A program made the translations under genes and the position numbers. From an uncultured Alcanivorax sp. (GTDB lineage: Bacteria; Pseudomonadota; Gammaproteobacteria; Pseudomonadales; Alcanivoracaceae): DNA of 64,000 nucleotides. The notes beneath the pieces are model-generated. The model was not told the origin of the DNA, did not search any database, and worked only from the letters and a program-made list of their open reading frames with translations. The DNA lies in NCBI RefSeq assembly GCF_947258575.1, contig NZ_CAMYIV010000002.1, positions 62,001-126,000 on the forward strand, in the 5' to 3' direction. Numbering within the stretch: the first letter of the stretch is position 1; every line of letters begins with the position of its first letter. Shown piece after piece: positions 1 to 64,000 of the stretch.

Positions 1-1
1 C

Positions 2-1936
2 ACCAATGTGCTTCGGTCTGGCCAGGTTGGCCGTCTGGTGGCGGATAACTTCCAGTCCAGTGTGGTGCATGCCCATTTGCTGGATGCGCTGGGTGAAAAC
101 GGCGTAGATATTCCCGTGCTGGCAGCACGTCTGGAGGAGATTCGCGCTACCTATCAGGAAAAGTACCCCAACGTTCGTATTCATATCGTCGGCCTGGCCA
201 AAAAAGCCGGGGATGTGATGGCCGCAGCAGAAGAAGTAGCCATGTTCTTCTTCTTCACTCTGGCTTTGATTGCGGTACTGCTGCTGTTTGATACTCGCTG
301 TTTGCGCAGTGCAATGACAGTGACCGTCTGCTCTTTTGTGGCGGTTATCTGGCAGTTGGGGATTGTCAGTACGCTGGGCTTCACCATCGACCCCTATTCC
401 ATGCTGGTGCCGTTCCTGGTGTTTGCCATTGCGGTGTCCCATGGTGTGCAGATCGTCAACACCCTGGCGAACTACGCGGCAGAAGGGCAGACCCCGCTGG
501 ATGCGGCGCGTAATACTTTCCAGTCCTTGTATGTACCGGGCATGGTGGCGCTGGTGTCAGATGCCATTGGTTTCCTGACGCTCTATATCATCGATGTAGG
601 TGTGATCCGGGAACTGGCCATGGCGGCCAGTATCGGGGTGGCGGTGATCATCATCACCAACCTGATTGTAGTGCCGATGGTGCTTTCCTACCTGGGCGTG
701 AGCGGTGCATCAGTGCGCAAGATTCAGGCGGGAGAGAAGAAAGATCACCCGCTGGCCGGCTTGTTTGCCCGCTTTACCCGTAAGCCTTTGGCGGCCCTCT
801 CCATTGTGATTGCCGTGGCCGGTTACGGGGTTGGCATCTATATGAGCCAGGATCTGAAAATCGGTGACCTGGACAAAGGGGCGCCTGAGCTCTGGCCGGA
901 CCCGTGTGAAGAAATGGATTGCCCGCGCGGTTATGAACCCAAGCCCCGCTATCGCTATAACCACGACGTGAATTTCCTGGTGTCCAACTACTCTGTCAGT
1001 GCGGATGTGCTGGTGGTGATGGGCAAGACGCCGGTGGAGTCCTGTAACACTTATCCCGCCATGCAGACCGTGGATGATTTGTCATGGACCCTGCGCAATG
1101 TGGATGGGGTGCAGGATGTGGTTACCATTGCGTCGGCAACCAAGCTGATTTCCACCAACATGAATGAAGGCTCCCTGAAATGGGCCACCATTTCCCGGGA
1201 TCAGTACGCGCTCAACAATGTCATGAGCTTCATGCCGGACAGCCTCTACAATCTGGACTGTTCCCTGGCACCGGTATATGTGTTCCTTGATGACCACAAG
1301 GCGGAAACTCTGGATCGCGTCACCGCAGCGGTGGCCGATTTTGCCGAGAAGCGCAACAACGAAGAGGTCATCGAGTTCAAGCTGGCGTCAGGCAATGCCG
1401 GTGTGGAAGCTGCCACCAACCAGACTATCGAGGCCAACCAGTATCCCATGCTCGCCCTGGTGTACGCGGTGGTATCGATTCTGGTGCTGATCGCCTTCCG
1501 CTCCATTCGTGCGGTGATTTGTATCATCGTGCCGCTGGGGCTGACTTCCATCCTCTGTCAGGCACTGATGGCGCATCTGGGTATTGGCGTGAAAGTGGCA
1601 ACACTACCGGTGATTGCCCTGGGTGTCGGTATCGGCGTGGATTACGGTATTTATATCTACAGCAAGCTGGCCCACTACCTGAAACAGGGCATGGATCTGG
1701 AAGCTGCCTACAGGGAAACCCTCAAGACCACAGGCAAGGCGGTGGCCTTTACCGGCATCACCCTGGCCGTGGGCGTGATCTTCTGGGCATTCAGTTCCAT
1801 CAAGTTCCAGGCGGATATGGGGATCCTGCTGACCTTCATGTTCCTGTGGAACATGATTGGCGCCCTGTGGCTGCTGCCCGCTCTGGGCTGCTTCCTGCTC
1901 AAGCCTGATGCGGCCCGCGCTCGTCAGAACAGCTAA
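2..1936 (+). CDS. RND/MMPL-family exporter, 5'-truncated by window edge
   Basis: The frame is open to the left edge, so 644 C-terminal codons of a larger inner-membrane transporter are visible. The first in-frame GTG (position 8) is probably internal. Two clusters of hydrophobic helices flank a periplasmic loop (about residues 280-480), the usual second half of an RND/SSD-type permease. The last helix block contains the Gly/Asp-rich stretch LGVGIGVDYGIYIYSK typical of MMPL/RND permeases. In oil-degrading gammaproteobacteria such permeases are often encoded with a LolA-like protein and a beta-barrel. Here such a pair lies 12 kb away (14026-16100), so a functional link is only a guess. The substrate cannot be deduced. 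A strong terminator follows. Confidence 0.85.
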   Translation, partial: TNVLRSGQVGRLVADNFQSSVVHAHLLDALGENGVDIPVLAARLEEIRATYQEKYPNVRIHIVGLAKKAGDVMAAAEEVAMFFFFTLALIAVLLLFDTRCLRSAMTVTVCSFVAVIWQLGIVSTLGFTIDPYSMLVPFLVFAIAVSHGVQIVNTLANYAAEGQTPLDAARNTFQSLYVPGMVALVSDAIGFLTLYIIDVGVIRELAMAASIGVAVIIITNLIVVPMVLSYLGVSGASVRKIQAGEKKDHPLAGLFARFTRKPLAALSIVIAVAGYGVGIYMSQDLKIGDLDKGAPELWPDPCEEMDCPRGYEPKPRYRYNHDVNFLVSNYSVSADVLVVMGKTPVESCNTYPAMQTVDDLSWTLRNVDGVQDVVTIASATKLISTNMNEGSLKWATISRDQYALNNVMSFMPDSLYNLDCSLAPVYVFLDDHKAETLDRVTAAVADFAEKRNNEEVIEFKLASGNAGVEAATNQTIEANQYPMLALVYAVVSILVLIAFRSIRAVICIIVPLGLTSILCQALMAHLGIGVKVATLPVIALGVGIGVDYGIYIYSKLAHYLKQGMDLEAAYRETLKTTGKAVAFTGITLAVGVIFWAFSSIKFQADMGILLTFMFLWNMIGALWLLPALGCFLLKPDAARARQNS

Positions 1937-1966
1937 CTGACGCGCTGGTTTCTGTTGGTTATTTTC

Positions 1967-1993
1967 AAGCCCGGCTCTGCCGGGCTTTTTTTT
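1967..1993 (+). terminator. Rho-independent terminator of the RND exporter gene
   Basis: A 9-bp perfect stem AAGCCCGGC / GCCGGGCTT with a TCT loop is followed by a run of eight T. It starts 30 nt after the exporter stop codon. Confidence 0.9.
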
Positions 1994-2139
1994 GTTGTTC
2001 GTAAAGGCAGGGTATGCAAACAATCCGGCTTGGGAGGAGTCGGGTTCACAAGGGGAAGTGTCCGCCAATCCTGGCTACAGGGGCTCTTACTCACCAGGTC
2101 TGTCCGACACAAAACATCGAAGTGACGGGGTAGCTTGGC

Positions 2140-2145
2140 TATAAT
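2140..2145 (+). promoter_or_regulatory. Candidate -10 element of pyrD
   Basis: A perfect TATAAT lies 30 nt upstream of the pyrD start codon. No convincing -35 hexamer is seen at 16-18 nt, so only the -10 box is proposed. Confidence 0.4.
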
Positions 2146-2175
2146 GCCGGCCATTATCACAATCCGGGTTGTCCC

Positions 2176-3186
2176 ATGCTGTACTCCCTTGCTCGCCCTC
2201 TGCTGTTTTCCCTGTCTGAAGAACACGCCCATGAGCTCACTCTGGCCATGCTTCGCAAGCGGTCGGGTAAGCTGTGGCCGGGCAGTGTGCCGGCATCGCC
2301 ACGGGAGGTGATGGGTATTGAATTCCCCAATCCGGTGGGCTTGGCAGCGGGTCTGGACAAGAATGGTGATTGCATAGATGGTTTGGCGGATCTGGGTTTC
2401 GGTTTTATCGAGGTGGGCACGGTAACCCCGCGTCCGCAGGCGGGTAACCCTAAGCCTCGCCTGTTCCGTCTGCCCAACGCCGAGGCGCTGATCAACCGGA
2501 TGGGGTTCAACAATCTGGGAGTGGACTATCTGGTTAGTGCGGTTAAACAGAGCCGCTATAAGGGGGTGCTGGGTATCAATATCGGCAAGAACAAGGACAC
2601 TCCTGTTGAAGATGCGGTTCAGGATTACCTGAGTTGCCAGCAGAAAGTCCACGCCTATGCGTCCTACCTGGTGGTGAATGTTTCCTCACCGAATACCCCC
2701 GGTCTGCGTAGCCTCCAGCATGGTGATGCGCTGAATGAATTGCTTGGCACCTTGCGCGAAGCCCAGACCCGTCTGGACGCGCAGCATCGCCGGCGCGTGC
2801 CGTTGGTAATCAAGATTGCTCCGGACAACAGCGAAGAAGAGCTGCAGGCCATGGGCGAAGCGTTCGTGCAGCACGGTATTGACGGCGTTTGTGTGGGCAA
2901 TACCACCCTGTCACGGGCAGGGGTGCAGGGCCTCCCCAAGGGTGATGAGCAGGGCGGCCTCAGCGGCGCCCCCCTGAAACCCATTGCCAATCAGGCTCTG
3001 GCGACCATGAGCGAAACCCTGAAAGGACGAATCCCGATTATCGGGGTGGGCGGCATCAATAGCGCCGACGATGCGCTGGAAAAACAGCGCCTGGGCGCCG
3101 ATCTGGTTCAGATCTACAGTGGCCTGATTTATCAGGGGCCGGGTCTGATTGGTGATATTGCCCGCGCTTGGCCCAAAGCTCTCTGA
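2176..3186 (+). CDS. pyrD: Dihydroorotate dehydrogenase (quinone), class 2
   Basis: Oxidises dihydroorotate to orotate with FMN and passes electrons to membrane quinone (fourth step of de novo pyrimidine synthesis). The 336-residue length is typical of membrane-associated class 2 enzymes. The short N-terminal helix region ([20 protein letters not shown]) is the usual membrane-contact segment. Family motifs visible are [33 protein letters not shown] (catalytic Ser region) and the C-terminal IGVGGI / [10 protein letters not shown] phosphate-binding loops. It is followed, tail to tail, by rmf, as in pseudomonads. The start is the first ATG after the TATAAT-like box; the ribosome-binding site is weak. 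Confidence 0.97.
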
Positions 3187-3400
3187 GCTACGAGCTACGC
3201 GGGTTAGATAGGGAAGGGCTGAGAAGTTGCCGGGACTTCGTCATTGCTACGAAGCCGCTGTAGGAACTGAGCGTAGCGGAGTAACGCACGTAGTCCCGTG
3301 CGGCCCGAAGGGGGAGCGAAGCGAATAACCCATGCTTACATGGCGAACCGTGCGAAGCACGGCATCGTCCGCAGGACGATCAAAGCTAGAAGCTAGAAAT
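3187..3400. repeat. Intergenic mosaic of short repeats (REP-like and tandem heptamer)
   Basis: This spacer between pyrD and rmf has no gene. It holds degenerate copies of the REP-like family seen elsewhere in the window (TGTAGGAACTGAGCGTAGCG at about 3260; CATGCTTACATGGCGAACC at about 3332). It also has short tandem repeats (GAGCTAC twice near 3187; AGCTAGA twice near 3384). The pieces resemble parts of the copies at 16949 and 59795, so this looks like a decayed mosaic. Confidence 0.5.
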
Positions 3401-3401
3401 T

Positions 3402-3424
3402 AAAAAGGGCCCGGGAGGGGCCCT
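3402..3424 (-). terminator. Terminator of rmf
   Basis: On the minus strand, GGGCCC / GGGCCC form a stem with a CTCCC loop, followed by TTTTT. It lies 50 nt beyond the rmf stop codon. Confidence 0.8.
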
Positions 3425-3473
3425 GTGAGTCGGCGTTTGATGCGCCGGCGTGGTGTTGAACGGGTTTCAGGTG

Positions 3474-3680
3474 TTAGCCGATATTTTTCAGGTTCTGAAT
3501 GCTGGAGACCCCGAGCATTCCATGTGCGAAATCGGTGCGACCTTCGCGCCAGCCGCCCATCCAGTTGGTGCGAGCACTGAGGGCGCCAAACGGGCATTCC
3601 TCACGAGATTTTCCATCCAGGCCGGCGTTGTATCCCCGGCTGTAGGCGCGGTCGTCTTTGTTTCTTTTTTGTCGCTTCAT
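3474..3680 (-). CDS. rmf: Ribosome modulation factor
   Basis: A small basic protein that dimerises 70S ribosomes into inactive 100S particles in stationary phase. The 68-residue product begins MKRQKRNKDDRAYSRGYNAG and carries the conserved CPF...WMGGWREG core. The internal start MKRQKR matches the family N-terminus better than an in-frame ATG six codons upstream. Compared with the 55-residue E. coli protein, it has about 13 extra C-terminal residues. It lies between pyrD and rlmKL and is transcribed opposite to both. The 250-nt upstream region (3681-3932) is unusually AT-rich and must hold its promoter. Confidence 0.95.
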   Translation of the reverse strand: MKRQKRNKDDRAYSRGYNAGLDGKSREECPFGALSARTNWMGGWREGRTDFAHGMLGVSSIQNLKNIG

Positions 3681-3932
3681 AGACGCTTTCCCTTTCACAG
3701 ATAGCGGTATTGAAAATGACCCCTGGCAGAGAACAAGGCCAGTTATCGGGGTCGACTCATTCAGTATGGGAAAGCGCTGGGGTAGTGTCGAATATCATGT
3801 AGCAATATGGTTCGTGCCTGTTAAGCATATGACGTATAAAGGACAACTTGACGACGATTTGTGTAACGCATTGAAAGTTAAATACTTAATTTTATCGTTA
3901 CGCATAAAACAGTCACTTACGAGGTATCAGTA

Positions 3933-6044
3933 ATGGAATTTGTGGCCACCAGCATGCCCGGTATCGCCGAGTTGCTGGCCGATGAACTGTCGTCACTGGG
4001 CATATCGGTAACAGAAACCGGTCGTGCCCATGTGGCATTTACCGGCGGTACCGCGGATGCACTTCGGGTCTGTCTGTGGTCGCGGTTGGCAGAACGGGTG
4101 CTGTTGCCCCTGGCGACCCTTGGCGTCACCCCGGACATCGCACCGGAAAAGCTGGCCGCCAGCCAGGACTGGCTGTCCCTGGTGGGCAATGATGCGCCGC
4201 TGCATATCCATCTTGAGCACGGACCGGGTGTTCGTGGGGATAACCGCATCAGCAGCAAGCGCTTTATTCAGGCTCTGCCGCCACAATTCACGGTATCCCG
4301 GGATGCCCGTGGCAGTTGCTGTATCCGGGCCCGGCTGGATCCCAATGAGGCGCATCTGTGGCTGGATCTGGCTGGCGATCCCTTGCATCGGCGTGGTTAT
4401 CGGTTGGCCGGCGGTCGGGCGCCTCTGCGCGAGACCCTGGCCGCCGCCATGTTGTGGGCCGCCGGTTGGCGCCAGGGCAATCATCCGGCAGCGCTAATGG
4501 ACCCGTTCTGCGGCTCCGGCACCCTGTTGATAGAAGCCGCACAGATCGCTGCCGGCTGGGCGGCGGGTGCCCAGCGCCAGCATTATGGCTTCCAGCAGTG
4601 GCGGGCGTGTCGCCGTCAGCTCTGGCAGGATGCCATGGAAGAGGCTGCCGAAAGCGCACGCAAGCCGCTGCCGGAGATGTCCCTGAAGGGATTTGATGTG
4701 GATGGCCGGGCGATCCAGCTGGCCCAGCAGAATGCCGATCGGGCGGGGGTTCGTCAGGTCATTCATTTCGAACGCCGGGAACTGGGCGCTCTGCGTTCCC
4801 GGGATTTTGCCGAGCAGGGCTTGCTGGTGGCGAACCCGCCCTGGGGCGAGCGTCTTGACGAGCAGCAACAGGCCGGCTGGCTGCATTTCGCCCTGGGCCG
4901 GTTGCTGGCCAAACTGGCGCCGAACTGGCAAGCGGTGTTGCTTGGCGCTGACGCGGAAGTCATGGATCGCTCCGGCATGGACCTGCAGAGCCAGTGGCGA
5001 CTGAAAAACGGGCCGTTCAACAACTTCATTCGCCTGTATCACTCTCGCCAGCCGGCGCCGGTGGAGGTGGTGACCATCGCCGAGTCATCCGCCTTTGAGG
5101 TGCCGGAAGGGGCGCAGCCGCTGGTCAACCGCCTGCGCAAGAATGGCAAACACCTGCGCCGCTGGCTGGAACGCGAAGATATCCAGTGCTATCGCCTCTA
5201 CGATCGAGACCTGCCCGAGTTCAATGTGGCCGTGGACATCTATGGTGACCAGGTGCTGGTGCAGGAATTCAAGGCGCCGAAAACCGTGGACCCGGAGAAG
5301 GCCAAACAGCGACGGGATCTGGCGGTCACCGCTGTCCGGGCGGCCTTGGGGGTGCATCGCGAACAGGTGCACCTGCGTACCCGGGAGCGCCAGAAAGGCA
5401 ACCAGCAGTATCAGAAGCTGGATGGCCAGGGGCGTTACCGGCTGGTGCGCGAAGGCCAGGCCCAGCTGCTCATCAACTTGCAGGACTATCTGGATACGGG
5501 ACTGTTCCTCGATCACCGTCCCACGCGGCTGAAGATTGCCGAGGAAGCCGGTGGCAAGCGCTTCCTCAACCTGTTTGCCTACACCGGCTCAGCCACCGTG
5601 CATGCGGCTGTTGGCGGCGCCAAACGCACTGTCACCGTGGATGCCTCCAAGCGTTATCTGGAATGGGCGGCCTGCAACCTGGCCGCCAACGGCTTTTCCA
5701 CTGACCAGCATGAGATGGTCCGCGCTGATACCATGCGCTGGCTGGACGAATGTCAGGAGCAGTTCGATCTGGTGTTCTGTGATCCGCCCACTTTTTCCAA
5801 CAACAAGTCGCGCAGTGACTTCGTGGTGGAAGAGCACCATGGTGAGTTGATCCGCAAGATCATGCGCCGGCTCGAGCCGGGCGGGGTACTGTATTTCTCC
5901 TGCAACTACCGCCGTTTTGAACTCGACCCGAGTATCAGCAAGTGGTATCAGGTAGATGATATTTCCCGCTGGAGCATCCCGGAAGATTTTCGCCGGAATG
6001 ACAGGATTCATGTCTGCTATGCCATTCGGCATGTGGAGGACTGA
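3933..6044 (+). CDS. rlmL: Bifunctional 23S rRNA methyltransferase RlmKL (m2G2445 / m7G2069)
   Basis: A two-enzyme fusion that methylates two guanines of 23S rRNA helix 74 during 50S assembly. The 703-residue length is that of the full fusion. The N-terminal THUMP-like region (about 45-155) is followed by the RlmL methyltransferase domain with the NPPWGER catalytic loop at residue 301. The RlmK domain has DPPTFSNNK at residue 617 and the SAM-binding stretch FLNLFAYTGSATV. An ACGAGG ribosome-binding site precedes the ATG. The stop codon overlaps the next start (ATGA), so the glutaredoxin-like gene is translationally coupled. Confidence 0.96.
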   Translation: MEFVATSMPGIAELLADELSSLGISVTETGRAHVAFTGGTADALRVCLWSRLAERVLLPLATLGVTPDIAPEKLAASQDWLSLVGNDAPLHIHLEHGPGVRGDNRISSKRFIQALPPQFTVSRDARGSCCIRARLDPNEAHLWLDLAGDPLHRRGYRLAGGRAPLRETLAAAMLWAAGWRQGNHPAALMDPFCGSGTLLIEAAQIAAGWAAGAQRQHYGFQQWRACRRQLWQDAMEEAAESARKPLPEMSLKGFDVDGRAIQLAQQNADRAGVRQVIHFERRELGALRSRDFAEQGLLVANPPWGERLDEQQQAGWLHFALGRLLAKLAPNWQAVLLGADAEVMDRSGMDLQSQWRLKNGPFNNFIRLYHSRQPAPVEVVTIAESSAFEVPEGAQPLVNRLRKNGKHLRRWLEREDIQCYRLYDRDLPEFNVAVDIYGDQVLVQEFKAPKTVDPEKAKQRRDLAVTAVRAALGVHREQVHLRTRERQKGNQQYQKLDGQGRYRLVREGQAQLLINLQDYLDTGLFLDHRPTRLKIAEEAGGKRFLNLFAYTGSATVHAAVGGAKRTVTVDASKRYLEWAACNLAANGFSTDQHEMVRADTMRWLDECQEQFDLVFCDPPTFSNNKSRSDFVVEEHHGELIRKIMRRLEPGGVLYFSCNYRRFELDPSISKWYQVDDISRWSIPEDFRRNDRIHVCYAIRHVED

Positions 6045-6268
6045 TGAGCGTAGTGCTTTACACCACGGTGGGCTGCCACCTCTGCGATCAGGCCCGTGAG
6101 CTGGTGTCCACTGTGGCACCGGATCTCACGCTGACACTGGTTGATGTGGCCGAGGACGATGATCTGCTGGCTCGCTATGGCGAACGCATTCCCGTGCTGA
6201 TGAAAGAGGGGCGGGAGCTGGGCTGGCCATTCAGTCTGCTGGATGTACAGCAGTTTCTGGCAGGCTGA
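6044..6268 (+). CDS. Glutaredoxin-like (DUF836-type) thiol protein
   Basis: The 74-residue product starts VVLYTTVGCHLCDQA, a thioredoxin-fold beta-strand followed by a CxxC redox motif (CHLC). A later ERIPVL provides the cis-proline typical of glutaredoxins. This fits the small glutaredoxin-like DUF836 family, whose substrate is unknown. The start codon overlaps the rlmL stop by one base, so the two genes are one operon. Confidence 0.85.
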   Translation: MSVVLYTTVGCHLCDQARELVSTVAPDLTLTLVDVAEDDDLLARYGERIPVLMKEGRELGWPFSLLDVQQFLAG

Positions 6269-6308
6269 TTGATGCAGGCTTCACAGCGGCAAGATCATCA
6301 TTGTTGCC

Positions 6309-6614
6309 ATGGAAACGATAAGCCCCAAAAAACTGCACAAGCGCAAGGCCGATGAAGTCGAGATTTTCTCGGCCTGCCTGTCGGTGTGCACGGTCAAGGT
6401 CCGCTTCGGCGATACCTGGTACTGGGTGGCCGACGACAGCGGCAAAATTATGCGCTTTAATGGCCCGGAGCATGCCAATAACCAGCTCCAGACCCTGTCC
6501 ACTGGCACGGCACATCTGCTGCATCATTCCGCCCATGCGGAAATGGTTGGCCAGCCCGAAGGGGAGGTGATCCCGCCCCTTCGGGTGCGCTTTCACTGGC
6601 GAAGCCAGAGCTGA
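6309..6614 (+). CDS. Conserved hypothetical protein, DUF6482-like
   Basis: A 101-residue soluble protein with no signal peptide or membrane segment. The pattern of a beta-rich first half, then GKIMRFNGPEHANNQL and a C-terminal HAEMVGQPEG...PPLRVRF, resembles the pseudomonad DUF6482 family as I remember it. The function is unknown. It follows the glutaredoxin-like gene by 40 nt and may be in its operon. The start is the first ATG; no good ribosome-binding site is visible. It converges on tatD across a 71-nt gap. Confidence 0.7.
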   Translation: METISPKKLHKRKADEVEIFSACLSVCTVKVRFGDTWYWVADDSGKIMRFNGPEHANNQLQTLSTGTAHLLHHSAHAEMVGQPEGEVIPPLRVRFHWRSQS

Positions 6615-6685
6615 AACGTTGCCAGCCCCAAGCCGTCGGATTGGGGGCCTCCCACAACAAAGAATGGGATCCTGGATGCCTGGAG

Positions 6686-7516
6686 TCAGAGGTTAGGTGT
6701 AAACAGCGCTCGGGCATTGGCAGAGGTCAACTGCGCTACGCTGGCCACATCCTGCTCCCGCAAAGTCGCCACCCGTTTGCCAATCCAGGGTAGCAATGAA
6801 GGTTCATTGCGCCGTTTTTGCGGAGGGGGTTCCGGCAGGTCCCGGGGCAACAGATAGGGGGCATCGGTTTCCAGCAGCAGCCGGTTATCCGGGATATTGT
6901 GCACCAGCTCGGCCAGCGGCTTGCCGCGGCGCTCATCGCACACCCAGCCGGTGATACCGATGTGGCAATCCAGATCCAGATAATCGAAAAGCGCCTGACG
7001 CGAGCCGGTAAAACAGTGCACGACCGCACCGACAAGGTGATCCCGATGGGCTTTCAGAATGGGTGCAAAGCGCTCGTGGGCATCGCGTTCGTGGAGAAAC
7101 ACCGGTAGCCGGTATTCCACAGCCAGGGCGAGCTGGGCCTCGAAGGCACGTTCCTGGTCCGGGCGTGGGGAAAAGTCACGATTGAAATCCAGCCCCATTT
7201 CGCCGGCGGCTTTTACGGATTTCTGGGTTAGCAGTTCCCGTAGCTCCTTTTCCAGGGCAGGGGAGTAGAAACGGGCGCTATGGGGATGCAGGCCGGCAGT
7301 GGAAAACAGGTCATCGTGCTGGCTGGCCAGCTCCATGGCCAGGCGGGATTCGTCCACATTGGTGCCGGTCAGTAGTTGCCAGGTCACCCTGGCAGAACGG
7401 GCCCGTTCGAGTACCTCATCCTGATCATCCCGGAACTGCTTGTCGGTCAGATTGACGCCGATATCAGCCCAATGGGGAATGTCGGTCTTGCAGTGAGTAG
7501 TGTGAGGTTCTTTCAT
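6686..7516 (-). CDS. tatD: TatD-family metal-dependent DNase
   Basis: A TIM-barrel metal-dependent hydrolase; characterised members are 3'-5' exonucleases involved in DNA fragmentation or oxidative-damage repair. The 276-residue product has the family signature sites: DIGVNL at the N-terminus, [11 protein letters not shown] (metal Glu), [15 protein letters not shown], and [15 protein letters not shown]. It is close to E. coli TatD, including the [11 protein letters not shown] segment. The N-terminus has about 17 residues beyond the E. coli start. The 5' end overlaps the preceding DUF1499 gene by 53 nt and no closer start codon was found. It is the last gene of the lexA operon. Confidence 0.93.
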
Positions 7517-7931
7517 CAGGGGCCTGCTCCGCCAGTTGTTCGCGCAGGGATTCTACCCGACGACGGTTGGCACCTAAATCCCAGTAGCCCACTCGCGATG
7601 CGGAACGAACCTCTACCACGCCGTCTTCACGAATATAGAAGGTCACATCATCCACGAAACGCAGCAGTCGGCTGGAGAAGCGGGCCTGAATACGGGACTG
7701 GCCGACTACATCGAACTCGACGCGGTCAAGCTGCCGCAGCAGAGCCTGTAGACGAGTCATGCTGGCCTTGCGAGTTTTTGCTACTTGCAGAGGCGCTACC
7801 CGGCGATCTTCGTCTTTGGCCAGGCTGGAGACGCAGTTGGGCGAATCCGGGCAGGGAGCGAGCAGATGCGTATCGGACATGGCGGCAACACTCATAAATA
7901 GCAGAATGGCACTAGTAAGAATTCGGATCAC
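7464..7931 (-). CDS. DUF1499-family exported protein
   Basis: A 155-residue protein with an N-terminal hydrophobic segment ([20 protein letters not shown]) that reads as a signal peptide. The [10 protein letters not shown] motif characteristic of DUF1499 follows. The body has [17 protein letters not shown] and [38 protein letters not shown], also family-typical. The function is unknown. The start is a GTG inside the lexA C-terminus (20-nt overlap), and the 3' end overlaps tatD by 53 nt, so it sits in the middle of an overlapping operon. Confidence 0.88.
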
Positions 7932-8526
7932 GGATCAACCCCACGAAAATCCCCTCGATGATCAGTTGATCAGCCGGCACCTTGATGGGCTCATAGGCTT
8001 CATTAGCCGGTAACAGGGTGGCACTGGATTTGTTCAACTTTAGGGTCTTCACTGTGACTTCTTCGTCAATGCGGGCAACCACGATCTCACCGGAGCGGGC
8101 CACGTTCGATTTGCGCACGGCAATCAGGTCGCCATCAAAGATGCCTGCTTCGATCATGCTGTCGCCCTGTACCTTCAACAGGTAAGTAGGGCGTTGCTTG
8201 AACAGGCCCTGGGGCACCGGCACGGTGCGTTCCACATTTTCGATGGCCTCAATGGGGACCCCTGCGGCCACTTTGCCGACTATCGGTAATTCTTCTTCCG
8301 ACCAGTAAGCATTGTCGAGCAATTGAATGCCCCGGGAGCGGTCACTGTGGAGTTTGATAAAGCCCTTGCGTTCCAGGGCTCGCAAATGGTCAGAGGCGGC
8401 ATTTTTGGACTGAAAGCCCATGATGTCGGCAATTTCCGCGCGAGTGGGTGCCATACCGGTATCGGCGATACATTCGCGGATACAGTCCAGCACCTGTTGC
8501 TGGCGATCGGTGAGTTTGCTGCTCAT
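7912..8526 (-). CDS. lexA: LexA repressor, SOS regulator with self-cleavage activity
   Basis: Represses SOS genes until RecA-stimulated autocleavage. The 204-residue product has the N-terminal winged helix (RAEIADIMGFQSKNAASDHLRAL), the Ala88-Gly89 cleavage site in VGKVAAGVP, and the catalytic dyad Ser123 (GDSM) and Lys160. A start four codons further upstream (MEKVMSSK) is possible. MSSKLTDRQ is preferred because GGAGAAGG lies directly upstream of it. An SOS box upstream (8648-8667) indicates autoregulation. It is the first gene of an overlapping operon with DUF1499 and tatD. Confidence 0.98.
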   Translation of the reverse strand: MSSKLTDRQQQVLDCIRECIADTGMAPTRAEIADIMGFQSKNAASDHLRALERKGFIKLHSDRSRGIQLLDNAYWSEEELPIVGKVAAGVPIEAIENVERTVPVPQGLFKQRPTYLLKVQGDSMIEAGIFDGDLIAVRKSNVARSGEIVVARIDEEVTVKTLKLNKSSATLLPANEAYEPIKVPADQLIIEGIFVGLIRDPNSY

Positions 8527-8599
8527 AACCTTCTCCATTTTTCCCGCAGGATTTCGGTTCCATACCCGGGCGTCATAGACGCTTCTGGCTAACCAGGGT

Positions 8600-8615
8600 G
8601 TCAGCCAAGGCTGAC
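8600..8615. repeat. Palindrome in the lexA leader
   Basis: GTCAGCCAAGGCTGAC is an inverted repeat (GTCAGCC / GGCTGAC separated by AA) about 75 nt upstream of the lexA start, downstream of the SOS box. It could be an RNA hairpin in the 5' leader or a second operator. It is not an SOS box. Confidence 0.5.
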
Positions 8616-8647
8616 AAACAGTGCTACAAAACCGATGCTAGCATAGG

Positions 8648-8667
8648 TACTGATAATATGAACAGTG
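8648..8667 (-). promoter_or_regulatory. SOS box (LexA operator) of lexA
   Basis: TACTGATAATATGAACAGTG matches the SOS consensus layout (CTG, ten mostly A/T bases, CAG), with CTG at 8650 and CAG ending at 8665. It lies about 120 nt upstream of lexA and overlaps a TATTAT -10-like hexamer. Confidence 0.85.
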
Positions 8668-8844
8668 CTATTTGAACAGTTGTGGTGGGCTGAATTTCAC
8701 CGCTTTCGGGAGGATATCGTTGCCCTGTGACTGCGGTGGCACTAGCATAATGCAAGGAGCGTCTGGATGGTTGCGGGTCTTTGTGTTGATTCGCCCTGCA
8801 GGCAGGCTCTTCGATAATAATTCCATCAGACCTGGGGATAGTAG

Positions 8845-9495
8845 ATGGAGCAGGCCAATAATAATGACTTCGGCCAACAACGGATCCGGCAGCTGTTATC
8901 CGGTGTTCCGTTTTTCAATGAAATTGCCCGTGACGATCAAAGCGAATTTGCCCAGCTTGAGCACAATACCCGCCTTTGGGTAGCCGGTTCCGGTGATACT
9001 GTGATTCGTGCCGGGGATGTGGATTCCACCCTGTATTTCCTGCTGCGAGGGCAGCTTGAAGTGCTGTCTGATACCACCGGCGAAGCGCCGCTTTATTACG
9101 TATCGCCGGGGGAAGTTTTTGGCACCCTTTCCATGTTGCTCGGTACCCCGCGCAGCGCCACTATCAAGGTGTCAGAGACTGCCCGTGAAGCGGTGTTGGT
9201 GAGCCTGGATTTCAATGAATTCAATGAGGATGACAGCCCTTATTCGTTGACCACCCGGCTGGCGTTCTTTCACATGATCGTTCACCACATCCGCTGGACC
9301 CTGGAAGTCAAACGTATGCAGTCGCCAGATCATGAACTGGTTCAGTCTATGCGCAAACTTCCGGTTTTCCATGGCGAAAAAGGCAGCCGCGAAGAACTGG
9401 CCGCCCTCAAGGTGCAGGCCCAGGGCCTGGCGGAGCTGCTATGTCGCTGGAACGAAGAGGGAGCGGAAGGGACGGGGGCGTTGCAGCTAACGTGA
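8845..9495 (+). CDS. Cyclic-nucleotide-binding-domain protein without effector domain
   Basis: A 216-residue protein whose middle (about 20-130) is a Crp-type cNMP-binding beta-roll: VIRAGDVDSTLYFLLRGQLEVL, then YYVSPGEVFGTLSMLLGTPRSATIKV. The last ~80 residues show no helix-turn-helix, kinase or channel domain. It is therefore not a Crp regulator and may be a stand-alone sensor or adaptor. In the phosphate-binding cassette, SMLLGTPRSATI corresponds to the usual G-E-x-A-L-x-x-x-x-R-x-A region but lacks the Glu. Nucleotide binding is thus uncertain. The stop codon abuts a palindromic element. Confidence 0.8.
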   Translation: MEQANNNDFGQQRIRQLLSGVPFFNEIARDDQSEFAQLEHNTRLWVAGSGDTVIRAGDVDSTLYFLLRGQLEVLSDTTGEAPLYYVSPGEVFGTLSMLLGTPRSATIKVSETAREAVLVSLDFNEFNEDDSPYSLTTRLAFFHMIVHHIRWTLEVKRMQSPDHELVQSMRKLPVFHGEKGSREELAALKVQAQGLAELLCRWNEEGAEGTGALQLT

Positions 9496-9650
9496 AGGCA
9501 GTTAATAGTTAACAGTGAATAGTGAACAGTTTCGCGGAACAGGTTTTCTGTTTTGTGAACGCAAGAGGCCGCGTCCAGGGGATGGACGCGGCCTCTTACG
9601 TTTCAGTCAGGGATGCGCCGGCACGCGCGCTATTAACTATTAACTGCCTT
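9495..9650. repeat. Nested palindromic element, copy A
   Basis: The ends form a perfect 18-nt inverted repeat (AAGGCAGTTAATAGTTAA at 9495-9512; its complement at 9633-9650). Inside is a 14-bp perfect GC-rich hairpin (AAGAGGCCGCGTCC at 9563-9576; complement 9584-9597; 7-nt loop). The last base of the upstream gene's TGA is the first base of the element. The stop codon of the facing usp gene (9640-9642) is supplied by its right end. It sits between two convergent genes. A related copy lies at 13750-13922. Confidence 0.85.
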
Positions 9651-10086
9651 TCTGATCCACTTTCACCGCCAACACATCGCAATGCGCCCCCGGTACCAGG
9701 CCGCGGGCGGTAGAGCCCAGTAGCAGGGCCAGGCCGCTGCGGGTGTGGCTGCCGACCACGATCAGATCGGCGTCCAGCTTGTCTGCCTGATCGAGGATGG
9801 TCTTCTCGATGGAACCCAGCTCCACATGGACATTATCGGCGGGTATCTGATACCGGCCGGCATAGGTGTCGGCGGTTTCCCGGGCCTGTGTCATCAGGCC
9901 ACTTTGCAGATCGGTCACATCCATGGGCACATCGGCACCATAGGCCAGGGCCAGGGGCTCGATCACATGGATCAGATGCAGTTCACCATCATTGCCTGAG
10001 AGTACCCCGGCGGCCCGGGACAACACCTGGGCAGACTCATCACTGCAATCAATGGCGACCAGAATTCGGCGATAGGGACTGGGCAC
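9640..10086 (-). CDS. Universal stress protein (UspA family)
   Basis: A 148-residue single-domain Usp. The N-terminus YRRILVAIDCSDES contains the conserved Asp. The C-terminal stretch ADLIVVGSHTRSGLALLLGS followed by TARGLV fits the ATP-binding G-2x-G-9x-G(S/T) pattern, so it is likely an ATP-binding member. The start is GTG, with AGGGAGAG just upstream. The last residues and the stop codon are encoded by the right end of palindromic element A. Confidence 0.93.
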   Translation of the reverse strand: MPSPYRRILVAIDCSDESAQVLSRAAGVLSGNDGELHLIHVIEPLALAYGADVPMDVTDLQSGLMTQARETADTYAGRYQIPADNVHVELGSIEKTILDQADKLDADLIVVGSHTRSGLALLLGSTARGLVPGAHCDVLAVKVDQKGS

Positions 10087-10356
10087 GGTTCTCTCCCTGA
10101 AACGGTGTCTTTCCCGCAGTATAACGCTCTTTGGGTGGCTTGCCAGAACCTGTTTCTCACTGGGAGGGTTGCCGGGGACCCTCTCTCTGGTCTACTACTA
10201 AAAAAGGACGGTCGGTGACAGCAGAGCTTGACCCGGCCATACCGGCGCTGTCTAAATAGCGCCCGAAGAAGACTGGCGCCGCCTGTGCGACCGCCATATT
10301 GGGCACTGTAGCCGGTGCGCTCTGTTCAACAAACCGCCGCCATTGAGAACCTGAGA

Positions 10357-13092
10357 ATGGGAAAAACTCTTGTTATTGTGGAGTCGCCTGCCAAGGCCAA
10401 GACCATCAACCGCTACCTGGGCGACGACTTCGTAGTGAAGTCCAGTGTCGGCCACGTACGCGATCTGCCGGTCAGTGGTGGCTCCAAGAAGAGCACCCCT
10501 CAGGAGCGCGCCAAGGAAGCGGCCTACACCCGCTCCCTGCCCAAGGAAGAGCGCGAGGCCTATAAAAAGAAGAAGGCCAAGGCCCAGTTGATCAACCGCA
10601 TGGGCGTGGACCCGGAACACGGCTGGAAGGCCCATTACGAGATTCTTCCCGGCAAGGAAAAGGTGATTGATGAACTCAAACGTCTTGCCGCCAAAGCCGA
10701 CCGCATCTATCTCGCAACGGATTTGGACCGCGAAGGGGAGGCCATTGCCTGGCACCTGCGGGAAGTGATCGGTGGCGACGATACCCGCTTTGATCGGGTG
10801 GTGTTCAACGAAATTACCAAGAAAGCCATCCAGGCCGCCTTCGAGCAGCCCGGCAAGCTCGACCTGAGCCGGGTGGAAGCCCAGCAGGCCCGCCGTTTCC
10901 TGGATCGGGTGGTGGGCTTCATGATCTCCCCGCTGCTGTGGGAAAAGATTGCCCGTGGCCTGTCCGCCGGCCGGGTGCAGTCCGTGGCGGTGGAACTGGT
11001 GGTGGAGCGCGAGCGGGAAATCCGTGCCTTTATCCCGGAAGAGTTCTGGGAAATGCACAGCGATACCCACAGCGACCAGGGCGAAGCCCTGCGCCTGGAA
11101 GTAGCCAAACACAAGGGCGTGAACTTCCGCCCGGACAATGGCGACGACGCGGAGCAGCACCGCCGGGCGTTGCAGCAGGCCGGCACGCTCACCATCAGCC
11201 AGCGCGAGCAGCGGCCCACCCGTTCCAAGCCTTCCGCTCCCTTTATTACTTCCACCCTGCAGCAGGCAGCCAGCACCCGCCTGGGTTTCGGGGTGAAGAA
11301 GACCATGATGATGGCCCAGCGCCTTTATGAGGCCGGCCATATCACCTATATGCGTACCGATTCCACCAACCTGAGCAGTGATGCGGTTGCCGCCTGCCGG
11401 GAATGGATTGGCGAGAAGCTGGGTGACAAATACCTGCCCGAGAAGCCGCTATCCTACAGCAGCAAGGAAGGCGCTCAGGAAGCTCACGAAGCGATTCGCC
11501 CTTCCGATGTACGCCGCACTTCCGATTCTCTCAAGGATATGGAGCGTGATGCTCAGCGTCTGTATGAGCTGATCCGCCGTCAGTTCATTGCCTGTCAGAT
11601 GCCGCCGGCGGAATACTTGAGCTCCACGCTCACCGCCACCGGCAATGATTACGAGCTGAAGGCCAAGGGTCGCATCATGAAATTTGACGGTTGGACCCGC
11701 ATCCAGCCGCCGGCCTCGCGCAAGGGCCAGGAAGATACCCTGCTGCCGGATGTGAAAGAAGGCGACACCCTGACCATCGACCAGGTGGACATCGATCAGC
11801 ACTTCACCAAGCCGCCGGCCCGTTTCACTGAAGCCAGCCTGGTGAAGGAACTGGAAAAGCGTGGCATTGGCCGCCCATCTACCTATGCGGCGATCATTTC
11901 CACCATTCAGGATCGTGGTTATGTACGCCAGGATAACCGCCGTTTCTATGCGGAAAAGATGGGCGATATCGTCACCGACCGGCTGACGGAAAGCTTCCCC
12001 AATCTGATGGATTACAGCTTTACCGCCCGGATGGAAGAAACCCTGGATGAAATCGCCGAGGGCCGCCGCAACTGGCAGGATGTGCTCGACGATTTCTATC
12101 GCGATTTCGTGGGCAAACTGGAAGCCGCCCAGGGCGAGGGTAGTGGCAAGCAGGCCATCGGCGGCATGCGCGCCAACCTGCCCACCGATACCGATATTGA
12201 GTGCCCCAAGTGTGGTCGGCCCATGCAGATACGCACTGGCTCCACCGGGGTTTTCCTGGGCTGCTCAGGTTACAGCCTGCCGCCCAAGGAGCGTTGCACC
12301 GCCACCCTGAATCTGCTGCCGGGCGAAGAAGCGGAATCGGTGAATGCCGATGATGAGGAAGCGGAAGCCAAGGAACTGCGTAACAAGAAGCGTTGCCAGA
12401 AGTGCGGCACCGCCATGGAAAACTACCTGATCGATGAAAAGCGCAAGCTGCACATCTGCGGTAACAACCCGGATTGTGATGGCTATGTGATCGAGAAGGG
12501 CGAGTTCCGTATCAAGGGCTACGATGGACCGGTACTGGAGTGCGAAAAATGTAGCAACGAGATGCAGTTGCGCACTGGCCGGTTTGGTAAATTCTTCAAG
12601 TGCACCAACGAAGAGTGCGGGAATACGCGCAAATTGCTCAAGAGCGGCGAGCCGGCGCCGCCGCGGGCGGACCCGATTCCCATGCCGCACCTCAAGTGCG
12701 AGAAATACGATGATGATCACTATCTGCTGCGTGACGGTGCTTCCGGTCTGTTCCTGGCCGCCAGCAAATTCCCGAAAAACCGGGAAACCCGGCCACCGCT
12801 GATTCTGGAAATCCAGAGTGTTGCCGAGCAACTCGATCCCAAGCACAAGTACCTGGCCGAGGCGCCAGCGAAAGACCCGGAAGGCAATCCCGGGGTGCTG
12901 CGCTACAGCCGCAAGGCCAAAGAGCAGTACGTGATGAGCGAGATCGACGGCAAGGCCACCGGCTGGATGGCCTTCTATCGGGATGGCAAGTGGATCGAGG
13001 AACAGACCAAGAAGAAGGCGCCCGCGAAGAAGAAAGCGGCTGCCAAGAAGAAGGCCCCGGCCAAGAAAAAGGCCGCTGCCAAGAAATCCTGA
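10357..13092 (+). CDS. topA: DNA topoisomerase I
   Basis: Relaxes negative supercoils through a Tyr-DNA intermediate. The 911-residue product starts [17 protein letters not shown] (TOPRIM domain; [11 protein letters not shown] acidic motif). The catalytic Tyr is residue 331 in [12 protein letters not shown]. Three C-terminal C4 zinc-ribbon segments follow, beginning [16 protein letters not shown] and CEKCSNEM. The protein ends in a Lys/Ala-rich tail built of AKKKA-type repeats, which would bind DNA non-specifically. An in-frame start 14 codons upstream is rejected because family members begin at MGK. It is followed by DUF6586, as in pseudomonads. Confidence 0.98.
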
Positions 13093-13103
13093 CCGCTTTA
13101 CTT

Positions 13104-13177
13104 GTTGGAGCTATGCTCGCATAGCGAACCTGCTCGCGAAGACCCCGGTTTTCACCATGCGAGCATAGCTCCTACGG
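13104..13177. repeat. Inverted pair of REP-like sequences (BIME-like)
   Basis: GGAGCTATGCTCGCAT at 13107-13122 and its exact complement at 13157-13172 face each other downstream of topA. Each is followed outward or inward by the family tail (AGCGAACC / CTCCTAC). The pair could fold into a long stem and may act as the topA transcript end. Confidence 0.8.
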
Positions 13178-13219
13178 TCAGGTTAATCCGTTATACCCAT
13201 CGTTTCTGCGAGTCCTCTC

Positions 13220-13750
13220 ATGTCCCGAATGGTCCGAGAAAATGCCGTTAGTGGTCTGCGCGAGCGGATCTACTTTGCTCAGGCCCTGCTACGTCAGCTC
13301 ACCCGCGAACAGGCCGACGCGGTGCCTGCGGTACGCCTGGCCCTGCGTGGTGCCGTGGTATTTCACCTCTATTCGGCCCTGGTCGGTCTGGCTCGCCAGT
13401 CTGCCAGCACCTATCAGGTAGCCGGTGCCGACCATTTGTTCAGCCTGGCGGCCCTGGTTCAGGCGTTTCGTGATTCTGAAGTGGAAGCCCCGGAAATGGC
13501 CATCCTCGGCCAGGCCCTGGCCGACCGCGCGGACCTGATCGCCTGGCTGGACGGGGAAATGCAGAACGCCATGGGCGCCGCCGGCCTGGCCCGCCGCCCA
13601 ACCCCGCCCAGCGACGCCAACGCCCTCAACCTGATGGCCGAAGACCGCTACGCCCCCCTGGCAGAAGGCGACCTGGAACGCCTCAACAATGCCATTCAGC
13701 GGGTCAGTGAGCTGGTGGAGCATTGTGTGGGGTATCTGGAAGAGTGGTGA
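13220..13750 (+). CDS. DUF6586-family protein
   Basis: A 176-residue mostly helical soluble protein. It is Ala/Leu-rich, has no signal peptide, and contains VFHLYSALVGLARQSASTYQV and a C-terminal helix DLERLNNAIQRVSELVEHC. I place it in DUF6586 mainly because that family follows topA in pseudomonads. The function is unknown. The stop codon is at the left edge of palindromic element B. Confidence 0.75.
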   Translation: MSRMVRENAVSGLRERIYFAQALLRQLTREQADAVPAVRLALRGAVVFHLYSALVGLARQSASTYQVAGADHLFSLAALVQAFRDSEVEAPEMAILGQALADRADLIAWLDGEMQNAMGAAGLARRPTPPSDANALNLMAEDRYAPLAEGDLERLNNAIQRVSELVEHCVGYLEEW

Positions 13751-13922
13751 AAGCAGTTAACAGTTAATAGTGAACAGTTAACAGCTACGCGAATCGCGAT
13801 TGTCTTTGCTTTTAACGCATGAGGCCGCGCTCATCCCTTTGGGCGCGGCCTCATGCATTTGAAATGAAACTTTGCTCAGCACGCGAGCTGTTAACTGTTC
13901 ACTATTAACTGTTAACTGCTTT
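13750..13922. repeat. Nested palindromic element, copy B
   Basis: The outer arms are a perfect 37-nt inverted repeat (13750-13786 and 13886-13922), starting AAAGCAGTTAACAGTTAATA. The inner GC hairpin has a 14-bp perfect stem (GCATGAGGCCGCGC at 13817-13830; complement 13843-13856). The outer arms themselves consist of repeated GTTAACAGT-like units. The overall plan is the same as copy A, with a shared GAGGCCGCG core but different flanks, so the two are diverged members of one family. Confidence 0.85.
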
Positions 13923-14025
13923 TTGTCCTCTTCAGCATCCCCCTTTCCGTTATCCTACCTATCATGGTAAACACACTGTTACCCACAACGGTGTGATCAA
14001 CAAAATAACCAAATCGAGGTTCACC

Positions 14026-14814
14026 ATGAAAGTTCGCCTGCTGCTGGCCGGCCTGGCTCTGGCCTGTGCCGTTCCTGTTCTCCATGCCCAGACGCCGGAA
14101 GAGAAAGGGCTGGAAATTGCCCGTGAAGCGGATCGTCGCGGGGCGGGGTTTGGCGACTTCCAGGCGGATATGCGCATGGTGCTGATCACCCAGCGCGGTG
14201 ATACCTCGGAGCGGGAGCTGCGGGTCAGCACCCTGGAAGGAACGGGTGAGGAGGGTGACAAGAGCCTGACCATTTTCGATACCCCCCGCGATGTGCGTGG
14301 TACTGCCTTGCTCACCTACAGCTACAAGACCGGTGATGATGATCAGTGGCTGTATCTTCCTGCCCTGCGCCGGGTGAAGACCATCGCCTCGCGCAACAAG
14401 TCCGGCCCCTTCATGGGCAGCGAATTCAGTTTCGAGGACATGCGTGGCCAGGAAGTGGAGAAATACACCTACAAATACCTGCGCGACGAGCCCTGCGGCG
14501 AGCTGACCTGTTTTGTCATGGAGCGGTATCCCACCGATGAGAATTCCGGCTACACCAAGCAGGTCGCCTGGATCGACCAGCAGGAATACCGTACCTGGAA
14601 GGTGGACTACTACGACCGCAAGGAATCCCGCCTGAAAACCCTGACCATGAGTGACTTTGCCCAGTACCAGGAAAAATTCTGGCAGCCCGGCAAGATGGCC
14701 ATGGTCAATCACCAGACCGGCAAGGCCACGGACCTGTTCTGGAGCAACTATCGCTATGACACGGGTCTGAGCGAAGCGGACTTCAACCAGAACAGCCTGA
14801 AACGGGCCCGTTGA
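14026..14814 (+). CDS. Outer-membrane lipoprotein-sorting (LolA-like) protein
   Basis: A 262-residue exported protein with signal peptide MKVRLLLAGLALACAVPVLHAQ. The mature part has the family pattern of LolA-fold proteins paired with RND exporters: DMRMVLITQRGDTSERELRV, DTPRDVRGTALLTYSY, WLYLPALRRVKTIASRNKSG and GSEFSFEDM. Two cysteines (PCGELTC) may form a disulphide. The chosen start follows CGAGGT; a longer frame starting 33 nt upstream has no ribosome-binding site. The barrel gene begins 2 nt after the stop, so the two are one operon. Presumably it ferries a lipid-like cargo in the envelope. Confidence 0.85.
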   Translation: MKVRLLLAGLALACAVPVLHAQTPEEKGLEIAREADRRGAGFGDFQADMRMVLITQRGDTSERELRVSTLEGTGEEGDKSLTIFDTPRDVRGTALLTYSYKTGDDDQWLYLPALRRVKTIASRNKSGPFMGSEFSFEDMRGQEVEKYTYKYLRDEPCGELTCFVMERYPTDENSGYTKQVAWIDQQEYRTWKVDYYDRKESRLKTLTMSDFAQYQEKFWQPGKMAMVNHQTGKATDLFWSNYRYDTGLSEADFNQNSLKRAR

Positions 14815-14816
14815 TC

Positions 14817-16100
14817 ATGCTGTTGCGACAAACGCTGGTGGCACTGCTGGTGCTGCCCACCCTGGCCATCGGCTGGGAGTTTCGTGGCGAAACCGGGCTG
14901 GAGGGACGTTATTTCACCCAGGATTCCCCTTACCAGGCGGCGGACTATTCCACTAATGGCTCCGTGTATCTGAAAGGCGAGGTCTTTCACGAGTGGAACA
15001 ACCGGGACGATCAGTTCATTTTTATTCCCTACGCCCGGGTTGACGAAAACGATAGCGAGCGGACCCATGTGGATATCCGTGAGCTGTCCTGGATCCACGT
15101 GGGTAGCGGCTGGGAATCCCGGGTAGGGATTCGCAAGGTGTTCTGGGGCGTCACGGAAGGGCGTCACCTGGTGGATATCATCAACCAGACCGACCTGGTG
15201 GACCAGGTGGATGGCGAGGAAAAGCTCGGCCAGCCCATGCTGAACCTGTCTACGGTACGTGACTGGGGTATTGTCGACCTGTTCGTGCTACCCGGATTTC
15301 GTGAGCGTACCTACGCCGGCGAAGAGGGCAGACCGCGTACACCGTTGCCGGTGTCCGACGATGCGCGTTACGAATCCGGCGCCGAAGACAAGCGCGTGGA
15401 TGTGGGATTTCGCTACCAGCAGTATTTCAACAATGGCCTGCAGCTGGCCCTGTCACATTTCTCCGGCACCAGCCGCGAGCCATTGTTGCTTCCCGAAGCG
15501 CTTAGCCCTCAAGAGCTGCAGGCTCTGCTGCTCACCGGCAGCCTGCCTGCCGGCAGCGATCCGCAACTGGTACCGTTGTATAACGTGATTGATCAGACTG
15601 GTCTGGAGCTGCAGTACCTGAACAGCGGCTGGCTGTGGAAGCTGGAGGCCATCACTCGCTCTGGCCAAGGCGATCGCTTCAGCGCCCTGGACGGCGGCTT
15701 CGAGTATACCCAGGTGGGCGTTTTCGACAGTGCCGCGGACCTGGGCTGGTTGCTCGAATACCTGTGGGAAGACCGGGATGCGTTGCTGGCGTCGCCTTTT
15801 CAGGACGATGTACTGTTGGCGACCCGGTTCACCTTCAACGATGTGGCCTCCACGGAGATTCTCGCCGGTGTGATCTACGATCTGGAGAATGACGAGAAGG
15901 CCATCAATCTGGAATCCAGCCGCCGCTTCGGCAATAACCTCAAGGCCAGCCTGGAGGCCCGCTTTTATACTAATACTGCGAAACCTCTCTCCGCCTCGGA
16001 ACTGTACCTGTCAGCCCTGCAGGGCAGGGCGGAAAATCCGGGCCTGAGCCCGGTCAGTCGTTCGGATTTCATCCAGGCGGAAGTGGTGTATTACTTCTAA
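14817..16100 (+). CDS. Outer-membrane beta-barrel protein (partner of LolA-like protein)
   Basis: A 427-residue protein with signal peptide LLRQTLVALLVLPTLAIG. Its body is rich in alternating hydrophobic/aromatic strands and it ends in VVYYF, the C-terminal Phe recognised by the BAM machinery. It contains GIRKVFWGVTEGRHLVDIIN, a motif I associate with alginate-export/DUF1302-like barrels encoded beside LolA-like and RND genes. It is coupled to the LolA-like gene. ATG at 14817 is preferred to the TTG two codons upstream, which overlaps the previous stop. The cargo is unknown; psrA downstream hints at lipid metabolism. Confidence 0.75.
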   Translation: MLLRQTLVALLVLPTLAIGWEFRGETGLEGRYFTQDSPYQAADYSTNGSVYLKGEVFHEWNNRDDQFIFIPYARVDENDSERTHVDIRELSWIHVGSGWESRVGIRKVFWGVTEGRHLVDIINQTDLVDQVDGEEKLGQPMLNLSTVRDWGIVDLFVLPGFRERTYAGEEGRPRTPLPVSDDARYESGAEDKRVDVGFRYQQYFNNGLQLALSHFSGTSREPLLLPEALSPQELQALLLTGSLPAGSDPQLVPLYNVIDQTGLELQYLNSGWLWKLEAITRSGQGDRFSALDGGFEYTQVGVFDSAADLGWLLEYLWEDRDALLASPFQDDVLLATRFTFNDVASTEILAGVIYDLENDEKAINLESSRRFGNNLKASLEARFYTNTAKPLSASELYLSALQGRAENPGLSPVSRSDFIQAEVVYYF

Positions 16101-16107
16101 GCTTTCC

Positions 16108-16218
16108 GTAGGAGCGTAGCAACGACCGCAGGTTGGCCCGAAGGTGAGCGCAGTAAATAACGTCGCTGGCGGCGCGGTAGCCTGATCTATGGAATCGCGC
16201 CGCCAGCGACGCTCCTAC
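16108..16218. repeat. REP-like inverted pair upstream of psrA
   Basis: GTAGGAGCGT (16108-16117) and ACGCTCCTAC (16209-16218) bound the element. A second, inner 15-bp perfect inverted repeat (GTCGCTGGCGGCGCG at 16162-16176; complement 16196-16210) lies within it. It belongs to the GTAGGAGC family scattered through the window. Confidence 0.75.
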
Positions 16219-16256
16219 AGTGGGCCTTGGAATCATCCCTTGACCCCCTACAGACC

Positions 16257-16284
16257 CAAACGTATGTTTGAAACGTATGTTTTG
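16257..16284 (+). promoter_or_regulatory. Two tandem PsrA-type operators
   Basis: CAAACGTATGTTTG (16257-16270) and GAAACGTATGTTTTG (16270-16284) both fit the published PsrA pattern (G/C)AAAC-N2-4-GTTT(G/C); the second has T at the last consensus position. They share one base and are spaced 13 nt apart, ending 17 nt before the psrA ATG. Autorepression of psrA is known in Pseudomonas, so that is the likely role here. Confidence 0.8.
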
Positions 16285-16301
16285 AACACAGGGCAGGGCG
16301 C

Positions 16302-16937
16302 ATGGCACAGGCGGGTACGGTAGACCGGATTCTGGATACCGCAGAGGTATTGTTTGCCCAGAAGGGCTTTGCGGAGACCAGTCTGCGTGCCATAACCAGC
16401 AAGGCCGGGGTAAACCTGGCCGCGGTGAATTACCATTTCGGTTCCAAGGAAGCGCTGATACAGGCGGTATTCGAACGCTTTCTGACGCCGTTCAGTGCGG
16501 CGCTCGGTGCCAAGCTGGATGAAATGGAAGCGACCGGTACTCCGGATACGCCGGAAAATGTGCTCGGCATCGTGTTTCGTCTGGCCCTGGGGACCCACCC
16601 GGAAGATCCCCAGCGCGCGGCCATCTTCTTTCGTCTCTCCGGGCAGGCCTACAGTCAGCCTCAGGGGCACTTGCGTGACTACCTGCACAAACACTACGGC
16701 GCTGTCTTTAAACGCCTGCAGGAGCACTTGCAGCGGGCGGTGCCGAGCGTACCGCCCATGGAGCTGTTCTGGCGTGTTCAATTCAGCCTGGGCGCCGTGA
16801 TCTTTACCCTGTCCGGCATGCAGTCCCTGCAGGCCATCAGCAAGGCCGATTTCGACCTGGATGTGAGCACCGCGGATATCACCCGGCGGCTGCTGCCGTT
16901 CCTGGTCGGCGGCATTCAGGCGGATGTGCCGGAATAA
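16302..16937 (+). CDS. psrA: PsrA, long-chain-fatty-acid-responsive TetR-family regulator
   Basis: A 211-residue TetR-type repressor. The HTH (residues about 25-48: TSLRAITSKAGVNLAAVNYHFGSKEAL) is near-identical to Pseudomonas PsrA. The C-terminal domain keeps PsrA features such as PPMELFWRVQFSLGA. In pseudomonads PsrA controls beta-oxidation genes and rpoS and is released by fatty acids. Two tandem operators directly upstream support autoregulation. It is preceded by GGGCAGGG. Downstream genes (L,D-transpeptidase, nagZ) run in the same direction after a REP-containing gap. Confidence 0.93.
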   Translation: MAQAGTVDRILDTAEVLFAQKGFAETSLRAITSKAGVNLAAVNYHFGSKEALIQAVFERFLTPFSAALGAKLDEMEATGTPDTPENVLGIVFRLALGTHPEDPQRAAIFFRLSGQAYSQPQGHLRDYLHKHYGAVFKRLQEHLQRAVPSVPPMELFWRVQFSLGAVIFTLSGMQSLQAISKADFDLDVSTADITRRLLPFLVGGIQADVPE

Positions 16938-16948
16938 CCCGCTTTTCT

Positions 16949-17053
16949 GTAGGAGCTATGCTTGCATGGCGAACTGAGCGTAGCGAAGGTAATGTTCTAA
17001 CTGGCTCATTCCTGCGGCCAAACGGTTTTTCGCCCTGCACGCATAGCGCCTAC
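16949..17053. repeat. REP-like sequence pair between psrA and the L,D-transpeptidase gene
   Basis: GTAGGAGCTATGCTTGCATG begins at 16949. A partial inverted partner (GCATAGCGCCTAC) ends at about 17053. The intervening sequence includes ACTGAGCGTAGCGAAGG, also found in the pyrD-rmf gap. Confidence 0.65.
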
Positions 17054-17064
17054 AAAAGGATGGT

Positions 17065-17535
17065 ATGGAACTGATCATCAACCTCTCTGAACAATGGCTG
17101 GAACTGCGCGGTGAGCGCACCGAGCGTTTTCCCGTGTCCACTGCCCGCAATGGGGCAGGACAGGCCATGGGCAGCGAAGCCACACCGCTGGGTCAGCATC
17201 TGGTGCGGGCCCGTTTCGGTGAGGGTCTGCCGGAAGGTGCGGTGTTCAGCGGGCGCAAATTCGCCGGCGAAATCTGCGATACGGCCAAGGTCCGTGAGCA
17301 TCCCCAGCGCGATTGGGTGCTCACCCGTATTCTCTGGCTGGGGGGCATGGAACCCGGTCACAATCTGGGTGGTGACGTGGATAGTTTCCGGCGCTTTATT
17401 TATATTCACGGCACACCGGACAGTGAGCCCATGGGCACGCCTGCATCCCATGGCTGCATACGCATGCGCAATGCGGATATGATTCGCGTCTTCGATCAGG
17501 TGCCAGTGGGCGCCGCTGTCACCATTACCGAATAA
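17065..17535 (+). CDS. L,D-transpeptidase (YkuD) domain protein without signal peptide
   Basis: A 156-residue YkuD-fold protein with the full catalytic signature: IHGTP, then [13 protein letters not shown] with the nucleophilic Cys. The N-terminus [16 protein letters not shown] is not a signal peptide, so the enzyme is predicted to be cytoplasmic. This is unusual for cross-linking enzymes. nagZ follows after 11 nt, and NagZ acts in cytoplasmic muropeptide recycling. A role on recycled cytosolic muropeptides (transferase or carboxypeptidase) is therefore plausible but inferred. The ribosome-binding site AAAGGA is well placed. Confidence 0.88.
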
Positions 17536-17546
17536 TCAGGATTGCC

Positions 17547-18560
17547 ATGCCATCCGTTTCCCCCCTGTTGATGCTTGATCTGGAAGGCCTCCAGGTCAGC
17601 GATGTGGAGAAAGACTTGCTCAGTCACCCGGGTACCGGTGGGCTGATTCTCTTTACCCGTAACTATCAGGATCGGCAGCAGCTCGCTGAACTGATTCGCC
17701 AGATTCGCGCGGTGCGCCCGGAGATACTGATCGCCGTGGACCAGGAAGGGGGGCGCGTACAGCGTTTCCGTGACGGTTTCGTGCGCCTGCCGCCGATGGC
17801 CGCACTGGGGCGTCGCTACGACCAGGCCCCGCAGCTTGCGATGGCGGAAGCCACGCTTCTCGGTGAGCTGATGGCCTCTGAGCTGACCGAGCTGGATATC
17901 GATCTCAGCTTTGCGCCGGTGCTGGATCTGGACTACGGCACCAGCACGGTAATCGGTGACCGCAGCTTTCATGGCGATGCGGATGCCATGATCGCTCTGG
18001 CCAGTGCCTTTATCGACGGCATGAGCGCCGCCGGCATGGCTGCCACCGGCAAGCATTTTCCCGGCCACGGCCATGTGGTGGCGGACTCCCATCTGGAGCT
18101 GCCGGTGGACCCGCGGCCGCTGGCCGAGATTGAAGCGGCGGACCTGCGTCCCTTTGTGGCCCTGGCCCAGAAACTGGACGGCATCATGCCTGCCCATGTG
18201 ATCTATAGTGCGGTGGAAAACCAGACCGCCGGGTTTTCCCGCTACTGGCTACAGACCCGCTTGCGCGAGCAAATGGGTTTTCGCGGCGTGATCTTCTCTG
18301 ATGACCTGTCCATGGCCGGTGCCCACGGCGTGGGCGGTTATGCGGAGCGGGCCAGGGCGGCGCTGGAGGCCGGATGCGACATGGTGCTGGCTTGCAATAA
18401 CCGGCCAGGGGCAGAACAGGTGCTGGATTTTCTCGCCGCGACGCCTTTCAGTGGCCAGGTACCGGCCAGCGGTCTTCGTGCCCGCCCACGCCGCCCCATG
18501 GAAACCACCAAACGACACGCTGCCACGGAGTTGGCGGCGGCATTGACTGAACCTCGCTAA
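17547..18560 (+). CDS. nagZ: Beta-N-acetylhexosaminidase NagZ
   Basis: A cytoplasmic GH3 enzyme that removes GlcNAc from anhydro-muropeptides in cell-wall recycling. The 337-residue length is normal. Motifs: [13 protein letters not shown] (substrate site), [18 protein letters not shown] (catalytic His/Asp loop), and FSDDLSM (nucleophile Asp). CAGGA precedes the ATG. It is co-directional with the transpeptidase gene and with mscS 8 nt downstream. The same nagZ / methylthioinosine phosphorylase neighbourhood exists in P. aeruginosa. Confidence 0.97.
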
Positions 18561-18568
18561 GGACTCAC

Positions 18569-19712
18569 ATGAACTGGGATTGGAACCAACTGCTGCAATG
18601 GCCGAACGTGGAGACCCCCACGGATATCTGGCTGACTCAATTGTTCATCATCGTGCTATGTACGGTGTCGGTGAATTTTATCCTGATGCGCGTCATTGAT
18701 GTGCTTGACCGGTTGATCAACAAGACGGAAACCCTGTGGGACGATGCTCTGCTGGAAGCGGCGCGGATTCCCCTGCGATTGGTGTTCTGGGTCATCGGTT
18801 TGTCGATCTCCGTGGAGCTGTTGCAGGCAGTGACCGAGCAAGCCAATGAATTGTTCGATCTGGCTCCCAAGGTGCGGCAGATTGCCTTCATCATCATCAT
18901 TGCCATGTTCCTCAACCGGTTTATCTCCTACACGGAGAAAAACCTGATCGACCCATCGCGCATGCGTAAACCCATGGATCAGTCCACGGCGGCGGCGATC
19001 GCCAAGTTGCTGCGAGTGTCGGTGATCATCACCTCCTTGCTGATCATTCTGCAGACCATGGGCTACAGCGTGTCGGGGGTGCTTGCCTTTGGCGGTATCG
19101 GTGGCATGGCGGTGGCCTTTGCCGCCAAGGATCTGCTCGCCAACTTTTTCGGCGGCATGATGGTCTACCTGGACAAGCCGTTCCGCATCGGAGACTGGGT
19201 GCGCTCACCAGACCGTTCTATCGAAGGTACCGTGGAGCACATCGGCTGGCGGCTGACCTGTATCCGCACCTTCGATCAGCGTCCGTTGTATATCCCCAAT
19301 GCCATGTTCACCACGGTGGTACTGGAAAACCCGTCACGCATGTTTAACCGTCGTATCAACGAGAAGATCGGTATCCGCTATGACGACTGGCAGAAAATGC
19401 CGGGCATTGTGGCGCAAGTGAAACAGATGCTGATCGACCACGAAGAGCTGGAAACCGACAGCCGTACCCTGATCGTCAACTTCGACAGCTATGGCGCGTC
19501 GCACCTGGAGTTCTTTATCTATACCTTCACCAAGACCACTCAGTGGGTGCGCTACCATGAGATCAAGCAGGATGTGCTGATGAAGATCATGGCCATCGTC
19601 AACGAGCACGGGGCGGAGTTTGCCTTCCCCACTCGCACCCTGCATCTTGTCAGCCACAACGACGATCACCCCGCCACGGGCCTGGAAAACGACAACACTG
19701 AGGACGCACAGC

Positions 19713-19726
<14 letters not shown>
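18569..19726 (+). CDS. MscS-family mechanosensitive channel
   Basis: A 385-residue inner-membrane channel. Helices lie at about residues 22-45, 66-90 and 105-125, with the pore helix TM3 around SVSGVLAFGGIGGMAVAFAAKDLLANFFGG. The MscS core follows (DKPFRIGDWVR...VEHIGWRLTCIRTFDQR...YIPNAMFT). The layout resembles short YnaI-like members. AAGGA precedes the ATG. Its 3' end overlaps hpt by 14 nt. It probably protects against osmotic downshock. Confidence 0.92.
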
Positions 19727-21022
<1,296 letters not shown>

Positions 21023-21070
21023 TTATAACGGCCGCTGATTGCCAGCGGCTTTCGGAAGGAGCTTCGCACA

Positions 21071-22096
21071 GTGACCCTGCTGATCATCTTCGCCGCCGTC
21101 TCCATCGGCTTCTCCTTTCTCTGCTCGATTCTGGAAGCGGCGTTATTGTCGATTACCCCGAGCTTCATCGCCGGGCTGCGGGAAATCCGGCCCAAGCTCT
21201 ACGAGACACTGCGCTCCTACAAGGACGATATCGACAAACCCTTGTCTGCGATTCTCACCCTCAATACGGTGGCCCATACCGTCGGTGCCACCGGGGTAGG
21301 CGCCCAGGTGGCAGTGGTGTTTGGCGAAGCCTGGCTGGGCGCGGCCTCTGCGGTGATGACCCTGGCCATTCTGGTGTTGTCGGAAATTATCCCCAAGACC
21401 ATCGGTGCCAAATACTGGCGCGCCCTGGCGCCTATGCTGCCGCCGGTTCTCCAGTTCATCATGATTGCCCTGATGCCCTTTGTGTGGCTGTCCAAGCTGA
21501 TTACCAGCCGCATTGGGGGTGGCGAGCACGATGTGGAAGTGCGCGCGGAAATCCGCGCCCTGGCCGACATGGGCAAGGATCAGGATGCCCTGGACGACAA
21601 CGAATTCCAGGTGATCCAGAACGTCCTGCGCCTGCACGACATCAAGGTCGGCACTATCATGACCCCGCGTACGGTTTGCCGAACGGTGACCCCGGAGATG
21701 ACCGTGGCCGAGTTTCTGGAAAAAGAGAAAGACCAGCCTTTTTCCCGTTTTCCGGTGATGACGGAGGAAGGCGAGGGCAAAGGTTATATCCACAAATCCG
21801 ACCTGCTGGGCTGCGACCCGGAGCAGACCATGAGCGTGCTGGCCCATGAAGTGCCGCTGGTCCATACGGGTATGGGGATCGACAAGCTGTTCCACGCCAT
21901 GTTGGCCCAGCGCCAGCACATGGCAGTGGTCTATGACGAGCACGGCACCTGGGTAGGGCTGATCACGTTGGAAGATATCCTGGAAAGTATTCTCGGCCGT
22001 GAGATCATGGACGAAACCGATCACGTGGCAGACCTGCGACTCTATGCCCGCCAGCGCTGGAGCCGGCGGTTGAAAAAGCAGGAAAAGCCGCAATAG
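21071..22096 (+). CDS. DUF21/CNNM-CBS membrane protein (CorC/HlyC-like, Mg2+ efflux type)
   Basis: A 341-residue protein. The N-terminal DUF21 transmembrane domain (residues 1-150) has SFLCSILEAALLSITPSF and SEIIPKTIGAKYW. A CBS pair (about 185-310) follows, with IMTPRTVCRTV and VYDEHGTWVGLITLEDILE. Relatives are implicated in divalent-cation efflux. The CorC_HlyC C-terminal domain is absent, so it is a short form. The start is GTG with AAGGAG 9 nt upstream. Confidence 0.88.
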   Translation: MTLLIIFAAVSIGFSFLCSILEAALLSITPSFIAGLREIRPKLYETLRSYKDDIDKPLSAILTLNTVAHTVGATGVGAQVAVVFGEAWLGAASAVMTLAILVLSEIIPKTIGAKYWRALAPMLPPVLQFIMIALMPFVWLSKLITSRIGGGEHDVEVRAEIRALADMGKDQDALDDNEFQVIQNVLRLHDIKVGTIMTPRTVCRTVTPEMTVAEFLEKEKDQPFSRFPVMTEEGEGKGYIHKSDLLGCDPEQTMSVLAHEVPLVHTGMGIDKLFHAMLAQRQHMAVVYDEHGTWVGLITLEDILESILGREIMDETDHVADLRLYARQRWSRRLKKQEKPQ

Positions 22097-22129
22097 GAAG
22101 CAGTATCAGCCGATTCAGGAGAGGCAACC

Positions 22130-23098
22130 ATGACCGAAATCTACAAGGACAACAGCGAAACCATTGGCAAGACGCCGCTGGTGCGAATCAACCGCATCAG
22201 CCAGGGCAAGATTCTCGCCAAGCTGGAATCACGCAACCCGGCAGGCAGCGTAAAGTGCCGTATCGGTTCCTCCATGATTTGGGATGCGGAAAAAAGCGGC
22301 AAGCTCAAACCCGGCATGACTCTGGTAGAACCCACCAGCGGCAATACCGGCATCGCCCTGGCCTATGTGGCGGCGGCGCGGGGGTACGACCTGACCCTGA
22401 CCATGCCCGATACCATGAGCCTGGAGCGCCGTAAAATTCTCAAGGCTCTGGGCGCCAAGCTGGTGCTGACACCCGGCGCCAAAGGCATGCCCGGTGCCAT
22501 CGCCAAAGCCGAGGAACTGGTCAGCGACAATCCGGAAAAATTCCTGATGCTGCAGCAGTTCAACAACCCGGCCAACCCGGAAATCCACGAGAAAACCACT
22601 GGCCCGGAAATCTGGGACGCCACCGGCGGCGATATCGACGTGCTGGTCAGTGGCGTGGGTACCGGTGGCACCATCACCGGGGTGTCCCGCTACATCAAGA
22701 ACCAGAAAGGCAAGGCCATAACCTCCATTGCGGTGGAGCCGGACTCCTCCACCATGATCACTGCTGCACTGAAAGGCGAAGAACCCACCCACGGCCCCCA
22801 CAAGATTCAGGGCATCGGTGCCGGTTTTGTGCCGAAGAACCTGGATCTGTCGGTGGTGGATCGCTGTGAGCAAGTGAGCAACGAAGACGCCATGGAGTGG
22901 GCCCACAAACTGATGCAGGAAGAGGGCATCCTTGCCGGTATTTCCTGCGGCGCAGCCATGTGCGTAGCAGACCGTATCAGCCTGTTGCCGGAATTCGCCG
23001 GCAAGACCATTGTGGTGGTGCTGCCGGACTCCGGCGAACGCTACCTTACCTCCCCGTTGTTCGCGGATATGTTCAGTGATCAGGAGCTGAACCAGTAG
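22130..23098 (+). CDS. cysK: Cysteine synthase A (O-acetylserine sulfhydrylase)
   Basis: A PLP enzyme making cysteine from O-acetylserine and sulfide. In the 322-residue product, the PLP lysine is K42 (NPAGSVKCR) and the substrate loop is TSGNTG. The PLP-phosphate loop is [10 protein letters not shown], and the GISCGAA motif is near the C-terminus. The length and GISCGAA favour CysK over CysM. CAGGAG precedes the ATG. It has no sulfur-assimilation neighbours. Confidence 0.94.
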
Positions 23099-23150
23099 GG
23101 CCCCGCCTGCGGGCGATCTTCACCCTGCGATGGTGGCCAGCCGCAACGCT

Positions 23151-23183
23151 AGCGGGCTTTGCCCGCTGGCGCTGTACAGCGCC
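23151..23183. other. Double hairpin downstream of cysK
   Basis: AGCGGGC / GCCCGCT (23151-23167, TTT loop) is followed immediately by a 16-nt perfect palindrome GGCGCTGTACAGCGCC (23168-23183). There is no T-run, so it is either a Rho-assisted transcript end or a REP-like sequence. Confidence 0.55.
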
Positions 23184-23251
23184 GCCCCTGTGCCGTATAA
23201 ATGCAAATTATTGAATTAAGAAAACCGCTGGCAAAGCGGTCTGGGGGAAGC

Positions 23252-23515
23252 ATGAAAGCACCAATGTTGTTGCTGGCCGGTCTGGTTTCACTGGCCGGTT
23301 GCTATGGAGACAGTAGTGATGTGAGCCGTAGCGGTGAGGTGGAAAACCGCCCGCCACTGGGCCAGCAACAGCCAGCCGCCCGGCTGGTACCCGCCGATCA
23401 ACAGATGGCCAGTGGCCGCTATCGCACTGATATCCAGGTTGCCAACGGCGCCCAGCCGGTACCCTCGAGCAGTGAAAATTACACCACCACTGCGGAAGTC
23501 TCCGTCATCCGCTAA
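23252..23515 (+). CDS. Small predicted lipoprotein
   Basis: An 87-residue product with a lipoprotein signal (MKAPMLLLAGLVSLAGC; lipobox LAGC). The mature part of about 70 residues is Gln/Pro/Ser-rich and looks mostly disordered, with no recognisable domain. GGGGGAAG precedes the ATG. An in-frame ATG 17 codons upstream would bury the lipobox. Outer-membrane anchoring is likely because the residues after Cys are Tyr-Gly, not Asp. Confidence 0.75.
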   Translation: MKAPMLLLAGLVSLAGCYGDSSDVSRSGEVENRPPLGQQQPAARLVPADQQMASGRYRTDIQVANGAQPVPSSSENYTTTAEVSVIR

Positions 23516-23638
23516 TCACTAAACCCGAATTCCCCACGCTTTGTGGGCGGATTAGCCGTCGGCGACATTCACCGTTCAACTGCGATGGCCTCAGCCTCTG
23601 ATCCCCGCTATCCTTGCGGCCGGTAACCGGAGGGCTCC

Positions 23639-24829
23639 ATGGCAGTCAGTACAGAAGTGGATATCGTCGTTATCGGCGCCGGCGCGGCTGGACTGATGTG
23701 TGCGGCTACGGCCGCCTATCAGGGTCACCGGGTGTTGCTGCTGGACCACGCCAACAAGGCCGGCAAGAAGATCCTCATGTCCGGCGGCGGTCGCTGCAAC
23801 TTCACCAACCTGAACACCACACCGGAACATTTCGTTTCCGCCAACCCGCATTTCTGCAAATCCGCCCTCAAGCGCTACAGCCCCTGGCACTTTGTGGAGC
23901 TGGTGGAGCGCCACGGCATCGACCATGTGGAAAAAGCACCTGGGCAGCTGTTCTGTGCGGAATCCTCCAAGGAAATACTTGGCATCCTGCTCACCGAATG
24001 TGACTGGGCCGGGGCGGACATTTCCCTGAAGACCGAGATTCGCCGGGTGGAGCGGGCAGGGCAGGGCTTTGTGCTTACTACCTCTTCGGGCGTCATCCGT
24101 TGCGCGAAACTGGTGGTGGCCTGCGGCGGCCTGTCGATTCCCACCATGGGGGCCACCGGCTTCGGTTATCAGCTTGCCGAACAGTTCGGGCTCAATGTGC
24201 TGCCCACCCGTGCCGGGCTGGTGCCGTTTACCCTGCAACCGGATGACAAAGCCTGGTTGTCTGCCTTGTCCGGCATCAGCACCGAAGTAGTGGCGGAGGC
24301 CGGCGGCGCCCGCTTTGCCGAGCCCATGCTGATCACTCACCGGGGCCTGTCCGGCCCGGCCATGTTGCAAGTCTCCAGCTTCTGGGCACCGGGCCAACCG
24401 GTGACCGTAGACTGGCTGCCCGCCGTGGCCGATCCTTTCGCCGAGCTGGTGGCCGAGCGCAACCAGCATCCGAATCGCGGCCTGGAACGCTGGCTGCGGC
24501 AGTATTTTTCCCAGCGGCTGGCCGGGGCACTGGTAGAGCGATTCGGCTGGCAGGGCAACTTGCAGCAGTTCAGCAACGAGCGCCTGGCCAATGTAGCGGC
24601 CACCCTCAAGGGCTGGCAGTTCAAACCATCCGGCACTGAAGGCTACCGCACCGCCGAAGTGACCCTTGGCGGCGTCGACACCGACGCTATCTCTTCCAAG
24701 ACCTTTGAAGTGAATGCCGTACCGGGGTTGCACTTCATTGGTGAGGTCCTCGATGTCACCGGTCAGCTCGGTGGCTTTAACTTCCAGTGGGCCTGGGCCA
24801 GCGGTTGGTGCACGGGGTTGGCGTTGTAG
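23639..24829 (+). CDS. HI0933/YhiN-family FAD-dependent oxidoreductase
   Basis: A 396-residue flavoprotein of the aminoacetone-oxidase-like (BaiN/RdsA type) family. The FAD motif VVIGAGAAGLMCA is at the N-terminus. It is followed by GKKILMSGGGRCNFTN, VVACGGLSIPTMGATG, and C-terminal GEVLDVTGQLGGFNFQWAWASG, all signatures of the family. The physiological substrate is unsettled. GGAGGG precedes the start. It is monocistronic by spacing. Confidence 0.92.
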   Translation: MAVSTEVDIVVIGAGAAGLMCAATAAYQGHRVLLLDHANKAGKKILMSGGGRCNFTNLNTTPEHFVSANPHFCKSALKRYSPWHFVELVERHGIDHVEKAPGQLFCAESSKEILGILLTECDWAGADISLKTEIRRVERAGQGFVLTTSSGVIRCAKLVVACGGLSIPTMGATGFGYQLAEQFGLNVLPTRAGLVPFTLQPDDKAWLSALSGISTEVVAEAGGARFAEPMLITHRGLSGPAMLQVSSFWAPGQPVTVDWLPAVADPFAELVAERNQHPNRGLERWLRQYFSQRLAGALVERFGWQGNLQQFSNERLANVAATLKGWQFKPSGTEGYRTAEVTLGGVDTDAISSKTFEVNAVPGLHFIGEVLDVTGQLGGFNFQWAWASGWCTGLAL

Positions 24830-24994
24830 AGTTGCCAGCCCGGTGAAATACATGGCCTTACCGCCGGGAGTTGCAAATAAACAGTAGTGCGCGCTCAGCT
24901 CTGTAGGTAAGTCATCCTGTGGCACGCCTGTAGCCCACCAGTCCATTCCCTGCCACAATGATCGCCAACACCTCGGGCAAAACAAGGATGCATG

Positions 24995-25378
24995 ATGAAC
25001 CTCGAGAAGGTGGTTTTTGGTTTTTTCATTCTGCTTGCGCTGACGCTTAACTTCGGGTTCTTCTACGGCGAGATTGATAACCCGCAACACCATGACGTCT
25101 ATGAGTTGTTTGCGGCACTGGTGGTCAGCCTGATAGCGACTGTGCTCAAGTTCGGCGAACGCACGCAGATTGGTGCTGTGTTGTTGGCTTCCTCCCTGGT
25201 GGCAGATCTGCAGTTAATCGTGGCCGCCATCGTTTGGGCGGTAGCGGTGCATGTGCTTGAAGTCGGGCTGACGCCGGCGGTAATGGCGTCCATTGTTTCC
25301 CTGTCAGGTGGTGCTCTGCTGGCAAACCTGGTATCCGCCGTGCTGTTGACGGTGGAAACCATCACCCTGCAGCGATAA
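24995..25378 (+). CDS. DUF6394-family membrane protein
   Basis: A 127-residue protein with four predicted membrane helices (about 5-25, 35-52, 60-90 and 95-120). I recall this family beside NAD-binding potassium channels in pseudomonads, and the channel gene starts 5 nt downstream here. The second of two adjacent ATGs is chosen because AAGGA lies 6 nt upstream of it. The role is unknown; an accessory subunit of the channel is a reasonable inference. Confidence 0.75.
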   Translation: MNLEKVVFGFFILLALTLNFGFFYGEIDNPQHHDVYELFAALVVSLIATVLKFGERTQIGAVLLASSLVADLQLIVAAIVWAVAVHVLEVGLTPAVMASIVSLSGGALLANLVSAVLLTVETITLQR

Positions 25379-25383
25379 TAGCC

Positions 25384-27102
25384 ATGCCTTCTGTCGTTCC
25401 CATGATCCTGCGGCGCATGCGTGTGCCGCTGGTGGTGCTGATTGTGGCTTACAGCATCGCCACGGTGGGTTTCACCCTGATTCCCGGCGTTGATGATCAG
25501 GGTAATCCCTGGCGGATGAGTTTTTTCGAAGCCTTCTACGTGGTCAGCTACACCGGTAGCACCATTGGCTTTGGCGAAGTGCCCTACGATTTTTCCGGTG
25601 GCCAGCGCATGTGGACCATGGTCAGTATTTATCTGACCGTGTTCTCCTGGCTGTATTCCGTGGGCATCATCATTTCCCTGTTGCAGGACAAGAGTTTTCG
25701 TCATGAACTGAGCCGGGTGCAGCTGCAGCGCAGCTTGCGGCGGTTTCGTGAACCTTTCTATGTGATCTGCGGTTATGGCGATACTGGCAAGTTGCTGACC
25801 CGCTCTTTGCTCAGCCGTGGCATGCGGGTAGTCATTGTCGACAAGGACCCGGAAGCCATTGATTCCCTGCGCATCAAGGATCAGGGGCTGTATGTGCCGG
25901 GTTTTACCGTGGATGCGGAAATCCCCGGGAATCTGGTCAAGGCCGGGCTCAAACATCCGTTATGTCGCGGTGTGCTGGCAGTGACCAACAATAATCACAC
26001 CAATCTGAAAATTGCCACCACGGTAAAGCTGCTCAACAAGCACAGCCAGGTGTTCTGCCGCGCGGGCAGCGAAGAAAACGCCAACAACATGCTGTCCTTT
26101 GGCACCGACCTGGTGGTTAATCCCTATCAGGATTTTGCTCGGCGGCTGTTGCTGGGTATTCGCCAGCCGGATACTCACCGGGTGTACGACTGGCTTACCT
26201 CTCTGCCCGACGCCGCCCTGCCTGAGAGGCCCATGCCTCCCCAAGGCCGCTGGATCCTTTGTGGTTTTGGTCCCTTCGGTCGCGCCGTCTACGAAGCGCT
26301 CAGCAAGGAGGCAGGTATTGAACTGGTGGTGGTCACCCCGCATCCGCATCAGCCGGATGTGCCTGCGGGCAGCGTGGAAGGCAAAGGCACCGAGGCTGTG
26401 ACCCTGCGCGAAGCGGGCATCGACAAGGCCGTCGCCCTGGTGGTGGCAACGCCGGACGACGCCGATAACCTGTCAGTGATGATGACCGCTCGTGAGCTGA
26501 ACAGCAGTATCTACATGGTGGCACTGCAAAACCGCCTGCATAACCGTCTGTTGTTCCAGGCAGTCAATCCGGAATTGCCGGTGCAGACCAGCTTTCTGGT
26601 GGCCAGTCGTTTTCTTTCGGTTCTCAATGCGCCTCTGCTGAAAGAGTTTCTGCGGGAAGCGGAACAGCAGGGCAATGGGTGGAATGAGCAACTGCTGGAG
26701 CGTATGGCCGGTATCACGACTACGATCACCCCGGAAAGCTGGCACGTGCAGATAGGCGATGAAGAGACCCCCGCAGTGACCCTGGCTCTGCGTCTGGGGG
26801 AGCCGGTTACCCTGGGCAATCTGTGTCGTAGTCCCCGGCATCGGCTCACTTGTCTTGATGCGATTCCCCTGATGCTGCGTCGCAATGGCCGCAATACTCT
26901 CCTGCCCGATGAAAAGGAAAAGCTGGAGCCCGGTGACCGCTTGCTGTTTTGCGGCACGGACAAGGCCAATAATCAGATGCAATGGAGCCTGCGCCATCTT
27001 AACGCCTTGCGTTACGTACAGACGGGCCATCAGCGGCCGGATGGTCTGGTCTGGCGCTGGCTGGCCAAACGCCGGGCTGCACCGGCGGACGTGCGGGAAT
27101 AG
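25384..27102 (+). CDS. Potassium-channel-family protein with two TrkA-N/RCK domains
   Basis: A 572-residue two-helix channel subunit. TM1 is about 12-32, the pore loop contains SYTGSTIGFGEVPYDF, and TM2 is about 80-100. Two NAD-binding RCK/TrkA-N domains follow (YVICGYGDTGKLLTRSL at about 120 and WILCGFGPFGRAVYEAL at about 290), plus TrkA-C-like segments. The selectivity filter reads TIGFGE instead of TVGYGD; Phe for Tyr is common, while Glu for Asp is unusual. It lies in an operon with DUF6394. Tandem RCKs in one chain suggest a pore gated by nucleotide or redox state. Confidence 0.9.
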   Translation: MPSVVPMILRRMRVPLVVLIVAYSIATVGFTLIPGVDDQGNPWRMSFFEAFYVVSYTGSTIGFGEVPYDFSGGQRMWTMVSIYLTVFSWLYSVGIIISLLQDKSFRHELSRVQLQRSLRRFREPFYVICGYGDTGKLLTRSLLSRGMRVVIVDKDPEAIDSLRIKDQGLYVPGFTVDAEIPGNLVKAGLKHPLCRGVLAVTNNNHTNLKIATTVKLLNKHSQVFCRAGSEENANNMLSFGTDLVVNPYQDFARRLLLGIRQPDTHRVYDWLTSLPDAALPERPMPPQGRWILCGFGPFGRAVYEALSKEAGIELVVVTPHPHQPDVPAGSVEGKGTEAVTLREAGIDKAVALVVATPDDADNLSVMMTARELNSSIYMVALQNRLHNRLLFQAVNPELPVQTSFLVASRFLSVLNAPLLKEFLREAEQQGNGWNEQLLERMAGITTTITPESWHVQIGDEETPAVTLALRLGEPVTLGNLCRSPRHRLTCLDAIPLMLRRNGRNTLLPDEKEKLEPGDRLLFCGTDKANNQMQWSLRHLNALRYVQTGHQRPDGLVWRWLAKRRAAPADVRE

Positions 27103-27181
27103 TCGCCAGTCGTCGCTTGCCTGCTTGCCGTGGTTCCCGGCACTTCCTATGATCGGTACTGCTGACTATGGGCGAGACTGA

Positions 27182-28873
27182 GTGGAAGACGACAACAATA
27201 ACGATGCGCTGATCGGTAAAATCTACGAAACAGCGCTGTCCCCCGGCGACTGGGTCGAGTTGCTGGATACCATCGCCGGCTGGACCGATAACCGCCCGCA
27301 GCCCGGCCACACTGGCACGGCGCTGGAACCCCGACAATCCTCCAATGATGTGGATCAACTGATCGCCCACCTGGAACGAGCGGTGCGCAGCAGTGCCTAC
27401 ATGCATGCCCTGGAAGATCGCACCCAGGTGCTTAATGCCATGTATAACCAGATGCCCTGGCCCATGCTGATGCTGGATAACAGCATGCAGGTACTGGAAT
27501 GCAATCCGGTGGCCAGACAGGTGCTGGCGGATGGCCCGGTGCAGCTGTGCGAGGATGGCACCCTGTTGTTTGCTGACCGGGAGCTGAAACAGGCCCTCGA
27601 TCGCATCAACCGGTTGGCTGAGGGTCGCGAAACCCAGCTCATCAGTTCTCCCCAGGACGGGGTGTCCCTGTTATGTCTGCCGGTGCAGAAATCTGATGCA
27701 CCGGGCAACATTGCCCAGCTGCGCACCATCGTCTGGGTGCTGGCCGGGCACAGCGTGGTGACACCATCCCCGGAGATGCTTCGCTCCCTGTTCAATATCA
27801 GCCAGGCGGAATCCCGTCTACTACACTTGCTGTGCAAGATCGGCAATCTGAGCCAGAGCGCCAAGCTGTTGAATGTCAGTATTCACACGGCCCGCACCCA
27901 GCTCAAATCCACCATGGCCAAACTCAATGCCAACAGTCAGGTACAGCTGGTCAGCCACGCCATGGGGCATGCCCTGGTGCAGGCGGCAAAACTCCCGCAG
28001 ATCCAGCAGGATCGGGAATACACCCTGAGCCTGCCGGACCGGCGCGTGCTGAGCTGGTACGAATATGGTGACCCGCACGGCCGCCCGGTACTGACGCTGG
28101 ATAACCTGGGGGCGGCGCTGCCGGATCACAGTTATTTTGATGACTGGTATCGCGAGAAAGGCCTGCGCGTGATCATGATTGTGCGCCCCGGCTACGGCAT
28201 ATCCACCTACAAGGCGGACATGGAGTTCCGGGATTTCGGGCCGGATATTCTGGCGTTATGTGAGCATCTTGAGTTGCATCGTCCGCCCATGGCCGCCTTT
28301 TGTGGGGGTGGGGCCTATGCACTGTGTGCGGCAGCCCTGTACCCGGACATCTTCGATCGACTCGGACTGTTGGCCAGTACTGTCCCCATTGAGCACTTCG
28401 AACTGGACAAGCTGGACCCGCTACACAACATGTTTCTGCGTCTGTTTCGGCGTGACCCCCGCTTGTTCGTGCTGGTAGGGCGATTAGGCATCCGGGGGGT
28501 ACAGAAGGCGCCGGAGAAGTTCTTCGCCATGATCGCCAAAGGATTGTGCGATCAGGACAAAGCCGTGCTGGCTAACCCGGATCTGCTGCAGCGAACCATC
28601 AAATGTATGCGTCGCAGTCATTTCCAGGGCGCGCGCATCATGATTGATGAGTATCTGCGCATGCAGCATCCCTGGCAGGTGGATTTGAGCAAGATCACCA
28701 TGCCGGTCATGCAGTGGCACGGCGAAGACGACCGGATTATTTCCATCGGTAGCGCTCGTGGCCTGGCGGGGGATTTACCCGGGGTGCAGTTACGCAGCTT
28801 TCCGGGCCTTGGGCGTTTTATGGTCTACCCGATGTGGAAGGACTTTCTGACCGAGCTGTTGGACTTGCCCTGA
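27182..28873 (+). CDS. LuxR-type HTH regulator fused to a degenerate alpha/beta-hydrolase domain
   Basis: A 563-residue protein. Residues 1-190 contain a PAS-like segment (QMPWPMLMLDNSMQVLECNP). A LuxR/GerE HTH is at about 205-265 (SQAESRLLHLLCKIGNLSQS, then SIHTARTQLKSTMAKL). Residues 280-563 form an alpha/beta-hydrolase fold. The nucleophile elbow reads AFCGGG, so Ser is replaced by Cys374. The Asp site is kept (HGEDD, Asp517). The catalytic His position reads GLGRF (Arg545). It is therefore probably a ligand-sensing, not hydrolytic, domain. The start is GTG immediately after an in-frame TGA. Confidence 0.85.
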   Translation: MEDDNNNDALIGKIYETALSPGDWVELLDTIAGWTDNRPQPGHTGTALEPRQSSNDVDQLIAHLERAVRSSAYMHALEDRTQVLNAMYNQMPWPMLMLDNSMQVLECNPVARQVLADGPVQLCEDGTLLFADRELKQALDRINRLAEGRETQLISSPQDGVSLLCLPVQKSDAPGNIAQLRTIVWVLAGHSVVTPSPEMLRSLFNISQAESRLLHLLCKIGNLSQSAKLLNVSIHTARTQLKSTMAKLNANSQVQLVSHAMGHALVQAAKLPQIQQDREYTLSLPDRRVLSWYEYGDPHGRPVLTLDNLGAALPDHSYFDDWYREKGLRVIMIVRPGYGISTYKADMEFRDFGPDILALCEHLELHRPPMAAFCGGGAYALCAAALYPDIFDRLGLLASTVPIEHFELDKLDPLHNMFLRLFRRDPRLFVLVGRLGIRGVQKAPEKFFAMIAKGLCDQDKAVLANPDLLQRTIKCMRRSHFQGARIMIDEYLRMQHPWQVDLSKITMPVMQWHGEDDRIISIGSARGLAGDLPGVQLRSFPGLGRFMVYPMWKDFLTELLDLP

Positions 28874-28927
28874 GCAGCAAGCTCATCGCATTGGTTAGTG
28901 CGGTTTGCTGGCCCAGTGTTAGCGGAT

Positions 28928-29359
28928 TCAGTCCAGGTCGGCAAACTGTTCGCGGAACGCAGCCGGCACCGGCATGACTCCGTGCTTTTGATGATCAAAA
29001 AACACAAAACCCTGTTTGGCCAGCACCACCAGCCGTCCGGAAGGTTGTTTGGTGACCCGGAAAATCAGATCTGCTCCGTACTTGTTGAAGTCCATTAACC
29101 CAACCTCGAACTGAAGATCATCCTGGGCGAAACTTTCTGCCTGGTAGGTGGCCACCAGATCAGTCACCACAATGCTCTGCTTGTCGGTATCGAACTGGTC
29201 GAAACCGATGTGGCAGAAAAATCGGTAACGGGCTTCAGAGAGCAGGGAGATCATCTGGTCGTTGCCCACATGCTTACCGGTATTCAGGTCGGTCATGCGC
29301 ACATTGATGGTGTGTGTGTAGAGGAATTGCTCAGGCAGATCGAGTGCAACGCGGGCCAT
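28928..29359 (-). CDS. 4HBT-family acyl-CoA thioesterase
   Basis: A 143-residue hot-dog-fold protein. The N-terminus has VRMTDLNTGKHVGNDQMISLLSEARYRFF, typical of 4-hydroxybenzoyl-CoA-thioesterase-like proteins. VTDLVATYQAESFAQDDLQF follows. The catalytic Asp of the usual D-x-x-G-H-V-N motif appears as TDLNTGKHVGND. The start at MARVALDL is supported by GGAG; a longer frame begins 13 codons upstream. It is convergent with the LuxR-hydrolase gene. Confidence 0.85.
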   Translation of the reverse strand: MARVALDLPEQFLYTHTINVRMTDLNTGKHVGNDQMISLLSEARYRFFCHIGFDQFDTDKQSIVVTDLVATYQAESFAQDDLQFEVGLMDFNKYGADLIFRVTKQPSGRLVVLAKQGFVFFDHQKHGVMPVPAAFREQFADLD

Positions 29360-29500
29360 GCTGCAGTCTCCAGCGGGGAAGGGAGTGGAGTGTAGCAAGG
29401 TCTATCGGGTTTAGTGAAACAGGATTATGTATTGGGCGGAGTGATATTCTGGCAAAACTTGCATCAGCACAGGAAGTCGTCTGAAGGCATCGTGCCATGG

Positions 29501-29543
29501 AAAAACGTAGGGTATGGAGCAGAAATGGTGCTGCTCCATACCC
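29501..29543 (-). terminator. Terminator of the GTPase/roadblock operon
   Basis: A 13-bp perfect stem (GGGTATGGAGCAG at 29510-29522; complement 29531-29543) is followed on the minus strand by TACG and TTTTT. It ends the minus-strand operon just past the last roadblock gene. Confidence 0.8.
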
Positions 29544-29555
29544 ACGACGTGATGG

Positions 29556-29915
29556 TTAAACGCTCAGGTCAGCTTCAACCGATTGGCAATTGCGCCGTGC
29601 CAGCGCCAGATTGGATTTTCCCTTGTCCAGCACCAGGTACATGAACAGACCTTCATTTTTCGCCACTGGGCGGATGATATGATACTGGGTTCCCAGTGTG
29701 ATCAGAATATCCTCGATGGTGTCTTTGAGTCCCAGTGATTTCATGGTTTTAAGCTTGGCACGAACCACCTCGGTGTTGCCGGCGGCGGCCAATTCAAGAT
29801 CCAGTCCGGTCCCATCCTGACCCAGCACCATGCCACTGTTTGAATCAACAATAGCGGCACACATTGCACCATCGGATTCCAACAGGGTTTTCAGACTCTC
29901 AGTAACGTTGCCCAT
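29556..29915 (-). CDS. Roadblock/LC7-domain protein (first)
   Basis: A 119-residue single roadblock domain: GAMCAAIVDSNSGMVLGQDG opens the central sheet, and YHIIRPVAKNEGLFMYLVLD closes it. MglB-like roadblock proteins bind small Ras-like GTPases as dimers and often act as GAPs. It is the last gene of a four-gene minus-strand operon that also encodes a second roadblock protein and a GTPase, so it is likely part of that module. A 41-nt gap separates it from the second roadblock gene. Confidence 0.88.
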   Translation of the reverse strand: MGNVTESLKTLLESDGAMCAAIVDSNSGMVLGQDGTGLDLELAAAGNTEVVRAKLKTMKSLGLKDTIEDILITLGTQYHIIRPVAKNEGLFMYLVLDKGKSNLALARRNCQSVEADLSV

Positions 29916-29956
29916 AACTTACTCCTATTATTTTATATTTTCCCTAAAGAGGGGAA

Positions 29957-30367
29957 CTAACTGGCTGCTTTTAGTGATTCCGATAGAGCTGCACAACAGT
30001 TTTTGGCGCCCCAGATCAGTTGCCCGAGCTTGGAGGCGTCATTGGCGACTACGGCCAATGCCAGGGGAGGTGAGCAGTTGGGCACTTTCATCACGGCCAC
30101 AACGCCCTCCTCGGATTCCACAATCATGCGGCTGCATTCAGAAATGCCCGCTTCTTTTGCTATTGCCGAGCTGATTGCTGCAAGAGAACTACCCATTGCG
30201 GCAAGCCGGCTGGCTTTCCCTTTATCGTTTTCCAACGTGGCTATTTCAAAGCCATCACTGCTCAGTAGTACAGCAGAGGTGATCCCCGGGGTGGAGTCCT
30301 GCAGGATGTGAAGCTGTTTCTGCGCCATTGCCACGGCAGAATCGCTAAGGGGGTTCCTGTCTTTCAT
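29957..30367 (-). CDS. Roadblock/LC7-domain protein (second)
   Basis: A 136-residue roadblock domain with PGITSAVLLSSDGFEIATLE, AAMGSSLAAISSAIAKEAG and a strand VVAVMKVPN. This form (with GSSLAAIS and the following helix) is closer to MglB than the first roadblock protein. Its ATG overlaps the GTPase stop by 4 nt (ATGA), giving tight translational coupling. It is a plausible direct partner or GAP of that GTPase. Confidence 0.88.
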   Translation of the reverse strand: MKDRNPLSDSAVAMAQKQLHILQDSTPGITSAVLLSSDGFEIATLENDKGKASRLAAMGSSLAAISSAIAKEAGISECSRMIVESEEGVVAVMKVPNCSPPLALAVVANDASKLGQLIWGAKNCCAALSESLKAAS

Positions 30368-30915
30368 ACTTGCATCAGTTCCATTTCGTTGGCTTCGATC
30401 TGACAGAGGAGGGTTTCAACCAGAAGCAGAACGTCTTCACACTCTCTGACGTCTACGGAAATCACTGGTACAAACAGATGTTTGGCTGCCAGTTTTTCCG
30501 TAACCCGGTCGATACGCGCGAAGTCATCGCTGGAAATCCGGCCGATACCAATAACCAGAGGTGTTTCCCCATTGTTGGAAAAGGCGTTGGTATAAAGATC
30601 CAGGTGAGCTTCCAGATCCGGGTGTTCGCCATTCAGCAAGAGAATGACACCTGCGGCGTTGTTGGCGAGGATCGGCCACATGAACTGAAAACGTTCTTGC
30701 CCGGGTGTGCCGTAAAGGCGCACGCCACTACCGTCAGGCAGGCTGATATAACCGTAATCCAGACCGGCGGTAGTCATTTCCTTGTTGCACTGCTCTAAAT
30801 CAGTGTTAACCACATCTGTGGAGACACATTCCTGATCACTGAGTTGAGTGATTGCCGTAGTCTTACCGGCGCCCATCGGGCCGGTGAAAAGGATTTTGAA
30901 TTCGTTGCTTGTCAT
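30364..30915 (-). CDS. Ras-like small GTPase (MglA/COG2229-type)
   Basis: A 183-residue single-domain GTPase. The Walker A is GPMGAGKTT (residues 12-20) and switch II is GTPGQERF. The usual base-specificity motif (N/T)KxD is not seen; the corresponding strand reads VIGIGRISSDDF. Guanine specificity or affinity may therefore be altered. No membrane anchor is apparent. It sits between a receiver-like protein gene (4-nt gap) and a roadblock gene (4-nt overlap). By analogy with MglA/MglB and actinobacterial conservons, it is probably a polarity or signalling switch. Confidence 0.9.
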   Translation of the reverse strand: MTSNEFKILFTGPMGAGKTTAITQLSDQECVSTDVVNTDLEQCNKEMTTAGLDYGYISLPDGSGVRLYGTPGQERFQFMWPILANNAAGVILLLNGEHPDLEAHLDLYTNAFSNNGETPLVIGIGRISSDDFARIDRVTEKLAAKHLFVPVISVDVRECEDVLLLVETLLCQIEANEMELMQV

Positions 30916-30919
30916 TATT

Positions 30920-31891
30920 TCAGCTCAATCCCAGACGTGTTCTCAGGCCTTTGATCATCCCTCCGAGGCGATGGTGCTCCGCGCCGGCTTGTACTGATGG
31001 GGCTATAGCAGAGGGGGCTCTCACCTGACTCACCAATAACCCGCTAATTTCACAAGCATTGATGAAGTGATAAAGCGCTTTGTCATCACAATGTGAAAGT
31101 GTCTTTAGCTCTGAAAGTGTCAGTGCACGGCGGGTCATCAGCGCACATAAGGAGAGCAATTGCCGGGATTTGTTCAACGCTGCAGCACTGGGCCAACGGC
31201 TCAATTTGAAATGGCTGTCTTCATCCAGCCAAGGCAACAGGGCATTGCAATGGTTGGCACCGGTTAGCCAGGCGAGCTCAAACAATGGCCGAGGCACCAT
31301 GCCCTCGGAAACTGGTTCGCTGCTGGGGCTTAACGGGCTAAAAGACACCGGGCCCGCGGACAGGGCGTGTAGCAATGCCGGCCGTGCGTAAAATCGGTGG
31401 CTTGCGGGTTTTACCAGCAAAAGGCCTTCCGGACTTTGGCTGCTGTACAGTTCAGTCGATCCCTTGTTATTGATGACCCGGTATAAACTGGCACAAAAAT
31501 CAACGGTAGGTAGTGATGAGTTGCCTTCTGATTCAGACACTTCACGATTATGCTCAGCATGATTGGATGACGTATCCAAAGACCGCAGTACCTCATCCAG
31601 CACATCGAGCAGCTGCATGACTCGAAATGGGTGTGGCAGCGCAAAAGCGGATGCTGGTTTTTCCTCAGAGCTGGGGTAAATCACGATACACGGTTTTTGG
31701 CTCAGGTCGTCCTGGCTGGTTTGTGCCTCTTGCAGGCTGGAAACCATGAGGACATCCGCCATCGCGGGTGTTGCCTGGCTCCAGTGTACTGAGGAACGGC
31801 CATCAATGATTTTCAGCATGGAAAGACAGGCACTGACCGTGTCATCTCCCAATCCGATAAATCCAAGACGCTGTGTTTGCATTTGTGCCAT
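30920..31891 (-). CDS. Receiver-like N-terminus plus winged-helix-like protein of GTPase operon
   Basis: A 323-residue protein I do not recognise with certainty. Residues 1-120 read like a degenerate response-regulator fold: LGFIGLGDDTVSACLSMLKI, ADVLMVSS, PCIVIYPSSEEKPASAFALP, then HPFRVMQLLDVLDEVL as the usual last helix. No phosphorylatable Asp pair is evident. Residues 120-150 are a Ser-rich linker. The C-terminal 120 residues are helical, with RRALTLSELKTLSHC and DDKALYHFINACEISGLL resembling a winged helix. It is the first gene of the GTPase/roadblock operon. It may be the upstream sensor or downstream adaptor. Confidence 0.65.
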   Translation of the reverse strand: MAQMQTQRLGFIGLGDDTVSACLSMLKIIDGRSSVHWSQATPAMADVLMVSSLQEAQTSQDDLSQKPCIVIYPSSEEKPASAFALPHPFRVMQLLDVLDEVLRSLDTSSNHAEHNREVSESEGNSSLPTVDFCASLYRVINNKGSTELYSSQSPEGLLLVKPASHRFYARPALLHALSAGPVSFSPLSPSSEPVSEGMVPRPLFELAWLTGANHCNALLPWLDEDSHFKLSRWPSAAALNKSRQLLSLCALMTRRALTLSELKTLSHCDDKALYHFINACEISGLLVSQVRAPSAIAPSVQAGAEHHRLGGMIKGLRTRLGLS

Positions 31892-32265
31892 CCGAGATCC
31901 GGTAGTACCGGTTACTGCAATAGTGGCGAAAACTGCTAATCGCCATCAGTTAGTGATCTATGTCTCAATTATTAGTAGCGGGACGCCCAGCAGGGCAAAG
32001 GGATCGCGACAGGCGGAGACTTTCAAGGGATGAGTTGATGTTGCGATCACGTCCTGTTGACCGGCTTTGTTGGCGGTTTTCTGAAGCGAACGAACGATTT
32101 TTTTCTAACAGACTGATTGATAAGGTAAATATTGTTATTTGAAAAAATAAGTGACGCTGGTTGTGAGGTCACGAAATAAATGTACGCCTTTTCCTACATT
32201 TGCGATTAGCTTGTAAGACATTGCTTACCGATGGTCGAAATTCCCCACTCTGTTATCTTCCCTCG
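31892..32265. promoter_or_regulatory. AT-rich intergenic region upstream of the GTPase operon
   Basis: This 374-nt gap lies between two minus-strand transcription units. It has no convincing gene; the short plus-strand frame at 31960-32142 looks random. It is distinctly AT-rich around 32090-32190 compared with the rest of the window, which suits the promoter of the GTPase operon. A short GTGAC / GTCAC inverted repeat lies at about 32152. I see no clear -35/-10 pair. Confidence 0.4.
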
Positions 32266-33801
32266 CTAGCCGATTCCGCCATAGCGAACACCGGCCAAGG
32301 CGGTCATTTCCCGATCAAAGGTCGCCAAGTCTTCCAGCGTAAATTGATTCAGATGATGGTGGCCGCAGGCGCGGGCCATGACTTGCATCAGTTCTGTGGC
32401 GGCATGGAAGAAATTGGCCAGGCGTTGGGCTGCGTGGTCCACGTCCAGTCGTTTTCGCAATTGCTCGTTCTGGGTGGCGATGCCGGCGGGGCATTGGTTG
32501 GTGTTACACATACGGGCGCCGACGCAGCCAATGGCCTGCATGGCGCTGTTGGACAGGGCGATGGCATCAGCGCCCAAGGCCAGGGCTTTGACAAAATCCA
32601 TGGGCATGCGCAGGCCGCCGGTGATTATCAGGGTGACGTTGTCACTGGCGCCTTTGTCATCCAGATAGCGGCGTGCGCGAGCCAGGGCGGGGATGGTGGG
32701 GACGCTGATGTGATCGCGGAACATGGCGGGCGCCGCGCCGGTACCGCCGCCGCGGCCATCCAGGATGATGTAGTCGGCGCTGGCATCCAGGGCGAACTGG
32801 ATGTCCCTTTCGATATGGTTGGCGCTCAGTTTGAATCCCACCGGTATGCCGCCGGACACCTCCCGCACCCGGTCGGCGAAACGTTTGAAATCATCGCTGC
32901 TATGTAGCTCCCGGAAGGTGGCCGGTGAGATGGCCGGTTGGCCTTCGGCAATGTGGCGTACCTGGGAAATCTTGCCCACGTTCTTGTTGGCGGGCAGGTG
33001 GCCGCCGGTGCCGGTCTTGGCGCCCTGGCCGCCCTTGAAGTGGAACGCCTGCACCTTCTTCAGATGGTCTTCGGTATAGCCAAACATGGCGCTGGCCAAT
33101 TCATAGAAATAGCGAGAGTTGGCGGCCTGTTCTTCCGGCAGCATACCGCCCTCGCCAGAGCAGATGCCGGTGCCGGCCAGTTCCGCGCCTCGTGCCAGAG
33201 ATACCTTCGCTTCTTCGGAAAGAGCACCGAAGCTCATATCCGAGACCATCAGGGGAATATCCAGCGTTAGCGGTTTGTCCGCTGTGGGGCCGATCACCAG
33301 ATCGGTGCCCACCGGCTGGTCGTCCAGCAGCGGCTGGGTGGCCATCTGCGCCACCATGATCTGGATGTCATCCCATTTGGGCAGGCAGTCTCTCGGGACG
33401 CCCATGGCGGTCATGGGGCCATGATGGCCGACTTTATCGAGCCCGTTTTCCGCCAGGTCGTGGATCAGTGCCACGTTGGGTTCCTCGGCGGTGGCCTTGG
33501 GCTGTGGCATGCCATCGCGCTGGATACTCTCCGGGCCGGGGCCTTCTTCGCCCACCTGATCCTTGCTGAATCGCGCATGGGTGCCATCACAGTAGGGGAA
33601 GTTGGCGCTGTGCTTGCACATGCACAGGTAGCCCTCGTCCTTGTCGGCTTCGAAGCCGAGAGGGGTAATACCGGTGCCTGCGTGGGAGCCGTCGCAGAAT
33701 GGCTGATTGGCGGAGCGACCGCAGCGGCAGAAGTAGTAGGTTTCACCGGGTTTGAGGTCGGTTTTATGCGGTTTGATATCGGCGATGACAGGCTTGGACA
33801 T
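32266..33801 (-). CDS. CDGSH iron-sulfur domain fused to FMN-binding glutamate-synthase-like domain
   Basis: A 511-residue fusion. The N-terminus carries two CDGSH [2Fe-2S] sites: CRCGRSANQPFCDGSH (residues 25-40) and CMCKHSANFPYCDGTH (about 60-75). The rest matches the glutamate synthase FMN/3Fe-4S domain: PLMVSDMSFGALSEEAKVSL, ILDGRGGGTGAAP, TGGLRMPMDF and the cluster cysteines CVGARMCNTNQCPAGI. There is no glutaminase domain, so it is not a canonical GltB. The electron donor and substrate are unknown. CAGGAG precedes the start. Confidence 0.92.
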   Translation of the reverse strand: MSKPVIADIKPHKTDLKPGETYYFCRCGRSANQPFCDGSHAGTGITPLGFEADKDEGYLCMCKHSANFPYCDGTHARFSKDQVGEEGPGPESIQRDGMPQPKATAEEPNVALIHDLAENGLDKVGHHGPMTAMGVPRDCLPKWDDIQIMVAQMATQPLLDDQPVGTDLVIGPTADKPLTLDIPLMVSDMSFGALSEEAKVSLARGAELAGTGICSGEGGMLPEEQAANSRYFYELASAMFGYTEDHLKKVQAFHFKGGQGAKTGTGGHLPANKNVGKISQVRHIAEGQPAISPATFRELHSSDDFKRFADRVREVSGGIPVGFKLSANHIERDIQFALDASADYIILDGRGGGTGAAPAMFRDHISVPTIPALARARRYLDDKGASDNVTLIITGGLRMPMDFVKALALGADAIALSNSAMQAIGCVGARMCNTNQCPAGIATQNEQLRKRLDVDHAAQRLANFFHAATELMQVMARACGHHHLNQFTLEDLATFDREMTALAGVRYGGIG

Positions 33802-33900
33802 GGTGACTCCTGGCTGGCACTGCGGGCTGGGATACCTCGATCATGCCAGTGGTGGCGGGGGAGTCAACGCTTTGCACAGGACAGGATAGGGAACGCTCGC

Positions 33901-33945
33901 GACTCGACTCTTGCTGCCCCCCAAGGAGGCAGCAAGAGTCGAGTC
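33901..33945. other. Strong 18-bp hairpin between SDR and glutamate-synthase-like genes
   Basis: GACTCGACTCTTGCTGCC (33901-33918) and its exact complement (33928-33945) enclose a 9-nt loop. No T-run follows on either strand, so it is not a classical terminator. It lies 9 nt beyond the SDR gene's stop codon. Confidence 0.75.
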
Positions 33946-33954
33946 ACGCCCTTG

Positions 33955-34806
33955 CTAGCGGTTCGATTCGATGTTTCTAACCAGGCGGTGAATTTTATCG
34001 CTGCGATCCAGCAGCGCATCGCTGAGTGGGCTCATCACCCCCCGCAGCATGGACAAGGGTTTCCAGCGGGCCGGGGCAATAATAGCGGCGGAGCGGGTTG
34101 TCAGGCCGGCAACCAGGGCAGTGGCAATTTCCTCGGGTTGTACCTGTTTTCTCAGTACGGCTGGGAAGGCGCTTTCAATCAGCTCAGAAGCGGTGGCATG
34201 GCCACCGAAGGCCAGCTCGGTGATAGGCGTTGCCGTCCAGCCGGGGTAGAGCACGCTGGCGCTGGCGCCGGTACCGGCCAGCTCAGCCCGCAAGGCTCTG
34301 CCGAGCATTTCCACGGCTGCCTTGGAGGCGGCGTAGGGGGCATTGACCATGCCGTTGACGAACGAATAGATCGAGGAGGTGATGACAATCTGGCCATGAT
34401 TACGCTGAACTTCCGGCAGGGCCGCACGCAGGGTGCGCCAGACGCCGAACAGATCCACATCGATAATTTTCTCGAATTCGGCTTCATCGCAGCTGGCGAT
34501 GGTCGCCGGCTTGTTTCGCCAGGCAATGCCGGCGTTGGCAAAAGCGATATCCAGCCGGCCAAAGTGCTCTACGGCTTGCTGGACCACGGCTTTTGAGGCG
34601 CTGGCATCCGTTACGTCCAGGGGCAGGGAAAGCACGCGGGTGACATCAAATTCTGCGGCAAGTGAGTCCAGAGACTGCTGGGATAGATCGGTCAGCACCA
34701 GATTGGCCCCTTTTGCGTAGAGTGCTCGAGCACTCGCCGCACCAATCCCGCCGGTTGCACCGGTTATGAGAACCACCTTGCCATTCAGGTCATACTTCTT
34801 GCCCAC
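33955..34806 (-). CDS. Short-chain dehydrogenase/reductase
   Basis: A 283-residue classical SDR. The cofactor motif is TGATGGIG (residues about 16-23), followed by NAG, an active-site Ser in VITSSIYS, and Y-x-x-x-K in PYAASKAA. The product site motif PGWTATP is present. Asp in VLTDLS, 18 residues past the Gly motif, suggests NAD(H) preference. The GTG start (VGKKYDLNGK) with CAGGGAGA upstream is preferred to a longer frame. The substrate is unknown. Confidence 0.9.
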   Translation of the reverse strand: MGKKYDLNGKVVLITGATGGIGAASARALYAKGANLVLTDLSQQSLDSLAAEFDVTRVLSLPLDVTDASASKAVVQQAVEHFGRLDIAFANAGIAWRNKPATIASCDEAEFEKIIDVDLFGVWRTLRAALPEVQRNHGQIVITSSIYSFVNGMVNAPYAASKAAVEMLGRALRAELAGTGASASVLYPGWTATPITELAFGGHATASELIESAFPAVLRKQVQPEEIATALVAGLTTRSAAIIAPARWKPLSMLRGVMSPLSDALLDRSDKIHRLVRNIESNR

Positions 34807-35057
34807 GTGCTGATCTCCCTGTAAGTCGATGTGCCCGGTGGCCAAGACAGCTGCCACCGGTCGGTCAAAACAAGCACGGAACCATACCACTGATGCTGAG
34901 TGAGGGTCCTGTAGAATTCAGTAGTCGTCCGTTTCACGTTGGTCTGGGGGTTTGCCTGCGTTGCATGCCGTCACAAGATTGGCCCAGCAGGAAGGGGTGG
35001 TAGTCTCCGGTGCCGTGCACAATCATTTGCATCGCAACGACAGGAAAGGGTTCTCTC

Positions 35058-35966
35058 ATGGGCAAATCAACCTGGCGGCCGGAGATGATGACGGATCTTT
35101 CCGGCAAGACGATTCTGGTAACCGGTGCCAACAGCGGCATCGGCCTGGAAGCGGTGAAGCTGTTCGCTGGTAACGGCGCAGAAGTGATCATGGCCTGTCG
35201 TAATCTGGACAAGGCCAACGTGGCGGCGCAGGCGGTGAAAGCCCTGCAGCCCGATGCCAGGCTGGTGATCATGGCACTGGATCTGGCAGATCTTGCCTCG
35301 GTAAAGGCGTTTGCCGATGCAGTAAAGCAGCGCTTTTCAAGGCTGGATGTGCTGTTGAACAACGCAGGCCTGATGGCTCCGCCGTTGCAGCGAACCCGGG
35401 ATGGTTTCGAAATGCAGTTCGGTACCAATCACCTGGGACATTTTGCGCTGACCGGCCAGCTTGTTGAGCTTCTCGAGACTGCCAGCGATCCGCGGATTGT
35501 GCAGATATCCAGCCTGGCTCATCGGGGCGGGAAGTTGATGTGGGGGAATCTCAATGCAGAGAAGCGTTATTCCCGCTGGCCCTTCTATTGTCAGAGCAAG
35601 CTGGCCAACCTGATTTTTGCCAAGGATCTGCAGCGTCGGCTGCAGGCATCAGGGTCGGGCATCCGGGTCATGGCTGCTCACCCTGGCTATTCCGCTACCC
35701 ACCTTCAGGATACGGTTCCCGGTGGTGGCCTGTTCAACAAGATAATGGCTCAGTCTGCACAGATGGGCTGCCTGCCCGGTGTCATGGCCGCCACCAGCGA
35801 TGCGGTGGAGGCGGGTGGCTATTACGGCCCGGATGGCAAGTTGATGGAATTACGCGGCTATCCCGCCCCGGCCTTCGCCCGCAAGATCACGGACAACCAA
35901 GCAGTTTCACAGCGGTTGTGGGAGGAATCGGAGCGGTTGACCGGGGTGCATTATCTGAACGATTAG
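35058..35966 (+). CDS. Retinol-dehydrogenase-like SDR
   Basis: A 302-residue SDR of the RDH/WWOX-like group. Motifs: TGANSGIG, CRNLDKA (Arg after the second strand suggests NADP), LNNAGLM, the Ser site QISSLAH, and Y-C-Q-S-K in WPFYCQSKLAN. HPGYSATHLQ follows. AGGAAAGGG precedes the ATG at MGKSTW. It is divergent from the preceding SDR gene, with a 251-nt shared upstream region. The substrate is unknown, possibly a lipophilic alcohol or aldehyde. Confidence 0.9.
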   Translation: MGKSTWRPEMMTDLSGKTILVTGANSGIGLEAVKLFAGNGAEVIMACRNLDKANVAAQAVKALQPDARLVIMALDLADLASVKAFADAVKQRFSRLDVLLNNAGLMAPPLQRTRDGFEMQFGTNHLGHFALTGQLVELLETASDPRIVQISSLAHRGGKLMWGNLNAEKRYSRWPFYCQSKLANLIFAKDLQRRLQASGSGIRVMAAHPGYSATHLQDTVPGGGLFNKIMAQSAQMGCLPGVMAATSDAVEAGGYYGPDGKLMELRGYPAPAFARKITDNQAVSQRLWEESERLTGVHYLND

Positions 35967-36069
35967 ACTTCAGGAGTGATGTCGAGGGGTGTTAGTCGCC
36001 GGGCGTAGGTAATTTCCCGTTTTTCCCCTAGAATCTGCGGCTGACTATCAATCTCGGAGCAAGTATCCC

Positions 36070-36792
36070 ATGGGCCGCGCCTACCAGAACCGAAAAGAAT
36101 CCATGGCGAAAACCTCGGACATGAAAGCCAAGGTTTACAGCCGCTATGGTCGTGAGATCTATGTGTGCGCCAAGGCCGGTGGCCTGGATCCATCCGCCAA
36201 TCTGGCCCTGCGTGGTCTGATTGACCGGGCCAAGAAAGATCAGGTGCCTGGCCATGTGATCGATAAAGCTATCGACAAGGCCAAAGGCGGCGGCGGTGAA
36301 GATTTTGCGCCGGCCCGTTACGAGGGTTATGGCCCGGGCGGTTGCATGGCGATCATCGAGTGCCTGACCGACAACCCCAACCGCACCTTCGGTGATGTGC
36401 GCGTAGCGTTCACCAAGACCAAGTGCAAGATCGGCACCCAGGGCACCGTGGCTCACATGTTCGATCATGCGGCCATTTTCGTGTTCCGTCATGATGATGA
36501 AGAAGCGGTGCTGGAAGCACTGATGGAAGCGGATGTGGATGTCACCGATATCGAGAGCGAAGACGGCATGCTCACGGTATTCACTCCCAACACCGAATAT
36601 GCCAAGGCCCGCCAGGCGCTGACCGGTGCTTTCGAAGGGATCGATTTCGAGGTGGATGAAATCCAGTTCATTCCGCACAGCTTCACCACGGTGAGCGGCG
36701 ATGACCGGGAGCTGTTCGATAAATTCCTGGCCATGCTCAACGATCTGGACGATGTGCAGAACGTCTATCACAACGTGGATCTGGCGGAATAA
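36070..36792 (+). CDS. YebC/PmpR-family protein (YeeN-like subgroup)
   Basis: A 240-residue member of the YebC family, now linked to translation of proline-rich or stalling sequences and to transcription control. The N-terminus [20 protein letters not shown] differs from the usual MAGHSKW of YebC and fits the YeeN-like subgroup. [29 protein letters not shown] and [23 protein letters not shown] are typical. GGAG lies 9 nt upstream of the ATG. Confidence 0.9.
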
Positions 36793-36801
36793 CCTTCCCC
36801 T

Positions 36802-36836
36802 GTAGGTTGGGTTTCGTTCCACTCAACCCAACCTAC
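36802..36836. repeat. GTAGGTTGGG-type palindrome between convergent genes
   Basis: GTAGGTTGGGTT (36802-36813) and its exact complement (36825-36836) form a 12-bp stem with an 11-nt loop. It starts with GTAG like REPs, but its arm differs from the GTAGGAGC family. It may serve as a bidirectional transcript end between the yebC-like gene and the E2 gene. Confidence 0.7.
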
Positions 36837-36847
36837 GGTGGGCGGTG

Positions 36848-37963
36848 TCAGCGGCTCAGATCTGCCAGCAGGGCGGCCAGAAAGCGTGCCGCTTGCCCGC
36901 CATTCAGAGCGCGGTGATCAAAGGTCAGGCTGACCGGTAATTGGGTGTCTTCAAACAGCTCGCCATTGCGAATGCCCGGTTGGGTGAAGCGTTTTCCCGC
37001 CCCCACAATGGCCACTTGGGGAGGCACCACCACCGGGGTGGCGTAGCGGCCACCCAGGGTGCCGAAGTTGCTCAGGGTGAGGGTTGCGCCTTGTAATTCT
37101 TTGGCGGGAATTTTTCGCTGTTCCACATCCCGGCGCAGATGGTTGAGCCCTTCGCGCAGGTCCGTCGGTTCCCGGTTGGCCACGTCCCTCAGCACGGGTA
37201 CGAACAGGCCGTCGGGGGTGTCCACGGCAATCCCCAGGTCCACCTTTTCCACCACCCGCATGCTCAGATGCTCGCCGTCGAACCAGGCGTTCACCCTTGG
37301 CTCTGCCTGGCAGCCGGCGACGATGGCACGAATCAGGCGCAGGGTAATATCGCTGTCCTGTGGCCAGTGGCTGACGCTGACCTGATCGAACAGGCTCACC
37401 GGCACCACCTGTTGCCCGGCGCTGGCCATGGTCTTCGCCATGGTGCGGGCCACGCCTTTTAGTGGCGTGCTGTCGCCGTGGCTGTGTTTCAGATTCGCCT
37501 GCTGTTGCACATCGTCCAGAGTGATACTGCCTGCCGGGCCGCTGCCCTTGATCTGGTCAAGATTGACGCCCAGGTGGCGGGCCAGGGCGCGGATGGCCGG
37601 GGTTGTGCTGTTGAGAGTGCCGCCGGAAGGACGGGAGTCGGGGACGGCGCCGACCACGAAACTGTCCGGATTTTCCGCATCCTCCTTGCTTTGCAGGTTG
37701 CCCACCACGGTCTGGCTGCCGCTGCCCTCGTCACCGGCAAAGGCCAGCAGCGGTTCGCCGATATGGACCAGATCGCCGTTGGCCACGAAGAGGGTGGCGA
37801 TGATGCCGTCCTGGGGAGCGGGGATATCAACAATGGCCTTGGCGGTTTCCACGCTGAGCAGCAGGTCATCCACCTTCACGGTGTCGCCTTCCTTCACGTG
37901 CCACTCGACCACCTCCGCTTCCTGCAAACCTTCGCCCAGATCGGGCAGGGTGAAGTAGGGCAT
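36848..37963 (-). CDS. 2-oxoacid dehydrogenase E2 (dihydrolipoyl acyltransferase)
   Basis: A 371-residue E2. The lipoyl domain (1-80) has K42 in SVETAKAIVD. A short linker is followed by a peripheral-subunit-binding domain (about 120-155: PAIRALARHLGVNLDQIKGSGPAGSI) and the catalytic domain. The catalytic motif reads DHRALNGG: His350 is present, but the usual Asp is Asn354. I recall similar H-R-A-x-x-G-G forms in the P. aeruginosa PA3415 group. AAAGGAGC precedes the start; a longer frame would translate the REP repeat. It is the last gene of the operon. Confidence 0.9.
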   Translation of the reverse strand: MPYFTLPDLGEGLQEAEVVEWHVKEGDTVKVDDLLLSVETAKAIVDIPAPQDGIIATLFVANGDLVHIGEPLLAFAGDEGSGSQTVVGNLQSKEDAENPDSFVVGAVPDSRPSGGTLNSTTPAIRALARHLGVNLDQIKGSGPAGSITLDDVQQQANLKHSHGDSTPLKGVARTMAKTMASAGQQVVPVSLFDQVSVSHWPQDSDITLRLIRAIVAGCQAEPRVNAWFDGEHLSMRVVEKVDLGIAVDTPDGLFVPVLRDVANREPTDLREGLNHLRRDVEQRKIPAKELQGATLTLSNFGTLGGRYATPVVVPPQVAIVGAGKRFTQPGIRNGELFEDTQLPVSLTFDHRALNGGQAARFLAALLADLSR

Positions 37964-38011
37964 GGGACTGCTCCTTTGTTGTTCGCTGGCATACAACACG
38001 CTGCTTTCACT

Positions 38012-38097
38012 GTAGGAGCCATGCTCGCATGGGGAACCTGCTTGCGAATAAATGGGGCGCCCTGTCGGGCGGTTCGCCATGCGAGCATAGCTCCTAC
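38012..38097. repeat. REP-like inverted pair between E1-beta and E2 genes
   Basis: GTAGGAGCCATGCTCGCAT (38012-38030) and its complement with one mismatch (38079-38097) flank a small GC hairpin (GCCC/GGGC around 38060-38070). It lies inside the operon, so it may set the E2:E1 expression ratio. Confidence 0.8.
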
Positions 38098-38144
38098 GAT
38101 CCACCCGCGTTCCTGCGTGAAGCGTTTTGCGTGTCAGCGTTCTC

Positions 38145-39152
38145 TCAATACTCCAACGTTTTCTTTGCCGCCGCCACGATCCGCTCCACGCTCGGCATGT
38201 AGTGCTGTTCCATGGCGAAGTAGGGCATGGGGCAGTCGTAGCCGGTGACGCGCTCTATGGGCGCGAGCAGGTGCATCAGGGCGTCGCTGGCCAGGGTGGC
38301 GGCGATCTCGGCGCCGAAGCCCGCGTTGTGGGGGGCTTCGTGGACGATAACCACGCGGCCGGTCTTGCTGGCGGTGGCGATCAGGGTGTCCCGGTCCAGA
38401 GGGTTCAGGGTGGCCACGTCGATCACTTCCGCCTTGATGCCGTCTTCGGCCAGTTGCTCGGCGGCGGCCAGGGTTTCGTGGATCATGGCGCCCCAGCTGA
38501 TCAGGCTCACGTCTTCGCCGGCTCGCAGGGTGAAGCAGCGGTCCAGCGGCAGAGGGTCATCGTCCAGTTCCACCGGTAGCCGTTGCAGGCGGTAGAGCCG
38601 TTTCGGTTCCAGGAACAGCACCGGGTCCGGGCAGGCGATGGCGGCGCGCAACAAGCCATGGGCTCTTGCCGGGGAAGAGGGGATCACCACCCGCAGGCCC
38701 GGGACATGGGCGAACAGGGCCTCGGTGCTTTCACTGTGGTGTTCCGGGGCATGGATGCCGCCGCCGAAGGGCGCGCGGATCACCAGAGGACAGCTCAGGC
38801 GGCCCCGGGTGCGGTTGCGCAGGCGGGCGGCGTGGCTGATCAGTTGCTCCAGGGCGGCGTAGATAAAGCCCATGAACTGGATCTCCGCCACCGGCTTCAG
38901 GCCCTGGCTGGCCATGCCCACCGCCAGGCCGGCGATCAGGTTTTCCGCCAGCGGGGTGTCCATGACCCGGCGGAAACCGAATGTCTCTTTCAGGCCTTCG
39001 GTGGCCCGGAATACGCCGCCGTTGGTGGCGATGTCCTCGCCCAGTACCACTACGTTTTCATCGGCTTCCATGGCGTGGCGCAGGGCCTGGTTGACCGCTT
39101 CCAGCAGGTTCAGCGGTACGCTGGTGTCCGGGTGTTGTTGGGCGCTATGCAT
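38145..39152 (-). CDS. 2-oxoacid dehydrogenase E1 component, beta subunit
   Basis: A 335-residue transketolase-like beta subunit. Motifs: VVVLGEDIATNGGVFRATEG, DTPLAENLIAGLAVGMA, EIQFMGFIYAALEQL (TPP contacts), and PFGGGIHAPEHHSES. The C-terminal domain has EVIDVATLNPLDRDTL. The start at MHSAQQ overlaps the E1-alpha stop by 8 nt. With E1-alpha and E2 it forms a branched-chain or pyruvate-like dehydrogenase. No E3 gene is present here. Confidence 0.92.
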   Translation of the reverse strand: MHSAQQHPDTSVPLNLLEAVNQALRHAMEADENVVVLGEDIATNGGVFRATEGLKETFGFRRVMDTPLAENLIAGLAVGMASQGLKPVAEIQFMGFIYAALEQLISHAARLRNRTRGRLSCPLVIRAPFGGGIHAPEHHSESTEALFAHVPGLRVVIPSSPARAHGLLRAAIACPDPVLFLEPKRLYRLQRLPVELDDDPLPLDRCFTLRAGEDVSLISWGAMIHETLAAAEQLAEDGIKAEVIDVATLNPLDRDTLIATASKTGRVVIVHEAPHNAGFGAEIAATLASDALMHLLAPIERVTGYDCPMPYFAMEQHYMPSVERIVAAAKKTLEY

Positions 39153-40215
39153 GGTGGCCTCCCGTTTGCTCCGGGCTGAGCGTTGCCAGTGCGGCCCGTT
39201 GTGCCTTGAGGGCCTCGGGCAGCTCGGCGTAGAGATAGTCGAGCATGTCAGTGGGCAGCTGTGGCGGTTGGTTGAGGTACGTTTCCACCGCGTTATCCAC
39301 CTGGTGCTGGCACTCGGCCAGCCACTGCTTCTCCTGCCCGGCATCCCAGTGGCCGGCGTCGGCCAGGGCCTGGCGTAGCCGTGCCACCGGTTCGCGCTGC
39401 CAGGCGGCGTGCAGGTCGCTGGCCTTGCGGTAGCGGCCGGCGTCGTCGGCGGTGGTGTGGTCGCTGAGCCGGTAGCTCACCGCTTCGATCAGGGTGGCGC
39501 CCTTGCCGTGGCGGGCCTTGTCCAGGGCGTAGTCCAGCGCTTCCAACAGGGCAGGCAGGTCGTTGCCGTCCACCTGGAAGCCTTCGATGCCGGCAGCCAC
39601 GGCTTTCTGGGCGATGGTGTCGCTGGCGGTCTGCAGGCTGCGTGGCACGGAAATGGCCCATTGGTTGTTGTTGACCATCACCACCAGCGGCAGCTGCCAG
39701 ACGCCGGCCACGTTGAGGGCTTCATGGAAGTCACCCCGTGAGGTGGCGCCATCGCCGCAGGTGGCCAGCACGGCGGCCTGTTCGTGGCACAGTTTGGCCT
39801 TGGTGGCGATGCCGGCGGCCTGGGTGAGCTGGGTGGCGATGGGAACGCAGTTGGGCAGGTCGCGGGCGGCGGGGGTATCCGCCGGGAAGGCGTTACCGCG
39901 CTCGTCGCCGCCCCAGTACTGGAGAATCTGATACAGCGGGACGCCGCGCAGGTACTGGGTGGCGTGGTCCCGGTAGTAGGGCACGAAGACGTCGCTATCG
40001 TGCAGGGCCATGCCGCCGGCGGTGGCGATGGCCTCGGCGCCCAGGCAGGAGGCATAGGTGCCCAGCTTGCCGGTGCGTTGCAGGTTCACCGCCTTCTTGT
40101 CGAAGGTGCGAATCAGCGCCATATGGCGGTAGCCGTCCACCAGCCGTGGCCAGTCCGTGTTCTCCGGCAGGTCCGGCAGGCGGTGGTGCATGTCATAGGG
40201 AGTGGAAGTGAACAT
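39145..40215 (-). CDS. 2-oxoacid dehydrogenase E1 component, alpha subunit
   Basis: A 356-residue TPP enzyme subunit. The TPP motif runs from GDGATSRGDFHEALN to NNNQWAIS. YYRDHATQYLRG lines the active site, and YRLSDHTTADDAGRYR is the phosphorylation-loop equivalent that marks branched-chain/pyruvate E1-alpha. AAGGAGG precedes the ATG. It is co-transcribed after the leucine dehydrogenase gene (20-nt gap). That suggests the substrate is the keto acid from Leu/Val/Ile deamination, the likely source of branched-chain acyl-CoA. Confidence 0.92.
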   Translation of the reverse strand: MFTSTPYDMHHRLPDLPENTDWPRLVDGYRHMALIRTFDKKAVNLQRTGKLGTYASCLGAEAIATAGGMALHDSDVFVPYYRDHATQYLRGVPLYQILQYWGGDERGNAFPADTPAARDLPNCVPIATQLTQAAGIATKAKLCHEQAAVLATCGDGATSRGDFHEALNVAGVWQLPLVVMVNNNQWAISVPRSLQTASDTIAQKAVAAGIEGFQVDGNDLPALLEALDYALDKARHGKGATLIEAVSYRLSDHTTADDAGRYRKASDLHAAWQREPVARLRQALADAGHWDAGQEKQWLAECQHQVDNAVETYLNQPPQLPTDMLDYLYAELPEALKAQRAALATLSPEQTGGHHA

Positions 40216-40235
40216 GGCATCCTCCTTGGCGGCTT

Positions 40236-41288
40236 TTAGGCCGCTTTCCAGGCGTGCTTGCCGGTGTCATCGTGCAGACGCTGTTCTGCCTGCCGGTCGG
40301 CCATCTGCGCAGGGCTGATCTGGTTCTGGTCCGCCTGGTCCAGCAACTGGCAGAGGGTGCGGCCGATGCCGAGTACCTTGTGGCGGATGGCGCTGTGGCT
40401 CTCCTGTCGGTGGCCCAGGGCCAGGGAGATCAGGCCGCCGGCGTTATTGAGGTAGTCCGGGGTGTAGAGGATGTCGCGCTGGCGCAGTCGTTGAGCATCG
40501 TCGTCGCTGGCCAACTGGTTGTTGGCGGCGCCCACGATCAGTCCGGCCTGCAGGCGGGGGATGGTATCGGCGTTCAGCACGCCGCCCAGGGCGCAGGGCA
40601 TGAAGATATCGCAGTTCACGTCGTAGATGCTGTCGGCGGGAACCCACTGGGTATTCAGGCGGTCTGCCAGCCGGTGGGCCCGGCGCGGGTCCAGGTCCGC
40701 CAGGGTCAGCCGGGCACCGGCCCGGGCCAGCATCAGGGCCAGCTGGCTGCCCACATGGCCCAGGCCCTGAATGGCGATGTGCAGGCCCCTGGCGCCATGG
40801 CGCTGGAAGCGGTGGCGAATCCCCGCATCCAGGGCGGCGAATACACCCAGGGCGGTATAGGGCGACGGGTCCATGCCGTCGCCGGAAAAGCCCCACACAT
40901 GGCGGGTCTGGGTGGCTACCTGGTCCAGATCGGTGATTTCCGTGCCGGCGTCCATGGCGGTGATATAGCGCCCGCCCAGGCGGTTAACGGCGTCGCCGAA
41001 GGCACGGTAAAGGGCGGCCCGGTTGTAGGGTTTTTCCGGTTCCATGATTACTGCCTTGCCGCCGCCCAGCGGCAGGCCTGCCAGGGCGGCCTTGTAGCTC
41101 ATGCCACGGGCGAGACGACAGACGTCATTGAGGGCGGTGTGTTCATCGGGGTAGGGAAGACAGCGACAGCCACCGAGGGCAGGGCCCAGTCGGGTGGAGT
41201 GCAGGGCGATCAGGGCGCGCAGACCGGTTGCCGGATCCCGGAATTGGTGGAGTTCGGCGACGTCGGTCTGTTCGAGGGTAGCGAACAT
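40236..41288 (-). CDS. Leucine/valine dehydrogenase (Glu/Leu/Phe/Val dehydrogenase family)
   Basis: A 350-residue NAD-dependent amino-acid dehydrogenase. The dimer fold has LGPALGGCRCLPY, MSYKAALAGLPLGGGKAVI (catalytic Lys), MDAGTEITDLD and the nucleotide motif IQGLGHVGSQLA. Cys in CRC is atypical but not catalytic. It feeds keto acids to the dehydrogenase complex encoded just downstream. The same order (ldh, E1a, E1b, E2) is known in P. aeruginosa PA3418-PA3415. AAAGGAG precedes the start. Confidence 0.93.
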   Translation of the reverse strand: MFATLEQTDVAELHQFRDPATGLRALIALHSTRLGPALGGCRCLPYPDEHTALNDVCRLARGMSYKAALAGLPLGGGKAVIMEPEKPYNRAALYRAFGDAVNRLGGRYITAMDAGTEITDLDQVATQTRHVWGFSGDGMDPSPYTALGVFAALDAGIRHRFQRHGARGLHIAIQGLGHVGSQLALMLARAGARLTLADLDPRRAHRLADRLNTQWVPADSIYDVNCDIFMPCALGGVLNADTIPRLQAGLIVGAANNQLASDDDAQRLRQRDILYTPDYLNNAGGLISLALGHRQESHSAIRHKVLGIGRTLCQLLDQADQNQISPAQMADRQAEQRLHDDTGKHAWKAA

Positions 41289-41467
41289 GGCAACGGCTCC
41301 TTTCCCGGTGGGGCGGGTAGGCCCGTTCGGGATCGTATTGTCCGGGCCGGGTAGGGCCCTTGAATTTACTTTAGCGCGGGAAACGGCAGTGTGCCTGTAC
41401 GGATCTGTTATTTCTGACAGGCGGCGTTATGGGGTGGGGGAATAACAACACACGGTAGGGTCGTCGT

Positions 41468-41497
41468 TGTAGGAGCGCCTCGAGAGGCGCTCCTACA
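41468..41497. repeat. Perfect 30-nt GTAGGAGC-type palindrome
   Basis: TGTAGGAGCGCCTC and its exact complement are separated only by GA. It lies between csiV and the leucine dehydrogenase operon and is the most perfect single REP-like unit of the window. Confidence 0.85.
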
Positions 41498-41519
41498 GGT
41501 GCAGTAATATGGAAGGCCG

Positions 41520-42113
41520 TTAGCGGGTGATGCGCACCAGCATGCCGAACATGGGGTGGTCGAAGTAATAGACTTCATGGCCAGTGAGGCGACGGCTCTC
41601 GTTGATATCCACGTAGAAACGTTGGCCATTGCTCTGGGTATTGAACCAGATGCGCGGCTCAACGTGGACGTAGCGCGATTCACTGAAATGCAGGGTGCCT
41701 TCCAGTTCTGGCACATTGCCGTCCCCTGTGGCCAGGGTCTGACCACCGCTCAGATACACTGGCAAGGTATTGCCCTTGTCGCCAATGGGCTGGCTCCAGG
41801 CCTTGTGGTAGAGCTGGCGATAATCTCCGGTGCCGGCCATGCGTTCCATCATGTATTGCAGCACGGTCTGGTCTTCCGGCAGGGGTTGCCAGGCGCCGCG
41901 GGACAGGGCGTCCGGGTCGGCATACTCACTGGCTTGCGGTGCGCCGATGGTCACTGACCGCGGGGCGTAGCGAGGTTGCAAATCGGCGGGCCAGATTTCT
42001 TCGCTGCTGCCGTGATCACGGGCGAATATCAGGACTTCAACGTTGTACCAGCTCTGGGCAATGACAGGGGTGGCCATGAGGGCCAGCACAGCCAAAACGA
42101 ATGCGCGAAGCAT
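41520..42113 (-). CDS. CsiV-family periplasmic protein
   Basis: A 197-residue exported protein with signal peptide MLRAFVLAVLALMATPVIAQ. It then begins WYNVEVLIFAR, the hallmark of the CsiV (cell-shape integrity) family, and contains GTLHFSESRYVHVEPRIWF and RRLTGHEVYYFDHPMFGMLVRITR. In Vibrio CsiV binds peptidoglycan and supports LpoA, but a role here is inferred. The gene lies just after mfd, a conserved arrangement in pseudomonads. GAGGAG precedes the start. Confidence 0.88.
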   Translation of the reverse strand: MLRAFVLAVLALMATPVIAQSWYNVEVLIFARDHGSSEEIWPADLQPRYAPRSVTIGAPQASEYADPDALSRGAWQPLPEDQTVLQYMMERMAGTGDYRQLYHKAWSQPIGDKGNTLPVYLSGGQTLATGDGNVPELEGTLHFSESRYVHVEPRIWFNTQSNGQRFYVDINESRRLTGHEVYYFDHPMFGMLVRITR

Positions 42114-42362
42114 CGGGATCTCCTCTGGTGGCCTGTGAGCAGGCCTTATCTTGATACTGACGCGGAGGCGTGCCCCTCCTGCTGCCTGTCGGATGCTCCG
42201 CTGAGGGCGGAGAGTCCGGTGATTTCCTTACGCCTGTTTGTCCCGGTTAGGACCTGGCGTGTCCCCTGGAAATTGCACCCACGTCATTTTTTATTTCAAC
42301 GACTATAACCAGTTCACACCGCCAATTCACGATTAACCACCTGGCCGGTCGTTTTTCACGAA

Positions 42363-45300
42363 TTAGCTGCCTGTGTCCTGCTTGATGCTCTGGGCTGCCA
42401 GGCGCTTGAGCAGGGCGTCTACTACCTCGATGCGTTCCTCGGGCGTTTCACTGTCTTCCACAAAACGCAGTGCATTGGCACCCTCCAGCTTGTAGCGGTT
42501 GGGGCCGGACTGGACCAGCTTGACGATGGTCAGCGGGTCCACCGGGGTACGCTCGCCGAACTCCAGCTTGCCGCCACCGGCGTGAGCATCGAGTCGGGTG
42601 ATGCCCAGTCTTTCCGCCTGCTGGCGCAGTTCGGTGACTGCGAACAGGTTTTTCACCGGTTCCGGCAGCAGGCCGAAGCGGTCGATCATCTCTACCTGCA
42701 GTTCTTTCAGGCCATTGCGGGTCTTGCAGCCGGCAATGCGCTTGTAGAGGGTCAGGCGGCCGAACACGTCCGGCAGGTAATCCTCGGGGATCAGCGCGGG
42801 GATGCGCAGGTTGAGTTCCGGGCCACCGCTGAGCGGTTTTTCCACGTCCGGTTGTTCGCCCCGTTTCAGGGCTTCCACCGCCTGCTCCAGCATTTCCATG
42901 TAGAGGCTGAAACCGATGGTGTGGATGTTGCCGTGTTGCTCTTCGCCGAGCAGCTCCCCGGCACCACGGATTTCCAGATCCTGACTGGCCAGCATGAAGC
43001 CGGCACCCAGGTCGGTGGCCTGTTCGATGGCCTCCAGTCGCTTGAGCGCATCCTTGCTCATCGCCTTGGGGCTGGGGGTAATCAGATAGGCGTAGGCCTG
43101 ATGATGGCTGCGGCCCACGCGGCCGCGCAGCTGATGCAGCTGAGCCAGGCCGAGCTTGTCGGCCCGGTCGATGACGATGGTGTTGGCACTGGGCACGTCG
43201 ATACCGGTTTCGATGATGGTGGAACAGACCAGCACATTGAAGCGCCGGTGATAGAAGTCGCTCATCACCGCTTCCAGTTCCCGCTCGCGCATCTGCCCGT
43301 GGGCAATGCCGATGCGGGCATCGGGCACCAGTTTGCGGATGTCGGCAGCTGTCCGTTCCATGGTGTCGATATCGTTGTGCAGGTAGTACACCTGGCCACC
43401 CCGAAGCAGCTCGCGGAGCAGGGCTTCCTTGATGGTGGTGTCATTGTGCTGCTGCACAAAGGTTTTCACCGACAGGCGTTTCTGCGGCGGGGTGGCGATG
43501 ATGGAAATGTCGCGCATGCCGCTGAAGGCCATGTTGAGGGTTCGGGGGATCGGTGTGGCGGTGAGGGTGAGGATGTCACACTCGGCGCGCATCTGCTTGA
43601 GGCGTTCCTTGTGGCGTACCCCGAAGCGGTGTTCCTCGTCCACGATGATCAGGCCCAGATCGCTGAAAGACACGGTTTCCTGCAGTAACTGGTGGGTGCC
43701 CACCAGGATATCCACCTTGCCTTCTTTCAGGCGCTGCAACACCTGGGTCTTGTCCTTGGCGCTGCGGAAGCGCGACAGCACTTCGATGTTTACCGGCCAG
43801 TCGGCAAAGCGGTCGGTGAAGGATTCGTAATGCTGCTGGGCGAGCAGGGTGGTGGGCACCAGTACCGCCACCTGGGTCTGGTTTTCCACGGCCACAAAGG
43901 CGGCGCGCATGGCCACTTCGGTCTTGCCGAAACCCACATCGCCGCACACCAGCCGATCCATGGGCTGGCTGGACTGCATGTCGGCAATGACTGAGGCAAT
44001 GGCAGCCTGCTGGTCCGGGGTTTCCTCGAAGGGAAAGCCGGCACTGAAGCGTTCGTAATCGTTCATGTCCACGTCGAACTGCTTGCCCTGGCGGGCTTCG
44101 CGGCGGGCGTAGGTGTTGAGCAGTTCAGCGGCCACGTCGTGGATCTTTTCCGCGGCCTTCTGCCGTGCCTTGCTCCACTGCTCTGTGCCCAGCCGGTTGA
44201 GCGGGGCGCTATCGCCACCGCCGTAGCGGCTGATCAGGTGCAGGGAGGACACCGGCACGTAGAGTTTGTCGCCGCCGGCATATTCCAGCAGCAGGAACTC
44301 GTGTTGCTGGCGGTCCACCTCCATGTGGATCAGGCCAAGATAACGGCCCACGCCATGCTCCATGTGTACCACCGGAGCGCCCTCGGTCAGTTCGCCCAGG
44401 GAGCGGAAGGCCTGTTCGGCGGCGCCGTCGTCGCTGCTGGATTTACGGCGCCGGCGTTGCAGTACGCGCTCGCCATACAGGTCGTTCTCGGTGACCACCA
44501 GCAGCTCGTGTTCGGGGGCGTAGAAGCCCGCATCCAGCTCGCCGCGGGTCAGGCTCCAGCGCTCTGGCTGGGCGATGAAGTCCGGCCAGTTGTCTTTCAG
44601 GGCCGGCTGGATGCCGATTTTCTGCATCAGTTCCAGCAGGGCTTCCCGGCGGCCGGCGGTTTCCGCACAGAGCAGAATGCGGGTGTCCGGATGGGCGTCG
44701 GAGAAGGTGTGCAGCAGGGCCAGAGGGTTGCTGGCACGCACATCCGCAGTGAGCGGCGGCATCCGGGTCACATCGAACTGGATAGCGTTACTGCTGGGGG
44801 TGGTGCTGTCTGCCTGGCGAGCCCGGGGATGCTGCTTGAGGGCCGCCGCCAGCTCTTCCGGGCGCAGATACAGTTTCCAGGGGGCCAGGATGGGCCGGTG
44901 GATATCGTGGCGTCGGGATTCGTAGCGTTGCTCCACATCGGCCCAGAAATGCTCTATGGCGCTTTGGCATTCGGCCAGTTCCACCAGCCGCACATCGTCG
45001 GGCAGGTAGTCGAACAGCGTGGCCATGTTCTCGAAGAACAGCGGCAGGTAGTACTCCAGACCGGGTGCAGACAGGCCGTCGGACACATCCTGATAGAGCG
45101 GTACACCACGGGTGTCCACGTCGAAGGTGTCGCGAAAGGCGGTGCGGAAACGGCTGATGCCGTCGGCGCTGAGCGGGTATTCCGCCGCCGGCAGCAGGGT
45201 GATGTCATCCACTTTGCCGGTGGAGCGTTGGCTTTCCGCGTCGAACAGGCGCAGGGATTCGATCTCGTCGTCGAACAGCTCAATGCGGAAGGGTTGATCG

Positions 45301-45854
45301 GCGCCCATGGGGAAGATATCCATGATGGCGCCGCGCACGGCGAATTCGCCGTGCTCATAAACGTTATCCCGCTGTCGGTAGCCGCAGGACACCAGGCGGC
45401 TGCGAGTGGCTTCCATATCGAAGGTGTCGCCCACCTTGAGCAGGAAGCTGTTGCCAGTGATATGCAGTGGCGGGGCCAGACGCTGCATCAGGGTATTCAC
45501 TGGCACCACCAGGATGCCCTTGTGACTGCTGGGCAGCTGGTGCAACACGCGGATGCGATCGCTGATGATGTCCTGGTGGGGGCTGAACAGGTCGTAGGGC
45601 AGGGTCTCCCAGTCCGGAAACAGCATCACCGGCGTATCGTTGCCCTGATCCCCGCTACCGGTCAGGTAGAACTCCAGCGAGTCGGCAAGGTGTTGTGCGC
45701 GACTACTGTTGGGAGCCAGCACCACAAACAAGTGATCCTGGCTGCGCGCCAGTTCGGCCAGCACGGCGGCCATGCTACCGCTGTCCAGCCCGGCCCAGTC
45801 TTTATAGTGCTCGCGGCCGGTGGGGAAGAGGCTGCTGTCGGGGAGTAACTTCAT
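42363..45854 (-). CDS. mfd: Transcription-repair coupling factor Mfd
   Basis: A 1163-residue ATP-dependent translocase that dislodges stalled RNA polymerase and recruits UvrA. A UvrB-like N-terminal module is followed by the RNA-polymerase-interacting segment (around VVHMEHGVGRYLGLIHMEVD). The motor has Walker A CGDVGFGKTEVA and DEEH box IIVDEEHRFG. The Mfd-typical TRG region is QLHQLRGRVGRSHHQAYAYL. The C-terminal D7 domain contains PEDYLPDVFGRLTLYKRIA. The start at MKLLPD is preferred; 15 extra upstream codons look non-coding. Confidence 0.98.
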   Translation of the reverse strand: MKLLPDSSLFPTGREHYKDWAGLDSGSMAAVLAELARSQDHLFVVLAPNSSRAQHLADSLEFYLTGSGDQGNDTPVMLFPDWETLPYDLFSPHQDIISDRIRVLHQLPSSHKGILVVPVNTLMQRLAPPLHITGNSFLLKVGDTFDMEATRSRLVSCGYRQRDNVYEHGEFAVRGAIMDIFPMGADQPFRIELFDDEIESLRLFDAESQRSTGKVDDITLLPAAEYPLSADGISRFRTAFRDTFDVDTRGVPLYQDVSDGLSAPGLEYYLPLFFENMATLFDYLPDDVRLVELAECQSAIEHFWADVEQRYESRRHDIHRPILAPWKLYLRPEELAAALKQHPRARQADSTTPSSNAIQFDVTRMPPLTADVRASNPLALLHTFSDAHPDTRILLCAETAGRREALLELMQKIGIQPALKDNWPDFIAQPERWSLTRGELDAGFYAPEHELLVVTENDLYGERVLQRRRRKSSSDDGAAEQAFRSLGELTEGAPVVHMEHGVGRYLGLIHMEVDRQQHEFLLLEYAGGDKLYVPVSSLHLISRYGGGDSAPLNRLGTEQWSKARQKAAEKIHDVAAELLNTYARREARQGKQFDVDMNDYERFSAGFPFEETPDQQAAIASVIADMQSSQPMDRLVCGDVGFGKTEVAMRAAFVAVENQTQVAVLVPTTLLAQQHYESFTDRFADWPVNIEVLSRFRSAKDKTQVLQRLKEGKVDILVGTHQLLQETVSFSDLGLIIVDEEHRFGVRHKERLKQMRAECDILTLTATPIPRTLNMAFSGMRDISIIATPPQKRLSVKTFVQQHNDTTIKEALLRELLRGGQVYYLHNDIDTMERTAADIRKLVPDARIGIAHGQMRERELEAVMSDFYHRRFNVLVCSTIIETGIDVPSANTIVIDRADKLGLAQLHQLRGRVGRSHHQAYAYLITPSPKAMSKDALKRLEAIEQATDLGAGFMLASQDLEIRGAGELLGEEQHGNIHTIGFSLYMEMLEQAVEALKRGEQPDVEKPLSGGPELNLRIPALIPEDYLPDVFGRLTLYKRIAGCKTRNGLKELQVEMIDRFGLLPEPVKNLFAVTELRQQAERLGITRLDAHAGGGKLEFGERTPVDPLTIVKLVQSGPNRYKLEGANALRFVEDSETPEERIEVVDALLKRLAAQSIKQDTGS

Positions 45855-45953
45855 TAAAGCCCGTGTCCTGCGTGTTCGGTGGGTGCGTATTGTAGCCAAG
45901 GGTGACGGTGCCGTCAGTGCCGGCTAGACTGCCGGTCTGATTGGGGAGGATGC

Positions 45954-46241
45954 ATGATTACATTACAACAATGGAAAGATTGTGAAGGACAGGCGTTTAC
46001 GCTGGAAAATGGCGATAGCCTGACCTTGGCGGAAGTGACGATGCCGATCTCGCCGGAGGGGTGGGAATGTTTCTCCCTGTTGTTTGCGGGGCAGGTGCAA
46101 TTGGAGCAGGGCGCCACTGTCATGCGTAACGACGTGCTTGGTGAGACATCGGTGTTTGTGGTACCGGTGGGGCCGTTGGGCGCCAGTGATGGTACCTACC
46201 ATTTCGAAGCGGTGTTCAATCGTCAGGTTGCCAGCGCATAA
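45954..46241 (+). CDS. DUF6916-like small protein
   Basis: A 95-residue beta-rich protein: LENGDSLTLAEVT, then WECFSLLFAG, and a C-terminal GTYHFEAVFNRQV. I recall this pattern as DUF6916, found beside tail-collar (microcystin-dependent-protein) genes. Such a cluster lies directly opposite here. A very good ribosome-binding site (GGGGAGGA) is present. The 3' end overlaps the converging GNAT gene by 26 nt. It may be a structural partner of the collar proteins. Confidence 0.75.
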   Translation: MITLQQWKDCEGQAFTLENGDSLTLAEVTMPISPEGWECFSLLFAGQVQLEQGATVMRNDVLGETSVFVVPVGPLGASDGTYHFEAVFNRQVASA

Positions 46242-46689
46242 GCAGGTAGACACCCTTGTCTGCCTGTTCCACAAATCCCAGCCGCTCATAGAGCCGTCGT
46301 GCCGGGTTATTGGTTTCCACGTGAATAGTCAGGGGCTTGCCGGCCCGGCGAGCCCGGGCCTGCAGGGCGGCGAGAACCTGTGACCCCAGGCCGCTGCCAC
46401 GAAAGGCCGGCAGCAGGGCAATATCCACGATGCGGATTTCCTGCTCCCAATCGGACAGGTACAGCCGCCCGGCTGTCTCCCCGCTTAACTCAATCAGATG
46501 ACGCTCTGCTTCCGGATAATGCAGCAGGTAGTGTTCGTGCTGCGCCTTGGCCTGCATGGCCAAAAAGGCATCCTGCTGCCCCTGGGGCCAGCCGGTCTGC
46601 GCCACTTCTTCCTGGCGGGTGCTGGTGTAGATGGCCAGTAACATCGGTGTGTCGTTGTCACTGGCCGGGCGTAAACGGTAGCTGTGCAT
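46216..46689 (-). CDS. GNAT-family N-acetyltransferase
   Basis: A 157-residue GNAT. The CoA-binding stretch is IALLPAFRGSGLGSQVLAAL (R/Q-x-x-G-x-G/A form), followed by VETNNPARRLYERLGF. The ATG overlaps the stop codon of the third collar gene (TAATG), so it is translated from the collar/collagen operon. Its substrate is unknown; modification of the surface proteins encoded upstream is conceivable. Confidence 0.9.
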   Translation of the reverse strand: MHSYRLRPASDNDTPMLLAIYTSTRQEEVAQTGWPQGQQDAFLAMQAKAQHEHYLLHYPEAERHLIELSGETAGRLYLSDWEQEIRIVDIALLPAFRGSGLGSQVLAALQARARRAGKPLTIHVETNNPARRLYERLGFVEQADKGVYLLMRWQPDD

Positions 46690-47105
46690 TACGAGCGGGA
46701 AGGGTAAATGCCGAACAGGGCCACAATGAAGTGCACAAAGAGCTGGGGGGTCAGCGATTCCTGGTTGTTCGAATGCGCCTGCCAGGTTTGTTGGGTTTTC
46801 CCCAGGCCGCGATCAATGCTGACGCTGGTAGTGGCAGCAACGGCACCACTGGCATTGCTGCCACTTTTGGCGCCCAGACGAGCCTGAGGAAGTCCCGGAC
46901 CCGTGCCGGCGTGTACCGGAGAGCGTCCCCGACAATCCGGTAGACCGAATGTGGTTCTGCCATCACCGCCATAAATGGTGCCAAACAGGGAAAACAGCGC
47001 ATCATTCTGTGATACGGCCAATAGTTGGCCATCGCAGAGTGCCCAGCCTCGCGGAGCAAAATTGCCCGCAAACATGCGAATTTCGCCTACAAAGGGTTCT
47101 GACAT
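46689..47105 (-). CDS. Phage-tail-collar (microcystin-dependent-protein-like) protein 3
   Basis: A 138-residue protein. The Phage_Collar-type core is EIRMFAGNFAPRGWALCDGQ, LFSLFGTIYGGDGRTTFGLP and DCRGRSPVHAGTG. It is one of three tandem paralogues sharing the N-terminal half and the PSRS/PSRG end, but with different middle segments (65-110). It lacks phage neighbours. It is the fifth gene of the operon. Confidence 0.9.
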   Translation of the reverse strand: MSEPFVGEIRMFAGNFAPRGWALCDGQLLAVSQNDALFSLFGTIYGGDGRTTFGLPDCRGRSPVHAGTGPGLPQARLGAKSGSNASGAVAATTSVSIDRGLGKTQQTWQAHSNNQESLTPQLFVHFIVALFGIYPSRS

Positions 47106-47113
47106 AGGAGCCT

Positions 47114-47524
47114 CTAGCTTCTGCTTGGGAAAAGCCCTTGCAGGGCAATGGCAAAGTTAAGCGCGATAGAATCCATCTGCGCACCATGGGTGGCAACCAG
47201 GGTGTTATTCAAGGTGCTGCCCAGATTGCGATCCAGGGTCAGGCTGTCCAGGGTGTCTCCATCATCGGCAGGCCCGGTTGTGTTCGCCGTTCCCCCTTTA
47301 GTGCCCTGATTGATGCTACCCGCTCCCGGATGCATGGGCGTGCGGCCGCGCAGGTCCGGAAGTGCAAAGCTGGTTCTGCCGTCGCCACCGTAGGTAGTGC
47401 CCAGCAGAGAATAAAGGGACTGGTTTTGATTGATCGGCAAGATTTGTCCATCGCAGAAGGCCCAACCGCGGGGCGCAAAGTTGAAGCCGTAAATGCGGAT
47501 TTCGGCGAGAAAGGGTTCGCTCAT
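47114..47524 (-). CDS. Phage-tail-collar (microcystin-dependent-protein-like) protein 2
   Basis: A 136-residue collar protein starting MSEPFLAEIRIYGFNFAPRG, with LLGTTYGGDGRTSFALPDLRG and RTPMHPGAG. The start is set by homology with the two neighbours, removing 16 codons of upstream frame. It is spaced 13 nt after protein 1 and 8 nt before protein 3. The middle region (Gly/Thr-rich, GTKGGTANTTGPADD) is unlike its paralogues. Confidence 0.9.
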   Translation of the reverse strand: MSEPFLAEIRIYGFNFAPRGWAFCDGQILPINQNQSLYSLLGTTYGGDGRTSFALPDLRGRTPMHPGAGSINQGTKGGTANTTGPADDGDTLDSLTLDRNLGSTLNNTLVATHGAQMDSIALNFAIALQGLFPSRS

Positions 47525-47537
47525 CAGTAAAAGACTC

Positions 47538-47951
47538 CTAGCCTCTGGATGGGTATAGCCCTTGCAGAGCAATGATGAAATTCAGACCCAGATAAGGATG
47601 GCGCTGATCGCCAGCGGGTATTTTGGCGGCGATAGTGCGGGTGGTCTGGCTATTGCCCAGGTTACGGTCGGGCGTGACGTTCTGTACAACCTCTACCGGG
47701 TTGTTCTCGGCCACCTGACCAAGGCGATAACTTGGCAGCCCGGGGCCTCTGCCGGGATGTGCGGGCGCTCGGCCTTGCAGATTGGGTAAGGCCACTGTGG
47801 TACGACCATCCCCGCCATAAGTGGTGCCGATCAGGCTGAACAGGGCGGTATTCTGACTGATAGGCAAGAGTTGCCCGTTGCAAAAGGCCCAGCTGCGAGG
47901 GGCGAAATTACCCGCAAAGATGCGAATTTCAGCAATAAAAGGTTCGCTCAT
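47538..47951 (-). CDS. Phage-tail-collar (microcystin-dependent-protein-like) protein 1
   Basis: A 137-residue collar protein: MSEPFIAEIRIFAGNFAPRS, LIGTTYGGDGRTTVALPNLQ and GRAPAHPGRGPG. The C-terminus GLNFIIALQGLYPSRG is shared with the other two. No signal peptide is present on any of the three. Their export, if any, must use another route, or they act inside the cell or after lysis. It follows the Tat-protein gene by 7 nt. Confidence 0.9.
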   Translation of the reverse strand: MSEPFIAEIRIFAGNFAPRSWAFCNGQLLPISQNTALFSLIGTTYGGDGRTTVALPNLQGRAPAHPGRGPGLPSYRLGQVAENNPVEVVQNVTPDRNLGNSQTTRTIAAKIPAGDQRHPYLGLNFIIALQGLYPSRG

Positions 47952-47958
47952 AGTGGCC

Positions 47959-48732
47959 TCACACGCTGATCAGCAGGTTACTGCCCGGTTGCCAGCTCAG
48001 ATGAGCCAGCTGCTGGGCGCTGGTTTGGGGGAGTGCCAGTACCGGTGTAGCTCGGTCAGCCCAGCAGAGCTGCTTCTGGCAACGATCCATGATCAATAGC
48101 TGGTCGTTCACGGCGGTCAAGCCGCTGGGCATGGTTAATGTGCTGACTTCACTGCCCAGGCTGTCGCCTGTCAGGGTGAAGTGGTGCAGTCGCCGATCGC
48201 CGAGGGTGAGCAGGGTGATGCGCTCTGCGGTTTTGGCCAGAGAGGCGGGACCATTCAGGGGCCGGTCGCTTTGCAGCCAGACTCTGGATTCATTGCGCAG
48301 ATGCAGTCGCATCAGGCGATGGCCGTGTACATCTGCGATCAAAGCGTGGTCACCATTGAGCACAAAGTCGGCAGGTTCCTGCAGATCGGTCAGACCAATA
48401 TGGCGGGCCTGGCTACCGTTGGGCCGGAACCAGCTTAGCCGACGCTGGCTGCGGTCCAGCAGGACAGCGTTATCCCCATCCAGGGCCGCGGCAACGATGC
48501 GGGTTTCGTGGGGAGCGCCGGTGTCTAGACTGATGGTGCTACCGTTGCGATACCACTGGGCTTGGCGGCCATGGTCGGTGATCTGCAGCCGCTGGTTCTC
48601 GCCGAGGGCAATCGCCCGCGCTGCACTGACCAGTTCCACGCGGGCTGCCGTGGTGCCGGCGACCAAGGGTGTGCTGAGCAGGATCCCGGCCGCGCCGCCA
48701 GCCGCGATAAACTGCCGTCGCGTGATAGCCAT
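47959..48732 (-). CDS. Tat-exported beta-propeller-like protein
   Basis: A 257-residue protein with a twin-arginine signal (ITRRQFIAAGGAAGILLSTP). The mature part is a series of short beta-strand repeats of the NHL/WD-like kind, e.g. DGDNAVLLDRSQRRLSWFRP, NGDHALIADVHGHRLMRLHL and VNDQLLIMDRCQKQLCW. No catalytic residues are recognised. The ATG shares its A with the collagen gene's TAA (TAATG), so the two are co-translated. Its fold is inferred from repeat periodicity only. Confidence 0.7.
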   Translation of the reverse strand: MAITRRQFIAAGGAAGILLSTPLVAGTTAARVELVSAARAIALGENQRLQITDHGRQAQWYRNGSTISLDTGAPHETRIVAAALDGDNAVLLDRSQRRLSWFRPNGSQARHIGLTDLQEPADFVLNGDHALIADVHGHRLMRLHLRNESRVWLQSDRPLNGPASLAKTAERITLLTLGDRRLHHFTLTGDSLGSEVSTLTMPSGLTAVNDQLLIMDRCQKQLCWADRATPVLALPQTSAQQLAHLSWQPGSNLLISV

Positions 48733-49949
48733 TAGTTGGCTACCGCGCAAGTAATGGTAATGGCGGTAGGCGTGGCGGCCGCGCCAGTCTGCCAGGTTTC
48801 GCAACTGCCGCTCCAGGCGCCGGCGGCACTGGGGTAGCTGTTGGTAATGTAGCTATTGCTGGCACACTGAACGCCACCGGCCAGTACCACGCCACTGTCA
48901 CATTGGCAGCTTGTCGCACTGGTGCAGGCCTTCTGGGCTACATTGCTGGTACTGAATGTGCCGGCTGGGCCGGTCATGCCGGTGAGCCCTATAGGGCCCT
49001 GGTTACCTGTGTCGCCTTTTGGGCCTGCGGGACCGGCGATGCCTTGCGGTCCGGCTTCACCCTGAGGTCCTTGATCACCGGTATCGCCCTTGGGGCCGAT
49101 GGGTCCAGCGGGGCCTTGGTCTCCAGTGTTGCCTTTAGGACCAGTGGGCCCAGCGATACCTTGCGGTCCGACTGCGCCTTGTGGGCCTGTATTACCGGTA
49201 TCCCCTTTGGGACCGATAGGACCGATGGGGCCCTGGCTGCCAGTCTCGCCTTTGGGGCCAATGGGGCCGGCGATGCCTTGTGGTCCAGCTTCACCCTGTG
49301 GACCTTGGGGGCCCGGTGCGCCCGCCGGACCGGGTTGCCCCGTATCACCCTGGGGCCCAGTGGGGCCGGCTTCACCAGTGTCACCTTTGGGGCCGACCAA
49401 GCCGCTGTCCGGCCCTACCCACTCACCATTTTCATTGATCAAAAGCTGATCGGCGACGCTTACCGTGCGCGGAGTGATATCCCCGTTGACCTGCTCGGCT
49501 TCGCGGGCCTGCAGGGCATAGGGCACGCTGCCGGTGGTGACGACAAGGCGCGGAGACATTTCACTGTCGCCATTAATCGCCAGCCCCAGTTCTACCTGAT
49601 TGCTTTCCAGCAGGTCATCGGGCAGGGGGTTGCTGTCGCTATCACCCAACACCAGGCTGTATCGGCCGTTCTCAACGCTGACGGTCATGTCTTCGGTCCA
49701 GAGGACTGCGCCAAGACCGAGGGGATCGGTGTTGGTCCCTCCATCATTCTGGTAGTCGGTCGTCCGCCCGGATAGATCGTAAAGGGTTGTGGTCAGAGTG
49801 TAGGTGCCATGCAGGGGCAACTGGCTGGAGCGATCGCTGAGATAGCCTTGTATGACCAGGCGTGATGGAACGGTGGCTTGCACGGCCTGAGAGAAAAGCA
49901 ACATGCAGAGCGCCATGGCCGCCAGGCCACCGCGGAGAAGCTGAAACAT
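48732..49949 (-). CDS. Secreted collagen-like protein (49 Gly-X-Y triplets)
   Basis: A 405-residue protein. The signal peptide is residues 1-25 (ends AVQA), and a globular N-domain (26-182) has SVPYALQAREAEQVNGDI. Residues 183-329 hold 49 uninterrupted Gly-X-Y triplets, rich in GPK, GDT and GPQ. The C-terminal domain (330-405) has six Cys. GPKGDT-type triplets favour collagen triple-helix stability without hydroxyproline. The protein probably forms a trimeric rod with the C-domain as a disulphide-linked cap. It is the first gene of a six-gene operon with the collar proteins. Confidence 0.9.
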   Translation of the reverse strand: MFQLLRGGLAAMALCMLLFSQAVQATVPSRLVIQGYLSDRSSQLPLHGTYTLTTTLYDLSGRTTDYQNDGGTNTDPLGLGAVLWTEDMTVSVENGRYSLVLGDSDSNPLPDDLLESNQVELGLAINGDSEMSPRLVVTTGSVPYALQAREAEQVNGDITPRTVSVADQLLINENGEWVGPDSGLVGPKGDTGEAGPTGPQGDTGQPGPAGAPGPQGPQGEAGPQGIAGPIGPKGETGSQGPIGPIGPKGDTGNTGPQGAVGPQGIAGPTGPKGNTGDQGPAGPIGPKGDTGDQGPQGEAGPQGIAGPAGPKGDTGNQGPIGLTGMTGPAGTFSTSNVAQKACTSATSCQCDSGVVLAGGVQCASNSYITNSYPSAAGAWSGSCETWQTGAAATPTAITITCAVAN

Positions 49950-50231
49950 CGAATTGTCCCCCCGAAGGCGATCTAGGCGCCCCCTTTGTCTATTTGTGCA
50001 TATAGTAAACAGTGTGACTCAGTTCAAACAAGCGCTAAAAGTGATGTTTTCTCTGGCGTTGTGCCAAGCAGGAGGACGAGACCACAGTGGTGTTGTTAAT
50101 TTCCTGGGCTGCCTCTGCGCCCGCGAAGAACCCCGGCAGGTTGAGCCGATTCGTGATTTGACCTCAAATTTTAGCGGGCTTGCGGTTACCATGACCCGTT
50201 ATTGATTGTGTTTTGCGCTGAGGATACGTCT

Positions 50232-51110
50232 ATGAATGCATCGGTTCGGGAGCTGATGACGCTGTTTGATCTGGAACAGCTTGAGAATAATTTGTTTAGA
50301 GGTCAGAGCCAGGCCAATGGCCAGCAGAGTGTGTTTGGCGGCCTGGTGGCCGGTCAGGCGTTGCTGGCGGCTTCGAAAACCGTGCCGACGGACCGGTCGG
50401 TGCACTCTCTTCATGCCTATTTTCTGCGGGCCGGGGATTTCACCAAACCCATAGTCTATGACGTGGACCGCATTCGAGACGGCAGGAGTTTTACCACCCG
50501 CCGGGTCAACGCTATCCAGCATGGCCGGCCGATTTTCTCGCTGGCGGCGTCGTATCAGGTTGAAGAGGAGGGCGTTGCCCATCAGGTGCCCATGCCGGAG
50601 GTGGCCGGTCCGGAAGGTCTGGAGAATGACGAGGCAGCCCGACAGAAGCTGGTGGCCCGGTTGCCGGAACAGTATCGCGAGGCGTTTCTGCAAGACCGGC
50701 CGGTAGAGTTCCGCCCGGTGACCCCCCGTGATCCGATTTCTTCCCAGCCGGAACCGCCGTTGCGGGAGGTCTGGTTCAAGGTGGTCGATTCTGTCGACGC
50801 AGACCCCATGACCCAGCGGGCCTTGTTGGCTTATTGCTCGGATTTCGGGCTGATGGGGACGGCCATGCTGCCCCACGGCATGAATTTCTGGCAGCCCCAT
50901 GTGCAGTGCGCCAGCATTGATCACGCCATGTGGTTCCACGGGGATTTCCGCATTGATGAATGGCTGCTCTATCGTAGCGAGAGCCCCTTTGCCGGTGGCT
51001 CCCGGGGCATGAACTTCGGCTCCATCTATCGTCAGGACGGCACCCTGGTGGCATCTGTGGCCCAGGAAGGGCTGATGCGCCTGCACCGCTCGGACAGCCC
51101 GGCGGCATGA
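50232..51110 (+). CDS. tesB: Acyl-CoA thioesterase II
   Basis: A 292-residue double-hot-dog thioesterase. Motifs: FRGQSQANGQQSVFGGLVAG, HSLHAYFLRAGDFTKPIVYDV, GRSFTTRRVNAIQHG, the second-domain CSDFGLMGTAMLPHG, SIDHAMWFHGDFRIDEWLLY (catalytic Asp region), and a final GSIYRQDGTLVASVAQEGLM. GAGGA precedes the chosen ATG (MNASVREL). A longer frame adds ten residues without a ribosome-binding site. The downstream UDG-family gene overlaps by 4 nt. Confidence 0.96.
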   Translation: MNASVRELMTLFDLEQLENNLFRGQSQANGQQSVFGGLVAGQALLAASKTVPTDRSVHSLHAYFLRAGDFTKPIVYDVDRIRDGRSFTTRRVNAIQHGRPIFSLAASYQVEEEGVAHQVPMPEVAGPEGLENDEAARQKLVARLPEQYREAFLQDRPVEFRPVTPRDPISSQPEPPLREVWFKVVDSVDADPMTQRALLAYCSDFGLMGTAMLPHGMNFWQPHVQCASIDHAMWFHGDFRIDEWLLYRSESPFAGGSRGMNFGSIYRQDGTLVASVAQEGLMRLHRSDSPAA

Positions 51111-51694
51111 GCAAGCTGATCCCTCTGCTGGAAGAGGTGAGGGCCTGCCGGCTGTGCGAGGCCCATCTGCCTCTGGGGCCGCGCCCGGTGGTGCGCGCCG
51201 GGGAGGGGGCCCGGCTGCTGATCGTGGGGCAGGCGCCAGGCACTAGGGTCCATGAAACCGGCATTCCCTGGAATGATCCTTCCGGGGACCGGCTGCGCGA
51301 CTGGCTGCAAATGGACCGGGATGCCTTCTATGACGAAAACCGCATTGCCATTATTCCCATGGGGTTTTGTTATCCGGGTCGCGGCAAGGGGGGCGATCTG
51401 CCGCCCCGCCCGGAATGTGCCCCCCAGTGGCATGAACAGTTGCTGGCGGAGCTGCCGGATCTGCAGCTGACCCTGCTGGTGGGGCAGTACGCCCAGAAGT
51501 ACTACCTGCCGGAGCCGGGCAAGACCCTGTCAGACAATGTTCGTGATTTCGCCCGGACCCTGCAGCATGGCTACTTCCCGCTGCCTCATCCGAGCCCGCG
51601 AAACCGGTTATGGCTGCGCCAGCGGCCCTGGTTCGAGGAGGAGGTGTTGCCGGTGTTGCGTGAACGTGTGAAAGCTTTGGGAGTCTCTGCATAA
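51107..51694 (+). CDS. Uracil-DNA-glycosylase-family protein with putative [4Fe-4S] site
   Basis: A 195-residue UDG-superfamily protein. Motif 1 is LLIVGQAPGTRVHETGIPWN and motif 2 is PLPHPSPRN. Four Cys fit a family-4/5-like cluster: C-R-L-C near residue 15, then FCYPG and PEC 15 residues apart. The catalytic Asp/Asn position follows GQAPG. Base specificity cannot be told. It is translationally coupled to tesB (ATGA). The last four codons and the stop lie in the left arm of a 24-nt inverted repeat. Confidence 0.85.
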   Translation: MSKLIPLLEEVRACRLCEAHLPLGPRPVVRAGEGARLLIVGQAPGTRVHETGIPWNDPSGDRLRDWLQMDRDAFYDENRIAIIPMGFCYPGRGKGGDLPPRPECAPQWHEQLLAELPDLQLTLLVGQYAQKYYLPEPGKTLSDNVRDFARTLQHGYFPLPHPSPRNRLWLRQRPWFEEEVLPVLRERVKALGVSA

Positions 51695-51943
51695 CCCCTT
51701 GCGTACTCAGCGTGGCCTGAAGCGTGCAGATGTTGTGTCTTGTCTCGACGGGTAGGGTGGTTTCCTTTCCTAGAGGCAAGGCGCAGCAGATGTGCGCTTC
51801 AGGACACGCCCTCCGGGTCTTCCAGGCTGGCCCGTACTCGTCGTTGCGCTTTTTCGATGGATGGACATACACCTTCAAAAGCGCGCCTAGATTACGAGCC
51901 AGCCTGAAAGACTGAGCATGCAAGGGGTTGTGCAGAGACTCCC
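51679..51943. repeat. 265-bp segment bounded by 24-nt inverted repeats
   Basis: GGGAGTCTCTGCATAACCCC (start of the left arm, 51679-51702) is matched by its reverse complement at 51920-51943, with one mismatch in 24. The similarity continues weakly inward (CTCAG at 51706; CTGAG at 51912). The left arm overlaps the end of the UDG-family gene. The body holds only one short open frame (51724-51915), which I do not call a gene. There is no transposase and no clear target-site duplication. Confidence 0.75.
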
Positions 51944-52106
51944 ATGTTCGTGAAACCGTAATATCCCCGCCATTTGGGTGGATAAACGCGGCGTTTGGCG
52001 ATATTATTCGCGCCCCAAACTCCACCGCCGGTGAACGTAGAAACCGGGCATTTCGGTGCCAGCCACGGTTTTCTTCACCCGAACCCAACCTGAGAGGGGC
52101 ATCTCC
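51695..52106. promoter_or_regulatory. Upstream region of gap
   Basis: This 412-nt gap is mostly filled by the inverted-repeat segment. The remaining 163 nt (51944-52106) hold the likely gap promoter (51979-52007). No gene is supported. Confidence 0.5.
51979..52007 (+). promoter_or_regulatory. Candidate sigma-70 promoter of gap
   Basis: TGGATA (51979-51984) and TATTAT (52002-52007) are separated by 17 nt. They lie about 100 nt before the gap start codon and just outside the inverted-repeat segment. Confidence 0.45.
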
Positions 52107-53546
52107 GTGAACAAACTGGAAGACCACTTCGGACGCTGGAAGAACCGCGAAGAAATCGCAGAAGCCATGATCCCGATGATCGGCAAGCTGCATCGCGAAA
52201 AGAACATCACTACTACAGTTTACAGCCGCTCCCTGGTCAACAAGTCTGTTATCCAGATCCTGAAAGCCCATCGTTTCGTCAAGCAGGTCGAAGATTCCGA
52301 GCTGTCTGTGGTGGATTCCTTCCCGGTTCTGCAGGAAGTGAACAAGCTGGACCTGGGCCCCTGCCGCATTGATATCGGCAAACTGGCGGTAGAGTACAAG
52401 AAAGATAATCGCGGCCTGTCCATTGAGGACTATGTCCGTGAAGAGCTGGCTGAAGCGGTCAATAACAAGGGGCCAGAGCCCAGCTCCACGGACGTGGTGC
52501 TGTACGGTTTTGGCCGTATCGGCCGTATCCTGGCCCGTCTGCTGATCGAGAAAGCGGGTTCCGGCGATGGTCTTCGCCTGAAGGCCATCGTGGTGCGCGA
52601 ATCCGGCAAGGGCGACCTGCAAAAGCGTGCCAGCCTGCTGCGTCGTGACTCCGTGCACGGCCCGTTTGCCGGCACCATCGCCGTGGATGAAGACGAAAAC
52701 GCCATCATCGCCAACGGCAACTTCATCAAGGTGATCTACTCCAGCGATCCGTCTTCCATCGATTACACCGAGTACGGCATCAACAATGCCGTGGTGATCG
52801 ACAACACCGGTAAGTGGCGTGATTCTGAAGGCCTTTCCCAGCATCTGCAGTGCAAGGGCGTTGCCCGTGTGATGCTGACTGCACCGGGTAAGGGTGATAT
52901 GAAGAACATTGTTCACGGCGTGAACAATGACATGATCGAAGACAGCGACAAGATCATTTCCGCTGCCAGCTGCACCACCAACGCCATCGTGCCGCCACTG
53001 AAAGCCCTGGAAGACAAGTTCGGCATCGAATACGGCCACGTGGAAACCGTGCACTCCTACACCAACGACCAGAACCTGCTGGATAACTTCCACAAAGGTC
53101 CTCGTCGTGGTCGCTCCGCGCCCCTGAACATGGTGCTGACCGAAACCGGTGCGGCGACGGCTGCTGCCAAGGCGCTGCCGTCCCTGCAGGGCAAGCTCAC
53201 CGGCAACTCCATCCGGGTGCCGACCCCGAACGTGTCCATGGCGATCCTTAACCTGACCCTGGGCAAGGAAACCACCCTGGAAGAGCTCAACGAGTACCTG
53301 CGCTGGGTGAGCCTGCACTCTCCGCTGCAGCGTCAGGTGGACTTCGTGAGCAGCCCGGATGCGGTATCCACCGACTTCGTGGGTTCCCGTCACGCTTCCG
53401 TGATTGATGCGGAGGCTACCATTGTCAGTGGGCGTCATTGCGTACTGTACGTGTGGTACGACAACGAGTTCGGTTACAGCTGCCAGGTACTGCGTATCCT
53501 GCAGCAGATCTCCGGAGTGGAATACCCGGCGTACCCGAAAGACTGA
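52107..53546 (+). CDS. gap: Glyceraldehyde-3-phosphate dehydrogenase, long form
   Basis: A 479-residue GAPDH, about 140 residues longer than the classical enzyme because of an N-terminal domain. It is of the type adjacent to mfd/nqr in pseudomonads (PA3001-like). The NAD motif is YGFGRIGRILARLL (about 132-145). The catalytic Cys289 is in SAASCTTNAI. The C-terminus WYDNEFGYSCQVLRIL is canonical. The GTG start (VNKLEDHFG) follows GAGAGGGG. Highly biased codons suggest strong expression. A terminator follows. Confidence 0.95.
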   Translation: MNKLEDHFGRWKNREEIAEAMIPMIGKLHREKNITTTVYSRSLVNKSVIQILKAHRFVKQVEDSELSVVDSFPVLQEVNKLDLGPCRIDIGKLAVEYKKDNRGLSIEDYVREELAEAVNNKGPEPSSTDVVLYGFGRIGRILARLLIEKAGSGDGLRLKAIVVRESGKGDLQKRASLLRRDSVHGPFAGTIAVDEDENAIIANGNFIKVIYSSDPSSIDYTEYGINNAVVIDNTGKWRDSEGLSQHLQCKGVARVMLTAPGKGDMKNIVHGVNNDMIEDSDKIISAASCTTNAIVPPLKALEDKFGIEYGHVETVHSYTNDQNLLDNFHKGPRRGRSAPLNMVLTETGAATAAAKALPSLQGKLTGNSIRVPTPNVSMAILNLTLGKETTLEELNEYLRWVSLHSPLQRQVDFVSSPDAVSTDFVGSRHASVIDAEATIVSGRHCVLYVWYDNEFGYSCQVLRILQQISGVEYPAYPKD

Positions 53547-53561
53547 ACTGCGTTTGAAAAG

Positions 53562-53585
53562 AAGCCCGCGCTGCGGGCTTTTTTT
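53562..53585 (+). terminator. Terminator of gap
   Basis: AAGCCCGC / GCGGGCTT stem with a GCT loop, then seven T, beginning 16 nt after the gap stop codon. Confidence 0.9.
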
Positions 53586-53676
53586 CGGTGCATCACCGGG
53601 TTTTCTTTTGCAGCAAAGTGGTTCTGTGCGACGAAAGACGGGTCGCACGGTGCTGGCGAACGGGCAGGTGCGTCTT

Positions 53677-53682
53677 TATAAT
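53677..53682 (+). promoter_or_regulatory. Candidate -10 element of the nqr operon
   Basis: A perfect TATAAT lies 134 nt upstream of nqrA in the 230-nt gap after the gap terminator. No good -35 hexamer is seen at the expected spacing. Confidence 0.4.
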
Positions 53683-53815
53683 GGCGCCGCCGGCTTGTTG
53701 CCGGCTCCCAAGTGCAAATTCCGGTTTTAGCGAACATCCACGGCATTTCCCGCTTTTCGGGGCTTGCAGGCGGATGTGCCTCGACTTCAGCAACACGCAA
53801 CGTGGGCGAGAAACT

Positions 53816-55162
53816 ATGATTAAAGTCAGGAAGGGCCTGGATCTGCCCATCACTGGTGCACCGCGCCAGGCGATTGAGGAAGGCCACCAGGTTCGTTCTG
53901 TTGCCGTGCTCGGCGGTGACTATGTGGGCATGAAACCCACCATGGAGGTCCGCGAGGGAGACGTGGTCAAGAAAGGCCAGTTGATCTTCACGGACAAGAA
54001 AACCGAGGGTGTGAAATACACCGCTCCTGCCGCTGGCAAGGTGGTGGCGATCAACCGTGGCCACAAGCGCGTCCTTCAATCGGTAGTGATTGAAGTGGCC
54101 GAGCAGGAAGACGAAGTCACCTTTGATTCCTTCAGCGCCGACCAGCTAGCCGGCCTGGACCGTGAAGCGGTTCAGCAGCAGCTGGTGGACTCTGGCGAGT
54201 GGACCTTGTTGCGGACTCGCCCCTTCGGCAAGGTACCGGCACCGGGTAGCACCCCGAATTCCATTTTCGTTTCCATTCTCGATACCAACCCGCTGGCCCA
54301 GGAGCCGGCACTGGTGATCAAGGAAAACGAACAAGCTTTCCGTCACGGTCTTGCCGTGTTGAGCCGTCTTACCGATGGCCCGGTATGGGTATGTCGTGGC
54401 GCCAACACCGATCTGCCGAGCTTCGCCGGCGGCCAGGTCCGTGAAGAAGCCTTTGCCGGCAAACACCCGGCGGGCAATGTGGGTACACACATTCATCACT
54501 TGGATCCGGTTAGCCTGAAAAAGATCGTCTGGTCTGTGGGTTATCAGGACGTGATTGCCATCGGGAAATTATTCACCGAAGGCAAGATCTACTCCTCCCG
54601 GGTAGTGGCTCTGGCTGGCCCACAGGTGAAAACGCCGCGTTCCCTGCGTACCCGTGTGGGTGCCAGCACCGACGACTTCGCCCAGGGTGAGCTGAAAGAA
54701 GGTGACAACCGCCTGATCAGTGGCTCCGTCTTTGGCGGCCATAATGCCCAAGGTCCGGTGGCTTTCCTGAGCCGTACCGGTAACCAGGTAACGGCGCTGT
54801 GCGAAGGCCATAAACGCGAATTGCTGGGGTACATCTCCCCGGGCGTGAATCGCTTCTCGGTGCTGAACATCTACCTGTCCAAGCTGATGCCGGGCAAGCG
54901 TTTCAACTTCACCACTACCACCAACGGTTCCGAGCGGGCCATGGTGCCGGTGGGGGCCTACGAGGAAGTGATGCCGCTGGATATCCTGCCGACTCAGTTG
55001 CTGCGTGCGCTGATCGTTGGTGATACCGACAGTGCCACGGCACTGGGCGCGCTCGAGCTGGTGGAAGAAGACCTGGCCCTGTGTACCTTCGTGTGCCCGG
55101 GCAAATACGAGTACGGTCCGATTCTGCGCGACAATCTCACCACCATTGAAGCGGAGAGCTGA
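53816..55162 (+). CDS. nqrA: Na+-translocating NADH:quinone reductase subunit A
   Basis: A 448-residue peripheral subunit of the sodium-pumping NADH dehydrogenase. It begins [18 protein letters not shown], the standard NqrA N-terminus. [37 protein letters not shown] (barrel-sandwich) and a final [19 protein letters not shown] are conserved. It is the first gene of a gap-free operon nqrABCDEF. An upstream extended frame is non-coding. It has no membrane helices. Confidence 0.98.
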
Positions 55163-55164
55163 GC

Positions 55165-56397
55165 ATGGGCATGAGAAGTTTTCTGGACAACAAGGTCGCC
55201 CCGCATTTCCACGAGGGTGGCAAGTTCGAGAAGTATTACACCTTCTACGAAATGTTCGACACCATGCTGTACACCCCGGATTCGGTGACCCGGTCCTCTG
55301 CGCATGTACGCGATGGTATCGATCTGAAACGGATCATGATGACGGTGTGGTTCTGCGCCTTCCCGGCGATTTTGTTCGGGCTGTGGAACACCGGTTATCA
55401 GGCCAACCTGCAAATCGCTGAAGGCTTCAGCCCGATTCCCGGCTGGCGCAGTGATCTGGTGATGGCCCTGGCAGGGTTTGATGCGGCCAGTTTATGGTCC
55501 AACCTGCTGCATGGCATGGTCTATTACGTGCCGATTCTGATTGTGGTCTACCTGGGTGGTTTCATCTGGGAAGGCCTGTTCGCCTGGAAGCGCGGCCACG
55601 AAGTGAACGAAGGTTTCTTCGTGACGGGTATCCTGTTTACCCTGATTCTTCCTCCGGCTATTCCCCTTTGGCAGGTATTCCTGGGTATTTCCTTTGGTGT
55701 GGTCATCGGTAAGGAAGTGTTCGGGGGTACTGGCAAGAACTTCCTCAACCCGGCGCTGGTCGGGCGGGCGTTCCTGTTCTTCGCCTATCCGGCAGAAATG
55801 TCCGGGGATGCGGTATGGACCGCGGTGGATAACTTTTCCGGGGCGACCCCATTGGCGTTGGCCGCTGCCGGTCAACTGGACTTCGCCAGCAATCTGACTG
55901 CCGATGCCGGTGCCAATATCTCCTGGATGCAGACCTTCCTGGGCGGTATTCAGGGCTCCATCGGTGAGACATCAACACTGGCGATTCTGATAGGTGGCGC
56001 GGCGCTGCTGCTTACCAAAGTGGCCTCCTGGCGCATCGTACTGGGTGTATTCCTAGGTATGGTGGCGCTCAGTACTCTGCTGAATGCGGTGGGCTCAGCT
56101 ACCAACCCCATGTTCGCCATGCCTTGGTACTGGCACCTGACCGTGGGCAGCTTTGCCTTCGGCATGATCTACATGGCCACTGACCCTGTGTCGGCCTCCA
56201 TGACCAATGTGGGCAAGTACATCTTCGGTGCTCTGATCGGTGTCATGATCGTATTGATCCGGGTGGTGAACCCGGCGTTCCCGGAGGGCGTGATGATGGC
56301 AATCCTGTTCTCCAACCTGTGTGCGCCGTTGATCGACCACTTTGTTGTGCAGGCGAATGTTCGTCGCCGCCTGCGCCGGACCGGGGGAGAAGTGTAA
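55165..56397 (+). CDS. nqrB: Na+-translocating NADH:quinone reductase subunit B
   Basis: A 410-residue integral subunit with about ten helices. It carries a covalent FMN at Thr228 in the SGATPLA motif. It forms the main ubiquinone and sodium-path subunit with NqrD/E. The nqrC start directly follows its stop. The FMN would be attached by the ApbE encoded downstream. Confidence 0.98.
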   Translation: MGMRSFLDNKVAPHFHEGGKFEKYYTFYEMFDTMLYTPDSVTRSSAHVRDGIDLKRIMMTVWFCAFPAILFGLWNTGYQANLQIAEGFSPIPGWRSDLVMALAGFDAASLWSNLLHGMVYYVPILIVVYLGGFIWEGLFAWKRGHEVNEGFFVTGILFTLILPPAIPLWQVFLGISFGVVIGKEVFGGTGKNFLNPALVGRAFLFFAYPAEMSGDAVWTAVDNFSGATPLALAAAGQLDFASNLTADAGANISWMQTFLGGIQGSIGETSTLAILIGGAALLLTKVASWRIVLGVFLGMVALSTLLNAVGSATNPMFAMPWYWHLTVGSFAFGMIYMATDPVSASMTNVGKYIFGALIGVMIVLIRVVNPAFPEGVMMAILFSNLCAPLIDHFVVQANVRRRLRRTGGEV

Positions 56398-57194
56398 ATG
56401 TCAGCAAATAAAGAAAGTGTCGGCAAAACGCTGCTGGTTGCCTTTCTGGTCTGTGTGGTTTGCGGTGTGGTGGTTGCCACCGCTGCGGTAAGCCTGCGAC
56501 CGGTACAGAGCAAGAACCAGCTGCTGGACAAACGCATGAACATCCTGCAGGCCGCTGGTCTGTACCAGCCCGGTGTGGATGTGAACGAGGTGTTCAAAAG
56601 CATTGAACGCCGCTTTGTTGACATCGACACCGGTGAATACGTAGAGATGCCGGAATCCTATGACCAGCGCAAGGCAGCCAAGGACCCCCAGCGGTCCGAA
56701 CGCCTCAGCGGGAAAGAGGATATTGCCGGTATCAAATCCCAGGCGAACGTTGCAGAAGTGTTCCTGGCCCGCGGTGATAACGGTGACCTGAGCCGCATCA
56801 TCCTCCCGGTGCATGGCTATGGCCTGTGGTCCACCTTGTATGGTTTCCTGGCCCTGGAGCCGGATGCCAACACCGTTTCCGGTCTGGGTTTCTATGAACA
56901 CGGCGAAACCCCTGGCCTCGGCGGCGAAGTGGACAACCCGAAATGGAAAGCCCTGTGGGAAGGTAAAAAGCTTTATGGTGAGCAGGGTGAAGTAGAAATC
57001 CAGGTGGTCAAAGGCGCCGTGGACAGCAAGACGCCGAACGCCGAACACAAGGTGGATGGCCTTGCCGGCGCGACCCTGACCAGCAACGGTGTCAGTAACC
57101 TGCTGCGCTTTTGGGTCGGTGAAAACGGTTTCGGTCCTTACCTCAAGCGCATGCAGCAAGGTGAAGTGGTCGAACAGCAGGAAGGAGACGCGTA

Positions 57195-57195
<1 letters not shown>
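56398..57195 (+). CDS. nqrC: Na+-translocating NADH:quinone reductase subunit C
   Basis: A 265-residue subunit with one N-terminal membrane helix (about 12-32) and a periplasmic FMN domain. Thr226 in [10 protein letters not shown] is the covalent FMN site (D-x-x-A/S-G-A-T pattern of ApbE targets). Its TAA overlaps the nqrD ATG (TAATG). Confidence 0.97.
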
Positions 57196-57860
<665 letters not shown>

Positions 57861-57872
57861 CGGAGACGAGTA

Positions 57873-58493
57873 ATGTTTGAACATTATCTGAGCCTGTTCG
57901 TCCGCGCCGTCTTTGTTGAAAACATGGCGCTGGCCTTCTTCCTGGGCATGTGTACCTTTATTGCCGTGTCCAAGAAGATCCAGACCGCGATCGGTCTGGG
58001 GGTTGCGGTGGTAGTGGTACTGACCATCACCGTGCCCGTGAATAACCTGATCCTTACCTACCTGCTGGACGAGAACGCCCTGGCGTGGACCGGGATTGAA
58101 TCCCTGGCCAGCCTGGACCTGCGTTTCCTGGGCCTGCTCAGCTACATCGGCGTTATCGCCGCGCTGGTGCAGATCCTGGAGATGACCCTGGACAAGTATG
58201 TGCCCAGTCTCTACAACGCCCTGGGTATCTTCCTGCCGCTGATTACCGTGAACTGCGCCATTCTGGGTGCGTCATTGTTCATGGTGGAGCGGGACTACAG
58301 CTTTGGGGAGTCCATGGTTTACGGCGTGGGTGCCGGGGTTGGCTGGGCGCTGGCGATTACGCTGCTGGCCGGTATTCGCGAGAAGCTGAAGTACAGCGAC
58401 GTGCCGGACGGCCTGAAAGGTCTGGGCATCACCTTCATCACCGTGGGGCTGATGTCTCTGGGCTTCATGTCTTTTTCCGGCGTGCAGCTGTAA
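57873..58493 (+). CDS. nqrE: Na+-translocating NADH:quinone reductase subunit E
   Basis: A 206-residue six-helix subunit. [20 protein letters not shown] carries the first cluster-binding Cys and [13 protein letters not shown] the second. It starts 12 nt after nqrD and lies 16 nt before nqrF. The N-terminal half is antiparallel in topology to NqrD. Confidence 0.97.
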
Positions 58494-58509
58494 GCGAAGG
58501 GGTTGAATC

Positions 58510-59739
58510 ATGAGTTTTGAGATTATTCTCGGTGTGGTCATGTTCACCGCCATTGTGCTGGCACTGGTGGCGGTGATCCTGGTGGCGCGCTCCCGGCTGG
58601 TAGCCAGCGGGAACGTGCACATCAACATCAACAGTGATGAAGAAAAATCCATCGACGCCCCGGCTGGCGCCAAGCTGCTGGGTACCCTGGCCAACCAGGG
58701 TATCTTTCTGTCTTCCGCCTGTGGCGGTGGTGGCACCTGTGCCCAGTGTAAGTGTCAGGTTCTGGAAGGTGGTGGTGATATCCTGCCTACCGAAGAGGGG
58801 CATTTCACCAAGGGCGAGATTCGCGACGGCTGGCGCCTGAGTTGCCAGGTGAACGTGAAGCAGGACATGAAGATCGAAGTGCCGGAAGAGTTCTTCGGTG
58901 TGAAGAAATGGGAGTGTGAGGTTATCGCTAACGATAACGTAGCCACTTTCATTAAAGAGCTGACGCTGAAGCTGCCGGAAGGCGAGAACGTGGACTTCCG
59001 CGCTGGTGGTTATGTACAGCTGGAAGCGCCGCCGTTCGACGTGAAATTCGCTGATTTCGATATCAGCGAAGAGTACCGCGGTGACTGGGAGCGTTTTAAC
59101 TTCTTCGATCTGAACTGCAAGAACAACGAGGAAGTGATTCGCGCCTATTCCATGGCGAACTATCCGGAAGAGAAGGGCATCCTCAAGTTCAATATCCGGA
59201 TCGCCACTCCGCCTCCGGGTTCCAAGGATATCCAGCCCGGGATCATGAGCTCCTACGTCTTCAACCTGAAACCGGGTGACAAGATCACCGTGTTCGGTCC
59301 CTTCGGCGAGTTCTTTGCCAAGAAGACCGATGCGGAAATGGTCTTCATCGGTGGTGGTGCCGGCATGGCGCCCATGCGCAGCCATATCTTCGATCAGCTC
59401 AAGCGTTTGAATTCCAAGCGCAAGATCAGCTTCTGGTACGGTGCCCGTAGCTGGCGTGAGACGTTCTACAATGATGAATATGACCTGTTGGCCGACGAGA
59501 ACGACAACTTCGAATGGCATTTGGCGTTGTCTGATCCCCAGCCCGAAGATAACTGGGACGGACTCACCGGCTTTATCCATAACGTGCTGTACGAGCAGTA
59601 TCTGAAGGACCATCCGGCCCCTGAAGACTGCGAGTACTACATGTGTGGGCCGCCGATGATGAACGCCTCGGTAATCAAGATGCTTGATGACCTGGGTGTA
59701 GAACCGGAAAACATCCTGCTGGATGACTTCGGCGGATAA
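58510..59739 (+). CDS. nqrF: Na+-translocating NADH:quinone reductase subunit F
   Basis: A 409-residue NADH-oxidising subunit. The N-terminal helix is residues 3-24. A ferredoxin domain with [2Fe-2S] ligands C71, C77, C80 and C112 follows. The FAD domain has [11 protein letters not shown], and the NADH domain has [16 protein letters not shown] and [13 protein letters not shown]. It is the last subunit gene and is followed by a strong terminator. Confidence 0.98.
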
Positions 59740-59744
59740 CACCA

Positions 59745-59774
59745 AAAACGCCGACCTGCGGGTCGGCGTTTTGT
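59745..59774 (+). terminator. Terminator of the nqr operon
   Basis: AAAACGCCGACC and its complement form a 12-bp perfect stem with a TGCG loop. The stem's own 3' arm supplies TTTT. It starts 6 nt after the nqrF stop codon. Confidence 0.85.
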
Positions 59775-59794
59775 TGTTAAGCCTTTTTTATTAT

Positions 59795-59819
59795 GTAGGA
59801 GCTATGCTTGCATGGCTAA
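59795..59819 (+). repeat. Single REP-like GTAGGAGC sequence
   Basis: GTAGGAGCTATGCTTGCATG followed by GCTAA lies between the nqr terminator and apbE. It matches the copy at 16949 for its first 22 bases. Confidence 0.7.
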
Positions 59820-59912
59820 CGGGACGGCAAGTTCCGAGTAGTGAGGTTCGCCTCACGTTGGCCTTTGCCAGAGTGTTTCCTGCAGAACGTTGAATTCCCT
59901 TGGATTACAGGT

Positions 59913-60923
59913 ATGGCCCGTCTCGTTTTTGCTCTTGTCGTTTTTTCCGTTGCACTGCTCACCGCCTGTGACGACAGCAAAAATCGCCTGTCTGTTCTCA
60001 GCGGCCCGACCATGGGTACTACCTGGAGTGTGAAGTTCAGCGGTACGCCGAAGGAAGGCATAGACGATCTGAAAGCGGATATCGAAGCCGCCCTGGAGCA
60101 GGTCAACGCAGAAATGAGCACCTATCGGCCGGACTCCAATCTGAGTCGTTTCAATGCGGCTGACGCCGGCACGCTGATGGCGTTGCCGGAGGATACGGTC
60201 AAGGTACTGTCTGCGGCGTTCAGTATTTCTGCAAAAACTGGCGGGGCCTATGACGTAACGGTGGGGCCACTGGTCAATCTGTGGGGATTTGGCCCGGACC
60301 CGGACCGTTTTGAACCGCCGTCAGCGGACGAAATCAACGCCGCCATGGCGCGCGTTGGCTGGCAACAGTTGTTGTTGAATGACAATGAGCTGCTGCAGCC
60401 CGGTGAGGCGTATGTGGACCTGTCCTCCATTGCCAAAGGTTTTGCCGTGGACAAGGTGGCAGAACTGCTGGAAAGCCAGGGGCTGAAAAACTATCTGGTG
60501 GAAGTGGGTGGCGAGTTGCGCGGTAGTGGTAAAAAGCCCTATGGTCAGCCCTGGCGGGTAGCCGTGGAGCGCCCGATTGCCGGTGTGCGGGAAGTGGAAC
60601 AGGTCGTGGTTCTCAAAGACATGGCCGTGGCCACTAGTGGCGATTACCGCAACTTCTTCGAATCGGATGGGCAACTGTATTCACATACCCTGGATCCGAG
60701 AACCGGTTATCCTGTGGATCATATGCTGGCATCGGTGTCGGTGCTGCACGAAAGCGCCATGATGGCGGACGGTCTGTCCACTGCCATGACCGTGCTGGGC
60801 CCGGAGGCAGGTATGGCGTTTGCCAAACAGCACGAACTGGCCGTGTTTTTTATTGTCAGAAAAGGTGAGGGCGTAGAAGAAATTTCCACGCCTGCCTTCG
60901 ATGCAATCGTGGAGGAGAAATAA
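59913..60923 (+). CDS. apbE: FAD:protein FMN transferase (ApbE), lipoprotein
   Basis: Attaches FMN to Thr residues of NqrB and NqrC. The 336-residue product has a lipoprotein signal ending LLTAC (Cys19) and an ApbE domain: GPTMGTTWSVKF, LSRFNAADAG, GAYDVTVGPLVNLWGFGP, VDLSSIAKGFAVDKV and the metal/FAD site SHTLDPRTGYPV. The start is MARLVFAL after ACAGG. An extended frame upstream would remove the signal from the N-terminus. nqrM follows by 1 nt. Confidence 0.96.
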   Translation: MARLVFALVVFSVALLTACDDSKNRLSVLSGPTMGTTWSVKFSGTPKEGIDDLKADIEAALEQVNAEMSTYRPDSNLSRFNAADAGTLMALPEDTVKVLSAAFSISAKTGGAYDVTVGPLVNLWGFGPDPDRFEPPSADEINAAMARVGWQQLLLNDNELLQPGEAYVDLSSIAKGFAVDKVAELLESQGLKNYLVEVGGELRGSGKKPYGQPWRVAVERPIAGVREVEQVVVLKDMAVATSGDYRNFFESDGQLYSHTLDPRTGYPVDHMLASVSVLHESAMMADGLSTAMTVLGPEAGMAFAKQHELAVFFIVRKGEGVEEISTPAFDAIVEEK

Positions 60924-60924
60924 C

Positions 60925-61161
60925 ATGTTGATGACCATTATGGCCGCAGTGATTTTTATCGGCCTGCTTTTCTCGGCCATGGCGGTCGGCGTGATTCTCT
61001 CCAACAAGCCGATCAAGGGCTCCTGTGGTGGCCTGGCCACTCTGGGTATGAAAGAAGGCTGCGAAATCTGCGGTGGTGACCGAGGCAAGTGTGAGGAAAA
61101 CACTCAGAAGGTGGACGGTGAAAAAGCCGCTGCCCTGGGCAAGGACGTGATGAAGATGTGA
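60925..61161 (+). CDS. nqrM: NqrM, Na+-NQR maturation factor
   Basis: A 78-residue protein with one N-terminal membrane helix (4-25) and four Cys (C34, C46, C49, C56) in CGGL...CEICGGDRGKC. It matches the NqrM family required to assemble the Fe centre between NqrD and NqrE. The start is MLMTIMAAV, one base after the apbE stop. Confidence 0.95.
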   Translation: MLMTIMAAVIFIGLLFSAMAVGVILSNKPIKGSCGGLATLGMKEGCEICGGDRGKCEENTQKVDGEKAAALGKDVMKM

Positions 61162-61177
61162 TTCACGCCTTCCGGCA

Positions 61178-61205
61178 AAAAGCCCGCCTTGCGCGGGCTT
61201 TTTTG
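61178..61205 (+). terminator. Terminator of apbE-nqrM
   Basis: AAAAGCCCGC / GCGGGCTTTT stem with a CTTGC loop, followed by more T, starting 16 nt after the nqrM stop codon. Confidence 0.9.
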
Positions 61206-61234
61206 TGTCTGCCTCTTTGGGGCAGGAAAAACAT

Positions 61235-61375
61235 TTTTTACCACAGAGGGCACAGATTTCACTGAGAAAAAGAAAACACTAGGGTTGAAGTTCGTGGGAA
61301 GAATTATTTCATGCTAACGCGCCGCAGGAGGGATCAGGTTTTACCTCTGTGACTCTGTGCCCTCTGTGGTAAAAA
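61235..61375. repeat. CCACAGAGGGCACAGA-type inverted repeat
   Basis: A perfect 22-nt inverted repeat (arms 61235-61256 and 61354-61375, core ACCACAGAGGGCACAGA) encloses about 97 nt of unremarkable sequence. Similar CCACAGAG...CACAGAG sequences are known as dispersed intergenic repeats in many bacterial genomes. Confidence 0.8.
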
Positions 61376-61394
61376 CCATACCCCCAACACCAGG

Positions 61395-62492
61395 CTAAAC
61401 ACTCAACACCACCGCCGTGCGCAGTTTGGCCTGGCCGTACTTGCGCATCTGGTCGAACTTTTCCCGGGTGATCGGCACATGCTGGCAGTCCAGGGGGACT
61501 TGGTCCTCGCCCGGGTCCGGGTCGTGAATATAAAAGCATTCCTCATCGCTGCCACTGATGGCGACCCAGTGCGGGGCCTTGCGGCCATCCAGGCGCCAGG
61601 TGCTGATCAGCACCAGCACGATGTTGCCGGCGGTGATGGCGTCGTCCAGGTCCGCGGCACTGAAATCCTCGTAACAGACCGGCAGGGATTGAGCCTTGCA
61701 GGCCTCCACGAAATAGTTGTGAAGGGTGGTGATCACCGCCTTCTTTTCAGGGTCACGGACCGAATCGACAAACAGCGGGCCGGTCTGATTGCACCAGACA
61801 CGCGCTTCGAGGCCTCGCAGACGAGCGGCCAGGGCCAGCCCCATGGGGTGGCAACCACCGTGACCGGCGGTCATGAAGATGGTAGTGGCTTCGCGCCACA
61901 GCAACAGTTCTTCGGTGGTGCTGGGTGGTTGCTGCTTGAGCGCCGCCAGAGCCATCATCAGACAGGCCGGCCCGCAGGTGAATGGCGTGGTCTGCTGCAC
62001 CCAGGGCAAATGCAGCCGTTCCGCGTTATCGGGCAGGAAGAGGAGGCGCTTCTGGTAGCGCAGGGCATCCTGGTGGTCTTCGTAGTAATCCGGGGTCTGG
62101 GCAAAAAGGCGGTAGCCGCGCTTTTCGTACAGGGCGATAGCGGCAGCGTTATCCTTGCGCACTTCCAGACGCAGGTAGGGGCGGCGCTGTAGCAGGGCGT
62201 AGTCTTCTGCAACTTCCATCAGTTTTTCCCCCAGATTGCGTCCCCGTTGCTGCGGATCCACGGCGATGGAGTAGAGTCGCGCCAGGCGGGTGCCCGGTTG
62301 CAACAGCACAAGCACATAGCCTGCCAGCGCATTGTCATCATCAACGGCGACAATCAGGCCGCTGTGTTGGCGTTTGAGCCATTTACGAAAGCTGCGTCGG
62401 GAAAGACGGTCCGATGAGAAACAGCGCTGTTCCAGCGCGGTGAGGGCGTCCAGGTCATCGGTGGTGGCGGGGCGTAGCTGAAAGCGGTACAT
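61395..62492 (-). CDS. GNAT acetyltransferase fused to C39-like cysteine peptidase
   Basis: A 365-residue fusion. The N-terminal GNAT domain (1-150) has the CoA site VDPQQRGRNLGEKLM and NAAAIALYEKRGYRLF. The C-terminal C39-like papain-fold domain (165-365) has Cys173 in TPFTCGPACLMMAL, His308 in APHWVAISG and Asp324 in YIHDPDPG. The catalytic triad is thus complete. No membrane or ABC transporter domain is present, so it is not a bacteriocin exporter. The start at MYRFQLRP drops 30 non-coding codons. Confidence 0.9.
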   Translation of the reverse strand: MYRFQLRPATTDDLDALTALEQRCFSSDRLSRRSFRKWLKRQHSGLIVAVDDDNALAGYVLVLLQPGTRLARLYSIAVDPQQRGRNLGEKLMEVAEDYALLQRRPYLRLEVRKDNAAAIALYEKRGYRLFAQTPDYYEDHQDALRYQKRLLFLPDNAERLHLPWVQQTTPFTCGPACLMMALAALKQQPPSTTEELLLWREATTIFMTAGHGGCHPMGLALAARLRGLEARVWCNQTGPLFVDSVRDPEKKAVITTLHNYFVEACKAQSLPVCYEDFSAADLDDAITAGNIVLVLISTWRLDGRKAPHWVAISGSDEECFYIHDPDPGEDQVPLDCQHVPITREKFDQMRKYGQAKLRTAVVLSV

Positions 62493-62612
62493 AAAGCGGG
62501 TTCCAGAAGATGCCCCAGCATAAGGCAGGGAACCGGCAGATCGCCAGTGGTATTGCGGCTGTGGTGACAGAATGTCTGCCACGGCATACTGGTGGAAATT
62601 TGGAGGGTGGAA

Positions 62613-63782
62613 ATGCAGAAACAGGACCCGGTTCGTGGGTTGATATTGTCCGGGGGCGGCGCCCGTGGCGCCTATCAGGTCGGGGTGCTGGCAGCGATTG
62701 CTGAATTGCTGCCTCGCGGGGAGCCAAATCCGTTTCCGATTATCTGCGGAACTTCCGCAGGGGCGATCAACGCGGCGTCACTGGCCGCCAATGCCGGTAA
62801 TTTTCGCACGGCGATTCGCGGGCTGGAGCGCGTCTGGGCCAATATTACCGCCGAACAGGTGTACCGCACGGATACCTATGCGCTGCTGAAAGCCGTGGTG
62901 CGCTGGCTGTTTTCCGGCGTCACCACCGGCAAGACGCCGGAACGCAGTGCACTGCTGGACAATATGCCGTTGCAGCGCTTGCTTACCCTGGTGATCAATT
63001 TTCGCCGTATTCGCGAGAACCTGGATCAGGGCCATTTGCGCGCGCTGGCGATCACCGCTTCCGGTTATGCCAGTGGTGAGTCGGTGAGTTTTTTCCAGGG
63101 TGACAGTGAATTGCCTGAATGGGTGCGAGCCCGTCGCAAGGGTAAGCGCTCTGACATCGATGTGCAGCATCTGCTGGGGTCTGCGGCCATCCCTATCCTG
63201 TTTCCCGCCAGCAAGGTAGACGGTGCCTATTACGGTGATGGCGCCCTGCGGCAACTGGCGCCATTGAGCCCGGCGCTGCATCTGGGCGCGTCCCGGCTGC
63301 TGGTGATCGGGGTGTCCGGCAACATGAGTGCGGGGCATCAGCGCCAGCTAAGCGGTTATCCGTCCATGGCCCAGGTGCTCGGCCATGTGCTCAACAGCGT
63401 CTTTGTGGACACCCTGGAAGGGGATGTTGAGCGCCTGGAACGGATCAACCGTACCTTGTCTGCCATGAGTGAGCGTTCCCGGCGCAAGCATGGTATCCAG
63501 CTGCGACAGGTGGATGTGCTGAAGATCTACCCATCTCGGCCCATTGACGAAATTGCCGCCGAACACATCAAGGAATTGCCCCGGGCGCTACGTTTCTTCC
63601 TGCGGGGCTCCGGTGCCACCCGGTCGCCGGGGGCCAGTGCCATGAGTTATCTGCTCTTCGAGCCCGGCTTTACCCGCAGCCTGATCGAGATGGGCCGCAA
63701 GGATGCCATGGCGCGCAAGGAAGAAATTCTGGCGTTCTTCGCGGATCAGCCGCTCAGTGCGGCGGTTTCCGAGGAGGAATAA
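62613..63782 (+). CDS. Patatin-like phospholipase
   Basis: A 389-residue cytoplasmic-type patatin. The oxyanion loop is SGGGARGAYQVGVL, the nucleophile is Ser48 (GTSAG), and the catalytic Asp209 is in YGDGALRQL. There is no signal peptide. The C-terminal 150 residues (DVERLERINRTL...LKIYPSRPIDEIA) match long bacterial patatins. TGGAGGG precedes the start. The 3' end overlaps the converging GDPD gene by 37 nt. Confidence 0.94.
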   Translation: MQKQDPVRGLILSGGGARGAYQVGVLAAIAELLPRGEPNPFPIICGTSAGAINAASLAANAGNFRTAIRGLERVWANITAEQVYRTDTYALLKAVVRWLFSGVTTGKTPERSALLDNMPLQRLLTLVINFRRIRENLDQGHLRALAITASGYASGESVSFFQGDSELPEWVRARRKGKRSDIDVQHLLGSAAIPILFPASKVDGAYYGDGALRQLAPLSPALHLGASRLLVIGVSGNMSAGHQRQLSGYPSMAQVLGHVLNSVFVDTLEGDVERLERINRTLSAMSERSRRKHGIQLRQVDVLKIYPSRPIDEIAAEHIKELPRALRFFLRGSGATRSPGASAMSYLLFEPGFTRSLIEMGRKDAMARKEEILAFFADQPLSAAVSEEE

Positions 63783-64000
63783 CGGGGGCTGCGACGGAAA
63801 TGGCTGACAAAGCTGGTGGGGTAGTCGGTGATGATGCCATCCACCTGCAGTTGGGCAAGGCGGTCCGCTTCGGTGAGATCATTCACCGTCCACACTGACA
63901 CCTTCAGACCCCGTTTGCGCGCCCGGCGCATTAACGCCGGGGTCACCAGCGAATAGTGGGGCATCAGCCAGTTGCAGCCCAGGCCGTGGGCCCGGCGGGT
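63746..64000 (-). CDS. Glycerophosphodiester phosphodiesterase, C-terminal part (cut by window end)
   Basis: Only the last 84 codons are in the window; the frame is open to the right edge. RRAHGLGCNWLMPHYSLVTP, RKRGLKVSVWTVNDLTEADR and LQVDGIITDYP are the typical GDPD C-terminus (W-T-V-N and the D-G-I-I-T-D-Y-P end of the TIM barrel). It would hydrolyse glycerophosphodiesters released from phospholipids, which fits a patatin neighbour. The ATG at 63964 is internal. Confidence 0.88.
   Translation of the reverse strand, partial: TRRAHGLGCNWLMPHYSLVTPALMRRARKRGLKVSVWTVNDLTEADRLAQLQVDGIITDYPTSFVSHFRRSPRYSSSETAALSG

What the first reader, a model, noticed from the sequence alone, without database searches (positions are those of the whole stretch)
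45954..49949. Collagen-like protein, Tat-exported propeller and three tail-collar paralogues in one operon with a GNAT
Seen: six minus-strand genes with TAATG overlaps or gaps of 7-13 nt, plus a facing DUF6916 gene. The products combine a 49-triplet collagen rod with a six-Cys C-terminal cap, a twin-arginine-exported beta-repeat protein, three phage-collar (Mdp-like) proteins with divergent middles, and an acetyltransferase. No phage structural, lysis or integration genes are nearby. Inference: a cell-surface or extracellular fibre system built from phage-tail-fibre-like parts, possibly for adhesion to surfaces or oil droplets. I know of no described system of this composition.
Basis: partly seen in the sequence, partly recalled or inferred. 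Interest (0 to 1): 0.7.

Follow-up and report, generated by a model that had tools for sequence, protein, structure and literature searches.

The report
Three-part fibre tip of bacteria
This Alcanivorax gene block looks like a local version of a recurrent bacterial module in which three different small phage-tail-like proteins probably join into one three-part tip for a surface fibre; here a collagen-like rod stands where other bacteria often have a giant stalk protein.

Summary
In detail: six tightly packed minus-strand genes (collagen-like, Tat-signal protein, three PF07484 collar proteins, GNAT) and a converging DUF6916 gene, beside housekeeping genes. The reading is partly right but too local. 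Collar triplet + GNAT + DUF6916 recurs in many Pseudomonadota isolates and in MAGs of other phyla; triplet + GNAT also in Acidobacteriota and Bacteroidota isolates. It often sits beside a giant surface-type protein; the collagen-like and Tat-signal genes were seen only in five Alcanivorax genomes (57 relatives searched). The block is present or absent as a unit between mfd and tesB (5 of 17 genomes). The collars are three old types, usually one of each, even where gene order differs (window: 3-1-2). Other bacteria encode three collars in one circularly permuted chain. The HxH motif is missing from all three in Alcanivorax. A 2025 paper reports that three consecutive collar proteins of a virophage form a 1:1:1 heterotrimer. 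Best reading: the window collars are one obligate heterotrimeric tip of an outer fibre with a collagen stalk, served by GNAT and DUF6916. Shown: genes, co-occurrence, types, fusions. Inferred: heterotrimer here, export, adhesion, collagen docking. How signal-less collars leave the cell is unsolved.

The parts
48732..49949 (-). collagen-like protein, 405 aa: signal-peptide-like start (by eye), N-domain, 50 G-X-Y triplets, 73-aa six-Cys C-domain
   Evidence: PF01391 E 5.9e-24; C-domain 73 aa with 6 Cys in 5 of 5 Alcanivorax while triplets vary 38-50; C-domain found in 5 of 57 relatives
48954..49403 (-). collagen G-X-Y run (residues 183-332)
   Evidence: coordinates converted by me
48735..48953 (-). 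six-Cys C-terminal domain of the collagen-like protein (residues 333-405)
   Evidence: trimer cap is inference
47959..48732 (-). Tat-signal protein, 257 aa, one NHL repeat match
   Evidence: E below 1e-100 only in the 5 Alcanivorax genomes with the module, one further weak hit E 7.2e-4 in G004
47538..47951 (-). collar protein, gene position 1, type 3
   Evidence: PF07484 E 3.1e-28; typed by profiles that left it out
47114..47524 (-). collar protein, gene position 2, type 1
   Evidence: PF07484 E 1.4e-29
46689..47105 (-). collar protein, gene position 3, type 2
   Evidence: PF07484 E 1.1e-28
46216..46689 (-). GNAT acetyltransferase, 157 aa, acetyl-CoA loop RGSGLG present (motif recalled)
   Evidence: PF00583 E 4.3e-14; tied to collars and to DUF6916 by fusions elsewhere
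45954..46241 (+). DUF6916 protein, 95 aa, converging on GNAT
   Evidence: PF21880 E 4.2e-16; confident mostly-beta model, pLDDT 92.6, no fold match
45897..50211 (.). block present or absent as a unit between mfd and tesB (borders approximate)
   Evidence: mfd-tesB distance about 4.2-4.4 kb in 5 of 17 genus genomes, 157-634 bp in 12; borders

Best explanation
The block is the Alcanivorax version of a recurrent bacterial module. Its core is three collar proteins of three old types that assemble one of each into a single pseudo-threefold heterotrimer, homologous to the trimeric collar and tip of T4-type tail fibres. Each subunit gives a collar core and a C-terminal strand that returns to the collar; between them lies a needle that in most relatives carries an HxH motif and in Alcanivorax is cut short in all three. 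The GNAT and DUF6916 act with the collars, probably as a modifying enzyme and its adaptor or assembly factor. The assembled tip works outside the cell on a stalk: often a giant Ig/cadherin-type surface protein, in Alcanivorax a secreted collagen-like trimer closed by a six-Cys cap, with a Tat-exported accessory protein. Likely job: surface attachment or glycan/LPS binding. Shown: gene layout, recurrence, three types, fusions, permuted single-chain forms, en bloc presence/absence. Inferred: heterotrimer in this organism, export of the collars, docking on collagen, adhesion, roles of GNAT and DUF6916.
For: (1) 84 of 102 collar arrays have exactly three genes, none more; 81 triplets are left after dropping three duplicate loci. 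(2) The nearest collar from another locus has the same array position in 223 of 243; 2000 shuffles give mean 81, maximum 121. (3) One of each type: 61 of 62 standard arrays in a 5-fold test, 16 of 19 held-out arrays with other gene orders (window 3-1-2), 20 of 25 arrays from other fetches. (4) Three collars in one chain in L201, L214, L215, L216, L217, each permuted so that the third collar's C-strand opens the chain; L201 ends in RTX repeats. HxH is all or none in them: three each in L214-L216, none in L201, L217 and L209. Collar-collar-GNAT fusion beside one more collar (L183); GNAT-DUF6916 fusion (L173). (5) HxH in 74, 76 and 74 of 76 at the three positions elsewhere, 0 of 15 in Alcanivorax. 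(6) PMC12724248 (passages): three consecutive PF07484 proteins of a virophage co-purify 1:1:1, form about 16-nm fibres and bind Synechococcus cells. (7) Phylum sample: DUF6916 36, collar 72, both 35 of 299. (8) En bloc presence/absence.
Against: No complex was predicted or measured; the collar monomer model failed (pLDDT 41), which fits an intertwined trimer but proves nothing. Three is not universal: of 72 collar-bearing genomes in the phylum sample 32 have one match, 9 two, 27 three, 1 four, 3 six (my tally), and at least three of the 27 (G072, G293, G308) are not one array of three genes. The single-chain collars do not sort as types 1-2-3, so they may be an independent triplication; some of their inner strands match weakly (E 0.003-0.04). 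5 of 25 and 3 of 19 arrays failed the one-of-each test, and the standard arrays were picked with profiles trained on the same set. By eye, window collars, GNAT and DUF6916 have no export signal. No homology between the collagen C-domain and the giants was shown. The single-chain forms have no GNAT or DUF6916 match in the fetched stretches, so these partners are not always needed; in 11 collar-anchored loci without a triplet GNAT is in 3 and DUF6916 in 4.
Confidence: 0.62

Rival explanations
1. Three separate homotrimers: each collar makes its own homotrimeric lectin of different specificity, kept together as a repertoire.
For: Three distinct, old types; T4 fibres and many one-gene loci make do with one collar gene; the middles of the window collars diverge.
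Against: A repertoire should vary in number; the 102 arrays never exceed three. Larger sets elsewhere are often 6 or 9, though a five (L219), a genome with four (G262, a triplet plus one) and three contigs with a triplet plus a fibre collar (L264-L266) were also seen. One of each type is mostly kept when gene order changes; HxH is missing from all three together; five single chains hold exactly three, a sixth three with one degenerate; the virophage precedent is a heterotrimer.
Confidence: 0.2
2. Intracellular complex: collars, GNAT and DUF6916 act in the cytoplasm, and collagen and Tat protein are merely co-transcribed.
For: By eye no signal peptides on collars, GNAT or DUF6916; fusions tie collars to a cytoplasmic-type enzyme.
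Against: Single-chain collar proteins elsewhere with RTX repeats or, by eye, signal peptide and PEP-CTERM; a gene of 900 aa or more near 47 of 81 triplets, several with signal-like starts or surface-anchor-like ends by eye; Tat-type genes concentrate in the module: 13 of the 16 found among 1151 genes (home-made detector).
Confidence: 0.13
3. Prophage or tailocin remnant.
For: PF07484 is a phage-fibre domain; best phage hits are tail proteins; some IMG/VR contigs carry full-length collar triplets, several of which look bacterial.
Against: 0 of 274 matching phage records cover 80% of the collar; DUF6916 has no match in the phage records; housekeeping neighbours; short intergenic space at the site in 12 of 17 congeners; the same module on chromosomes and plasmids of distant bacteria.
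Confidence: 0.03
4. The collar module is a heterotrimeric tip, but the collagen-like protein is not its stalk; it is an independent adhesin that joined the operon.
For: Collagen C-domain only in 5 Alcanivorax genomes; no shared domain with giants was found.
Against: Not seen without the collars in 57 relatives; 1-nt overlap with the next gene; sits next to the collars where giants often sit in other genomes.
Confidence: 0.3

Closest known systems
Heterotrimeric tail of Dishui Lake Virophage 2 (PMC12724248, J Virol 2025; passages read)
   Same: Three consecutive genes, each with PF07484; reported 1:1:1 complex; gp37-like collar made of an N-terminal part plus the C-terminal strand
   Different: Virophage capsid fibre; the passages name no GNAT, DUF6916, giant or collagen partner; the main text has no hit for 'GNAT', 'prophage' or 'bacterial genome'
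T4 short tail fibre gp12 and gp37 tip
   Same: Collar domain (1ocy E 1.5e-5 with the collar profile); HxH metal site made by three chains in fibres of this type (PMC6116203, passages)
   Different: Homotrimers with long shafts, part of a virion; window collars are free-standing, about 137 aa, without HxH
Microcystin-dependent protein (Mdp)-type collar proteins of bacteria
   Same: Short free-standing PF07484 proteins (the Mdp name is recalled, not from a call)
   Different: My searches for the name found no paper on their function (listings)
Bacterial collagen-like adhesins Lcl / Scl (NCBIfam)
   Same: G-X-Y rod (106.9 bits to the Lcl model)
   Different: Far under the curated cut-off (500); the match covers the rod, residues 182-337, only
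Bdellovibrio mosaic adhesive trimer (NCBIfam NF053851)
   Same: Chimeric fibre outside a virion by its model name; N-domain match E 0.09 only
   Different: Match not significant (12.5 bits, cut-off 60); no collars compared; one paper search gave nothing

Membership tests
PF07484 phage tail collar | collar domain over the curated cut-off | tested here: met
   97.9-102.2 bits, cut-off 24, three of three
Heterotrimeric collar triplet (virophage type) | three consecutive collar genes of three distinct types | tested here: met
   (types defined among the bacterial arrays; no virophage sequence was compared)
Heterotrimeric collar triplet (virophage type) | 1:1:1 complex | not testable with these tools
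   no complex prediction or biochemistry available
Bacterial collar triplets of this module | needle with HxH between collar core and C-strand | tested here: not met
   HxH 0 of 15 in Alcanivorax, against 74, 76, 74 of 76 at the three positions elsewhere
Prophage / tailocin | adjacent virion, lysis or integration genes | tested here: not met
   neighbours searched
Collagen-like adhesin Lcl | NCBIfam equivalog cut-off | tested here: not met
   106.9 bits against 500
Bdellovibrio MAT | MAT N-domain model | tested here: not met
   12.5 bits against 60
Anti-phage defence (PADLOC) | any model at E 0.001 | tested here: not met
   0 families in 7 proteins

The most novel reading that the evidence does not exclude
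Bacteria of several phyla carry an undescribed surface-fibre system whose tip is a closed ring of three obligate, non-interchangeable collar subunits made from three genes (or one permuted three-collar chain), with its own acetyltransferase and DUF6916 factor, plugged onto interchangeable stalks; Alcanivorax swapped the giant stalk for a collagen triple helix, so that a trimeric rod carries a heterotrimeric phage-type tip.
Probability: 0.5. Interest if true: 0.78.

Novelty: new variant of a known kind. Interest (0 to 1): 0.66.

Why it matters
In the three plasmid records I opened, the triplets are annotated 'tail fiber protein', with 'GNAT' (in two of the three) and 'hypothetical' genes beside them, so they can pass for prophage debris. 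If the reading holds, they are a common bacterial surface device, PF07484 triplets outside prophages gain a predicted stoichiometry and location, DUF6916 gains a context, and the evolution of an obligate heterotrimer from a homotrimer can be followed through one-gene, three-gene and one-chain forms. It also gives the virophage heterotrimer a possible cellular counterpart.

Tried and rejected
N-terminal acetylation of the collars by the GNAT: the second residue is Ser or Ala in 234 of 253, but the scan was seeded partly with an MSEPF pattern, and in the L183 fusion a like motif is internal, so the motif is not only an N-terminus; kept as an open idea. Homology of the window Tat protein with the propeller-like gene between collar 3 and GNAT in other bacteria: hhalign probability 0.4%, rejected. 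Type I secretion genes beside the triplet of L037: the two genes I first took for a transporter pair are a thiolase and a 3-hydroxyacyl-CoA dehydrogenase, rejected. Recent gain in Alcanivorax: G015 keeps a decayed DUF6916 and GNAT scar, and collar identities roughly follow the genomes (about 90% in G006 and G013 against 86-89% for tesB and mfd; lower, 69-75%, in G014 against 85-89%), so an older block with repeated loss is likelier. In one search I picked a shadow ORF in L035 by mistake (no family); ignored. My gene caller is a codon-usage script and my Tat detector is home-made, so neighbour lengths and Tat counts are approximate. One search counts collar matches by profile stretch in the DUF6916-anchored loci, so its numbers differ from the gene counts; I use. 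Anchor types of giants and the Sec/PEP-CTERM signals of single-chain proteins were read by eye from recalled motifs; RTX of L201, Ig/cadherin repeats and a rhombotarget match come from libraries.

Papers: PMC12724248, PMC6116203, PMC3004832 and PMC3174227 - passages only; all others - search listings only. That I know of no description of the bacterial module rests on searches of the held PMC library and no more; these were term searches with capped listings.
Full report
WHAT IS THERE. The seven genes are at the coordinates given, with 1-nt TAATG overlaps at both ends of the operon and gaps of 7, 13 and 8 nt between. Pfam names collagen, three collars (PF07484), a GNAT and DUF6916; the 257-aa gene has a Tat-like start and one NHL match just over the cut-off. 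The collagen run is 50 triplets, then a 73-aa domain with six Cys. Across five Alcanivorax genomes the triplet number varies 38-50, while the C-domain keeps 73 aa and six Cys, as expected of a trimer cap (inference). The window's own genome has no other PF07484 match. The neighbours searched are housekeeping genes.

ONE UNIT. Between mfd and tesB the distance is 4.2-4.4 kb in 5 of 17 genomes of the genus (G000, G002, G006, G013, G014) and 157-634 bp in the other 12 (distances computed by me from the listed places). Three of the twelve (G005, G009, G010) have tesB 98-99% identical to the window's. Similarity of the twelve sites to the window stops at 45,871-45,913 on the left (one, L192, runs to 46,278) and starts again at 50,183-50,213 on the right. 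G015 keeps a broken DUF6916 and a GNAT remnant there, so loss of an older block is at least part of the story. The Tat-signal gene and the collagen C-domain occur with the block and nowhere else in 57 relatives, apart from one weak hit to the former, E 7e-4.

THE CORE IS WIDESPREAD. Of 57 relatives (own included) 19 have collars and 13 have DUF6916; 12 of the 13 genomes with a collar triplet have DUF6916 (G048 does not), against 1 of the 44 without (G025) (my tally). By title they come from Pseudomonadota, Acidobacteriota, Bacteroidota and, as MAGs, Chloroflexota, Planctomycetota, Myxococcota and others. Named isolates with triplet, GNAT and DUF6916 include Tritonibacter, Stappia, Roseibium, Marinicella, Oceanospirillum and Colwellia; Acanthopleuribacter, Sulfidibacter (both Acidobacteriota) and Sunxiuqinia (Bacteroidota) have triplet and GNAT without DUF6916 in the stretch. 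Plasmid records of Ruegeria TM1040 and Aminobacter show triplet, GNAT and a converging small gene; one of Deinococcus shows the triplet without either. Among 67 collar-anchored triplet loci (window included, three duplicates dropped) 63 have the GNAT and 54 DUF6916; some contigs are short. Among the 37 with long flanks it is 35 and 29; among 11 loci without a triplet 3 and 4. A second sample anchored on DUF6916 (37 loci: 34 of the 36 phylum genomes plus G025, two genomes with two loci) has collars in 33 and GNAT in 32. By gene count 20 of these 37 have three collars; L183 has three in two genes; 2 have two, 10 one and 4 none. Of the four without, two genomes (G106, G238) have collar triplets elsewhere and two (G125, G025) have no collar. 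A gene of 900 aa or more lies near 47 of 81 triplets; of the 34 others five are Alcanivorax, 19 lie near a contig end and 10 do not. The giants looked up have Ig/cadherin, tandem-95, MBG or choice-of-anchor domains.

THREE TYPES, MOSTLY ONE OF EACH. Of 102 arrays 84 have three collars, 6 two, 12 one, none more. After dropping three duplicate loci, 81 triplets (243 proteins) were put in a tree: the nearest collar from another locus has the same array position in 223 of 243; shuffling positions within arrays gives 81 on average and at most 121 in 2000 trials. For distant neighbours alone (patristic distance over 0.6) it is 77 of 97. In a tree with the DUF6916-anchored collars added, 47 of 60 new triplet members agree. 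Profiles of the three types show that most arrays with another gene order still hold one of each: 16 of 19 held out; standard arrays 61 of 62 in a 5-fold test; 20 of 25 arrays from later fetches. The split into standard and other arrays came from profiles trained on all 81, so the first two numbers are somewhat flattered. All five Alcanivorax arrays read 3-1-2, six other arrays of the same family 2-1-3. Matches per genome in the phylum sample are 1:32, 2:9, 3:27, 4:1, 6:3 (tally), so one-gene forms are common; they may be homotrimers, and some are long fibre-like genes.

FUSIONS. One protein in L183 is collar-collar-GNAT beside a single collar; L173 has GNAT-DUF6916 in one chain; L208 has two collars in one chain and one separate. 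In one family of the phylum outside the window's class (27 of 149 genomes with collars) five genomes of five genera have three collars in one frame (L201, L214-L217), and L209 of the same family has two plus a degenerate one. In L214, L215, L216, L217 and L201 the order is C-strand, core, C-strand, core, C-strand, core, with no strand match after the third core; E-values for the opening strand run from 2.5e-7 to 2e-3 in a search of eight proteins, and some inner strands are weaker, to 0.04. A chain that opens with the strand its last collar lacks makes sense if the three collars close a ring. In gp37 the collar is made of residues 811-860 and the final stretch 1016-1026 (PMC12724248). L201 carries RTX repeats; L217 reads as RTX and L214-L216 as signal peptide plus PEP-CTERM by eye, which would place collar triplets outside the cell. 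These chains show no GNAT or DUF6916 match in the fetched stretches. Their cores do not sort as 1-2-3, so they may be a separate, parallel triplication. A six-collar set (L218) and a five-collar set (L219) of separate genes were also seen.

HXH. In trimeric fibres the HxH motif of three chains binds a metal ion, and gp12 has the motif too (PMC6116203). Outside Alcanivorax 74, 76 and 74 of 76 collars at the three positions have HxH; by the stricter P.H.H all three members have it in 54 of 76 arrays. In Alcanivorax it is 0 of 15. The single chains are all or none: three motifs each in L214, L215 and L216, none in L201, L217 and L209. This fits one shared site per trimer.

PRECEDENT. PMC12724248 reports that three consecutive PF07484 proteins of a virophage co-purify at 1:1:1, appear as about 16-nm fibres and bind Synechococcus cells (passages). 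My scan of viral contigs (best 80 kept) also finds sets of 3 (12 of 80 loci), 6 and 9, besides 53 with one, 10 with two and 3 with four collar ORFs. At least L223 looks bacterial, with GNAT and DUF6916. I did not compare the virophage proteins themselves.

MECHANISM. Most likely: the three collars fold together in the cytoplasm with help of DUF6916 and the GNAT, which the fusions tie to them; the tip then reaches the surface and caps a stalk. Tat-type genes cluster in the module (13 of the 16 found among 1151 genes in 79 triplet loci, four of them Alcanivorax), and DUF6916 copies with a Tat-like start exist, so carriage of a folded complex by a Tat partner is possible; in the window that would be the 257-aa protein. 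This step is a guess. DUF6916 has a confident mostly-beta model without a fold match in PDB (best E 0.24) or viral models (best E 0.08). Alcanivorax may use the collagen trimer as the stalk and a shorter tip without HxH.

VERDICT. Its rarity is in the collagen variant; its meaning is in the common core. Heterotrimer formation is well supported by comparison and by a published relative, but not measured here; function is inferred.

Noticed in passing
L183:2100-3779 (-): Single 559-aa protein collar-collar-GNAT beside one separate collar gene.
   Followed up: yes
L173:3398-4240 (-): GNAT and DUF6916 fused in one 280-aa protein.
   Followed up: yes
L201:8568-10760, L214:8313-9809, L215:8071-9570, L216:8248-9687, L217:7860-10070: Three-collar single-chain, circularly permuted proteins with RTX or (by eye) PEP-CTERM-like ends in one family of the phylum.
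   Followed up: yes
L192 (G015) about 578-991: Decayed DUF6916 and GNAT remnant at the otherwise empty mfd-tesB site.
   Followed up: partly
L044-L047, L049: One longer collar gene followed by a conserved gene of about 200-230 aa in five loci: a different two-gene collar unit.
   Followed up: no
L224:1-5456 and L221:5474-8690: IMG/VR contigs with nine and six collar ORFs in a row (multiples of three).
   Followed up: no
L263-L272: Viral contigs, most with three tandem collars of 227-236 aa; in L264-L266 also a 1314-aa ORF whose C-end carries a collar.
   Followed up: no
L109:8498-9796 and 10 related genes: Protein of about 416 aa between collar 3 and GNAT, mostly in Alphaproteobacteria by record title, with a sub-threshold Tectonin match.
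   Followed up: partly
L223: IMG/VR 'viral' contig with collars, GNAT and converging DUF6916 in the bacterial order, probably a bacterial fragment.
   Followed up: no
window 61395-62492 (-): A second acetyltransferase-like gene (PHROG match), 11 kb or more from the block.
   Followed up: no
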